Origin: Spinellus fusiger
Lineage: Eukaryota; Mucoromycota; Mucoromycetes; Mucorales; Phycomycetaceae
Assembly: GCA_025094145.1 (NCBI GenBank)
Contig: JALLLS010000071.1
Location: forward strand, 116,117-180,116
Length of the DNA stretch: 64,000 nt
Reading direction: 5' to 3'
The position numbers and the translations under genes are program-made. The notes under the pieces were generated by a model, which had not been told where the DNA came from, ran no database searches, and worked only from the letters and a program-made list of their open reading frames with translations. Positions 1 through 64,000 of the stretch are shown here, piece by piece. How positions within the stretch are numbered: position 1 is the first letter of the stretch; each line of letters starts with the position of its first letter.

Positions 1-1346
1 AAAGCAACACAAGTCTCTTCTAACTCAGTACAATTATAGTCATCTGTACATGCCATCATTTACTGTTAGTTAACCAAAATATATTTGGGTGTCTGATGTT
101 GACTTGCCTGCTATGTTCCATATCTCCCACAAAGTACTGCAGCTAATGCTCAATTGTAGATAGTATACTACTTCAGAGATAAATCTTTCCATTATAAATT
201 TATCTGCTTCTCTCAATAGGCTGGCACAGTCTTTTATGCTTCCAATGTCAATCTTGTTGGTATGAACAAAGTCCAGAATTCTTTCAAATACTTTAGGATC
301 CACTCCTCGAAGAATGATCTCTTTTTCTGTAGATTCTTTCATGCCACTTGTAAATAGCTCTTTAAAAAATGGGGATGATACAGCTAGAATACACTTTATA
401 CTATAAAACACTTGGCTATTTGATATATCTTCATCATCAGCGCCGGTTTCTGATTCTTCTTCACTCTCAAATACTCGAATAGTGACATCGTGAAATCGTG
501 AAATAAATCTACTGTCAAACTGAAGAGGTGCTTGGATCATAGGGTTGGGCTTCACTTTTAGTTGATGAGTATCTACTTCTTCGAGTTTGACAGAGATAGT
601 AAGAGTGTCGTTGTCAATATAGTCATCAATATATACCACAGATATAAACCGTGGATACCCATATATAGGAAACTCAACTATAGAATGTCACAGTTAAATT
701 CAATTGTGATCATTAGTCATTTGTCTACCTAAATCATAGAGATGTTCAAATTCTACCAACAGTTGATTAATATGTATTCAGGTATACTATGCCATAGAAA
801 TAATCTTCTTAATTTTTACTATAGATTCAGGGGTAGATTTTGTAGGTGATATCATGGTGATCTCGGCTTTAACATTAGGTTCTGATTTGTTAGTACTTCC
901 TGTTAATAATGTTCCTCCACAAATTAAGTGAATTCCAATATGCTATTATGGCAATTAAGTTGAGAACTAGTAAACAAATAAAGTATTCTATTACTTGTTT
1001 TTGATAGTATACCTCATCATTGTCTATTCCTTTGTATATCTATCAAGTGTATATGTTTAATTGGTAATACAAGCGAAGAACCATGATTTGGTTTGTTTGT
1101 CTATTTCTACCTCAAGGTACCTATAGACATATAGTTAATACTTTTGTTTGACATGAAACAATAATTACGAGAAAGAAACGTATACTAGGATAAAGTATAT
1201 GCAATGCATTGTATTGTTAGCTTACCATTGATAGTTTCTTCCTTGAAAATATGGACTGCGTACTCTAAAACGTGTCTTAATATTTGACCATTCAGAAATT
1301 GACCATATGAAAGAGTATTCCTTGGGTTCAACTGTTCCTATAAGTA
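1..1346 (-). pseudogene. Decayed MATH-BTB gene copy, cut by the left window edge
   Basis: This is the paralogue of the intact MATH-BTB gene at 36129-38187, in the same orientation and colinear exon by exon: MATH exon near 1226-1336, the 10-nt microexon at 1111-1120, a second MATH exon near 800-928, the BTB exon 82-648, and the start of the next exon at 1-44. It appears broken. The acceptor before the BTB exon reads GG instead of AG (649-650). The donor after it reads AT instead of GT (about 83-84). The ATG of the first exon in the intact copy has no counterpart here. The BTB exon itself is still open for about 190 codons, so decay looks recent. BTB/MATH proteins normally act as substrate adaptors of CUL3 ubiquitin ligases. 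The remainder of the gene lies outside the window. Confidence 0.75.
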
Positions 1347-1856
1347 TACTCGCTTATGTAATATCAAGAACAATTATATAAATATTTGCTATAGCATACA
1401 ACATGTGAACATTGATTATGCCTATACTTACTCATACTGAGAATGAAGAGAGAAAGAGATAAGTATAGTATTGCTATGTATTATCGTTTTATAGACAAAG
1501 ACAATGACCATATAATGCAGTACATAAAATGTTGAGCTCATTGTTCTGTATAGATTGTAGTTTTTATTCATTCATAAGATAAACTTGTAGATAAAAAGAC
1601 CACCCCTAGTTATTGATTGTAATGTTTTCCCTTTGTATATTTTATTATTGATAATTGTGTGTGTATGTTTTCATTCTATTAAGATATTCTTGAACAATAA
1701 ATACAAATAATAAATAGCATAATGAATCAACTAATTACTATGAGAATCAGTTGATAGAATCAAAGCAAGGACATGTGCTATGTAGTATTGATTTGATATT
1801 AAAAATCTAGCCAATAGAGCATCTGTATATAAATAAATTGATAAACCAGTTGTTTA
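1347..1856. other. AT-rich intergenic stretch
   Basis: This stretch lies between the decayed MATH-BTB copy and the Tc1-type element. I see no gene, RNA or repeat in it. Confidence 0.5.
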
Positions 1857-1997
1857 TACACTATTTTCACTTATTATTGTCGCACTTTTAGAGAAAAATA
1901 TGTCGCATTAATTAATTAAAATTTGGCATAGTAAAAGATTTAAAACTGGCGTATTCTAAGTACTTGAGGTTTTCTTACATTTTACTTTTCTTAAGAA

Positions 1998-3317
1998 ATG
2001 AATAACATTGTGCACGAAGACGGCCAAGGAAATATCTATAATGATGAAGGCATAGCCGTTACAGTAGTGGAGATGGGGGTAGACGAGGAGACATACCCCA
2101 TTGAGACGGTTACAAATTTCGGGATGTACCTTGACCTCAAACCACCCGAGAAGCCAGAAAGAAGAACTGTACAACAATCCGTAGACAGAGATGTCAATAC
2201 GGAAGAGGATAACAGAGCTCCTGGTATCCACAGGCATTAAAAATATTCCGAAAAAGAGCAGTTGTTTGTATTGATTTATGAAAGGGGTATGAGCGTCAGA
2301 GCTGCTGCGCTGAAACTTCAAATCCACCCACGCACTGCTCAGCGATGGTACTCAAACGATCAGCAGAATCCTCAGACATTCATTGCCAGAAAAGAAGGTA
2401 GTGGAAGGCCAGTTGGTAGACCAGCACTACTTGACGATAGCCATAAAAGATTTTTGGTCGATTTATTGGACGATCAGCCCTCTTTAGTCCTGGATCAAAT
2501 GATGGAGAGTTTGAGAACGTCTTTTATTGATTTAGAGATATCGAAAACAGCTCTCTACAATTTTGTCACCAAAAATTGTAAGATCAGTCTGAAAAGAGCC
2601 CATTTTCATTCAGTTGATCGTAATAGTCCTGAAAAGATCAAGAATCGAAAGGAGTGGGTACAGAAATGGATGGAGACAGACATGGACTACATGAGCAACT
2701 GTGTCTTTATAGATGAGGCGGCATTCCACATCAACATGAAGCGTACTTTTGACCAAGCAAAAGTAGGTACTCGTGCAGTAGTAAAAGTACCAAGAACGAG
2801 GGCCAAAACAACAACTATTATGGGAGCAACATCTGCTCAAGGCCTTGTCAATATAAAAGTAAGACGGCCTCGAATGTTGCCTGTTTCAAAGAAGAGAAGA
2901 ACTACTGGATCTGGTGGGCCTTCTCAAAAACAAAGCAAAGGCACTGTTACTGGCCACTATATCAATTTCTTGAGCGATACAATGGATGTCATGGACAATT
3001 TTCCAGATGTTTTCAAGGATAATTACTTGATTATGGACAACGCCCCCATCCATATGAATGAAGACATTAAAAGCTTCATTGAAGGCTGTGGGTACAAGTG
3101 TGTTTATCTTCCCCCTTACTCACCAGAGTTGAATCCCATTGAGCAATTCTGGTCTGTTTGCAAAAGCAGGTTAAAAAGAGAAAGACTCTTGGAAGAAGAA
3201 ACACTGTCATCTAGAATCGCCAATGCATCTAACCAAGTTCTTCTCGGTGACCTCAGAGGGTTTTGCAAATACTTTGTCGATAGATTTGAGGATTGCTTAC
3301 AAGAGAAGCCTCTTTAA
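1998..3317 (+). pseudogene. Tc1-like DD34E transposase, one in-frame stop
   Basis: Reads as a 439-codon transposase from ATG 1998 to the stop ending at 3317, in one frame, except for a TAA at 2238-2240. The downstream 359 codons contain an N-terminal helix-turn-helix (SVRAAALKLQIHPRTAQRW) and a complete DDE catalytic set: FIDEAAFH, IMDNAPIH and NPIEQFW. There are 34 residues between the second Asp and the Glu, the DD34E arrangement of Tc1-type enzymes. Sequence on both sides of the TAA looks like ordinary coding sequence (next residues KYSEKEQ), so a nonsense mutation, for example CAA to TAA, is more likely than an intron. Read-through or initiation downstream could still give a partial enzyme. 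It probably cleaved and joined its own 31-bp ends at TA sites. Confidence 0.85.
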
Positions 3318-3388
3318 AAATAAAACATTTATGTCGCATTTGCCGCATCCAACTTATACGCCATCTTTTAATTTATTAATGCGCCAAG

Positions 3389-3457
3389 TTTTTTTTCCAA
3401 AAGTGCGACAATTTTTTTTCCAAAAGTGCGACAATTTTTTTTCCAAAAGTGCGACAA
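3389..3457. repeat. Tandem 23-bp subterminal repeats in the transposon right end
   Basis: Three copies of CCAAAAGTGCGACAA at 3397, 3420 and 3443, spaced exactly 23 bp apart by T-runs. The outermost overlaps the right terminal inverted repeat, so the terminal motif (probably a transposase-binding site) has been amplified inward. The left end has only one copy, making the element asymmetric. Confidence 0.85.
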
Positions 3458-3477
3458 TAATAAGTGAAAATAGTGTA

Positions 3478-4265
3478 CACGTTTATAATACAAAAATACC
3501 TCATTGAGTTGGGATCTATAATCAACATACAAAAGATGTCTTAAATTAACCTTTTATTTATTAATAACTTATGAGCAATGTTAGAGCAGGTCTGAAGGTT
3601 GGTTTTCTTTTTATAATTCACCTATGTAGTTCTTTTTTAAAAGCCTTTAGTATCTTCAAATAGATCAAACATACAATAAAATAGTGGTCAAAATATAATA
3701 ATTATCATGAGTATATGTTTATTCATTAAAGTATCACTAAGAGATTTAAAATATTGTAATCGATTATTTATCGATTTATTTATGTAGACATTGACCGATA
3801 AGGTTATGTAAACCTCACATGAAACTACTCTGTTTCTGTCTACAGTGAATATACATTCTCAAATATCAGAAAGACAGCATAAGCCTAAGAGTAGCTCAGT
3901 TAGCTATCATGATTATTAAAATAAAAAGATATCTTCAACTCGTGTATTTACTGAATGTTAGTGATAGTTATTGTACAGATGTCAATATCAACATTAAGCA
4001 TAAGCTAACAGAGTGTTAGTGCAGATATTAACCGTAACTAGTATTTAACAATAGGTTACTGTTGATCCTCTTATAATCATGGAAGAGAGAGAGAGAGAAT
4101 ACATTATGCCTTTTATGATCATACTATAGACAGACCTACTTATAAACAGAACATATAAAACACGAATAAACATCTATCTGTACTTCAACCATCCCAATAA
4201 GTGTTCACTTACATCCCAAAATAAAGCAAATCTGATGTTTATTATAGGATTCCAACATGCACACA
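3478..4265. other. AT-rich intergenic stretch
   Basis: About 790 bp between the transposon and the galactokinase 3' end. No coding, RNA or repeat feature is recognisable apart from a short GA run near 4085. Confidence 0.5.
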
Positions 4266-5953
4266 TTACATTATATCCAATACAGCAGCCCCACCACACG
4301 GTTTGGTAGAAATAATAGCATCATCTAGTTCATCCTCACTCAATTCAGGAAAGTTGGGACGATAATAGTGTTCCTTAAGAGCATCAATGATGTGAGTGAC
4401 ATTTTTCTCATCTGTCAACATCACTGTACATCCTCCCCAGCCAGCACCTGTAAGACGAGCACCATAAGCACCATTCTTCAGAGCAATAGCACATAGGGCA
4501 TCGATCTCAGGACACGAACAATCAAAGGACTCCTTGCATGATGTCTGTGAGTCATTCATTAATCCACCAAGAGCTTCTAATGTGTCTTCTGTCACATTCT
4601 CACATCTATCAGCAAACTCATATACTCGAGAGGCTTCTGAGAATACATGTTGAGTGCGCTGCTGAAGTCTGAAGTAATCTGTTTCTACTGGGAAGCGTTC
4701 CATGTAGTTTTTAAAGAGAATGTCTTGGGGTATATCTGTCATGGTTGCCACCTGTTCTAGTGTGTAGCCTTCAGTATCATATCTTGGAAAAGCGGCTTGT
4801 GCCTTGTGCAGTATTTCAGAGAATTGCTGTTTTTTTGAAAGAGATGAAGTGCTGAAATACAAATCAAACACTTCTCTGAGAGTGTCTACTTGCTGAGGCA
4901 GTCCAAATGCCTTTGATAAGAACAGAGCAGCCATTTTAGTCTCTACTACTCTTAGATTATAGTGGCGAGGGGCAGTAACAAATTTGTCTGCCTTCACGAG
5001 TGTGTTGGCAATGACAAATGCCAGAGGAGGACGAGTAGAAGGAAGTTGGATGTGTTGAGCAGTAAGGCTTGGTACAAACTCAACACGAAGAGCATATCCT
5101 TTCTGAGAAAAGATGGAGGCACTTTGATCCATGCCACCACCATTGACGCCTACATTGCGCTCAGCAGTGATGGCTATTTCTGCCAATTCTTGTTTAGTGA
5201 AGGACAGTTGGTTAGCGGTAGCTACTGATAATGCCGCTGCACAGACAAAGGCAGCAGAAGAGGAAAGTCCACCACCAGCAGGAACACTGCCATGGACCAA
5301 CAAAGAGAGACCCTTGGGTTGGTCTAGTGATACATTCTCCAATATGCCCTACAATTGGTGAATATCCTGCATAAAGACCATCTATAAATGTCTATGTCTA
5401 TAGACTCTACCTTGTAACCACACTTGAAGTAGTTGGACCATTCGTGCTGGGAGTTATCAATGGTGACTACCTTTTCTTTCCCTTCATAGTCGAATTCCCG
5501 AGCAGGATAACGAAGATCGGCATTTGCAAGCGAAACCGAAGTCTCCTTTGATACAGCACCGAGAATAACGATATCACGCTCAATGGCCATAGGAAGTACA
5601 CCAAAACCACAGTAATCAATATGTTCACCAATCAAATTCACACGTCCTGGTGAGCGTACAATATACTCTGGTGAACAGCCATAGATTTCTTTGAAGCGAG
5701 AAATAAGATCGTTGTAGCGTACACTGCTATATTCAATACAAATTCGTATATTCAACCTACCCTTGTTTTAATAGACAGGAAGTATCATAGATAGCATCCA
5801 GTGAAGTACATACAGGCACAGTATCAGACATTGGATCAAGAAAAGGTAGAAAGAAAAGAGAAAGAGAAAGAGAGAGAGTGTGTGTGTGAGGAATTCACAG
5901 AAATTCAACTTTTGCCTATAGTACTGGGGTTGAATACGAGTGACTTTTTCCAT
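4266..5953 (-). CDS. GAL1: Galactokinase (GHMP kinase)
   Basis: Phosphorylates galactose with ATP in the Leloir pathway, in the cytosol; a GALK2-like preference for GalNAc cannot be excluded. Exons: 5953-5925, 5726-5411, 5348-4266; 475 aa, close to the usual 460-520. The galactokinase signature GRVNLIGEHIDYCGF is near residues 37-51. The GHMP ATP loop (GSVPAGGGLSSSAAF) is near 135-149. The catalytic Asp region GGGMDQSAS lies near 185-193, and the third GHMP motif LTGAGWGGC is near the C-terminus. The 62-nt second intron restores YFKCGYK-GILEN exactly. The first intron (198 nt) was placed by phase and is less certain; the 9-residue first exon could be wrong. The gene is divergent from the bZIP gene across a 656-bp intergenic region. 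Confidence 0.9.
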
Positions 5954-6609
5954 CTGCTGGTGTGATCTAACTGTACCACTTGCAAGTATTTTGAGTGCCT
6001 AGTTTATTATCAGTGCAAGGCATGCATGGATATTAGTACACAAGGTTCATAGACATTTATGTAGTCCTCGGCAGCTATCTACTTTAGGTTGTTGGCCTCT
6101 GATGATTGGTGTTTGGTAAGTAGACTATAAGTCTACACTACTTCTATAGTGATGGATAGGAATGTCCTTGAGTCAACACTGTAATGGATAAAAGTGTAGC
6201 CTAAGAAAACTTCACTCACTGCACTTGCGACAAAATAAACTCAACTGCTGTCTTGAAACTACACACACACACACATACACACATATATATAAATATATAC
6301 TATTTTATTTATATTGTTGAGTTCTATTCTCTTGGTGTCTTTGGCTGTTGACCTCTTCTGTTGGATTGGGAACAAGTCAATACAAATCTACGCGTGGCAT
6401 TCACTCGTACAAAACATCTTGATGGTACTCTTCCCTACTTTCGTGTGGCGACCCTCCAATCGGTGCCGTTTATTCTGAGCATTTTGTACAGGTAGAATTA
6501 GGCGACGACTTGGAAAACTTATTCATCTGCGGTCCGTTCTTTCTTTTATTTTTGCAGTGGGAAATTGTGGGTGGAGGTTTTCTATTATTATTTTCTATCT
6601 GTTATAGAA
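5954..6609. promoter_or_regulatory. Shared upstream region of GAL1 and the bZIP gene
   Basis: 656 bp between two divergent start codons, so it must hold both promoters. It contains a CA-rich and TA-rich run (about 6260-6310). No individual factor site is assigned with confidence. Confidence 0.45.
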
Positions 6610-8087
6610 ATGTATTCTTTGCCACTTCATACACGATCTCATCCACCAGTACAAGTACAGGCACTTACCACCACCACCACCAACAACAACAACAATACTA
6701 GTACTACTGCTAGTACAGCAGCAGTAGCACTGCCTCATATACCAACACCAATCCAATTGTCACAGGGTAAGTCTCCACTCTGTTTAGAGTATAGGCACAT
6801 TGTGTACAGAACAGAACAGAACAAAACAGAACAAAACAAAATACAAAAAAGACATGTAAAGACTTATTTACTAGACCGCAGGCGATCCACCCATGCTGAC
6901 TGGTCGCACAGCATGGAAGGTATACCATAGCTTATGAATGAGCACCATTACTTATTTGCATAGACCAGGTCACACCACGACTTCATTACAGATCCCCAGA
7001 GCTATACTCTCCTTCCTCACAAGTACCTCCCCGTAATTATCCCACCTTACCATCTAAACTGAACAGACCAGTGATTCCCTCCAAGAGAGCAGCTCAAAAC
7101 AGAGCAGCTCAAAAAGCGTTTCGACAGAGAAGAGAGCAATATGTGAAAGATCTAGAGAAAAGATCAACAGAAATGGACAATTGGAAAGAGGAATTAGAGG
7201 AGCTTCGTAATGAGAATATGCAGCTTAGAGAGACCATCAGTATGCTTGAACAAAGACTTGCAGAAGTGTCCATGGGATGTAGTATCAATTCATCACAACC
7301 TTCTAGTACTGATGCTACTACCCTTGCTATTGGTGGTGGTGATGGCAGTAACAATCATAGCAATAGTAATAACCACAACAACATTCGCATGCATTCTCGT
7401 AATAATACGCATAACAACAGTAATAATAACACTAGCACTGATAATAATATGAATATGCATGTCGATAATAGTGCTGCTACTACTAATACTAATACGACGA
7501 CGACGAAGAGTACTACGAGTACTCCTGATATGAGTACATCACCCTTTGTCTCGACAGAATCAGCAAAAAGAGATTGTTCTTTATCTTCAGGAGAGATACC
7601 GGACACGGCTCTAGACACACAAGAAAAGAAAAGCCCATTCCTATCTATCCCTTCTCATGCTTCCCATTCTAATGTCTTTTTATCGCCTAAAGACAGCCAT
7701 GTCCTCAAACCTTCCCTCCATGGACACCCCCAGCCTTCATCCCAACCTAAATCCACACGACATATCGAACCCACGCATCCCTCTTCTGTTCAGCCAACCC
7801 ACGAATTCTGGTCCTTTGATCCTAGTCAAGAACTTGCTATTCAGTTTAATTTTGATCCCTTCTTTGAGGATGATTTTGATCCATTAATAGGCACTCATGA
7901 AGCCCCAGATCCCGTCACTCATGCCAGTAGTGGACGTGTATTGGATGACTTGTTTGCCGTATTACAGACACGCCAAAGGCCCCAGATCCCTCTTCAGCCA
8001 GAGAAGGTGGCTATTCCTGTAGAGAATGTATTCTCAAAAACACTTGCATCTACTGTCGACTATACACAGGGAACGGAAGAGAAATGA
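6610..8087 (+). CDS. Yap/AP-1-like bZIP transcription factor
   Basis: Nuclear DNA-binding regulator, 426 aa. Exons 6610-6766 and 6964-8087; the 197-nt intron (G|GTAAGT ... CATAG) closes phase exactly and yields an uninterrupted frame. The basic region, about residues 93-112, contains NRAAQKAFRQRR. This matches the fungal AP-1/Yap signature (N-x2-AQ-x2-FR) rather than the Gcn4 type. A leucine-zipper coiled coil follows to about residue 150. The N-terminus and centre are low complexity (Asn, Ser, Thr runs encoded by AAC/AAT repeats). The C-terminal half has acidic hydrophobic patches (FNFDPFFEDDFDPLIG) that could be an activation domain. I see no clear Yap1-type cysteine-rich redox domain, so a role in oxidative stress is not supported. 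Confidence 0.88.
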
Positions 8088-8422
8088 ACTGAATAGAATG
8101 GAGTAAATGGGATGGAGTGAAAATAGAGTTGAGAGAGTTAGACTATATATCTGTGTTCTGTGTACGTATATAAACATTATATCTATAGGAAGATTTCACT
8201 TGTACAATAAATATGTAATTTAAATCATGGTTGTATTTGATTGTATTTATAGACATACAGACGTTTGTTTAGTTTTGTTTTCTTATTAAAAAAGAAAAGA
8301 GAAAATATATATTGTTTATTAACAAAGTGAAATACAAGATGTAAAGTTAAAGGATTTTTTAAAAATTGAAAGAAAAAAAAGGAAAACACAAAGTGTTGTT
8401 TTGATGTACAATTGAGCAAGGT
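8088..8422. other. Convergent 3' intergenic region
   Basis: 335 bp between the ends of the bZIP gene (+) and the secreted-protein gene (-). It holds AATAAA-type signals (for example near 8206) and A/T runs, consistent with the two 3' UTRs. No gene is seen. Confidence 0.5.
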
Positions 8423-10137
8423 TTACTGGCAAGTGTTCTCGATTCTAGTGAACCAGTCAGCAGAGACTTGGGAATCAGCACCCTTGAGGGGAATGGCAGC
8501 CAAGATGTTGTTGAAGGCCACATCATCCACAATAGGAGAACGAGACAAGATGGCAGCATAGAGAGTGTAAGTAACAGTGGTAGTAGTAGTCTCAGAAGAA
8601 GAGCCTGTGGTAGAGCCAGATTGAGTAGAAGAAGTCTCAGTGGAGGAAGAACCAGAGGCAGATCCAGTTTCGGTGGAAGAGGAAGAACCAGAATGAGAGG
8701 TCTCAGTAGAACCAGACTCGGATGAACCAGAGTGAGAAGTCTCGGTGGAAGAGCCAGAGTGAGAAGTCTCGGTGGAAGAGCCAGAGTGAGAGGTCTCAGT
8801 GGAAGAGCCAGAGTGGGATGAACCAGAGTGAGAAGTCTCGGTGGAAGAGCCAGAGTGAGAAGTCTCGGTAGAAGAGCCAGAGTGAGAAGTCTCGGTGGAA
8901 GAGCCAGAGTGAGAAGTCTCGGTGGAAGAGCCAGAGTGAGAAGTCTCGGTAGAACCAGACTCGGATGAACCAGAGTGAGAAGTCTCGGTGGAAGAGCCAG
9001 AGTGAGAAGTCTCGGTGGAAGAGCCAGAGTGAGAGGTCTCAGTGGAAGAGCCAGAGTGGGATGAACCAGAGTGAGAAGTCTCGGTAGAAGAGCCAGAGTG
9101 AGAAGTCTCGGTAGAAGAGCCAGAGTGAGAAGTCTCGGTGGAAGAGCCAGAGTGAGAAGTCTCGGTGGAAGAGCCAGAGTGAGAAGTCTCGGTAGAACCA
9201 GACTCGGATGAACCAGAGTGAGAAGTCTCGGTGGAAGAGCCAGAGTGAGAGGTCTCAGTAGAACCAGACTCGGATGAACCAGAGTGAGAAGTCTCGGTGG
9301 AAGATCCAGAGTGGGATGAACCAGAGTGGGATGAACCAGACCAGGTATCAGTAGTGCCATCGTGTGTAGTTATGGTGCTGTTGTAAGAAGGACCTTGAAT
9401 GAGAGGTTTTTTGTGGCCACAACGCTTGCTGTGAGCATGTCTTTTTTCAATAGCAGGACCTGAAGCAGACGTAGGGTCAAGCCACAAGAAGACAGTATCA
9501 AAAGCACCATCGTTCTGGGATGAGATCAATTTAGCATTGACTTTGCTAGTTGTCTCGGGGAAACCAGGAATAGCAATAACACCCTGATCCTGAGCAGCAG
9601 CACCCGTCAAAGTGTCCCATTTGGCACCATCAGCAAACCATTGAGCTTTTCAAAGTAAATAGACAACGAATAGAATAAGCAAAATGTCATGGCTATTAAA
9701 TTAAAAATAAAATAAAACTTACAAGTTTGGAACAAGAAAGAGAACTGGTGGTCATTTACATCAATGTAGTCACTGGGTGGTTGAAGGACATACAATTCAC
9801 TGGAAGTAACATTGACACCAGCAACTTCATCAACAACTCTGTGCTTGATGAAGGTGGAAGCAGTGATTTCAACATTGCCAGAGGACACAGAATTCACGAA
9901 GCTCTGAGGGCAAGTAAGTGACAAACCCTTAGAATCAGCCAAGGAGTAGACTGTGCTGTAGATGTTGGAGGATAAACCGGTAACATGCCAGTTTCCATTC
10001 AAGATGCTCAAATCAGTACCGGCGGGGTAGAGAGAGGCATTGTCCTGTAGTGTCTGGGTCTGCTCCTGACGGGGGATAAAAGCAGCAGAGGCAGAAGCGG
10101 CAAGGGCAATCAATGAAAGGCTAACAGTGAATTTCAT
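8423..10137 (-). CDS. Secreted Ser/Thr-rich tandem-repeat glycoprotein, lipocalin-like N-terminus
   Basis: 545 aa, exons 10137-9723 and 9645-8423; the intron (GTAAGT ... AAAAG) closes phase. Residues 1-19 form a typical signal peptide (MKFTVSLSLIALAASASAA). Residues about 20-200 form a compact domain beginning LNGNWHVTGLSSNIYS, resembling a lipocalin-type start, with several N-glycosylation sequons. A dibasic EKRHAHSKR stretch could be a Kex2-type processing site. About residues 230-470 are a tandem array of TSHSGSSTE-like 9-mers with occasional ESGS variants, likely heavily O-mannosylated. The C-terminal 60 residues (from TVTYTLYAAILSRSP) are a non-repetitive domain ending in Cys, without an obvious GPI signal. 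It is probably a wall or surface protein; function unknown. Confidence 0.8.
8690..9345. repeat. 27-bp coding minisatellite
   Basis: More than 20 nearly identical 27-bp units (core GAAGTCTCGGTGGAAGAGCC on the + strand) encode the Ser/Thr 9-mer array of the secreted protein. All variants keep the frame. Copies differ by a few synonymous changes and occasional 18-bp insert units. Confidence 0.9.
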
Positions 10138-10433
10138 TCTATCTTTCCTTGGATATTAATCCAGAGGGCAGTTGTTGGCTTCTTTTATAGAGATGACAAG
10201 CAGTGACAGAAAATAATATATTTAAGGTACAGATTACACTTCTGGACACATAAGCAAGTATAGAAGGACACACAAACAGAAGAGTACAGAACTTTACTGG
10301 TTACTTTTGTTTTTAGCCAACTTGTATTTAAAACATGGAATAACTATGATGAACATTGTGTTGTACGCAAGAACAGAAAAGCGCCTCCATACTGTCTTGT
10401 CTACTGAGTTTTATTACACCATTGAAAAAAGGC
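10138..10433. promoter_or_regulatory. Upstream region of the secreted-protein gene
   Basis: 296 bp between the start codon of the secreted-protein gene (-) and the outer edge of the large palindrome, so the palindrome begins within reach of this promoter. No specific site is assigned. Confidence 0.4.
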
Positions 10434-10555
10434 AAAATGAGAAAAGAGGACCAAAAGCTCAAATTGCCTAGTTTGATATAGAAAAAAACAAACTCATAAG
10501 GAATAGTGTCACCTCTCCATGTCTCTCAAGCCAAAGATGAATCGCATCTCTCTCT

Positions 10556-10780
<225 letters not shown>

Positions 10781-13700
10781 TGATTCCTATTTCCATGTCT
10801 CCTACAGAAACAGCACACATCTCCACTAGAACACAGATGCACCTGAGGAAGAATAAATAAAAGTAGAAAGATCGAAAGATACGCAAAAATATGTGGTGTC
10901 TTCAACCCCTAGAAAGACAAAGTGTATGAAATGGTAGCGCGACTTGATGTTCATCAGTAAAGTTTAATTTCTTTTCACTATTTCCGTTTGGACTTGAATT
11001 TAATGCATACCTCTCTCCATGGTGCGGAATAGATTTCCACAGAGATTCGCTGCCAGGGCCCTATAGAGAACACTCGAGGCTTTGGGGTGTGTGTGTGTGT
11101 GTGTGTGTGTGTCATGATTAGAGTTTGCTGTGGGCTATATCTCCTCTCATTCTACAGGCCTATGTGTCCTTTTGGTCTGGTGGTGTGACAGCCATCGCAA
11201 TGGCAGCGGACAAGCATAGTAGAAGAGAATAAACTCAAGAATGGTCTGCCGATTCCATACAAACAATGATCGTAGCTATTGTTGGCTGCACACCCTATGG
11301 CCTTCCATTGCCCAGAAAGCCTCTTCCCAGGATCCAGGGACAGCCAAGAGTTGGGAGAGAAAAAAGAAAAAAGAAAAAAGAAAAAAGAAATGCAAAGATT
11401 TCTCCAGTCTTCTGTGATGACTTTGCTATCAATCTGATACTTCTACTCCATCCTTCTCATGTGTGTTTCAGTCAATTGCTAAGCTCCCAGTGCTAGAGAT
11501 CGACTACAGCAGAACTCGGGTGCTGCATTCAGTTGTCTTATTATTATTTTTATGGACGCACACCTCTGCACTGTCATAAGAGACGCTGTCTGTCTGTCTG
11601 TCTGTCTGTCTGTCTTATTTTATATTTTCCTGTATGTGTTTTCGACATTTCCTTGTGCAATGGCTTTTCGATGCCGTAACAGAGCTCCTAAACAAGGCAA
11701 TTCATGAACAGAGCAGACACTCCTACAAACCGCTAGTCTTGTGTAAGAAACTAACACTCTGTGTAGCCTGTTTCCCTCTTTCTCTCCCTCTCTTTCTAAA
11801 AATATGAAAGTCTATGGCCGACCCAAAACTATGTTGACTGCCGATGTTACCTTTCCGTGTCCTATGACACATACATACATACATACATACATTTGTTCAT
11901 ACATTTACACTTATTTCCAGATTTCCAGATTCCCATATTCATACATTTCCAGACTCATACATTTCCAGATTCATACATTTACATATCTCCACATCTACAC
12001 ACTCACCCACATAGAGTTAACCTACAAACATTGTACAGTTTCTCAGAAAATATCAGTGACTTTCTTAGTTACTTTTGTGCCAAAGATCATGGTATAGATG
12101 ATCCAGCTCTCCGTATGGCAGCTATGCTATAAACACTTTTTTTTGATATCTGTTGCATTCTTTCTATTGTCCCAGCACGAGAAGCCTGTTGTTGCTATTT
12201 CTCTAAACCACACCACAGGGAAAAAAGGTAATGTTAACAGATATTGTGTATTTTTTGCAATAAATCTGCATAGCCGAATATCGCCTTGCATATTAAATCT
12301 GTGACAGAAATCTTAATGATTTTTACATGAAAGCAAACGATGTTTTGGAAGTATTGCTCATCATGCATATCCATTCTTCTTTATTAGAAGCTTCATACAC
12401 TCTTTTTTCCTGCCATTGAAAATAAAGAATATAATTGTTATATTCCACAGTGTTTCTTTATTGATCTTATTTGCAAAATCTTCTTATAAAAATAACAAAT
12501 CATCGAAGTCTATGTTTGTTCTCAAGATTTCATTATTGTTACATTATACTGAATTCAACACTGAGCAAGAACAGGATGTAATAAAGTTCTCTGAGACATG
12601 ATATGTATAAATGTTCACTCATTCCTTTGTGATAGAATATAATCTCATGATTTAGATAGGATGATGATGATGATTGAACATTATTCTGACTTGACTGTAC
12701 TGTTATTACTATTATAAAAGAGTACATTGATGGAAGAAACTTATTTTATATCTATTCATGACTTGATAAAGATAACATTATTCATTCTGCCGATTTAAAA
12801 TAGATTGATAATAATCAGTTTAGAGAATATAGTATATTACAGGCAAATCAAGGTCATAAATACTGCATCACTAATTTTTATTAATAGAGATTGATGGTGA
12901 CTGAAGAATACTTATAATATATATAATTAATGTTATTTACTATGAACATTGAATTAAAGTAAGAAGACTAGGGACAACCACGATATGTAAAACATATGTT
13001 ATGATTGTGAATATACATAATTTATATAGCTAACTTTTTTAAATGGTGGATGCTATCTTATTGTCCATATGAATAATTCTATTTATTTCATCTATTATTA
13101 AATATTAATTATACACCATGTATTTAAAGATTAGTCATGATGATTTTAACTATTGGTATGTTTAGATCTATCCATATTTTATGTCATCTCTATAATATCT
13201 TAGAATAATAGACATTGAGAAATATCTGTTAACATTACCTTTTTTCCCTGTGGTGTGGTTTAGAGAAATAGCAACAACAGGCTTCTCGTGCTGGGACAAT
13301 AGAAAGAATGCAACAGATATCAAAAAAAAGTGTTTATAGCATAGCTGCCATACGGAGAGCTGGATCATCTATACCATGATCTTTGGCACAAAAGTAACTA
13401 AGAAAGTCACTGATATTTTCTGAGAAACTGTACAATGTTTGTAGGTTAACTCTATGTGGGTGAGTGTGTAGATGTGGAGATATGTAAATGTATGAATCTG
13501 GAAATGTATGAGTCTGGAAATGTATGAATATGGGAATCTGGAAATCTGGAAATAAGTGTAAATGTATGAACAAATGTATGTATGTATGTATGTATGTGTC
13601 ATAGGACACGGAAAGGTAACATCGGCAGTCAACATAGTTTTGGGTCGGCCATAGACTTTCATATTTTTAGAAAGAGAGGGAGAGAAAGAGGGAAACAGGC

Positions 13701-14692
13701 TACACAGAGTGTTAGTTTCTTACACAAGACTAGCGGTTTGTAGGAGTGTCTGCTCTGTTCATGAATTGCCTTGTTTAGGAGCTCTGTTACGGCATCGAAA
13801 AGCCATTGCACAAGGAAATGTCGAAAACACATACAGGAAAATATAAAATAAGACAGACAGACAGACAGACAGACAGACAGCGTCTCTTATGACAGTGCAG
13901 AGGTGTGCGTCCATAAAAATAATAATAAGACAACTGAATGCAGCACCCGAGTTCTGCTGTAGTCGATCTCTAGCACTGGGAGCTTAGCAATTGACTGAAA
14001 CACACATGAGAAGGATGGAGTAGAAGTATCAGATTGATAGCAAAGTCATCACAGAAGACTGGAGAAATCTTTGCATTTCTTTTTTCTTTTTTCTTTTTTC
14101 TTTTTTCTCTCCCAACTCTTGGCTGTCCCTGGATCCTGGGAAGAGGCTTTCTGGGCAATGGAAGGCCATAGGGTGTGCAGCCAACAATAGCTACGATCAT
14201 TGTTTGTATGGAATCGGCAGACCATTCTTGAGTTTATTCTCTTCTACTATGCTTGTCCGCTGCCATTGCGATGGCTGTCACACCACCAGACCAAAAGGAC
14301 ACATAGGCCTGTAGAATGAGAGGAGATATAGCCCACAGCAAACTCTAATCATGACACACACACACACACACACACACCCCAAAGCCTCGAGTGTTCTCTA
14401 TAGGGCCCTGGCAGCGAATCTCTGTGGAAATCTATTCCGCACCATGGAGAGAGGTATGCATTAAATTCAAGTCCAAACGGAAATAGTGAAAAGAAATTAA
14501 ACTTTACTGATGAACATCAAGTCGCGCTACCATTTCATACACTTTGTCTTTCTAGGGGTTGAAGACACCACATATTTTTGCGTATCTTTCGATCTTTCTA
14601 CTTTTATTTATTCTTCCTCAGGTGCATCTGTGTTCTAGTGGAGATGTGTGCTGTTTCTGTAGGAGACATGGAAATAGGAATCATACTACTGG

Positions 14693-14902
<210 letters not shown>

Positions 14903-15024
14903 AGAGAGAGATGCGATTCATCTTTGGCTTGAGAGACATGGAGAGGTGACACTATTCCTTATGAGTTTGTTTTTTTCTATATCAAACTAGGCAATTTGAG
15001 CTTTTGGTCCTCTTTTCTCATTTT

Positions 15025-15909
15025 ACTTTACGATTTTTGCAAGTAACCATCCAAGCACAGAATGGCACAAGCATGAATTTTTAGACAGTGATACAAAAAT
15101 AAAGAACAAATCTTAATGTATTCCGATTCTTCTTTTTGGTATGGCTTATCTTTGAGTATAGTAGCTGTAAGACTGCTGTATTTATGATATAGTAAGTTTT
15201 TTTATGGTTGCAAGTGTGTGTCTGAAGATCTAATGAGTAGTGTTTTAAGATAAACTATGGTCTGTTTAATAATGGAGAAGTAATATTAAAATAAAAGCAG
15301 ATGGCTGTATGAACGGGAGATTTGATAATACGCTTTTCACAATGAACAGAGATCGACTGAGTCATCCCTTGTTACCATTAGTCACTACTGGAGCTAATAA
15401 TAAGGAATTGTGTCTCTATGTATGTTACTGTTGGTACAACATTTTCTCTCTCAACCATCGTTTTTGAGTTGAATATCAAAGGGGCATTGGGTCAGTTCAT
15501 CGTGATTAAATGGTTGATTACTCTTTCAAATATATATATATATATATATTCTACCTTTTACATTGATGCTATTATATTATAGAAGAAAAATTAATCTATG
15601 CCACTGAGAACCTATCCTTTCTTACTCAATAGTGATGTATTTTTCTGTGTGTGTTTGACATAATGATACAGTGCTTTCCTTTTATTTTCAGACTTTTTGA
15701 ATTTTTCTTTTCGGATTTCTATATCTTTAAATTCAGACATAAATCTTAATTTTTTAAACTAACAGAAGTTATAGTTAAGATGATATGATAAAAGAATCAG
15801 ACTTTCATTATGCTCATATCTATATTCTTTACCTATTTATTTGGAGTTGACACAGAAAAATTTCTTTTGATAAACATATATCCAAAGTTCTTTGAATTTA
15901 TAATCTAAC
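15025..15909. other. AT-rich intergenic stretch
   Basis: About 880 bp between the palindrome and a transposase relic. A short TA dinucleotide run lies near 15530-15550. No gene is recognised. Confidence 0.5.
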
Positions 15910-16530
15910 CTTAACAATCCTTAGCAGCAACATTAGCACATACAGCAGCAATTCTGGGTGTAAGCTGGCCTAACTCACTCAATTAATGTCTTTTAGTATT
16001 TTTCTTGACTTTTGCCCAACACTGGTCAATAGGATTAAGAAATGGCAAGTAAGATAGTAGGAAAATAGGCGTATAGCCATATTTGTTAATCGCCTTTATA
16101 ACAACATCAGAGTAGTGAATTCTATAATTATCCATCATAATGAAAACTCTTTTTTGTTCTGTTTATCTAGAATGTCCATAGTTAGTTCAATAAATTCTAT
16201 AACATGATAGGCTATTGTACCCTTTTTTTTCTTTTTCTTTTCAGGTTGAGGAAATCTTTCCTGAATCAAACAATACTAGTTTGATTCAGGTGTCCCAACT
16301 CTATAAAAATGATTAATTCAATTAAAAATAAAAGTATGTTTGTCTTCTAATTTATCAGGAGTTTTTTCCATTCTTTTTTAACATAACTTTTAAGGTATAT
16401 AGAACCATCACCGTCATTCCAAACCTTTTTTTTTAACTCATACGCCGTATTCTTAGGGATACTCATCATCCCTGCTGCTTTTAGTACCATGTAGTCTTCT
16501 TCTGTCATCAACCTAAAAATATATACATTT
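15910..16530 (-). pseudogene. Degenerate Tc1-type transposase relic
   Basis: Reading leftward from about 16530, remnants of a helix-turn-helix region (TEEDYMVLKAAGMMSIPKNT) are followed by GTIAYHVIEFIELTMDIL, then MMDNYRIHYSDVVIKAINKY and LPFLNPIDQCWAKVKKN. The order and motifs match the C-terminal DDE half of a Tc1/mariner transposase. The frame is broken by several stops and shifts. The final catalytic Glu reads Asp (NPID). The element is short, so the middle is probably deleted. No terminal repeats were found. Confidence 0.75.
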
Positions 16531-17095
16531 TTTACTTAGTCTTTGCTATACCTTTTATAATTTGCACTCATAGATTTCTTCCTGGAAACAGTAGCTAATG
16601 GATCTTTAATAATTCAAACGTATATGCTCTGAGTGTTATAAAACAAGATACTCAAGGAAGAGCAGGTTATATAATTTGTTTGAATACTAGTTCGATAAGA
16701 TTTAAAATTGATAACTTTTGAGCAAAAGTAATACTTAATTATTTTCTTTCAATTCTTTGTGAACGATACTTGACTTTTTATTGCTATTATCAGACATTAC
16801 TATTGTTATTATCACAGAAATGAATTGTGATTTTCAAGGCCTTTTTGCCCATAGCAATAGAGTTTTACCAAAAGTAACATTCATAATAATAATAAAAAAG
16901 ACATTTATTCTAAAAGCAGTCTACACTAAGGAAGATCATGGCATCTTTTATTTTTCATCAAACTACCTATCCACTACATTCTGAGTATGGAGTGTAAGCT
17001 TTTCTTCTACACTTTAGGACAGAGAATAAGTAAGTGACTTGCTTTTCTTCTTTTACATCTTTATTATCAGTTGGAGCTCCCTTTTTTCTTCCCTC
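16531..17095. other. AT-rich region upstream of the U11-48K gene
   Basis: Holds the presumed promoter of the + strand gene starting at 17096. No site or further gene is identified. Confidence 0.4.
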
Positions 17096-18481
17096 ATGCC
17101 TTTATCAAAAGTGAAAAAGCGAGAGCAACTCAATGCTTTAAAACAGAGACTGGACCAGGCCAACAGCCAATTACAATCCACTCTGTCTCTTTTGCATTGG
17201 GATGCTGATCAAGTGAAGCAGTGGGAACAAGTAAATACATATAGATAAGGAATTCCTCTCTAAAGAATGAAAATGAAAACAATAAGCCCAACCTACATTT
17301 TCATATGAATGCACCATATAAAAAAAAAAGTCCCATGCATCTCATTCTTTTGTATTTTGTATTTATACTCTATCGTTGGAAAAAAAAGCAACAACGCACC
17401 TTAAAGACATGTCCAGTCAATCCAACACACCAAATACCCACTCGTTCTTATCTATTGCATAGTCTTGCTTGTTTAAGAAAGAGTCGTGGAGTGGTTCACT
17501 CTGTTAAAGAAGAGGTACTTGTATTGTCCTAACATAAAAACAAACAAACAAACAAACTATAAAAGACATGTATACTTGTATCTATTCATAAAATATAGAT
17601 TCATGGAAATGCTCTTTTTCTTTTGTATAGACAGTACCAAGTTCACTTTTCTATTACCGCAGTGCACCAGCCGTGGTGTCTTTTTCTACCAAAGTACAGG
17701 CGGAAGAAATGGCTGAGACCCATCCTTATGCTGTGTATCCCCCTGTGACAAGACCTTTGAGCCCAACTCCAAGGACACTGGAGCCAACAGTGATGTCCGT
17801 CCAGGCACGTGATCAAGAGTACAATGAGTACACTGCGATGGCTCACAAAGTATTGGAGGCACGTCAATTCAAGCGATTCAATGTATTGGCGTTGGAGAGT
17901 CACGACCAGACGTGTAAGTCACAGCAAAGATTACTCTTGAAACAATCACTGAATTATTGGGACTCATTTTTCTTCTATTGTTTTATTGTTCTATTGTTTT
18001 ATTGTTCTATTGTTTTATTGTTCTATTGTTTTATTGTTCTATTGTTTTATTGTTCTATTGTTTTATTGTTCTATTGTTTTATTGTTCTATTGTTTTATTT
18101 TTATTGTTCTATTGTTTTATTGTTTTATTGTTCTATTGGTTTATTTGTTTATTTGTTTATGACTACTATTGTTATCATCGTTATTATTTGATGATGCTAT
18201 GGATGCATCAACATCACTTGTTTGGGCTGACAATGTTATGACAATGACAATGGCCCTACTTACTCTTATAGCTTATGAGAAGACACACCTTGAAGAGACT
18301 TCATCTCATCAGACAATGGAAAGTAGAGATTATAGACGGAGACCAAAACAATACCGCATTAGCCTCATACAAAGAACACCAAGTCAGGTACGGGATAAAG
18401 ATGTTGAACAAAACTTAAACTTAAATGAGATAGATTCAAAAACAGCTGGTGGAGGCTTACATGAAGGAGTTCAAGGCATGA
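17096..18481 (+). CDS. SNRNP48: U11-48K-like CHHC zinc-finger protein (minor spliceosome)
   Basis: Predicted component of the U11/U12 di-snRNP, which recognises U12-type 5' splice sites in the nucleus. Exons 17096-17230, 17389-17514, 17631-17913, 18272-18387, 18446-18481; 231 aa, all junctions GT-AG and in phase. The CHHC finger (C53-x5-H59-x9-H69-x3-C73, in CPVNPTHQIPTRSYLLHSLA) has the exact spacing of the zf-U11-48K family. An upstream helix ends in SLLHWDADQV. The C-terminal RDYRRRPKQYR and LVEAYMKEFKA match the order of conserved blocks I recall in animal U11-48K. The last intron (58 nt) was chosen because it restores this block; reading through instead gives an unrelated tail. TRM13 also has a CHHC finger, but no methyltransferase domain is present. 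Confidence 0.78.
17972..18165. repeat. 16-bp minisatellite in intron 3 of the U11-48K gene
   Basis: About ten copies of TTTTATTGTTCTATTG, pyrimidine-rich on the sense strand, inside the 358-nt intron 17914-18271. This is by far the longest intron of the gene. Confidence 0.9.
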
Positions 18482-18905
18482 AGGCTTTGTTAGAGTGAAT
18501 TCATTGTCTGTGTGTGTCTCTGTGTGTGTTTGTGTGTGTGTGTAGGGTTTATTCTCTATGAACACACTCTTATACGAATCCTGTGTAATTCTATTCAAAC
18601 ATTGTCTTATCTTATTCAGTGGCTATTCTACAAAATACAGACAGAGATGTGGGCGTGTTTGTATATTTTATTTCTTATATATATCATTGAAATGACGTGG
18701 CATCAATAGACAGCAACATAAATAAACAAGAAACAGTGTACGGCAAAAGAAGAATAATAAAAAAGGCACAAAGAAGAGGGAGTGTGTGTGTGTGTGTGTG
18801 TGGTATGGGCAGTTAAGAAACATGTGAGGAAAGTGATAACAACAGCGAATAAAAAGATAAACACAAAACAAATAAGAAGAGATAAAGAAAGAGGAGAAAG
18901 GGAGA
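18482..18905. other. Convergent 3' intergenic region
   Basis: About 420 bp between the ends of the U11-48K gene (+) and the Zn2Cys6 gene (-). It contains two GT-repeat tracts (about 18508-18543 and 18782-18803). No gene is seen. Confidence 0.5.
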
Positions 18906-21900
18906 CTAGTGATTAGGCTGAATTCCGTAGTTCCAACAAGTGTCTGGATCTTCCATAAGAAGTCCCATCATCGACTGACTTGGAAGAGGTGTATTGACGG
19001 CTGATCTTTCCAGAAAGGACTCATTCAAGACCATGGACTGTTGATGCTGCTGCTGCTGTTGTTGTTGTTGTTGTTGTTGGTTGGGAATCGTCACAAGGGA
19101 TGTCTGGTGGGAGTTGAATGTAGAAGGGCCTTGTACTTTTGATAAGGCCATGGACTCATAAGGTCTTTCATTGGAAATCCCATTTCCCATGGCCATAGCA
19201 TGAAGATGTGAATAGCCAAGTGAGTCCTGCTGAAATCCACCCGAGACAGTGTGTCTGTGATAGTGTGATGGGTTTGGATCATTTCCATTGCCATTAACAT
19301 TGCTGCCATTGCTGCCATAGGTCTGGTAGAGAGGATCCTGCTGTACTAATAATAAAGTAGAGTCACTTGCAAGAGAAGCAGCAGAGTGTGTACGATTCAT
19401 TAACATGGCTTGTTGGTGGTGGTAATGTGCTTGTTGGTGGTGGTGTTGTTGGTGTTGTTGGTGTTGTTGGTGTTGTTGGTATTGTTGGTAGTGATGATGT
19501 GCTTGTTGCTGCTGCTGTAATTGCTGCTGCTGTTGATGTATAGTCTGTTTTTGTTGTGAATGAACACCTTGATACAGCCCCATGCCTGGTGACTTCATCA
19601 TCTCAGTCGTGCCAAGATCATAGTAGTTGACAGCAGGTGCACCATAGGGAGGAGGAATATACCCTGTTGTTGGTGAAGGGGGCTGGGAATAACTCGCTAT
19701 AGAATGTAACTGATGATGTTGGCCCTGTTGAATAGCACCAGTACCAAGAACAGGAGCAGACATTCGATGATGAGCGTACGACGTTCCTGTCTGTGGCCGC
19801 TTCAGTGTCTGTTGTGGTATCCCTCCCATAGGATGAACTATGTCTGTGGTTAATACGAGTAAAGTCTTTCCACCACACCCACTTCCACTATAAACAGGGG
19901 GGTTCTTGGGTGTGCCCTTCTTAGTACCTTTCACTGATGTCTCTCCCGTCAAACTAGAGTAAGAGGCTGTTCTCGTATGACTAGGCGTGCGTGTGTTCAC
20001 CATGATAGTACTGTTCCTCTTAAGATGCTTGAATGACTGCTGTGGAGACATCTCTCCCGAGACAAGCAAAGGAGAAGAGTGCGTGGAGGAAGGTTGATCT
20101 GATGAAAACGAGAATGGAGCATGAACATCATGTTGTTCTTTCATCAATACTGTTTCTGCAGAAAGAGGTGGTTTTGTTTCATATTCAACATCTATCTCCG
20201 TTGCTGGTGATATCTTGACAAGTCCCTCAATAAGCCTTAATCCTCTGTTATAAAACTCCATCATGGTATCTGAATTGCAAGTATCCTTCACCAGTCGAAA
20301 GATGGTGACAGCTGCAGATAAGTAGTGAATCATCTGCTGGACACCACGCACAGAATAGTAGAGGGCTGTTGTGCCGCCTGTGTTTAGGAGATGTTCTGTT
20401 GTCTCCACAATCAAGGTGGCTGCTGTTTTGCAATAGTCTTGGTGTTCAATGCTCTCCTTGTCCTGACCATCATTAGGAAATGCATAGGGTCTGTGTAATA
20501 GAATAGTGACAAAATGAAGAGTAATAAATATAAAACAAGTACTTGTATCTCCTGGACTATTGAATGGCTTCAAAATATTCATCATGCATTTGGAGAGTGT
20601 CTCTAGTTGACTATGGATGACTCTGACTCTTCCTACTTCTCCTGTCTCATCACTGGATGGGGGATAGTCCTGAGGAGAGTATTTCTGACGCATAAAACAG
20701 AGAATAACACCATGAAGATGCATGAGTTTGGAAATCCAGTGAAATTGCATGATAATCTCCTGGTCTTCTGTCTGGGCTTCTTCTGTAAGCAGGTTAGGAT
20801 AGTCCACAGGATACACTTCCAAGTCAAAGTTTGCTTGTGTGCCTTGTTCAGTACTAAGAGATATATATATATATAAAGAAAGTACAGTTGATATTGCTAT
20901 TGCCATTGCGAGTGCTCTGTTTCTGTTTACCTCATAAGAATATCATACGCATAAATAGTCCAAAATACGCGTTTTCTCTGTTCTAACTCTACAGGAACAA
21001 TGTAGCATCCCCGAGGAAGGGCTCGTGGGAGTCCAAGGTCCTTACTCATACGTACAATCATCTGAAAGTAGAGTCGTGTTCTCCAAAAAAATCCAGGGCG
21101 TCGTACATATTCATGGTACTTGATTATCAGAATTAAGGCCTGAACTGTAGACAGTCTTGGAGCATCTGTGTAAATATCAAGTAAGCCCAAGGTCGTTTGG
21201 TAGTATCTCCAGCCAAGAGGTTCTCCATTTGAGAAGGCGGCTCTGTCTTCATCACTCACTAGCCACCGAGCAGCCACCGCGTACATTGCATTTAATAATA
21301 TGATACAAGGTTTCTTTTGCTGCAATTGGTCATAAAACAATGCTCTGTGAAGGATAGGGAGTTGAGGATGCACGTATTTGAAGTAGGCTTGAATGAGATC
21401 CATCTGAATGACTGTAGTATTGATATGTAGGTTTGGCTGTTTTGGTTCAGGATCCAGTTCTCTCATGCTGGGGTAATGGGTGGTATTTTCGTAGGCACAG
21501 GGAATCCGATCTGTTCTCGCAATCCAGTCTCGTACATAGAGTCCTTGTCCTGTTGTGCTTACAGAGATGCTGTCTGTGAGATGAATGTCTGTGTACTTGG
21601 CCTTTGATTCTTTGCACACGACCACTGCCTCTTCTTTATGAATGGATATACATTGATATATATGGATTGATATAGATAGATAGATATATATATATGTGTG
21701 TATGTGTATGTATGTTGATAAATAGATCAGTAGATCAGTAGATAGATACATGCATTGGTACATATCAATATCAATATCAATACATAGGTCAATACACAAA
21801 AGAGTATCTTACCTGGACATGAATCTCCTCCAGTATGATCGCTGACACGAGCCTCTAGGAATAAGTTGGCTTGAGGACTTGTACGAGAAAGAGGTGTTCT

Positions 21901-22583
21901 GCTTCCTCTGTTGGTATAGAATAAGTTTTTATTATTATGATGATTGTTATTGTTATTGTTATTATCTGTTTTCATCAGCAGGGGTAGATTTTGTTTGATC
22001 GCCATCACGCCACACTATTACCGTTTAGGAGTATCCGACTTCTTTCCATGGTCAAATACACATTCGGAGGATGTTTTTTGACAGCGCATGCATGGTTGAT
22101 CGCCATCACATTTTACCTAGCGAGTATAAAAATCATTTTGCTGGTTAAAAATACAAGTGGATCTAATTTCTTTCTTTCATTCATTGACAAGAAATCCATC
22201 TTTTTTTCCCCTCTTTTCCCTTCTTTTTCCTATAGAATCCCATAGTCCCTCCCTACTAGGACTATTTTCTCCCGAGAATTCTCCATGGACGGATAGTAAG
22301 CTGCCCTTTTTATAATTATAATTATAATAATAGTAATGGTGGTCGTGGTGGTGATTCGAACACAGTAAAGAAAAGTACACTCCCACAAACAACCCATCCC
22401 CTCCCACTGATGTCTACTCTTCTCTAAGGGTGTAGGGTATACTACCTTGCGTTTCCTACAAGCACTGCACGCCTGTGATGCTTTGTTTTTCTTGGTATTC
22501 TCTGTCATACCTGAGTGTCGTTTCTTTATAATGGATTTTGATTTGATAGGTGTTCCAGAAATATTTAGTGCGTCTTGTTCCAT
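18906..22583 (-). CDS. Zn2Cys6 transcription factor with fungal-specific TF domain
   Basis: Nuclear regulator, 992 aa. Exons 22583-22446, 22116-22022, 21907-21813, 21633-20931, 20853-18906, all phase-consistent. The zinc cluster, split by intron 1, is C39-x2-C42-x6-C49-x5-C55-x2-C58-x6-C65, the canonical Zn2Cys6 spacing (CSACRKRK then VKCDGDQPCMRCQ). Exons 4-5 encode the fungal-specific TF domain: IQAYFKYVHPQLPILHRALF, GLLDIYTDAPRLSTVQALIL, then DLGLPRA and LEQRKRVFWTIYAYDILM near the end of exon 4, and LHFVTILLHRPYAF in exon 5. The C-terminal 350 residues are low complexity with long Gln and Gln/His runs. The 329-nt first intron and the TA-rich fourth intron are larger than average. The target pathway cannot be told from sequence. 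Confidence 0.87.
19019..19080. repeat. CAG/CAA repeat coding poly-Gln
   Basis: Gives QQQQQQQQQQQHQQ near the C-terminus of the Zn2Cys6 factor. A second Gln/His tract is encoded at about 19415-19545. Confidence 0.9.
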
Positions 22584-23195
22584 CTTTGCATAGTGCGATA
22601 ATATGTGGAGATGGAAAGTAAATACTTTTTTTTTTTTCTTTTTTTTTTTTTCTTCAAACAGGTAAGGTGTTTGTTGGTAGACGTCTCACTGTCTGTCTCT
22701 AGGGTAATAGAGTGGAGAAATCTGCCAATCAGCTACAGGAGAATAAAGCGTATCTATAGAGCACTGACAGAAAAAGAGAGAAAGAGGAAGGGAAGGGAGG
22801 GTATAGAAGTAACTTTGGAAATCACAGACAACGACTATGACGGCTACTGTTACTGCTGTTAGAACAACTAGGACTGCTTCTTCTTCTACTGCTGCTACTG
22901 CTACTGCTACTACTGCTACTACTGCTACTACTGCTACTACTACTGCTGCTGCTGCTGCTACTGCTGCTGCTGAAATAAATAAATAAATAAATAAAAGGTA
23001 GCTCCACTGCAAAGACAGAAAAAGAGAAAAAGAGAGAATAAGGAATAAGAAAAGAGGTCCTGCTTATTAACCGACAGCGTGTACAACATCTGAGTATCAA
23101 ACAGGAAACAGTGCAACACCCTTTTTCTTATAAAAAGAAGTCTCCACAAGTACATATAAGGTCTGCTTTTTTTTTTTTGTTTATTGACATTTTGG
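22584..23195. repeat. Intergenic region with a triplet-repeat tract
   Basis: Lies between the start of the Zn2Cys6 gene and the 3' end of the MAK11-like gene. About 22840-22972 is a TACTGC/TGCTGC triplet array, which gives poly-Ser, poly-Ala or similar in reading frames but no credible protein. AAAT runs lie at about 22974-22995 and a T-rich tract at 22626-22654. Confidence 0.75.
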
Positions 23196-24703
23196 TTATT
23201 TCTCGGTCGTTTCTTCTTCTATGACTGCTTTTGAGTAGCCAGAATGCACTGTACAGCAGGTGATACGGCTCTTGGTATCGTATTCTCCCAATAAAACACC
23301 CTCACTGGTGCTGTCTGTGATGGTTTTCTCCAGATCCCAACATCGAATGACTCCATTGGAAGAAGTAGTAATAAGAACAGTCACTACTGTCTCGGGAGCA
23401 GGTCTTGAAGTCAACAACTCCACTGTCTTGACGCGTAAATCATGTCCCTTCCACTCAGCAATGCATGTGCCTGAAGAGGTGTCCCATACACGAATGTGTT
23501 TGTCTTCATGTCCACTGACAATGTACTCTTTCTCGGTGGTGGGGGATAAGTAGTACTGCATACAGAGGAATTTGGATCGATGTTCCATTTTACTAATGAT
23601 ATGTGCGTCCTATAATCACCACACCATACATAGGGTTATTATTGCTATGGTGGCTGCTGTTTTATCACTTACTGAGACAGAATAGGTGTGGATCTTTCTG
23701 TCAAATAGAATGGCATACTGGTCTCCTGCCTTATTCCAAAGCACCACTTGTCCTTCATCTCGGCCTAACTTGGTCATACTGGCCCTGCGTGCTGTCATAA
23801 GATTCCATACAATGGCAGTCTTATCACTGGACACAGACAGGGCAATTCTGCCTGTAGGATGGATAGCAAGAGAATGAATTCGACCTCTTTGTGTGTATAT
23901 GAATGAAGGACAAAAAACTGTAGTGAATAGAGAAGCTCAGTTGCATTATAAGAGAAATAACCTACTTGTGTCCCTTGAGAGTCTTCAGGTATTCCCAGTC
24001 CTTAGTTCTCCATAAGCAGAGAGTACCATCATCACTGCTAGAGAACATGTATTTGCCAAAGAACTTGATGTCTGTGATGTCTCCCTGGTGATGTCCTCCC
24101 AAAGAACCATATTCCTTGCGTCTCTTTACATCATAGAGACGGATAATCTCATCCGCACTGCCAGAAGCCAGGTAGTTTCCTCCTACAGCCACAGTACGAA
24201 TACAGGCAGTGTGTGCTGGTACAATAAAGATAGGCACCAAGTGAAGAGAGAAACCAGACTAAGAGAACAGAGCACAATAAAGAAGAAGAAAGGTAAGCAC
24301 AATCAGACCTATAACCCATGGCAGAGGTGTTGGGCCTAAAGTCTACACTCACAGCTGCTGCTTCTGATGTCTTCCAGTAGGCGTTGATACCATAGAGAAT
24401 ACGCTCATAGGTACCAGTAATAATACGAAAGTCTTCTTCAGACAGTTCTTTAGTGATGGATGAGGTGGGAAGAAGTAGATCCAGTGCAGAAGGAATATCT
24501 TTTTGTTTCTTTATAAGAGGTGTCTCCATATCTTCAGAATCTCTTCTTCTTCGTTTGCTGGTTGTTTCTTGCAGTGTCATTTGGGTTGGATCTGTAGGGA
24601 GACTGTGTTTTCTTTTTCTTTTTCTTTTTCTTTTTCTTTTTCTTTTTCTTTTGCCTGTGCCTGTGCTTGTGCTTGTGCTTGAGAATAAATACAGAAAAGA
24701 CAC
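23196..24703 (-). CDS. MAK11: MAK11/PAK1IP1-like WD40 ribosome-assembly protein
   Basis: A WD40 propeller of the Mak11/PAK1IP1 family, a nucleolar factor for 60S subunit maturation. Exons 24703-24353, 24258-23966, 23886-23673, 23609-23196; 423 aa, all junctions GT-AG and in phase. The conserved opening HTACIRTVAVGGNYLASGSA is followed by RLYDVKRRKEYGSLGGHHQG, LKGHKGRIHSLAIHPTGRIA and SVSSDKTAIVWNLMTAR, in Mak11 order. Later repeats contain EYIVSGHEDKHIRVWD and GVIRCWDLEKT. The N-terminus is a (KR)n run encoded by a TTTCTT hexamer repeat. A downstream ATG (24580) would remove this run and is an alternative start. Confidence 0.88.
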
Positions 24704-25526
24704 AAAGAGGTGGGTGGGGTGTGGGAGGGTAGCAGTAAAAAATAAATGAAAGAGGAGAAGAGAATCCTTCTAAGCCGTTTTGTGACCTTGCATTCTACAC
24801 ACCAGGAGATTTTTCGGGTCTTTAAAGGTGCACAGTATTACCTGTTACGTAATAATTTTTTTGCCCTTTTATGGAACTGTGTTTAAAATCAAAAGGTTTG
24901 CAAGTATCTGTAGTAAAGGGCACTGTGGTTATCAACAGGACCACTAGAGAGATGAATCTGTAGTTTTTTGGTCTCTAGCAGGAACAAAGAAATGGAGTAT
25001 TGGATACAAAGGCTGGTCTAGGGAAATCAAAGAGGGTACATGAACAGGGACACAACATACAATTTGAATACAACGGGTAACTAGGCAACTGTTCTTTAAG
25101 CAATTCTTTTCTTTCTAGAATGTTGTTGTAGTCTGCATTACTTTGGTAGTTCTGATTAAGCAAATGACTTGTGAAGTTTCGTTTTGTTCTCTTCTGTTCG
25201 GATATAAACACCTGCTAATTACACTGTCTGTTGTTCTCCATAACCTCTATCCTTTTTAACTTGTTTGCCTTTGTCTGGCATATAAACCAACAGTTGTAAT
25301 CTGGTAAGTGTTTGTGTATGTTTATTATGTCTGACATGTTAGTCAGTTTCTATTGTATATTCTTTTACTATAATAAACCCAGTGAACCCATTACAAAGGC
25401 AAAGGCAAGAAGATGCCAATGCAAGGGTAATACGACACACATAGAGAGTACATTAATACATCTTGGACTCATTATTTTCGCTATTATTTTGTTAGTGAGA
25501 GGGGGTATTTGCACCTAAAAATATTA
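24704..25526. other. Intergenic region upstream of the MAK11-like gene
   Basis: AT-rich, containing the MAK11-like promoter on its left side. Further eroded parts of the Fanzor relic may begin near 25380, but I cannot support residues there. Confidence 0.4.
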
Positions 25527-25963
25527 GAGTATGATCCTACCAAGATGCCAGTCATTGCCTATGACACAGGAATAAAGATAAAAGATGCTGCCAAGTTTAA
25601 AGGCCATTGTGTTGGTTTGACGAGAGTTTTATATCAATCATTGAAAAAAGAGACAAAAGGGTGGAGATCTTCTTATGGTTGATGTTGATAAACTTCGAAC
25701 ATAGAGGGTACGCATGATTGACCTCTCACCTAATATGAAAAGCTCTTCTAACAGTTACTCTTATTTTTGTTCTCAAGATCTGCCACACTTATAACACAAA
25801 TATTCTCACTGAGGTATTTATGAATTTCAACAGTATCCACCCTTGCTAAAGTTATGGAATGGTTTAGAGCAAGGATATGAATGCATCAAAGAATATCTAT
25901 ACAATTGCAGAAGAGGGATTAAAGGGTCGCCACCGACCAGCTCCATTCTGTCGAGAAGAATAG
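25527..25963 (+). pseudogene. Fanzor (eukaryotic TnpB-like) relic
   Basis: Decayed C-terminal part of a Fanzor-like RNA-guided nuclease. Blocks in order: YDPTKMPVIAYDTGIKIKD, GHCVGLTRVLYQSLKK, then after a frameshift GGDLLMVDVDKLRT, then CHTYNTNIL (zinc-ribbon remnant). It ends with SKDMNASKNIYTIAEEGLKG and RHRPAPFCREE. The last block matches the RuvC-III (R/K)D-x-NA-x-x-N motif and conserved C-terminal tail of this family. There are several frame changes and stops, so it is dead. Assignment is from motif order and memory of the family, not a search. Confidence 0.55.
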
Positions 25964-25985
25964 ATATTCTTTGATGCATTCATAT
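25875..25985. repeat. 26-bp perfect inverted repeat with 59-nt loop
   Basis: 25875-25900 and 25960-25985 are exact reverse complements. The left copy is the segment coding the RuvC-III motif of the Fanzor relic. The right copy lies at and just beyond the relic's terminal stop. Confidence 0.9.
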
Positions 25986-25989
25986 TATA

Positions 25990-27554
25990 TATCGCCACAT
26001 CGAAAGTGGTTTCCTTCTGGATTCAGATATTTACAGGTAAATCTACATAATAATCTTTATTTAAGAACTAACATGAATACATATTAATTTATTTTCACAC
26101 ATTTTCAAATCGATGTCATTTTTAAACAATTGTATTCCGACTATTTCTTTTTATATCCTAAAGACCTCCTGGTGTGTAAGAGGAACAACTGTCTTTTCAG
26201 AGTTTCCTTTTTTGAATCTATTCCTGTCTTTTGGAAACTCATTCCTATAATGGAAATTGATGAGGGTGAATATAAACACAAGTCACATAGTAGATCATAG
26301 GTATTGTATTGGAAGAAGTGTCTTTCTGACTTGTCCTTATTTTATCTATTCTTTTGAAGACAATACACCCTTGTTATTGGACAGATAATACATCATAGAA
26401 GTCCTGTACACAAATACACCTCCATTACCTAAACATTCTTGGGAGAGAATAGATAAGCACCACAATCTTACTACTCTGTTTTTATTGGTTGACAGCATCT
26501 GTCGTGTTGCTGTTGACTCCCCTTTCCCCTTTCCCCTTTCTTTTCTTCTTTTCTTCTTTTTTTCTTTTTCTTTTTTTGATAATGACAGATGTGTGCACTG
26601 ACTTGACTACGGCGGTAAATAAAATCAGTAAGAATGTCTTATAACTGTAGGTGCGTTCCTATGGTGGTTAGGCACCTATTAGAATAACCCCATCCGTGTG
26701 TATAGTAATCCACTTCTACCACTGACTATTTCCATTTCCAGTAGTTATTTTACCCCACCCACCAGTGCACAGTCCTGGCTAACACCAACGTATAAGGAGC
26801 TATCTACAGTGTTTGGGGAGAGGAGACGAAGAAGACAAGTCACCCACACACCTTTTATCCTTAAGCACAAGAGAATGGTCCGATTGGCAGTGCTGGAGAA
26901 GAGGAAGAGGATGAAGATGAGGGACTGTCCAATGCCACATTCTTCTCCGCCTTCCCTAAAAGTGATTCGCCTCGTGCCAATAAGCATGATGGCAGGGACT
27001 CCCTTTTAAACAATTTAGCAGTGGGCAACTTTTGCCTTGTTCTTTCTCTCTTTCTCTCTTTCTCTCTCTCTTTTATTTATTTATTTATTTATTTATTTGT
27101 ATTTATTTATTTATATTTATATTTATATTTATATATTCATATTTATTTATATTTATATTTATATCTATATATCTATTTACTTATATATCTATATATCTAT
27201 TTATTTATATATCTATATATTTATATATATATATTACTGTCTTGGTCATTGTTCTATATTATCTATTGTCACTCCTTCTATTACTATTTCTGTCCTTACA
27301 CATAGTGTCACTGTTATTCTTGTGCTCTTCTCAAGTCTATCTCTTGCTAAAAAAGGAAAAAGTGGGTACCTTCCGTGCTTCTTTTGCATTTTATATGCTC
27401 TAGCCAACTGCCAAACAAAAAAGAAAGAGTTGAACTGTGAATTCTTTCTTCTTTTTTATTTAGGGAGGGGGAGGAGCTTATATCGTCTCTCTTTATATAA
27501 TAACAGTCATCATCATACTATTGTTGTTATTATTCAAGGACGTGTGTTTGTGCC
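25990..27554. other. Low-complexity intergenic region with possible upstream exons
   Basis: Mostly T-rich, with a long TATTTA/TCTATA tract at 27065-27236. A short island at about 26755-27020 looks coding in parts: an acidic block GSAGEEEEDEDEGLSNATFF and a preceding Pro/Ser block. These could be upstream exons of the coiled-coil gene that follows, but I could not find splice sites that join them in phase. Confidence 0.35.
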
Positions 27555-30500
27555 ATGTCTTTCACCAACAAGCACATAAAAGACACTTCTATGAACAGTC
27601 GGTCCAAAACATTGCCTTGTTTCCCTTCCAATACCTCTGATAAAAGGCGCTCTACATCAACATCTCATGCTGTACCTGCCAATTACTTTCTTCCAACACC
27701 CACCAAAGAATCCCTAGAAGAGTGGCTGTATAAAAGTACCAACACCAACACTACCAACACCACCACCACCCCTCCACACTCTCTTTCTCCGGGGTATTCT
27801 CTATTGGAGGTCTGTTATTGTTGTGAACAGTCAGACTGCAAGAGTCTTGTCTCATTGAATAAGACCATGCGAAAGTTGGAATCAGAAACTCGTCTTGCTG
27901 CAGGTAAGGTGTCTACATCAATAAAGATAGAGATAGAGATGGAAATAGAGAGATCTGTCCCATCTATGGTCATCTCTCTTCCATCACCCTATCACTACAT
28001 AATAATGCAACCCCATTGCTACGCAACTACCCCTCTCCATGGATCTACCAATAACAACAGACGCTAATCCCACCCTATGCTAAAGAAATTGGCCAGAGCT
28101 TATTACAGAAACATGAGGCCCATGTCCTAGACACCAACCACAGAACACAGGCCTTAAAGAATCAGGTGCGCAGTAAGGATTGATCCTATAAAGTAGTACC
28201 GTGTAACCCATTATGCAATACTGTAGCTGAATACAGCCCATGAGAAGGTAGCTCAATTGGAACAGTCTCTTGAAGAATCAGAGAATTCAAAGCAAGAAGT
28301 ACTGCATGAATGCAAACGATATAAATGGGAATACCAAAAGGCCGAAAAGGCATGTTCATTTCTATGTGAGAAATAATAGCAGTTGGCAGATAGAATTATT
28401 AGAGTTATTACTAGGGTCATTCTTACTACCATCACCCTACTCTATCATCACGAGTGCTGTTCCTGGGAGAGATGAGCCTACCCCTTTTACAAAACAAAAC
28501 AGAACAAAACAAACTAATACGTCAATGTATCAGATTTTAAAAGAGACGGTTGCTGACCTGGAGACAGTCAATGCTAAATGCACTCAATTGACGCAAGATC
28601 TGGATGTAAAGTATAGCCAAGTAGAGAAACTCCAAGTGTTTAAGCTCATGGTTCGACAAGCTGATATTCGTGAGGAAACATTGCGTTGTAAAGTAAGTCC
28701 AATGACCCCCACTGAATGATAAGTAGGCTTATGTGGACCACGTTCTATATTATCTTAGTTGGAAGACATGAGCCAAGAACTAGCTGTGTCACGCAAGCAC
28801 GAACTCATGTTGGAAGCTAAACAGAAGAAACTCTTATCAAAGTTTGGTAAGAAATAGGATAGATTCATGGACAATGTTCATGTATCGATAAGAAATGACC
28901 ATTCCCTGTATTCATCCCTCTTTATCATTCAAAAGAAGCCATGTCTATTGTATGTGACCAAATGAGAACAAAGAAAGAGACAGAGCCCATTCCTTATAAT
29001 AGAAAGGTAAGGGAATCCACTCTTTATAACCAATAGACAGTGGAGGATTCGGACAAAGATGGACACAACATATAAGATATGCATGCTATTGATACTTATG
29101 GTATATCATTTCTGTTTAGATAACACCAACGGCAATTACAACGGTACCAAAGTTACAGCCATGGAGCATGGAATACTTGTTGGATCTTGTCAGGGAAATC
29201 TCTTCCACCCATAGCAAATACAAAACAGATCTCAATGAAGAAGGAGAACACACCTCCAGCAATGAAACAGACACCCAACCACCCTCAGAAAGTGTTGAGA
29301 CAGAAGAATCACTCCCATGGATAGATATCAACTCCAATGCACTGCCAGAGAGTGCTAACTCTCCATTACTATCAAAAAGTGTTCCTTCTCTTTACAGTAT
29401 GGTATCTACTGGATTTGGATCTACGGATAAAGAGATCAGTGGTCACCCGAGAAAGAGTCCTCTCCAGAAAGAGAAGAGGACATCTTCACCCGTCACGACA
29501 AGAGAACGAAAGCCTGGATCAGCAAAAGGAAAAGACACCATCCGGGTAAAACCTACTATCAACACTACTGGACTGTCTTCTTTGCCTGTCCGATCTATTG
29601 TTCATCATCACTACCACTACCATGCACCTCAGTCAACAGATCTTTGTGACAAGGACAAACTAGAATCGAGTGCTACTCCTACAGAAAGGCATCCCATATA
29701 CAACGACACCTTGAGTGAAAAGGTAATTCTTGTCAATGGCACCGGGTTAATAACATGGACACTTACATGAATAACTACTATTAAAGTGTAGTAAAGAAAC
29801 AAGTCCACCCACCCCTACTCTTTTGCTACCAGAGAGCAAGAAAGATCTGATGGATGAACAAAGAGCACCTTACCATGAACTTCATTTCTATGTCTCCCAA
29901 ACATTGCAACGTCTTGTGGCCACCGACATCAGAGCTCTTAACCGACGCCTACGAAGAACATTTGATATTTTTGAGTTGAGCAGTATGAGCAATTCGATTA
30001 TTGAGAATATCCTAGTAGACATCGATGCCCTTGGTACTAGATTCTTATGGGTTCAGGAAGAATGGGAAGAGAGTCCTAAAGAATCCTCTTCTACCTTTTA
30101 CCTTGTACTTCATCTGTTCCAAATGCTACTCCAGGCAATGGGACAGCTAAGAGCAACCATGAATGAGCTCCAAGTAGAGTACGTGAGCAAAGTGGAGGAG
30201 TACAGACAAAGGGTAGAAGAAGAGATGGATCAAAAGAGAGAAACCATGGATCAAAAAGCCCTCTTGAAGTCTTCTCCTTTTTCACCCACTTCACGCACAC
30301 CCCCTGCTGGCCCACTATCCTGGATCTCGCACGTATTTCAAAGAAAAGGTCATCCTCACCAACACATTATGACTTCTCCACGGATGGGACGTTCCATCTC
30401 TTACGAATCTATTGTGCCACGCTATACACATGATCCAGCCATGACAGTAGCCAAGGCCCCAAAAACATCCACACGCAACATGGGCCATCATGATCTTGCG

Positions 30501-30881
30501 GAGGAACAGCAGCGACCCAAAACAGCAGGATTTGAGAAGGACCGCCAGAGTGGAAAGGTGGACATTCGACGTGTGAAGAGTAGTATCTGTCAGTATGGGC
30601 CCGTGTCTTGCTATTCTCGGTCAGTTGTGTCTGGAGACAAGGCCACTCCTCGTATTCCGTACCCTATTGTTCGAGCCTCCAAAAGCACAGGAACAGATAG
30701 GAATGCTCGACAAGTGTCCTCCTTGGGACGAGAGGTGGGCCAGAAGCAGAAGAGTCCCTTGAGACATGTTCCTTCTAGTTTCTCATACGATGCACTTGTT
30801 TCTAGGCCATCGGGATTAGAGCCCAATGGTAATTGGAAAGTGGGGACTCCTTTTTCAACTAGCTGGTTAGGCAGTCGTTGA
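27555..30881 (+). CDS. Coiled-coil protein with CC1-box-like motif (candidate dynein/kinesin adaptor)
   Basis: About 854 aa. Exons 27555-27903, 28086-28172, 28237-28349, 28534-28692, 28759-28846, 28936-29006, 29120-29722, 29787-30881. All junctions close phase; the exon 3/4 join needs a GC-AG intron (AAG|GCATGT) and is the least certain. The junction of exons 1 and 2 creates LAAEIGQSLLQKHEAHVLD, matching the CC1 box (A-A-x-x-G) and following helix seen in HAP1/TRAK and BICD adaptors. A long coiled coil follows to about residue 260. Then come a Ser-rich linker, a helical block (YHELHFYVSQTLQRL to RATMNELQVEYVS) and a basic disordered tail. Exon 1 has a CYCCEQSDC cluster. No Spindly motif was found. 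The family is otherwise unrecognised. Confidence 0.6.
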
Positions 30882-31389
30882 GCACACAGAGAGAGAAAGT
30901 ACAGAGGATGGATTCTCATAATGAACATGTCTTTCTGTCTTGTGGTGCACATCTTCTTGCTTATCTTCTTGACACTCTACACTTTAGACATTCTACACCC
31001 TGCACTTTAGACACCCTACACTTTAGACATTCTACACCCTGCACTTTAGACACCCTACACTTTAGACACTCCTACACACTCTACACACTTTACATACTCT
31101 GCACCCTATATACTTTGCACCTTATACACACCTACAACACCCTTCTTTCTCTTCAATGAAAACCAATGTAAAATAGTCAAGGCATGTTGTTCTTTCTTTT
31201 AATAAAGCCAAAATGGTACTCTCATGAATCTACACCTTATGGCCTTATCTTCAGTGTTCATATTGCCCAAAGGCTGCTACAGTGAGTCAATACACTACCC
31301 TAGAGTCAATCAACCAACCAATCAATCAATAATGTCTTATTTTGTCTTATAGCACTGACATTACTTTGAAAGTTACCTTGACTCTTTCT
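30882..31389. repeat. Convergent 3' region with a minisatellite
   Basis: Holds the 3' ends of the coiled-coil gene (+) and the Stc1-domain gene (-). About 30970-31075 is an irregular tandem of ACACTTTAGACACCCTAC-type units of about 18 bp. AATAAA at 31200 could serve the + strand gene. Confidence 0.7.
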
Positions 31390-32376
31390 TCAATCGTCTT
31401 CAGAGTCGTATTCAGAGTCATAGTCAGAGTCATCCACATCCTCCTCTTCACGTTTCTTCATACACTTCAAGCAGCGTGCCTTTTCATTATGTTTACGTTG
31501 CACCTAATAGACAATCCACCCCCACGCCACACCACATCAGCAATCTTTTCTTTTCTTCTTCCTCTTCCTCTTCCTCTTCCTCTTTGTGCAGGATATATCA
31601 AGCTCTCCCAAGAAAGAAAAGAGGCATGAGAATAAATAGATTATTTACCTTTGCAAATTGTTCGAGAGGCTTTTTTATTGTGCATAACATACATGTCAAA
31701 GAGACAGTGACACCTGCAGTGCACTGTTTACAAGAGATCTGCTTGCTTTTAAGGCCTTTGTTGTAACTGGGAGGAGCATAGGCTGTAGAAAATGAAAAAA
31801 AAATGAAAAAAAAGAGAGGAAAAGAGAGAAGAGAAGGATCATAGAAGTATCAATACTCATCTCAAACACAAAAAAGGTGAAAAGAAAGGATTTGCTTACG
31901 GTTGAAGGTTGCTTTCTGGATTTGTGTCTGAGAAAAGGCATCTAATGGCTTGTCCTATATATAAGACATTTTTAGATTGTTTGTGGTTGCAGTTGTGGTT
32001 GAAGGCTGTGGTTGAAGGCTGTGGTTGAAGGCTGTGGTTGAAGGCTGTGGAGCTGTATAGGTCATGAGCCTTACCATGCTACAGAAGATGCATCGCAAAG
32101 ACTTGATCTTAGGTGACTGATCTATACCATAGCATCATTTATATTCATACAGATATATATATATATACAAAAACATGCAGATATACATGTATACATACAT
32201 ACATACATAAAAAGAAAGAGAGAAAAAGGAGAGAGAGAGAAGAGAGAGAATCAATAAAGAACAGATAGTACAAACAAATGATTGTTTTTCTTTATACCGT
32301 TGGCTCCTTGAGTACTGTGGCCATTGTGGAAGGCATTCTCAAGGTGTATCTTTCCTGCTGGACCGTTGCGACTCAT
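31390..32376 (-). CDS. Stc1-domain protein
   Basis: 142 aa, exons 32376-32298, 32121-32075, 31954-31900, 31782-31649, 31503-31390; every intron is GT-AG and phase closes. Four CxxC pairs form the LIM-like Stc1 fold: C37/C40 (RCIFC), C78/C81 (CKQC), C91/C94 (CMLC), C116/C119 (CLKC). The expected spacer motifs are present: DKPLDAFSQTQIQK after the first pair, and KKPLEQFAKVQRKHNEKARC before the last. An acidic tail (DDSDYDSEYDSEDD) ends the protein. In fission yeast, Stc1 couples siRNA-loaded Argonaute to the Clr4 methyltransferase complex in heterochromatin formation. Many other fungi have Stc1-domain proteins of unknown role, so function here is inferred. Confidence 0.78.
31993..32050. repeat. 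15-bp tandem repeat in intron 2 of the Stc1-domain gene
   Basis: About four copies of GTGGTTGAAGGCTGT inside the intron 31955-32074. Confidence 0.85.
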
Positions 32377-32840
32377 TATATATGAAGAGAAGAAAAGAAA
32401 GAAGGAAAATAAATAAAGTGGACAATGACCGTCTATTTCATTATCTTTATCAAAGCCAGTCTCGCAAACCCAAAGAAACCCCGGGAAGTTCTCTAGAGTC
32501 ATGGAATGGGTAGTATCTAATGAGGCATTTGAATCTCAGTCTACAGTTTGAGAAATGGATCCACTGCTTATGTTTACAAGATAGTTCTTTAGAGAGACAT
32601 GGCTTTAGAGAGACAAAGACAAATAAAGTCTGTAATAGCAATGTAATCCCTCTCTAATACACAATAGGAAGAAAATTCTACCTGTTTCTTAATGTCTATT
32701 TAGTTATAATACATTTTCAATATGTACTAATAAATTCATAAAAGTAATGGATATGTGAAGTAGGAAACTGGGTTTTCTCTATTGACATGGATAGCTAATG
32801 AGCTTGGATATAAAGTGACCAAAAGAAAGAATAGGAATTC
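32377..32840. other. Intergenic region upstream of the Stc1-domain gene
   Basis: 464 bp between the Stc1-domain start codon and the outer edge of the 573-bp inverted repeat. AT-rich; no feature is recognised. Confidence 0.45.
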
Positions 32841-32949
32841 TTTCAAATGTAGATTTTGTGTTTTAGTTTCATAGCTTATCTTGATAGTGTAATGACTTTA
32901 TGAATTCATTAGATAGAGACGTGAAAGTTTCAATACATAAAGATAGTAG

Positions 32950-34060
32950 TGTTGTATAATACACATCAGTGGTTTTCATTTGTAGGTTGCTTAGCAACTT
33001 ACCATCTTCTTCCTATGTTGACAATGAGTGTGTCTGTCACTTCTATTGATATCTTACCTTATTTCAGTATCAGGGTAGCCTCTAACTTTTGTTTGGTGGA
33101 ATACACTATCCTGTCCCTCTCAATAATCTTCTTGAGTTGGGCTCACAGAAGCTCCATTGGTCTGAGATCGGGACTTTGTGAGAGCCAGTAAAGATCAATA
33201 ATTATACCGTTTACTACCTTCCAATTGAGTCATTTTACTTGTGTGGGCTCTAGCATTGTCTTCCTGTAGGTGGTAACTGACTAAAGAGTGTATACGAGAG
33301 AGAATCACTTGAGTTCAGGGCAATACACTTCTCCCAAGACATTGATATACTTGTCGGAGATTATTTTGCCTACTACTACGATCCATCTTTCAGCACCCTC
33401 CTCACTGATGCAGACCCATACCATCACCCCACCACCTCCAAACTTCTTCTATAAGATATTCTAATGCTTAAAGTTCGTGACATACTGCCTAAGAAAAATC
33501 ATGCCCCTGTCGTAGCACATCAGCTCCATTCTGGACTCATCGGACCAGACGACCTCTTGCCACTGTTCATAGGTCCAACCAACGTGCTCACGGGCTCACT
33601 TGAGTCTTACCTCCATGTTTTTATTTTTCAGAAGAGGTTTGATTACCAGAATGAATGAATAAAATCCTATTTTGTCAAGTTATTTATTCAAAGTCTTGTA
33701 TGAGATCTTGATGGCCATGCTTGCCCTAATGGCTTCTTTGGTCTGATAAGAATCACTAACTACTGTTCTTCTCAACCACCATAGGGCCCTATCATCCATA
33801 TTTCTCTTTCTGCCACTCTTGAGATAATATACCGATAAGCCTGTCTTCTTTAAATGCTTCAAGATGTACCCTACATCGGCAGGAGGGACGTTGAACATAC
33901 GAGATGCCTCGACCTGAGTGGATTTCAGGTTCAGCACTTCATGCAAGAATCTGAACAAGTCTCGAGAATATTATATTTCTTATATATCTCGGGGTTTTTG
34001 GTGAAGATATTTGAAGTTTTGGATGAGTTATACATTACAAGAAAAGGAGTGTTATGAAAA
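32950..34060 (-). pseudogene. Dead Tc1-type transposase (full-length remnant)
   Basis: Reading leftward: a helix-turn-helix region (SRMFNVPPADVGYILKHLKK), a second DNA-binding block (KEAIRASMAIKISYKTLNK), then REHVGWTYEQWQEVVWSDES (first catalytic Asp intact), GGGGVMVW, and finally LSQSPDLRPMELLWAQLKK, where the usual NPIE is RPME. Many stops, such as TGA where Trp is expected and TAG where Gln is expected. The frame is otherwise recognisable end to end. No flanking terminal repeats were found. Confidence 0.82.
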
Positions 34061-35106
34061 ATGAAAAATAGTGTATGTTATTTATTAATATAGAAATAGC
34101 CCCAAATCTGAAAAATGTAATAGGATTTTTCAGATCACTTTATATTAATTACCAATGAAAAAATAGCTAAGGATACTAACATTACTTGAAAGACAAACAT
34201 AAAACTAGTAGCCGACTAATTGTGAATAAAAAGGGAATTTTATTTGAGCATTAATTTAGAGATATAGCATTGAGTGATATAGTCTCTAAACACAAGTAAT
34301 TTAATATTTACTATCTTTATCTTAGTACGTTTCTGTGTTCATTCTTTGTCGTTGGATCTTTCTTGATACTCTGTTAGTATCTGCTGTGGTTCCCTGTTGT
34401 CTTTGGCTTCAACCAAAGGATATCCAGATAGTTCAGAGAGTAAACAAAGTCTGATATTCATTGATGGGTCTTTCACACTTCTTTTATATTTTTCTAATTG
34501 ATACTATCTAATAATAAAAATATATAGAAAGAACCCTTGTTACTAAAGTATCACCCCTTAGATATACGCCATCCCTAATCTCTTCTTCTATCGTGTGGTC
34601 TTCCTTTAGGTGGTCCGTGTTTCTACTGACGGAGATGATCGATATCTCTATTTATGGCAAGTAGTTCTCTGACATCCTCCTTGTTCTTGATATACCTCTA
34701 CACTTAGTTCTTACACTGGCTAATATCATACCTAACATTTACCTGTGAGTGTAAAACGGTGTCATCAGCCAGCCTATATGGCTCTATGCTTCACTATCGA
34801 TCTTGTTGTACATTCAGAACCACAGATGGAGATAGATCGGATTTTATTTATTTGGATTCAGAACTCTTCTTAAAACAAATAATAACTTATACTTTTTTTT
34901 TCATTGTTTCTTATAACACTACTATTTTTATTTATTTATTTATTTAAAACATAAATGTCTGAATCATCCTATACTAAAATTATTTTCATTAAAACACCAG
35001 AGATATATAGAGAATAATACCAAAATAAAGACTTGTTCAGTTACTCTGCACCATAAGCTGAATACATACTCCGACAAGACCGAGGTATCTCGCCTATTTA
35101 ACAGGC
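34061..35106. other. Spacer of the 573-bp inverted repeat
   Basis: AT-rich sequence between the Tc1 pseudogene and its inverted partial copy. No recognisable gene or RNA. Confidence 0.4.
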
Positions 35107-35571
35107 CTGCATCAGTGAGGAGGGTGCTGAAAGATGGATCGTAGTAGTAGGCAAAATAATCTCCGACAAGTATATCAATGTCTTGGGAGAAGTGTATTGC
35201 CCTGAACTCAAGTGATTCTCTCTCGTATACACTCTTTAGTCAGTTACCACCTACAGGAAGACAATGCTAGAGCCCACACAAGTAAAATGACTCAATTGGA
35301 AGGTAGTAAACGGTATAATTATTGATCTTTACTGGCTCTCACAAAGTCCCGATCTCAGACCAATGGAGCTTCTGTGAGCCCAACTCAAGAAGATTATTGA
35401 GAGGGACAGGATAGTGTATTCCACCAAACAAAAGTTAGAGGCTACCCTGATACTGAAATAAGGTAAGATATCAATAGAAGTGACAGACACACTCATTGTC
35501 AACATAGGAAGAAGATGGTAAGTTGCTAAGCAACCTACAAATGAAAACCACTGATGTGTATTATACAACAC
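35107..35571 (+). pseudogene. Inverted 5'-truncated copy of the same Tc1 transposase
   Basis: Encodes the same broken C-terminal half (EEGAERWIVVVGKIISDKY, then LSQSPDLRPMELLWAQLKK) on the opposite strand from its partner. It shares the partner's stops, so the element was already dead when the inverted duplication happened. Confidence 0.85.
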
Positions 35572-35679
35572 TACTATCTTTATGTATTGAAACTTTCACG
35601 TCTCTATCTAATGAATTCATAAAGTCATTACACTATCAAGATAAGCTATGAAACTAAAACACGAAATCTACATTTGAAA

Positions 35680-36128
35680 AAGAAAAAGACTTTTACCCCA
35701 TCATTTTACAATAGAAATGTTTTACTATAAAAAAAAACAATATTTGCTATAATCATTCATGGCAATAAATGTTTATTTCAATTGATCAATTGATATAATT
35801 TTTTTTATTTATAAAAGAAAGATAACAGAAGTGAGTTTATATTCTTACAAAAAAAAACTTCTATGAATGAATATTTATCAAATTATTGCAAACTAGGATG
35901 TATTTGATCCCTGGCATATATTAATATATGCTAGTAGTCCTTCCTATGTTTTTGGAAGAGATTGCTTTTGTAATTTTATATAAACTAATGCATCAAATAG
36001 AAAAGGTATATAGACTATCTATCTATTAAATATAAGAAAGCTTTGAGAAATATATTTCTTATATTACAAACACATCTTTTGTTTATGATTTTTTGAACAA
36101 CATTATAAGAAAATATCATTAGCTAATA
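35680..36128. other. AT-rich 3' flank of the MATH-BTB gene
   Basis: 449 bp of A/T-rich sequence downstream of the MATH-BTB stop. No feature is recognised. Confidence 0.4.
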
Positions 36129-38187
36129 TCAATAATCAAGTGTATTGTCAGATCCTAGAGTTTTACATTGAGATCGCAATTCATCACCAGTAGTGTTTGG
36201 GCCTTTTTGAATACCGTGTCGATAGGCTTCTCTAAGCTAATATAACATGTATTAAAACAGCTATTCAGAAATCAATACTATACTATCATTTACCAAATAA
36301 TCGATGCCTCTCACACGCATTACATCCACATTATTCTCAACAACATCCATAATGTAATCATTGCTCATTTTTGAGAACACGATACAATATATCATGGATG
36401 CAAATATCTGATCCAATTGACTCAGTGTAGTATTCTCGAGTTTCCACTCAAGTACCCTTTCTTCGCGTGTGTATTCTTTGAGTTGACTTATATTATGGGT
36501 TGGCTTAGTTCCTGGTACTTTGTTTTCCGTGGAAGTCTTTTTTCTTTCCCGTTGGATACTTCTGAGTTTCTTTAGTTGACATTCAAGAGATACTATTTGA
36601 TCTTCTAGTTTCTCATCATAAGATCCAGAATTATATCCAGTTTCATTCCATTTGTTTTCATCTTTCATATTCTTGAGATTACTTTCTCTCCACTGTAGAA
36701 CAGCTTCATAAAATACGCTTTCATTAACATTTGTTTGAAGATTGTTGATTTGCAGAGCCTTTAGAGCAACACTTTCTTTTACATTTATCCATCCAGGATC
36801 AGCAAATAAATCAACACAGTTGGATCTCATAAAAGCAACACAAGTCTCTTCTAATTCAATAAGATTATAGTCATCTGTACATGCCAATATTTACTGTTAG
36901 TTAACCAAAATATACTTGTGTCTGATGTTGACTTGCCTGCTATGTTCCATATCTCCCACAAAGTACTGCAGCTAATGCTCAATTGTAGATAGTATACTAC
37001 TTCAGAGATAAATCTTTCCATTATAAATTTATCTGCTTCTCTCAATAGGCTGGCACAGTCTTTTATGCTTCCAATGTCAATCTTGTTGGTATGAACAAAG
37101 TCCAGAATTCTTTCAAATACTTTAGGATCCACTCCTCGAAGAATGATCTCTTTCTCTGTAGATTCTTTCATGCCACTTGTAAATAACTCTTTAAACAATG
37201 GGGATATTGTAGCTAGAATCAACTTGGAACTATAAAACACCTGGCTACCTGATACATCATCTTCATCGCTGGTTTCTGATTCTTCTTCACTCTCAAATAC
37301 TCGAATCGTGATATCGTGAAATTGTGAAATAAGACTGCTATCAAACTGAAGAGGTGCTTGGATCATAGGGTTTGGCTTCACTTTTAGTTGATGAGTATCT
37401 AATTCTTCAAGTTTGACAGAGATAGTAAACATGCCATTGTCAAGATAGTCATCAACATCTGCCATAGATATAAACTGTGAATACCCCCTTCCAGTAGACT
37501 TTTCTATTAAATGTCACAGTTAAATTCAATTGTGATTATTAGTCATTTGTCTACCTAAATCATAGGGATTTTTAATTCCTACCAGCAGTTGATTAATGTG
37601 TATTCAAGTATACCATGTCATAGAAAATGTCATCTTACTTCTTACTAAAGACTCAAGGGTAGATTCTGTAGGTGGCATTATAGCAATCTCAGCTTTAACA
37701 TTAAGCTTCAATTTGTTACTGTTTCCTGTTAATAATGTTCCTCCACAATTCAAGTAGATTCCAACATGCTATTGTGGTAATCAAGTTGAGAACTAGTAAA
37801 CAAAGACAGTACTCTATTACTTGTTCTTGATAGAATACCTCTTTATTATTATCCACTCCTTTTTTAACCTATTCAGTGTATATGTTTAATTGGTAATACA
37901 AATGAAGAACCATAGTTTGGTTTGGTTTGGCTTGTTTGTCTATTTTTTACCTTAAGGTACCTATAGACATATAGTTAATACTTTTGTTTGACACGAAACA
38001 ATCATTATGAAAAAGAAACGTATACTAGGATAAAGTATATACAATGCATTGTATTGTTAGCTTACCATTGATAGTTTCTTCCTTGAAAATATGGACTGCG
38101 TACTTCAGAATCTGCCTTAATATTTGACCATTCAGGAATTGACCATATGAAAGAGCATTCCTTGGGTTCCACTGTTCCTCGAATCAT
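36129..38187 (-). CDS. MATH-BTB protein (predicted CUL3 adaptor)
   Basis: 500 aa, exons 38187-38066, 37960-37951 (10 nt), 37768-37646, 37474-36916, 36874-36294, 36236-36129; all GT-AG and in phase only if the 10-nt exon is included. Residues about 8-85 form a MATH/TRAF-like domain (PKECSFIWSIPEWSNIK, SPYFQGRNYQW, then HVGIYLNCGGTLLTG). Residues about 130-255 form the BTB/POZ fold (HDITIRVFESEEE, VFYSSKLILATISPLFKELF, IILRGVDPKVFERILDFVHT), followed by a BACK-like helical region and a coiled-coil segment. SPOP-type MATH-BTB proteins recruit substrates to CUL3 ubiquitin ligases; the specific target is unknown. A direct but decayed duplicate lies at 1-1346. Confidence 0.83.
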
Positions 38188-38462
38188 AGTACCTTATAGA
38201 ATAGTTAAATAGTTAAAGTCTTGCTACAGCACACTATATCTGAATATTGACTCTGCCTATACTTACTTGCGTTGAAAATCAAGAGAGAGAAATAGATTAG
38301 CACAGTAGAATTGTTTATTATCATATAAAAATAATAAATTAAGACATCATATGGTACATGGGCTTTCAATAAAACAAGGAAGATTTCAAATTCAAACCAT
38401 AGTTTTGCCCTTGAAATTATTATTATTAATAAGAATTCTTCATTTATCGCTTTTCTACTCTA
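38188..38462. other. Upstream region of the MATH-BTB gene
   Basis: Short AT-rich stretch between the MATH-BTB start and a divergent Tc1 pseudogene. No specific site is assigned. Confidence 0.35.
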
Positions 38463-39531
38463 ATGTCTACCTCATCTAACACACCAAAAAACCACTTGGA
38501 AACAGGAAAAATAAATAGTGACGACTATGATCATTGTCTCATTGCTCACGAGGCCACTGTCAATGGGACCACTCATGTTGCCATCTCTGCTAGGTTTGGA
38601 GTTTGTCAGCAGTCTGTTTCCCGTATCGTGAAGAAATACAAGGAAGCTGGTTGCTTCACAGCCAAGAAGAGCACTAGGTGCAAGCCCATCCTTAATGATA
38701 GAGACGAGAGAGAGGCCAGTCGCGAAGTGAGAAGGGATTCATTCCAGACAATAGATCAGTTTCGCAAGCAGATGACCACCCAAGTGTCCATGAACACTTA
38801 GAAAATTGATGAAGAAGATTGGCCTGTTTTCTTTCAGGGTGGTTAAGAAACCTTTCCTCACCAATAAGCACAAGAAGTTGAAACTTGCTTGTGCTAAGAC
38901 CTATTTTCACTGAACAGATGAAGACTGGAAGACAGTCATCTGGTCCAATGAGTCAAAGTACCAACTGATGAGGACTAACAACCGTACCAGGGTGGTGCGA
39001 AAAGTTAATGAGGGACTGCTCCTAAAGAACGTCAAGCCCACCATAATGTTTAGTGGCGGTAGTGTAATGGTGTGGGGTTCTTTCTCTGGTGAAAGTGTCG
39101 GAAGGTTGGTGCCTGTGAAGGGCAGTATAGACAGTAGAAGATACATTGATACCTTAAAGGATAACTACTGCCCTAAGATGAACCAGATCGAGTTAATGAA
39201 TCCAGAGTTTGATTATGTTCTTTAAGAAGACAATGTCATCTGCCACAAGAGTAAAAAGTCCAGGCTGTGGAAGGCACAAGAAAGCATTGTCACTATGGAG
39301 GGGCGGTTCTCACAAAGCCCCGACCTCAACCCCATAAAACATTTATGGAGGGAGTTTGACATAGCCATCAGAAAGAGAATGACTCCCAAAAGTACTCTTC
39401 AAAATTTGGAGGTACTCTTGTTAGAAGAATGGGAGAATATTCCCAAGGACACCACAGACACCCTCATTGCCAGCATGGGGCGGAGATATAGGGCTGTGAT
39501 AAAAGCCAAGGGTAGAAACACCCAATATTAA
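38463..39531 (+). pseudogene. Dead Tc1-type transposase with catalytic residues lost
   Basis: Starts with an intact-looking N-terminus and helix-turn-helix (THVAISARFGVCQQSVSRIV). Later come WKTVIWSNES, GGSVMVWGSFSGESVGRLVP, EDNVICHKSKKSRLWK and SQSPDLNPIKHLWREFDIAI. The first catalytic Asp reads Asn (WSNES instead of WSDES) and the final Glu reads Lys (NPIK instead of NPIE). At least two internal stops occur where Trp and Gln are expected. All of these are G-to-A or C-to-T type changes. No terminal repeats were identified. Confidence 0.85.
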
Positions 39532-40925
39532 GGGTTTTCACTCAATAAATTTGTATATAGTATCTTGTTTACCTTCTTTATATTTCATCCGGTTTTCAAG
39601 TCTCTACTGTGTTGTGAGATGGTGTAGTGTGACCGCCCAATCTTCTTGGAGGTTTGGTGGGAAGTACGTTTGTAATGATAAGTAGCAAAAACCCCACGTC
39701 ATAGGGAATAAACTAGCAATTAGTATAAAAAGGGTAGTTCACTACTTCTTGAATAAAAATAAACCTTGACTCGAGCTACTTCTGGAGTACTGTTAAGTAA
39801 CATAGACTTTCTTTGACTCGGATAGTGGGCTGTTTCTTGCTCTCAACCTGTTATCTTTGTGTCTCTTTCCTTTTCGTTGGTTCTGAGCTGTGTTCGCACA
39901 ACGTGCCACACTCTTTCTACAAACCTGTTTGTTCTCTGTCCCCTACTTTGTTGGTGATATAACCAGTACCTTACTCTAACACTATACCCTCGCACTTGCA
40001 AAACCATCCCCACACTCTTCCCTTTAAACCTGTTTGTTCTCTGACCCCTACATTATTTGTGGAAGATACCATATCACCCCATTACACTACATTCTCGCAC
40101 TTGCGAACACATCTCCCACACCCCATCCATTCATCTCCTCGACCGTTTCAGTAGCCAGCCACCCAAGGCCCTACGTGTCCTCAAACGTGTCTCTTGTGCC
40201 CGACATTACAGTGTGTTTAATGTATGCTTTTATGACAAAGAATAAGTATTTCTTATTACAGAAGCATATCGGAATGTAAAAAAGCTATCCTTATTATTTT
40301 GACTTCCACTGTATAATGTCTCTTGAGGCTGCTGATGGGTGTGTTGAGCGGGAACGCCAACACCGCCATAGAGTGCAAAGGACTCTTTCGGCAACAGACG
40401 CTGTATCCTCACTTTTCCTCCGATCTCTCCTCCACCACTCATTCTTAACCCGTTTAGCAAAGCCAGAAGCTGCTAGTGTAGTTGCTGTATTTGTGTCCTC
40501 AGGATTGTCCGAGTTGCTCTAAGTATCCCTCTTTGGATTTCGAACCACCACAGGATGACGGTTATCTTTTTGGTGTCCTGGCTTCCTTGCTGACTTTATG
40601 GCCTTTTGGATGTCTATTCATAATTATCATTTTACTATCATTTACAATCATTTTTTTCCTTATTTTTCCTTCATTGATGTTTTATATTCTCTTTTCTTTC
40701 CGTCTCCTCTCTCTTTGCATTATTTTTTTCAGTTATGTATTTGAAGTGTTTCTATGTCTATTCTCATTTATTTTAAAAAAAAAGTTCTCATAGGGTGGCT
40801 AAAATGCCCAATACGCGAATAGCAAACCACGCCTAAAAAATAAAAATACTTTAAACTGTACATGATGTATTAAACATAAAAATAGCCTTTTTAATCAATA
40901 GGAAAAGGAAGTCTCATAACTACTA
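39532..40925. other. Intergenic region with promoter-like and duplicated segments
   Basis: About 1.4 kb. A TATA-like AGTATAAAAAGGG lies at about 39722 and is followed by AATAAA motifs; a solo LTR is possible but its borders are not clear. Two diverged copies of a segment beginning AAACCTGTTTGTTCTCTG start at 39921 and 40026. A GC-richer island at 40316-40530 has a short reading frame I do not recognise. Confidence 0.4.
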
Positions 40926-42641
40926 TTATTTCATATTCATTTTCAATTCATTGTTCCAGTAATCCCGATCTGAAAACATCTCTAAAAGGTACTCATTCTG
41001 TTCTCTTGGTTCACCCAATTCAAAGGTTGGAGCCGTAATATAGGAAATATCATAAAGGTTTTCAAGTCTGCTACAAAGGAAGGGAATGGTACTACGCCAT
41101 GACCATGAGATAATGTTTCCCTGGATATAATGCATAACCCAATGAAGTGCTATTATATACTGCTCTGCATATTCTTCTACTGAGTAACGATTGGCCTTTT
41201 TTTGTTCGGGTAATATTAGACATAAATTCTGCATTCAGGAAATAATAGATGGAACTTACGCTTGAATATAAAAAACTCGTTTTTTCCTTTTGTTTTTTGT
41301 CTTTTTGAAAGGATAAACCGGATGGTGTTGATTCAACTGTTTTTGGAGGCACTAAAGCATAATACATCTTCAACAACTCTTGACATAATATCTCCAGTTG
41401 TGGAATGTTGATTTTATCTTGATAGATATACTTCTTTGTATCTCTCAAGACTTTTTTGTAGACAGACAACATACTACTGAATTTAATGTCCTGGTGTTCT
41501 AGCTCTTTTAGATGTGGAAGGAAAGTAAATCGCTTAAGTGTTTCTAGTAAAGTGAAGTCGAGAAAAAGTGATTTCTTATTGTATTTGAATCCAGGAATCT
41601 CTTTTAGAAAGGCAAACTCTTGTTCAATTACTTGACGAAGGGTGAGAATATCAATTGTACTGAATTTTCTATGCATTCCCTTTTTATTGAGAACAGACTA
41701 ATAGATTAAAATAAGTTACTTTTACCTTTGATCTAGATCATATCTGAGAGGGCCCGATAATAATAATTTGTTCTTGTTACAGTTTAGGGCTATAAAAAGG
41801 ACTTGCTTGTCAAATCCTTGGACAAGGTGTCTTATCTCGCGACCTTTGCTGTCAAATTTAGCACTGCCAGAAATAGTATTTATTATTTTCCATTCTCCTG
41901 GACCAGGAATAGATGAGTGTGAGAAGATAATTTTCACATTTTTCCAGTGATCAATTGAGGATCTTTTCTTCTCTAAACACTCCTCAAAGTAGGTAATCAG
42001 CCTTTTCATAAATTCAGTGCCTGAAAGAGATAAAGCATGAATTTTAGTTATACAGGTGGTTTATTGAAAAATATCTTTGTCGCTTACCAGGTGTAATATT
42101 GGCAGAAGTAAATTCATAATGGTTATATATTATTTTTCTTTTTCTCTCTTGTGTTTTCTGAACGTATTTTCTTCTGCGCTTTTGATAGTCAAGTTTGATT
42201 GCAGGAGGAATTCCATCAAGAGCAATATATATCAATCTGTTTGGCTGTATATAGCTGACATAACCCTCAACCATTCTAAAGGTATACTTTATGAGCCACT
42301 CTGAAGCTAAATAGAACCCTTTGAATATGTTTGGATTTTCAAGAAGGTTATTGTGAAGAATAGGTGTAAGGTCAATGTAATAATTGTCTATAAAATAAAT
42401 AGAATTTATGTCAGATAATGCCACCAACATATTCTTGTTTTAGACAGTTTTTACTATAATATTCACCAATATCCAAAGTGTCGATCCTTAATAGCTCTTC
42501 ATCTACATAGAAAGTTTGAAAACACATAGGATATTGCTCCCTAGGATAGACAACAGCGCATGAATAATTTTCGAGATTAAGAAGAGAGTATTATGTATTA
42601 AAGTATACATACATAAAGGAATTCATAAATTTTACACCCAT
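40926..42641 (-). CDS. XRN-like 5'-3' exoribonuclease homologue, catalytically degenerate
   Basis: 473 aa. Exons 42641-42613, 42540-42455, 42387-42088, 42020-41726, 41668-41260, 41228-40926, all GT-AG and in phase with no stops. The N-terminus MGVKFMNSFMEQYP lines up with the XRN start (MGVP..F..W....YP). D44 (NYYIDLTPILH) and D96 (LIYIALDG) correspond to two catalytic acids. ITPGTEFM is the XRN family signature. However the PGEGE motif reads PGPGE (first Glu lost), the LDADL pair reads LNCNK (N218, N220), and the downstream GNDFLPH block reads KRFTFLPH. The C-terminal helical part (YSVEEYAEQYIIALHWVMHY, then ISWSW) is present, but there is no XRN1/XRN2 C-terminal extension. Probably an inactive paralogue with an RNA-binding or scaffold role. 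It lies 527 bp downstream of the eRF1-like gene on the same strand. Confidence 0.75.
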
Positions 42642-43168
42642 CGTAGAATTTCCCATGAATCAATTTGAAAATAGTGAGAAAAAGGTGTAAAAATATATTT
42701 GATTGAATCTAATTATTTAAATAGATGCACAAAATAGAATGAATAAACCACAACATTTAAATATAGCTACGAGAAGGTTGGCATCTCTTTGATATTCCTC
42801 AGCACTATTCTTTATGACTGGTCATACACATTTACAACAGATTTAATATAATACACTGTCCATATTATTGGCTTGAATGTAATTACACGAAACATAATAC
42901 ATTATCTATGCCTCTAAGCCTATTTTAAATCCCATGTGATAACTACTCTTACAAAAGGAATTTTCTCGGTGTTTCCATGATAGATTATCAAGCTGATAAC
43001 AGGTCTAAAATAGAGAGCTCAATAGCCAAAAATGACAGCATTTTAATGAAAATATTAAGACAAAAGACGATTTAATGAAGCTATACAACTTTCTTGCCCT
43101 GATATTGTATTCTTAGTTTCTTAGTTTTTTAATGCTGTTCCATTCATTCTTCCTACAAAAAAATCAGT
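42642..43168. other. Spacer between the eRF1-like and XRN-like genes
   Basis: 527 bp, AT-rich, containing the 3' UTR of the eRF1-like gene and the promoter of the XRN-like gene. No other feature is seen. Confidence 0.45.
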
Positions 43169-44794
43169 CTATAACGTGTCAAAGTGAAAAAAGATCACCT
43201 TGTAATATAGCAATCCTCCTAGGCCATGAAATTTTTCTATGAATCGGCGTCCTTCTTCCGATCGTAGTGTGATAAAATGAATAGTTGTGCCTGTGTTCTT
43301 ACAGAACTCAACCAACCACTCCACTAAGGGTGATTTTTGAAAAACCTTCATTCCAATTTCTCTTTCGATTTTTTCAGACATAGAAAGGCTGGATAAAGTT
43401 TCATCTTGTTCTTTAGGATAGTAAAAGATACGCTCAGGCCTGTAGCTATCTCTTAAAACACAACGTGTATACATGAGATCATTCCAAACAAATAAAGTTT
43501 TTACATTGCCCTTTTTCAGAAGCCTGACGGTCTCCAGAATACCATAAAAGAATTTGTCATTATCCTGGAGTGTTTCTTCTTCAAACTCCCTTAACAGCTG
43601 CACTGTCTTTGTAAGTTTTTCATCAGATCTTAATTCATTTGTTAAAGCGATGGCTTGATAAAATCCAGCTTTCCCACCACATTTAACATTCACGGTTTTC
43701 ACGATTATAGCTTGAAGGCGTGCGTCAAGATGATGAGACTGACATAGTTCTGATTTTATGTTTCCTAATCCTGCTAATACAACTCCATTGACCACACTCT
43801 ATAGTTTCATAGTTTTATGGAATGATTCTTTTTTTGGGGGGATGAAAGCATAGATGCTTATTTTCTTATTTATCATACCTTGTTGTTCAAGATAAAGTAA
43901 TCAGATGCTAGTTCACATATTTTTTTCATATACAATTGACGCCTTTCTTCACGAGAGCGTGCAATACGAGAGGCAGCATTGCCACCATAACCATTCTTCT
44001 TTGGAAGTTCGACATGGAGCTCATAAAGAACATCCCTAGTATCTCCTGACAAGAGACCAAACAAGCAACTACCTCCGGCTACAACAATATACCCAAGAGA
44101 ACCATCTACATTATAGAGCTTCTCCATAGCTTCTGTATGGAATTCACTGTCGCAAGAGTACAATGAGGTGTAGATTGGCAAATGAGGCTCAAAAAATACA
44201 TTGATATCTTTCTCCCTATTGCCTTTGAGACTAACTACACCACAGTATACAATCAGTCCATTGTCGGGAGCTTTTGATTATAGCATGTACAGTGAAAAGC
44301 ATAATAAAATAAAATAAAAACAAATTAGATAGAGGTACTCTACTTTCTTTCTTATTCATGTCTTTAGTAGATAGTAATTACTTTTTTTATATTCTTTTAG
44401 ACACGTCTGAACAGAAGAAAGGACATTTTGAACCAGTACACATTTTTTACGACACTTTAGGGTCTTTGCTGTAGCACATTTTTCGGATATTAGCTTATTG
44501 ACTTCATAAATGTCTTCTCCGGATGCTAAAAATGAGAATAAATAAAACATATAGATTGAGTGAGCATTTATAAGGTATCCTACGTATGATGAGAGAGATC
44601 ATAGTCTTTAGATTCCTAACAATCAACCAAAAAAAAAAGGGTGTAAGTTGTAGTTTGCAAGCCATAGAATAGAAAACAATAAAAAGAACAGTTAATTGCT
44701 TTTATATGTACCCTCGTAATTCATGTAGTTCTTTGCTAATCTGCCTCATCCTCCAAGGAGTAGCTACTATCTTCTTATTTTCTTTAAGTACCAT
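43169..44794 (-). CDS. eRF1-like protein with degenerate NIKS and GGQ motifs
   Basis: 426 aa, near the 430-440 of eRF1. Exons 44794-44712, 44615-44584 (32 nt), 44525-44382, 44270-43879, 43798-43169; all GT-AG, in phase, without stops. All three eRF1 domains are present. N domain: MISLIIPSGEDIYEVNKLI, TPDNGLIVYCG, and the conserved YxCxxxF (Y124, C126, F130). M domain: PIYTSLYSCDSEFHTEAM through ELPKKNGYGGN. C domain: VVNGVVLAGLGNIKSELCQS to the end. The stop-codon-reading TASNIKS motif reads TAKTLKC (57-63). The peptidyl-hydrolysis GGQ reads GGN (182-184). The Glu equivalent to human E55 reads Lys. It is therefore unlikely to be the organism's normal release factor, which should be encoded elsewhere. 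It may bind ribosomes without releasing peptide, or act as a regulator or competitor. Confidence 0.8.
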
Positions 44795-47084
44795 CGTGAT
44801 CAATGATTAGAAGAAGAGAAGATAATACTCGAATTAAGATTATGACCTCAGAAATATATTTTATGGATATATGTATTTGAGAAGAGAAAATAATAATAGA
44901 ATAAAAAAGTTGATTAACCAGTCATTATATGAACCTTTAATTATTATCATAAACAATCATATGTTTATTTGATATCAAAACAAAACAAGGCATAGATGAG
45001 CCACTGTCAAAGTATTTTGTATAGTTTATTTAATGTAGCCTCTTATTTAAATTTGCTTAATAATCCAGAGATACTTATGATAGATAACTTTTGATACTAT
45101 TATTTCTTATAAGATTTATAGCATCTGTTTACTCATTGAATTCAGTTTATCAGGATATTAATAAAGCATACACTTTAGTCAATATCATTATTTGAAAAAT
45201 TATAATAAAAAAAAATACAAGTGACACCCGTTATGAACATAGTATTGCCTGTATTTACTATTAAATAAAATTATCTTGTCATTTATCATACACTTTATAA
45301 TGATATCTCTTATATTAACAAGCTAAAAGCAGGTGTGATACTAGTCTATTGATTATTTTGATACGTACATGAACATATACACACAGGATTCCATAGCTCA
45401 ATCTATATAATCGTTTTACATGGACTTACTATTCTCATCTGACGCGTAGTATAAGCGAATTATGATGTATTACTGATAAATAAAAAATAGCTTATTTTCA
45501 CTTCATCGTTTTTTTTTGTATTTATAATAAGAAATATTGCTTGTGCAGAATTTGTCAAGGATTTTGTTCTGTTTTTTATTTGGTATTTTAAGTGGGAGAG
45601 TCGGTGATTTTCCATTGCCTTTTTTCAATAAAGTTTTCAATTTACGGGTCACTTAACTTTATTAGCTGCATTGTTCACATACAGTTATCTGTTTCTCTAT
45701 TTTTAAACTATCACACTATGATGGTACCAAATGAAATCACCATCTTTTAGTTTATATTTCCTTTCAGAGACATTACTTTTGTATTATATTTTTGTATTTT
45801 TTGTGCTTTGGCATATATCTGATCGTGATTTTTCTTTATTGTAGGGCCAGTACAACACAGCACACCTTTTGAATTTGCGTGATACATGGCTGATACTACA
45901 CACCCTAGGATAGAAAATAACAGGTCTAGCACAGAGGAACATACGTAGTGGCTACAATACATGGGCTCCACAAGTCTATTTATTTTTCTTTCTCTTTCTA
46001 TATACAAATGTCTTATCAGTTTAGATCGGTTGGTCATGATTTCATCTAAAGTACTAATTGATAGTGAAAAAGAGCTTATCATTAATACCAGACATATCAG
46101 CCTATACATGGTATTTAATCTTAGATGTCGGTAACAGTGTTACCTACTGTAGTTGATTTTCACGATCTATTCATATTCCAGTACATATAAGATAAACAGA
46201 AAGATTGAGAAATGAGTAGAGAAAAAAAGAAAAGAAAGGGAGATATGATGTTTTCATATGCATTTCTTCTGTAGTGTTGTTTCTAGAAAATAAAAACAGT
46301 AGCATCATTTCTTCTTATTGTTAAAATAGTTTACATAATTATTTATTGAAAAGGGTCTTTTTCTGTGTATTTTCTTCTTTGGCTCAACTACAATAAAATA
46401 AAGCATTTCAATTTACAGGGTCTTGGTCATTTAAGACCTTAGAAAGACATATTTTCTACCCAATAGAAAGTTGTATTCCTATCTTACAAATCTCCAAAGA
46501 GTGTATCCCGTCTTTTTCTGTTTTTGCAGGTGCATGCTTGTTTAAAATAGTCATTGAAAAGTCAACAATACTTTTCAGTGCAATAGGAAATGTAAAAATA
46601 GACACAAGCATGAATATAGATATGAATAGAGATACAGACAATGAATAAACAAAAATGTGGCATTGCACAGCAAGCCCGTTACTATTTGTGAGATGTCTTT
46701 GTTTGTTCATGTGTGTCTGTGTGTCTGTGTGTCTGTGTATCTATATGTATATATGTCTATATGTCTATGTATCTATATGTCTATGTATCTATATGTCTAT
46801 GTATCTATATGTCTGTGTATCTATATGTCTGTGTATCTATATGTCTGTGTGTCCTTTAGTTTAGTTCTTATCTCGCTCTTTTCTTCATTTCTTTTTCTTG
46901 TACAAATAATATAGTGAAAGGAAAGAAATATGCAAAAGTATAATAAGATTGATAAAATCAAGAATCAAATATGATAATAACAATGAAACAAGGGAGAATG
47001 AGAAAATGAGATAATAATAAGTATAATAATAAGTATAATAATAAGTATAAGTATAATAATAAGGATTAAGACAAGGGTTGTATT
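44795..47084. other. AT-rich intergenic region
   Basis: About 2.3 kb with no convincing gene. A 120-codon frame at 45747-46109 (-) starts with a signal-like hydrophobic stretch and has several Cys, but its codon use and lack of any family resemblance leave it unsupported. A 12-bp minisatellite (TATGTATCTATATGTC-like) lies at about 46725-46855. Confidence 0.4.
46725..46855. repeat. Short minisatellite
   Basis: Tandem of about 12-16 bp units of the type CTATATGTCTATGTAT, producing repetitive Tyr/Leu/Cys reading frames that are not genes. Confidence 0.85.
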
Positions 47085-48075
47085 CTAAAGTACCAGGCAT
47101 TTTTGCTTCTTGTCTTTCTTATTCTTACTCTTGGGTCCAATACGCATGCCTTCACGCTGAGCACGAATAATCTTCACAACTTGGTAGAATGAACGTTCTA
47201 CATTAACACATGTTTTTGCCGAAGTCTCGATGAATTCACAGGCAAGCCTTTTTGCCATTGCATAACCTTCCTCGCGTGTCACCTCACGTTCAGTGACTTT
47301 GTCGCACTTGTTTCCAACTAACATCAATGGTACATTGTCGATATCTTTTACTCTGAAAATCTGGTCACGAAAACGTTCAACACGATCAAACGTGGAGTGG
47401 GATGTTATTGAATAAACTAATATGAACCCTTCACCATCTCTAGAGCAATAGGTGGCGTTGGATTGGCTATGAACTGGTTTACTAGTAAACTTACCTGATC
47501 CATTGGTCTCTCAGGGCTGTGTATTCCTCTAAGAGAAGAAGTTAATAAACTGATCAAAAGATGTGCCTGAGTGTGTCTATAAGAATATGAATATTACCTT
47601 GACCAGCAGTGTCAAGTACTTCTAATACACATGGCTGATCTTCAATAACGACTTGCTTGCGGTAAGAATCTTCAATGGTAGGGTCGTATGTCTATAGTAC
47701 AATGTATTAGAATTGAAATTGAGATTATTTTTGATAATACCTCTGTAAAATAGATAGAGTAGATAAAACGGACATAATATATGGAATACATGGAATACAT
47801 AGAGTGAATATGATATACACTTTAGAATGACAAGAATGAATTACCAACAAAATGATTAAGGCAGAGCTATAAAAAAATAGTATTAATATATTGAGCTGTA
47901 GAATCCCCACAACCCATTGTCCTACCTGTATAGTCAAGGCAGTCTGTAAAACAGAATATAGAATATGTTCATTATTAATACACTGTACAATGTGGTTTTA
48001 TCTCTGGGATTCACTAGTAGATATTACCTTTCCTACACCACCATCACCCAAAACAACTAATTTATAGAGTATCAT
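47085..48075 (-). CDS. Ras-family small GTPase (fungal ras-2/RasB type)
   Basis: Membrane-anchored GTPase switch, 190 aa. Exons 48075-48028, 47943-47926 (18 nt), 47866-47845 (22 nt), 47742-47741 (2 nt), 47691-47598, 47528-47495, 47439-47085. The P-loop is GDGGVGKT (10-17). Switch I is [16 protein letters not shown], with residue numbers matching mammalian Ras exactly (V29, E30, Y32, T35). DTAGQ has Q61, and NKCD and ETSAK are the guanine-binding motifs. The protein ends in a polybasic region and a CLVL CAAX box; a terminal Leu suggests geranylgeranylation. The body resembles fungal ras-2/RasB ([20 protein letters not shown]). The frame closes only with a 2-nt exon that completes the codon for E30. 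Such Ras proteins control hyphal growth, but the role here is inferred. Confidence 0.88.
47741..47742 (-). other. Predicted 2-nt microexon in the Ras gene
   Basis: On the coding strand the context is TTTTACAG|AG|GTATTATC. The preceding exon ends with a lone G after the Val29 codon and the next begins ACA TAC (Thr31, Tyr32), so AG completes GAG (Glu30). Both flanking splice signals are canonical. Skipping the 2 nt would shift the frame within switch I. Confidence 0.65.
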
Positions 48076-51000
48076 CTTTCAGGAGATAGACTATAGAAAA
48101 GAATCCAAGCAAAAAGAGAGTAACATGCATTGTGTGCAACATGGGAGAACAAGAATAGCACCGATAACCCACATTGCATATTGATAAACAAGGTAGGACA
48201 ATACCAGGCGGACAGAGAAAGCACGTTATTTTGCCAGGTCGACACGAGATTCCCGAAAAATAATGTCGGCAGGTTACACGGTGAAGCAAAGATGGAGTCA
48301 AACAGAGAGATGAATGGAGACCAGTCAGTGAGTGGTGGATGAGTAGATTAGTCAGACGAATGGGTGGACAAGATGATAGGTGAAGAATTAGTCAGAAAGA
48401 TAGGCCATTAGATACACCCATAAGGAGATAGACAAGTAGATAGACAGGCGGACAGGCAGACAGGCAAATACATATACACATAGGCATATACACATAGGCA
48501 TATACACATAGGCATATACACATAGGCATATACACATAGGCATATACACATAGGCATATAGACACATATAGACACATATAGACACATATAGACATATAGA
48601 CATGTATAGAAAAGATAAAAGATAGAATAAAAAGAAACAAGAGTTAGCCCATGTTTAAGTTCAAGAAATACTGTCATAAGTCCATGTACTTCTACACTCT
48701 TGTCATTGAGCGAGTGTTGCAGTTAGTCATCCAATACAAGATGACCAGTATCAACTCTCTTTCTTATAGAATAGGTAGAATTATTTCTGTAATGGACTTG
48801 AGGTGAAGATAGATTCGACATACCCGTCTTATTTCGCTGAGAAAGAAGAGGAAGAGGAGGAGTGTAGTGAAAGCAAAAGCAAATCAAACAGCACAAGGAA
48901 AAGGAAGGAGAAAAATGAGGAGACTGCAAATTGATTGGCTAGTGCAAAGTAGTAACACTGAGATTTAAAAAGGAAAAAAAAATAGCAAGAGAAAGAGAGC
49001 CTAGGGTGTATGCATGGCTCTTTCCGCTAACGAATCTGCCGCCTATTGGCACCACTCAGTCCACTCTACTTTACTCAGTCCAGCTACTTGAGTTCACATT
49101 GGGCTCAGCTACAAGCAAGTCAAAAGAGAATTAGACTGCTTAAGACCAGTACAAAGAGACAAGAGGGCTGTTCAAGAATGAGAAAGAATGAAAGAAGTAG
49201 GATTTTGTTAAAAACGGCATTGTCACTCTGAGCAAACCACTCCAAACAAGTCCTGTCAACATAAAGTGATATACCAACAAAGAACTGTAACTGTTAATAG
49301 AATTAATACTCAAATGGTCTACTGTGGAATGCTATGTACTTAGATACTGTAAAACAGTTTGCTGCCTATAGCTGAGAGTGTCTTGAAGAATTCAGGATAG
49401 ATACTTATTCATTATGAACGCGTCTTGGATGTATTCTGACTTTTAAATATATCTTTGTACAGAATATGCACTTTTGGGCATCCTATTCTATAGGGACAAT
49501 GAGAAGAATAAGATCGCTATTGATCATTGATCATTGAAAATACTGAATAAATGAATGAATATAAGTCGGAGTCACTGTATTTATTAATATTAATATGGAA
49601 AAGGAAAAGGATAGAAATACTATTGCAAAAGAGACACATGCCCTGTACAACATACCTACCAATCGACAGATGTTTTGCTAGACAATGATTTGTGTTATCA
49701 AGTCTAGAAAATATATATCTCAGATAAAGAGATAAAATGAATCTAAAAATGACAAGTGATATGAATAGGAAATGATCACAGTGTGTATGTGTATGTAGAC
49801 AGAAAAAGAAAGATCATTCTGAAGATCCTAATATAAATAGCAAGAAAAGAAACTAAACTACTCAAATATTCATAAACAAAAGAAAGACAAAGCATTCTAC
49901 TACCACTTTTGAACAAAGAACAATGTCTGATTCAATATTCCCAGTGTATTTTTCACCCTTATCACTACAAAGGACAATCAATTCTTATTATCTTTCAGAT
50001 TCTATGTGCTTCCTACGTCCATATCTACTTTCATGCTGCTGCACTACAAAAAATCCTTAACTGTCAACTCACATTAAATCAAGTCTCAGTACTCCTGGTC
50101 TAGATGATTTCCTTTTCTTCCATAAGTACATATAAGACAATAAACTTATGATAAAGTGTGTTGTATTATACAACATACCTCATTCATCTTTAACCTTTCT
50201 GACCATTGTTATGTATTATTCCCATGTCCAAAAGTAATTTTTTTAATAGTAAGAACATCCCTGTCTGCTTGAGTGGTATGCGACATTCGATAGATATGCT
50301 ATGTTTTTTTAGCCTCCACTCACATTATAAACTTCTATTCTCCCTTTGCAGCTCATTGAATATTTATTTTCTTTTTTACTACCTCTACACACCTCTACAG
50401 TAATGTCTCTCCTGTAGTGTAATTACATCTGCCTTTTCTCTCCTTTTGTTTATTCTCTTATTGATTGAGTACTTTTGTTGACCCAATGGGCATTCTTGCT
50501 TTCTCTGTGAAACAATTCATACTTCTTCAAGTCTCCTTTTCCGCGCTTTCTGCTACCAACCATTATACTCATTCTTTTTTCTTTACCTATTCACTCCTGA
50601 ACCTACTTCTATGCTACAGCCTAATAATTAACAATCTATAAGATTCTTTATTTCTTTACTTATATATATCATTTCTTTACATTTATCTTATGAGCAATTA
50701 ACATATACTTCTTTGCCTGTAAGTATATCTGTTTATGAAATGAATCCCCGGTTAGACTTTTCATTGCGACGTGTAACTAAGAAGGAACAATAAATAAGAT
50801 TGTCTTGTACAAAGCAAAAAAAAAAGTCTAGGGTACAAAGTACAAAGTACAGGGTACAGGGTACAAGGTACAGAGCGTAATGAGTAGAAGAGAGGAGAGA
50901 GGGAAAATGCATAAATGTGTGTCTATGTATTTGCTCTCATAGATTTGGAACACTTTTTTTCGTATCACAATTCCTAATAAAACCACCAAACTTGTGTTCT

Positions 51001-51963
51001 TTACATTTATCACTTGGTAGGTTATCAGGGGTACTCTTATCAAGAAACAGTGTTTTCATTGGTTTATTAAGTACTTGACTTGGACTATAGACATTTACTA
51101 TTTTCTTCTTCTCAGTGATAACACAAAAACCTAGAGTCTATGAAGGACAAAACATACAAACAAATAAACAAACAAACAAACAAACAAACAAATAAAATAA
51201 AATAAGCAAGAGATTCTAGACTCTTTAGACTCTCCTTGTTTTATAGTGTTCCACTTCTTCTACTTCAATGTGCTTTTTTGTTATTGTTTATTGATGGGAT
51301 CACTTTTTCTCATATCCTTTTTTGAAGTAGAACTATATTTAGACAGTTAATCTAGTATTAGGTCATGAATGACTCTCACCTTTAATCCAGTCTGTTCATT
51401 TCTATTTACAGTTGCCTTATTGAATAGTGTGGGTTATTCTTGTGTGTATATTTCTTTCTTTCTGTGCATTTAAATCACTTGAATTCAGTTTAAAAAGCAT
51501 ACAGTTTTTTTTAATAAAGTAAGAACATCCTAGAGACAATAATAGAGGTATTTAATATGCACACTCTATCCTCAGAATACCCGGATCCAATAGTGTCTTT
51601 GAATGTTTAAATAAATGAGACGCATATGCTACAAAAACAATACATCAATTCTATACTTAGACTACAACCAATGTTGGCATCAGTAACTATTTAAATGTAG
51701 ATATTCAGTCATACTTAGGATTTAAAACATTAAAACTAATCATTACTATAGTTTGTCTAAACGTTTAAAGAATAGTCGATGGTCAATCAAACAATATCTA
51801 TATAATATGTATTAGAGACAAATATTGTCTAACAGGAAGCATTCTGTAAACAAGTGAAAAGACATATAGCGGGTGTCACTCATTATAGTCTTTCCATCGT
51901 CAACTAGTAAATAAGCTTCCTTATTTACTTTCTTCTGTAGATCCAAAGTCGACCTCTCACATC
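48076..51963. other. Gene desert, left part
   Basis: AT-rich with no convincing gene. Contains a 14-bp minisatellite (CATATACACATAGG) at about 48468-48560 and an A/C-rich run near 51155-51200. At 49014-49178 a short frame (MALSANESAAYWHHSVHSTL) has an in-frame TGA after 25 codons and then stays open for 29 more; it may be a decayed small gene. Confidence 0.45.
48468..48560. repeat. 14-bp minisatellite
   Basis: Six to seven tandem copies of CATATACACATAGG, followed by CATATAGACA units to about 48605. Confidence 0.9.
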
Positions 51964-52170
51964 CTATACAGAAAGTGAAATAGATTTTATATTTTTGCAA
52001 GCGTTTACATCACGTTGACACGATATCTTGCAAATATTACAAACCAGGACACCGTAACTATGAGTGTATAGTGTATTTCCCACACCATTGTTTGTATAGG
52101 AGGTTACTAATTGAACATATGCCTCAGCCAAGCATTGACTAGTTCTATTAGCAATCGTATTCTGATAGAT
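51964..52170 (-). pseudogene. Second Fanzor relic (C-terminal zinc ribbon and RuvC-III)
   Basis: Reading leftward from 52170, about 68 codons are open to a TAG at 51964-51966. They give NRTSQCLAEAYVQLVTSYTN, then SYGVLVCNICKISCQRDVNA followed by CKNIKSI. TSQC, CNIC and QRDVNAxKNI match the zinc-ribbon and RuvC-III block of Fanzor/TnpB-like proteins. The second Cys of the first pair is lost (CLAEA) and a Trp expected before QRD reads Cys. Nothing recognisable continues upstream, so this is a truncated fossil. Confidence 0.55.
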
Positions 52171-55100
52171 AATAATGAGTTATTCATCTCTGAATGTGTC
52201 TCAAGTCTGTAGAAAGCCTTGTGACAAACTATTACCATTTGCTATAAGTTTGCATCTTACCATTTGTCAAACTAAATACTAAAAGCTTTGAATATATATA
52301 CTGGTTGGACTTTATTAGCATAAAAGAATATAATGATTTACAGGCATATTGACAGGCATATATTACTCTTGATTATTATTATTATTAAAGGAGTCTTTGC
52401 AACGGCCTAGGATACTTGGTATCTTGAGCCCATATATTATTTGTAAACACTTTCTTTTTTGATAACAAATAGTTTTTGCATAGGGGATAATAGGAGGGCT
52501 TATGACTCATGTCTTTTATTTTTACCAGAGAATGTGCTGACATTACAAAAATAATTTAAAAATAATACCATATATTTTTTATACGCATACTGTTATTCAC
52601 ACCATCACTTACTATCGCTTGATACAGTTCTGTTTATATTATTTTTCTTGGCTTTAATTGTTGATTTATAAATAATTTTTGAAAGATAGAGAGAAGAGTG
52701 ATTGATTGATTGATTTGTGAAATAAAAAATACGGGATTCATCTTTTTTAATAGACATGTATGCTTAGTAGATAGACTATGACGTAGATAATTGATGTCTT
52801 AGTAAATTATAGGGTATCCAAAAAATTATATTGTCGTCAATGGCTTTTTCAGTTCAAAGTTATTATATCAGTTAACATGTGGCTAGACCATGTTCTTTTA
52901 TTCAGCCTTTTTACAATTCTCTCATACCTGTATTCCAACCTATCTATTACCAAAGCTATGATATAATACGAGTGTCAATAATATAACAAGGGCGTCGATG
53001 TTATAATGCCTTACACTATTCATTTAAATAGTTTAATAGTCATGTTTTTCAAAGAATCTATTTCTTCTCTTTGAATTTTTGACCAAATACACTTCAGAAA
53101 AGTGTTCAATCAATTTTAGAAGAGATCAACATTTTCGGTAAAATAATCAATTGAAAGTGGAAAGGCTGTATTAATAATAATGTTCAAATATAGGCATTCA
53201 ATGCTTTAACCCTTGTATTAGTGTTCCTGTTATTCTATTTTCATATAATGATGATCCTGAACAATTTTCTGAACAATAAGTTTAGCTGGATTCTTATTTA
53301 CTTTTATAATTTTTTAGTACAATTCATTGCATATAACTTTTACAGTCCCAATATATAATTAAACAAAATTAGTAATAATAAAGTTATTTAATTTAATATT
53401 ATGAAAGAAAAATATCATTCCGATCCATATCCTTATTGAATGGTACTGGCTCATGACTAGGTCATGCCAAGATACTATACGAGTCAGCAGTTTTGATTTT
53501 GGCTTTGAACTTTTGATTATAAATACTAATTACAAAGATAGACTGCACTATTAAAATAATAATCTAATTAACATTTTAAAACTTTGAATAGATAAGCCAG
53601 CTACCTTGCATAGTGAAGATTTTCTAATGGCACTTGTTATTCTGTATTCATTTGCCTGTATTTTTAGGCAGGCTACTGAAAATAGCGTAGCTATGCTTAG
53701 TAGACTGCCATCATGAAATGAATGCTATGCTCAGAGAATAAACAAATAATAAATTCGTCTAATATTTGAAATTTATACGTGTTTATAGCTGAAACATTTG
53801 AATGAATGAATAAACAAATGATTAGCCGTACCTGAAGATTGTTTATTGTACTATCCTATTTGTTATTGTATCATCAGGTTTATAAAGTGGAACACAAAAG
53901 GAATTTAAGTGTTTTAGGTTCCGAATTAATTTGAAATTAATAAAAGTATATGCATGACTTATTATTTCTTACAATTAAAGAAGTGGCAGCATTGAGGCTA
54001 TTGATATCATTATAAACGACTGTTCTAATGGTGATGTTATTCTACATGCTAATTTACCTATATAGAGATTAGCCTAGTCAATTCGAAAAAGATTAATTTG
54101 AAGATGCCTTGGTGGTGAAAATGTTAAAGAATTGTGAGTTATAGAGGATAATAATATTATTATTATTATTTAAAAATACATTGGTGTTATTAAGAAAAAT
54201 TCTCTGTTATTTTTTGTATTTCTTACCAAAACTCTAAGTTTAATTAATTCACAGGAAAACTGTCCCATAAAGAACTTTATATATAATAATAATAATGGAG
54301 GTAGAAAGGATGATAGAAACGCTTCTCTACCGGCAAACCTTAAGCCCATATCCTATCTCAATTGATCATTTTTTAGTATATAGGAAAAGAATCCACAAAA
54401 AAGGTTTGATTGGAGGATAAGTAAAAATACGCCAAAGCCTATACATAAGCTTCTATTGTCGGCGTTGGGCCGTAATAATGGGCATAGAGACCCTACTATA
54501 TACCTTTTTTTTGAATGATTCATTTTGAATTAGCTTTCTGTCTTTTATTTATTTACTCATCTAAGCTTTAGTTTTTTCTTTAAGCGGTCTTATATACCTT
54601 TAGTCATACCAATGTAAAGTATAAAAACAAGACTTTAATTTTTTTTCTTCGAATAGTCTGTTTAATTCTAACACTTTAAATTTTTCTAATGTTGGATTTA
54701 AATCAATGGAGTATCAAATACAATAACAAAACCTTGAAATTTCCGTGTATTCTTAAGTCAAACGAATGTCTTATTTGACTTTACAAAAAAAAATTAAAAG
54801 ACTGATTAAAGTGACGAAGAAAAAGTTAGCGCATTTCAGGCTTCATACTAGCTTTCACTGGAAAACATTTATCAACTTCCCCCTTTTTTATTTTTGAAAA
54901 TTTTGTATGTGTTGTTGACTAATTTTTTAGCAACAAGACATCTTCCACATATTCTATCAGAAAATACAGGATAATGAATCTGGAGGGGGGGATGCCTAAG
55001 CATAGGGAGAGAGAAACTAAACCCTTTAAGGAATAGTTTTTGATGTGAATAAACCCCTTAATTAATATATAGGCAAGGTGTTTCATTCATTCATTCATTC

Positions 55101-58100
55101 ATTCATTCTTTAAGATGAGTCACTCTTCAAGTCCATAATAGACCATGACACGTATGAGCTGATAAAAAAAAGCTATAACTCTTTTATTAGAATACCTCAT
55201 CGTTCCAAAGATACTGGTATGTTTAATAGTATTTTATTGAATTGTTTTAGTAACAAAAAATATGAGGTTTTATAAAGTTTAGAGTAACATAAATAGATCC
55301 ACAAAGAAAGTTCTTCTTGAAAAATGAAATAAGATACTAATCTCCATAATATCAAGATAAATGTAAGTGTATCATATTAGCAAAAATCGTTTAGAAGGGA
55401 ATTTAGTACCTGAATAAAATTAGATACTCAGAATTCACTAGTATCCTTATTGTCAATAAAATATCAAATTGTGTTGGTTATTAAATTTAAGTATACAACA
55501 GATTAATACTATTAAGTTTTAAAAAAAATATTTTAAATAACTCAATACTTCTTTTTCCAAGAATATGAAAATTAAAAGGATAATTCATATCATATAATCA
55601 TTCCTTATTGTGTCATACATTTATTTGGCACAGTGATCCATACTGTATGGTATGGCTACCAGGACGTATTATTTTTAAATAATTTACAATCTAGACTATA
55701 ACTCCATTTCACTTTATAGACTTAGTTTCTATTTTATCTTTATCAACGACCACAAAAACAGAGTAGCAATTGATTTAAAAACCAGTGAGAAAAGAAAAAG
55801 ACAAAAGGTAGAATATTGTATCTACACATTGATCAACAGGTGCATACAGTATGAACTCCCGATTATACCATGCATTGTGATGTGGGACAGTGTAAGGACA
55901 ATAAAATCATCTTACAAAATAAAAGTTATAGAAAGTAAAGCTACAGAAGATTATGGCTATCGGGGATTCAATCCTTAAGTTTGACTGTTAAAATCAGCAT
56001 GAACAAACAGAAAAGAGTAAAATACTAAATCTTAAATTAAGTGATTTGCTATCATTTTCACTGTAAAAATATAATAAATCTACCAATCGCCTGTTGGATT
56101 TGTCAATATTGGATTTTATTTTATGTAGGGACTTAATTATTATTATTTGATAAACAAGCATGCTTTTTCTTTTTGTTCTTGTAAGAAAAAATCGTCTAAT
56201 AGATCCAGATATCTTGAATTTGATTTTTATCCAGCCTTTGGGAGCGTAAAATCATTATTTCATACCCTATACTACATTCTATAACCTTATTATTTTGATA
56301 ATATTATTAATATTTTCATTTGTATTTAGGTGGTAATTGACTCTGGGGTCCATAGATAAGAATACGAGAATGCTTTAGTACAATTGATCCTTATGAAGCT
56401 ATTGGCATTTATTTCAAATATTATATTGTATTTCTTCAATAAAACTTACCTGTAAAATGCTATGAACATCTCCCTATTTCTTTAAAGAAGTCAATTACGT
56501 AACACTAATACTAAAGACTTGGAGAAGAAAATATGTTTTCTTATTCTTAACTATAAAAGAAACTATTGCTCATAGTATTCACAAGTAATACTTTTAATAT
56601 TTACAGGTTCAAATAATAATTCATTAAATCCTATAATAGAGCACCCATCGATCAGGTATCTAATATATTTCTAATTCATATTTGAACAATAACAGTATAT
56701 CATGTTTTTTATTTTTGTTTTTCATTTAAAAGGGCTGTTCAATTGCTATGCAGGACAGGTACCTTTCTCTCTTTCTTTCTCTCTCTCTTTTTTTTTATAT
56801 AAAAAAAAACCTGTTCTGTCATGGTTTCGCAGATGGCAGCCTTTGTCTGAAAAGGATTTCGTGTTCTCTCCCTCAAGATCGCCCGAAATCTTCATATTCA
56901 CCCGCCATTCAAATACGCCATGGCCTTTAAAGCGCCCACTTTGTCATGTTTTCGCAGATGACAACGTTTTCTTATGCTAATAGTATATATGAGTTTTATG
57001 TTGACCATGCGAACAACCTCTGCCTGGACTCCTTATTTACAAATCGAATTTTGGCAATGACTGAGCGAGTTTCAATGCTAGGAAATCTTCAGTGCATGAA
57101 AAGGGTCTTGTTCAATAGAAGTGTAATCAGTAAATATAGTGAATAGTTGAGAAAGAAGTATACTCAAAAATAACACCGAGTGTAAATGCTTATTTATTAA
57201 TAAAAGAAAAGGCTTTCTAAAATCTGAAATGGTAAGACTCTTCTTGAGCTTTAGTAGAAATCAGTCAATCAATCAAAAAGAAGAAAAGGTGAGGCTTTTA
57301 CTCTATACAGCATTTATACCTCACACATTCTCTTCCTATATGATGATATCTATTGATCTATCTGGTAAAGATAAGCAGGCTCATTTGATTACAGTCCCGA
57401 TGAGCTCAGTGCATTAGTGTTTGACAAACAATAAACTTCTTTATTGACCTTTAAAAAGAATTGGTAACAAAGGCATTCATCTGTGGGAAGACATGTTATG
57501 CACAAAAATAAGGATGTTTCTTATTCTACAGGTGACTTGATGATAGTCCATTATTAATATTCAAGCAGTTATACTTTATGAGGTCACTATTTTCTCTCTC
57601 TTATCAGATAGATAGTCACCCCCTCTTCTTACAAAGGTTGCTTCATTCCTTTTATGATATTTACAGCGAATTGTAACCAACAATTGCGTCAGTATCTCTT
57701 CTGGTGTCTTTGTTTATTATAATACATTATTATGATTTATTATGAGTCTTCTTGGTCCACGTTCAAATCTTCTCTTCTTCTATGCGTCTTGGATTAAAGA
57801 CAAACCATAGGTCTTATTCTTTTCCTTTGCCCTTTTTTATTTTTATTTTTATAAATATATATCAGTCTTAATATGATTTATTATTTTAAGATCATAAATA
57901 GTTTTTATAGATTATAGTTTTTAAGACTTTTCTTCCTATTTTCAAACAAAGAAAAAAGAAAAAGAACAATGAAGATTGTTCACATGGTCAGTGAGTATCA
58001 ATGAATGAATGAATGTAGCTTGCAAACAAGCTTTCAACATGACTGTTCCTGTTAATAAACATGCAAATTACCATAAATTGAATTGTAGCCGAACTTTGAG

Positions 58101-61100
58101 TAATGTATCTCAACCCATTTCAATGTACTGCAGGCATAATTTTGTCATTGGAGATACCCTTTTTCTGCAATCACGATTATGGTTGTATTTATTATTGTTT
58201 TGGTTTTACAGCAGAAACTGTTGAGTCTATTCATGTGTCCTTTGTAGTATCCACAGAAGAATATATTTTTATCAAACAGTTACATTAGGTATGAAGACTT
58301 GGAATTGATCTTTACCCTTTATCAAAGAAAAGAGAAAAGAGAGCTGTATTGACCATTGAATACTTGGTATTGGAGATGGCAATGTCTCATTTCTCTATAT
58401 TTGTTATTTTTGAACGGATACTTCTAAAGTAGGAAAGGATGACTTTAGAGAATAATAGACTAACTAAAGAAATAAAAAATATGTTCATTCCAATCTCTTT
58501 GAGTTTTCTCCCACTGTCTCCCTTTCTTCCTCTCTTAGTGCAGACTGTTAAAAATAATAACAAAAAAAGGAACTATTATAGTATTATAGTATTATAGTAT
58601 TCTATTTTCTCTTTCTCTTTCACTTTTTTTTATATAAATAAAATAATAGTAATAGTAAATAATCCTTGGGTTATCAAATCAACAAGGTGATTTTTCATCA
58701 TCAAGAAGAATTTCCCCAAAGCCATGCTATTTGATGGATGAAAGAAGGAATGACCATTTCCCCACTTTTTTTTTCTATGCTAAAAGGCAATAAAAGAAAT
58801 GAACCTGTAGCACACAAAAAAGGATGACACAGATTCTATGAATTCAAATGGCGATTTTGTCTACTTAAGCATTTTAATGGAATGGATAGTTTCTATTGGA
58901 GAATGAAGTGGAATTGTTGGCATCACACAGTCTCTATTGAGTTATTTGTGCAATCAATAGCACGGAGAGGCAGCCCTTCCTTGGTGTCCAGTTAAAACGT
59001 GTAATGTCTTCTTTTATTTTATTTTATTTTCCTATTTTATTTATAGACTTGTTATATCTTTTGTAGATCCTTACACTACACATAATAGTAGATTAAATAA
59101 GTTAGATTCCTGTTGATAACAACATATTTTTATAGGTTTCCAACTCAAGAGAAGGCTGAATAGAATTTAGATTTTATATGCGGATGAGAGAGGCATTTGA
59201 GGTGCTGTGACAGTGTCTGTAGTATTGCTTTGAGATATTCTATACTCTCATAAGCAAATCAATGTATTTTCTCATCTCAAACTAGTTTGACAGAGTTGTT
59301 TTCTGGTTGTACCTGTCTAAAAAGTGTATTTAAAATGTAAATGGTATTTATTAAATATTCTCTTTACTGTATAAATTTGAGCTAGAAAGCAGAACAATCA
59401 GCAATAGTGCAGGTTTAAAGTTCCAACTGAATGTTTTTATTTAATTGATTAAAAGTGATAGACTAGGATCTGTTAATTATGTCCTTTGTAGGAAGTTTTT
59501 TTTTGTATTCCTTGTCCTTAGTAGGAAGCCCATCTTTAATTTCATAGTGGCGTGTCTTTTGTAGATGACGTCGATAGAGCATAACCTACATTAGGGCAGT
59601 CTATTTCACCTGTATTGCTTTTCTGCCTTTGTTCAAGGGAGACTTTAATGGGCCATATGAATTCATTGTTGTGTTGTGTAGATACTGTTCGCCACGGTTT
59701 TATACTTTTACAAAGTTGAAGAATTGATAAGTAATAATACAAAAATGTGATTTTTAAGGGAGAACAGATTGAGGAGTAGGTCTGGCCTTGTCTTTTGTTA
59801 TTAGTAAACACATCTTCCTAATTCCCCGCTCTCTTGTGAATATCACTTACAAGTCCTTGTAAATCAATGAAAAGAAAAAGGTGTAGTTTATAGGAGGAAG
59901 AAATAAGAAATAAGAAAAATAAAAAGGTTGAGTTTTTCTCTCCTATCACTGTCTCACTCTTTCTCCTATCATTTGCCAATGGAGGGCTATTGTAGTCTAT
60001 TGTAGTCCAATGCTATTTTCTCTATCTTTTCTCATTCTTGGTGACCACTTTACTTTTATAGTGTGGTGGTATAAAAGTGAATGAGCTTTTTCGGTGTCTC
60101 ATAAGCACATTTATATTCCTTTGAATGATCCTTTTCATTAATAATAATAAAGATGATACACGTATACTGTTTAAATCCAGTGACTCATAAACTATGCCAG
60201 TCTCTTTATATAAATATATAAATATATAAATATATAAGCGTACCATGGAAGAGATAGGAGTGAATCGATGGATTTCTTTCCTATAGAGAAAGAGACTGTT
60301 TCTTCATTTTAGTATCACATTAGCCACCCATCTCCATGCCCACAATAGGATTTCCTATTTTATTCTGTTATTTTGTAGTACTGTTAAGATTATTATATTG
60401 CTATCTAATTACTATTTATTATTTTTTGTTAGTATAGACCAGAAATTCTTTGCTCTCATTTCTCTTCAACAATACAAGGGTATTCTATCTGTCACTGTTG
60501 AAATAGTACTATTTATCTATCTGTCTATCTACCTGTCTAGATTCTTTAGGAAGGAGACACTATAGTCATTAGAGAAGAGACACTATAGTCATTAGAGAAT
60601 AGATTCTACTCCATGACTTTATCGGTGTCTATTGCCTATTTGAGAGCACATGGTTTTGAAACTCTAACAATGATGAATACACTCATAGCTCCAACAACCA
60701 TGATGTCGGAGCTATAACTTATGGAATAGAAGCTACAGTCTACAGTCTGCAGTCGATGCAATGTTTGGGTGTGTTGAGATGATAAAATATAAAGGGGAAA
60801 AGAAGGAAAATAAGAGAGAAAAGGGATTAAAAGGGGGTTAAAGGGGGATTAAAGGGGGACAAAAGACAAGATGAATGATAAAAGATGAAGCAACACCTTG
60901 TTGTTCATAGTGATCTGCCAAGTCAGTTAAATTCACATATTCTCAGCCTAACCATTTAAAGAGGTATGCTTCAGACTAAAGTGCCTTGACAGTGTGTGAT
61001 CGAGGCACTCATGCGAAATGAACAAACACACACACACATACACACACACACAAATGAAAGCAACTCACGAGGAAAGGGTGGAGTGTGTGCTACTTGGAGA

Positions 61101-62501
61101 TTAGAGTCCAGTATAAACACACGTGTCACTTGGCGTTGTTTTCTACTGTCTTTGTTAGGGTAGGGCAAAGGGTAATTTCTATCCTTTAAGAATAGTGGCG
61201 GAAAGGCATGAGTCAAATGCAGCACAGAAAAGACATGTACTAGGTCTTGTACTCCTTTTAGGTGGGAAGGAATCAGCTGTACTGACTGATTGTGGTGATT
61301 GTGGTGATTGTGGTGATTGTGGTGACTGGCTGTAGAGAGATGTATGGATGAGTTGATGAATGTATTGATGAATGTATTGATGAATGAATGCAGAGAGAGA
61401 ATTAAAGAGTGTTATTTCTTCCTAGGCATGCTAGAGTACTGTAGCACTGTAGCACTGTAGCACTGTAGCACTGTAGCACTGTAGTACTCTACTACTCTAC
61501 TACTCTACACTACTACTACAGTGCTACACTAGTACACTAACAAAATAGCATAGGTGCATCATGTCAAGAAAGGTATAAAAATGCAATGTTCTGCTTTATT
61601 TATGATAATAATAAAACTGTTCTTAATGCATACTTGTGCTGAGTGCATAGTGAGAAAGAGTAACAAGTGACTGAAGAATGACCATAAAGGAAGCAAGCAT
61701 TTTTCTTTTAATGTCACTGATAAAGTGTTACTGGCCATGACAAGACAGACCCAATGTGCCCAAGCAGACATGGCTGTCTTTATTATTATTGTTAGTTTAC
61801 ACGTGCAAGTTTCCTTTATTGATAGATGGATAAGTTTGTCATCACAGAGCACGTTGAAATATGTCTTGTTTCCAGCATTCTTTGATATACACTGCACTGT
61901 TCTTAATGCATAGGATTGCTTAGGCCAATGTCTGTCTTTTACAGGGCAAGGACTGGCATTGGATTCAGCAGAGAGGAAGAAAGATCTGTTGATAGTTGCA
62001 GGATAAAGAGGTCTGTTCACAGTCATGGAGGGATAGTGCCATGATAAAACACAACTCCTTCCTATCTATCGCTCCATCCTTCTCTTGCTTACCAACAGAA
62101 CTATTGCCAACATCACTGCTATTGTAGCAACACAGAGAAGGAATTCACTCCCAATGAACATTCAACAAATAACAAATCTTTTCTAAAATTAAAATTAAAA
62201 TTAAAAATCAAAACTTGAAGTGAAGGATTTGCCTCTATTTTCAAAAGGGAAAAAAAAAAAGGGAAAAAGGCAGGCATTTCCTTCTCTTTTTCTTTTCTCT
62301 CTTTCTTTCTCAGCCTATTTTCTGTCCTTTTTTTTTTTTTTGCCTTGTTTCTTTCCTTCTCAGCCTATTTTATTCTCCTTTTCTCTTTAGTACCTCTCTT
62401 TCTTTCTTTTTTTTTATATTACACTTCTTCTTTTTCTATTGTTCACATAGTTGCACTGTGCTGTGCGCGTGTATGCTGACAGCACCTCGCTATCTCGCAA
62501 T
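52171..62501. other. Gene desert, right part
   Basis: Over 10 kb, very AT-rich up to about 56.6 kb and slightly less so after. No gene is supported. Points of note: a roughly 235-bp open stretch near 55741-55975 (+) that might be a fossil; a GC-richer patch at 56815-56965 with an internal near-repeat of GTCATGGTTTCGCAGATG; TTCA tetramers near 55085; a GTAGCACT octamer array at 61440-61490 followed by its inverted form; and a 17-bp direct repeat at 61616 and 61896. Homopyrimidine tracts lie at 62280-62420 upstream of the next gene. Confidence 0.45.
61438..61530. repeat. GTAGCACT octamer array with inverted partner
   Basis: About six tandem GTAGCACT units, then CTACTACTCTAC and CTACAGTGCTAC in inverted sense, so the region could fold into a hairpin. 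Confidence 0.8.
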
Positions 62502-64000
62502 ATGAGCTCGTCTCCCCCCAAACACTCCTTGTCCCTACCTACCTCAGGCACCCTTCCTCCGGTACTGCCTACACCGTCATCTTCAACATCAGCATCTGGC
62601 CGTTCTGCCCCTCAACTTAGACATGATCTCGAGCAGCAACTGGCAGAAAAGGAAAAACAACTGCAGGACACACGCAGCGGAATCGAAAAAAACGTGCTTG
62701 TCAGACAAATTCGTCAGCTCAAAGAAAAGCTGAAAGAAGTAGAGCACCATCAAAACAACCCAATACTCAACGGAGACGCTCCTCATCAGCAGAAATCACC
62801 ATCCATGGAGCACCCACCTCCCATGACAATGGATAAACTGAGAAACATGGAGCGTGAACCTACCGGCTACAGAGTCAACCCCCTTTCACCTGGCCTCACT
62901 GCGCTTCGTAAAGAAAAGGTAACCGTCATTGTTTTGCATTAGAACACTCCAACAATGGCCCTGTATCTTATCTATTGTTCTTTTCAATGGGTGTATAGCT
63001 ACTAGGACAAAGATCCAATGGCCTTGAACCTCTCCCAAGTCCCTCCACCTCCACTCTACTGCCTCCTGTCCACGGGCATGATTCCACTTCTATACTCCCT
63101 TTGCCACCCTCCATTACAGGGTCCACACCCACCAAACGACGCTCCAAAGTCCCCAATGCCGACAGAAGAAACACAGACATTGAGTTTGCTACTGAAATTG
63201 GACAAGGACTTTTGCTAGAGGTGCGTAAAATGCAGGCACTGTTACAGGAAAAGGAAGAGCAACTACGGACACTGGAAATCCAAAAAGCAGATCTTGAACG
63301 CACAGCAGAAGCCATGGCCAAACAACTCCGTCAAAGAGAGGAGAATGAAGGTAGATTCTGTCTCTCATCTTCACTGAATAAAAAGACTAAGTTGTTGTTT
63401 GTTTGTTTGTTTGTTTGTTGATGATGATGTTTTTTGTTGTTTTTTTATTGTTTTGTTTTTTGCTTCTTTTTTTTTTGCTTTTTTTTTCTTGATAGAAAAG
63501 CTCAAGGAAGAAACATGGAATCTTGAACTTGCCAAACAAGAACTCACCATCAGCGTCACAGAACTCCAACAGAACCTCCATAAAGCCCATAATGAACACA
63601 ACAAACTGTCCAAACAACTCAACCAGCTCACTTCAGAAATAGAACAGCTTCGCGACAGAGAGGAGAAGCTATCTGCTACGATAGAGACCATGAAGACTCG
63701 TCATGAACAGGACATGTCTGCCATTCGACGGCAATCGGCTGGTCTTCAGAGAGAAAAGACAGAACAGACGAAACAGATTGAGGCATTGACGTCTGAACTA
63801 GCCATTGTCAAGGCCCAGACAAGAATCAACAAACGCAGCAGTGGCAGTGAGAGTGACCCTCATGCGTCTTCCATCCCTCGTGGCTCTCGTATCGCTGATG
63901 ACTCCCTTGACCCATCCTTAAGCAAAGACGCTAGTTCTCCCAACACAACGCCTCCTCCTTCACCCAAACAGCAGACACCCGCACGCAGACAGGCCATGGA
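62502..64000 (+). CDS. Large coiled-coil protein, 5' part (runs off the window)
   Basis: Exons 62502-62918, 62999-63350 and 63496 to beyond 64000; both introns are GT-AG and in phase. The N-terminus is Ser/Pro-rich, followed by a first helical block (LRHDLEQQLAEKEKQLQDTR, then RQIRQLKEKLKEVE), a Pro/Ser linker, then DIEFATEIGQGLLLEVRKMQ opening a long coiled coil. This continues through KLKEETWNLELAKQELTISV and QDMSAIRRQSAGLQREKTEQ into a Ser/Pro-rich segment (PPPSPKQQTP). The architecture suggests a fungal cytoskeletal or polarity scaffold, possibly a cortical anchor, but I cannot name the family. The ATEIGQ-LL block recalls the CC1-box-like segment of the gene at 27555-30881. A CACATAG acceptor at 62450 leaves room for an upstream exon. 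Confidence 0.72.

Follow-up and report, generated by a model that had tools for sequence, protein, structure and literature searches.

Adjacent eRF1-like and XRN-like paralogues in Spinellus fusiger with replaced catalytic residues and signs of past purifying selection

The window, a stretch of 64,000 nucleotides, comes from Spinellus fusiger (C167:116117-180116; assembly of 38.08 Mb). Two paralogues lie side by side on its minus strand and together span 40926-44794. The features of the locus are as follows.

43169..44794, minus strand: eRF1-like gene, five exons (44794-44712, 44615-44584, 44525-44382, 44270-43879, 43798-43169)
44382..44794, minus strand: eRF1-like exons 1-3 (N domain), which carry the changes GTS>LKT, E55>K and NIKS>TLKC
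43879..44270, minus strand: eRF1-like exon 4 (end of the N domain and most of the M domain); YxCxxxF reads YSCDSEF and GGQ is changed to GGN
43169..43798, minus strand: eRF1-like exon 5 (end of the M domain, C domain); GGILRY is changed to GGLLYY and the acidic C-terminal tail is gone
40845..42882, minus strand: block common to the window and contig C101, with about 80% identity across 2040 aligned positions
40926..42656, minus strand: XRN-like gene, six exons (42656-42613, 42540-42467, 42387-42088, 42020-41726, 41668-41260, 41195-40926)
42088..42387, minus strand: XRN-like exon 3; D35, H41, D86 and the 5'-phosphate pocket K93/Q97/R100/R101 are kept
41726..42020, minus strand: XRN-like exon 4; E176P and D208Q, with E178 and D206 kept
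41260..41668, minus strand: XRN-like exon 5; D292T, and a Ka/Ks of 0.37 relative to the C101 copy
40926..41195, minus strand: XRN-like exon 6; last part of the helical domain, with tryptophan 545 retained, and a Ka/Ks of 0.29 relative to the C101 copy

With the annotated XRN-like start at 42656 and the eRF1-like end at 43169, the intergenic gap is 512 bp. The initial annotation placed the genes on the same strand, 527 bp apart, and this distance is obtained if the inner ATG at 42641 is taken as the XRN-like start. Its description of both genes as intron-bearing, with open frames and degenerate catalytic residues, agrees with our residue comparison and exon models. Matches of the upstream flank elsewhere in the genome are only short and repeat-like.

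The five-exon eRF1-like model corresponds to a database protein of 419 aa (P0001) except in the final residues. Pfam domains eRF1_1, eRF1_2 and eRF1_3 all scored above cut-off in P0001, giving the N, M and C domains in order, and the protein is 41-42% identical to the genome's own eRF1 (on C46), far beyond chance. In human-type numbering, the decoding contacts are replaced (G31-T32-S33 by LKT, E55 by K, N61-I62-K63-S64 by TLKC); K63, Y125/C127/F131 of the YxCxxxF motif and G183-G184 are kept. The catalytic glutamine Q185 is replaced by asparagine. We compared 121 eRF1-family sequences, made up of P0001, P0002 and 119 others among the matches listed by an alignment search (120 of 6151), and the string GGQ was found in 120 of them, with P0001 as the sole exception. 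Peptide release depends on GGQ, which is present in all e/aRF1 of a published survey according to its available text (PMC2613156). The same text (PMC2613156) implicates the GILRY motif in eRF3 binding; this motif reads GLLYY in P0001, and the acidic tail of eRF1 is missing. Both changes count against the reading preferred below, and the altered motif in particular against simple eRF3 titration.

Exons 1-3 of the eRF1-like gene (83, 32 and 144 nt) have the same lengths as those of the genome's own eRF1, and the first three introns are common to both; the intron before exon 5 is not present in the own eRF1. The gene therefore has its origin in a nuclear eRF1 gene. In a tree of 52 hand-picked eRF1s, the sequences closest to P0001 came from Mucoromycota, and P0001 lay outside the main Mucorales clade, next to second copies of Syncephalastrum, Fennellomyces, Phascolomyces, Zychaea, Radiomyces and Apophysomyces. 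Its end branch was at the program's limit, so that this position is only a lead. AU tests rejected P0001 as sister of the own eRF1 (p 0.006), within Phycomycetaceae (p 0.007) and with the Mucor second copies (p 0.017), with log-likelihoods that differed by only 2.3 to 3.2. At the diagnostic columns, P0001 was b-like at three and a-like at none of five in one set, outgroup-like at five and a-like at two of eight in another, and b-like at one and outgroup-like at two of six in the b versus outgroup set. We rejected a recent duplication of the own eRF1, as the tree places P0001 elsewhere (the AU result above) and the diagnostic columns, few as they are, agree with it. The eRF1-like gene may instead trace back to a second lineage of Mucorales eRF1s.

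At least two GGQ-bearing eRF1s each were found, among the matches listed, in Phycomyces blakesleeanus, Radiomyces, Apophysomyces, Phascolomyces and Mucor circinelloides. Spinellus has one canonical eRF1 and P0001, and no second DNA copy of the eRF1-like gene was detected in its genome. A single-sequence protein search of a database that includes Phycomyces eRF1s gave no close relative outside Spinellus (two hits, P0001 itself and a 27% match). This search covers close relatives; we estimate that those under roughly 45-50% identity may escape it, because the own eRF1 was not among its matches.

We graded alignment columns by their conservation in P0054-P0170 (117 sequences, of which 115 were used and two dropped for length). 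P0001 retains the residue at 101 of the 188 aligned columns with a conservation of 98% or more, at 57 of 146 conserved to 70-98%, and at 19 of 81 below 70% (Fisher p 4e-6, most against least conserved). It keeps 20 of the 25 conserved glycines and only 10 of the 37 conserved polar residues. In the column comparisons for both genes, the reference is the own eRF1 or XRN1 with its relatives, and variable columns have changed in the reference too. The eRF1-like frame contains no stops, whereas neutral divergence simulated from the own eRF1 down to the identity of P0001 produced a mean of 11 and never fewer than four in 300 runs. Differences from the own eRF1 at the three codon positions were 0.47/0.33/0.59. 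We interpret these patterns as signs of past purifying selection on the eRF1-like gene, as opposed to plain neutral decay.

The six exons of the XRN-like gene, joined across GT...AG introns, give database protein P0003 (463 aa) exactly. P0003 has an XRN_N domain (E 1e-35) and an XRN_M match above cut-off for the whole protein (E 3.1e-6), and its similarity to human XRN1 (9e70) is far beyond chance (E 7.7e-33). As reference we used the XRN1 of the genome itself, located on C1 and identified by its start MGIPKFFRWIS and its residue numbering. P0003 stops where XRN1 continues and is a truncated XRN1 paralogue. The seven catalytic acids, which we take to be metal ligands, are kept at four positions (D35, D86, E178, D206) and lost at three (E176P, D208Q, D292T). 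The 5'-monophosphate pocket (K93, Q97, R100, R101) is intact both here and in the C101 copy; H41 is kept in the window and is a tyrosine on C101. Pocket and H41 are described for Xrn1 in the available text of PMC8850482, where residue 97 is printed as E97. The intron phases (2,1,1,2,0) are those of the first four XRN1 introns (2,1,1,2) and of its sixth (phase 0); this gene therefore comes from a nuclear XRN1 gene. A protein search that excluded full-length XRN1s by length gave no close relative outside Spinellus; apart from P0003 itself and the fragment on C101, its 49 hits comprised 47 at 23-31%. A dispersed element lies immediately downstream of the XRN-like stop.

The C101 copy is 80.6% identical to the window over the 2040 aligned positions and is disrupted by an in-frame stop and a 2-nt deletion. 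Between the two copies, Ka/Ks was 0.45 (bootstrap 0.34-0.62; Ks 0.335) over 454 of 463 codons. When the gene was divided, at a point chosen after the per-exon values had been seen, exons 4-6 gave 0.32 (0.21-0.46) and exons 1-3 gave 0.78 (0.47-1.37), which is indistinguishable from neutral. E176P and D208Q are common to both copies, and residue 292 is threonine in one and valine in the other. At least part of the constraint therefore postdates the loss of catalysis, given the two changes in common. P0003 also retains 35 of 53 columns that are at least 90% conserved against 68 of 315 below 60%. As with its neighbour, these are signs in the sequence of past purifying selection, here mainly in exons 4-6, and they differ from plain neutral decay. 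A role based on the pocket is disfavoured because the pocket-bearing exons 1-3 are the least constrained. Partner binding by the helical part would fit the selection pattern better than protection of 5' ends.

AlphaFold2 models were obtained for both proteins. The eRF1-like model (pLDDT 78.9, pTM 0.52) matches ribosome-bound eRF1 (5lzu, E 1.7e-40) and, more weakly, Balon (E 1.2e-15) and Dom34 (E 1.7e-11); the XRN-like model (pLDDT 81.5, pTM 0.84) matches XRN1 (9e70, E 4.4e-24). Both lean on alignments of active relatives and are silent on function. By analogy, the eRF1-like protein is most likely an A-site or eRF3 binder devoid of release activity. It is a fast-evolving copy that has retained the three-domain fold and YxCxxxF and has lost the GTS/E55/NIKS contacts and the catalytic glutamine. 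Such a protein could enter the ribosomal A site or bind eRF3, with no peptide release, and might thereby modulate termination, idle ribosomes or dormancy, with the A site occupied as it is by Balon or Pelota. The XRN-like protein would bind RNA ends or protein partners and leave the RNA undegraded. Our preferred reading, to which we give a probability of roughly 55%, is that the locus holds two separately derived nuclear, non-catalytic paralogues of these two kinds whose adjacency is incidental. On its own, the incidental nature of the adjacency is the most likely interpretation.

The initial annotation had proposed a two-gene module, and the second XRN-like locus argues against it. C101, where the genome's one further XRN-like copy lies, has no eRF1-like gene beside it, and the block common to both contigs starts at 42882, within the intergenic gap, leaving the eRF1-like gene out. 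Conservation of the pair, which the same annotation had suggested looking for, thus failed at this second locus; outside Spinellus it was followed by protein searches only, which are blind to distant relatives and found no close ones. An adjacency maintained by joint selection for decoys, with the eRF1-like protein disturbing termination and the XRN-like protein shielding 5' ends from XRN1, is unlikely. It would accommodate the common strand, the spacing of about 0.5 kb, the intact 5'-phosphate pocket, and the facts that both genes are non-catalytic and bear signs of selection, but the unpartnered C101 copy, the start of the common block inside the gap, the lack of close relatives in the protein searches and the weak constraint on the pocket region all count against it. 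We consider it very unlikely that the genes form a dormancy or defence pair, in which a non-releasing eRF1 sits in the A site or titrates eRF3 and a non-cutting XRN1 caps 5'-monophosphate ends and protects messages, the two being linked so that mRNA is stored or silenced on idle ribosomes. What the Fisher tests and the simulated stops support concerns each gene singly and not their linkage, and none of the results obtained points to an adjacency beyond coincidence. That the two genes work jointly is a hope, unproven, and not a result.

Both genes could alternatively be duplicates that were formerly constrained and are now losing their function, as has already happened to the C101 copy. We regard this as possible but doubtful. 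The in-frame stop and 2-nt deletion on C101, the near-neutral XRN-like exons 1-3 and the extreme end branch of the eRF1-like protein are what such decay would leave; the complete frames and GT...AG introns of both window genes, the Ka/Ks of XRN-like exons 4-6, and the stop-free eRF1-like frame against about 11 stops expected are not. A recent host duplicate under neutral decay, which the initial annotation had named as an outcome that would refute its module, is disfavoured by the signs of selection and, more tentatively for the eRF1-like gene, by the tree. That the eRF1-like protein retains a release activity specialised for some stop contexts or for rescue is highly improbable. G183, G184, K63 and YxCxxxF are retained, and the available text of PMC2613156 describes ciliate eRF1 paralogues that have a variant form of NIKS; the universality of GGQ in the e/aRF1 surveyed there, its presence in all but P0001 among the matches listed here, and the alteration of E55, GTS and NIKS together oppose it.

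Some giant viruses carry both eRF1 and XRN genes. Acquisition of both genes from such a large DNA virus, raised in the initial annotation, draws on this general knowledge and is barely credible here. It is disfavoured because the introns are common with nuclear eRF1 and XRN1, at exactly their positions and phases, and P0001 is closest to Mucoromycota eRF1s among those examined. When viral contigs were scanned once with the eRF1 alignment, there were 49 pattern matches and no relative among them. The same exon lengths, intron positions and phases uphold two other statements of that annotation, namely derivation from housekeeping genes and long nuclear residence. A transposon carrying both genes was also considered and rejected, as a repeat search of 39600-46500 yielded only short, weak pairs and no common carrier.

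A full-text search found no literature on the Spinellus fusiger genome, and searches on GGQ-altered eRF1 paralogues and on inactive release-factor or XRN1 paralogues, judged mostly from bibliographic entries, found nothing matching. Compared with canonical eRF1 (the own eRF1, P0054, and human eRF1), P0001 is alike in domain order, identity (41-42%), YxCxxxF, G183-G184 and, for the own gene, the first three introns, and unlike in the replaced GTS, E55, NIKS and GGQ glutamine, the altered GILRY and the lost acidic tail. In the available text of PMC2613156, Tetrahymena eRF1-2 is 31% identical to eRF1-1. The divergent ciliate eRF1-2 is likewise a fast-evolving second eRF1 beside a canonical one, with NIKS changed and YxCxxxF kept, but GGQ is kept there and is GGN in P0001. 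Human eRF1 isoform 2 binds the ribosome and eRF3 with reduced release, as reported in the available text of PMC11277123.

Dom34/Pelota belongs to the same superfamily and lacks the catalytic glutamine (available texts of PMC6514570 and PMC2613156), a feature that, together with the weak fold match, recalls P0001. It has an Sm-like N domain and a shortened M domain without the GGQ tip, whereas P0001 has an eRF1_1 N domain and a full-length M domain and is far closer to eRF1 in sequence. Elsewhere in the genome, a match to eRF1_2 on C126 is presumably Pelota. Balon, a bacterial ribosome hibernation factor, lacks NIKS and GGQ and sits in the A site (available text of PMC10901736). P0001 resembles it in combining an aeRF1-type fold with the loss of both motifs, and this is a resemblance only: Balon is bacterial, has its own loops and is 13-14% identical, and P0001 is known here from its sequence and predicted fold. 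A eukaryotic eRF1-type protein of whole architecture, in which the glutamine and the stop-codon contacts are gone and selection has left its marks, would provide a natural test of the non-release roles of eRF1, namely eRF3 binding, A-site occupancy and ribosome recycling.

A selected, non-cutting XRN1 copy, if true, would offer the same test for the non-catalytic roles of XRN1. P0003 is like XRN1 in XRN_N and part of XRN_M, the common introns, the pocket K93/Q97/R100/R101 and H41; it differs in its length of 463 aa, with long internal and C-terminal losses, and in the replaced E176, D208 and D292. The catalytically dead Xrn1 mutant E178Q (available text of PMC8850482) similarly lacks an active-site acid and retains the fold, but P0003 is a natural paralogue that has lost three other acids and keeps E178 itself. 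A further XRN_N match in the genome, on C133, is presumably Rat1.

The second XRN-like copy of this genome, on contig C101, is disrupted, and a 248-aa open product from it is still in the database (P0004). Constraint on exons 5-6 in this copy equals that in the window copy, where exon 6 encodes the end of the helical domain. From the open product and the constrained exons, we suggest that perhaps the helical part alone has been retained. Upstream of this copy (~7460-8000 of L026, the C101 stretch in its own coordinates) sits a remnant resembling a transposase remnant in the window. The latter has no Pfam match, and its Tc1/mariner-like label comes from its appearance.

L026 4617-6089: disrupted XRN-like copy
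Window 38914-39531: Tc1/mariner-like transposase remnant, interrupted by a stop
Window 2241-3317: transposase, open frame with a DDE_3 domain
Window 10434-12245 and 13221-15024: inverted repeat, two arms
Window 32841-33416 and 35104-35679: inverted repeats, 576 bp each
Window 1-1470 and 36832-38307: part of a BTB/POZ gene, duplicated in direct orientation, 86% identity

The arms of the larger inverted repeat (~1.8 kb each) are 99.5% identical and flank a ~1-kb spacer. The 576-bp repeats share 99.65% identity, and their ~1.7-kb spacer contains no open frame of at least 125 aa. This arrangement resembles a non-autonomous terminal-inverted-repeat element. A BACK domain follows the second BTB/POZ copy.

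Several Mucorales genomes among the matches listed carry two GGQ-bearing eRF1s each (same-genome pairs P0055/P0150, P0056/P0069, P0060/P0084, P0070/P0159, and P0085/P0133). In the eRF1 tree, some of these additional copies group on a branch of their own.

A ~540-bp dispersed repeat (window 40323-40866) ends ~60 bp past the XRN-like stop. Of 1173 candidate matches to it elsewhere, 40 were scored, and these yielded 40 further long matches that are 86-92% identical.
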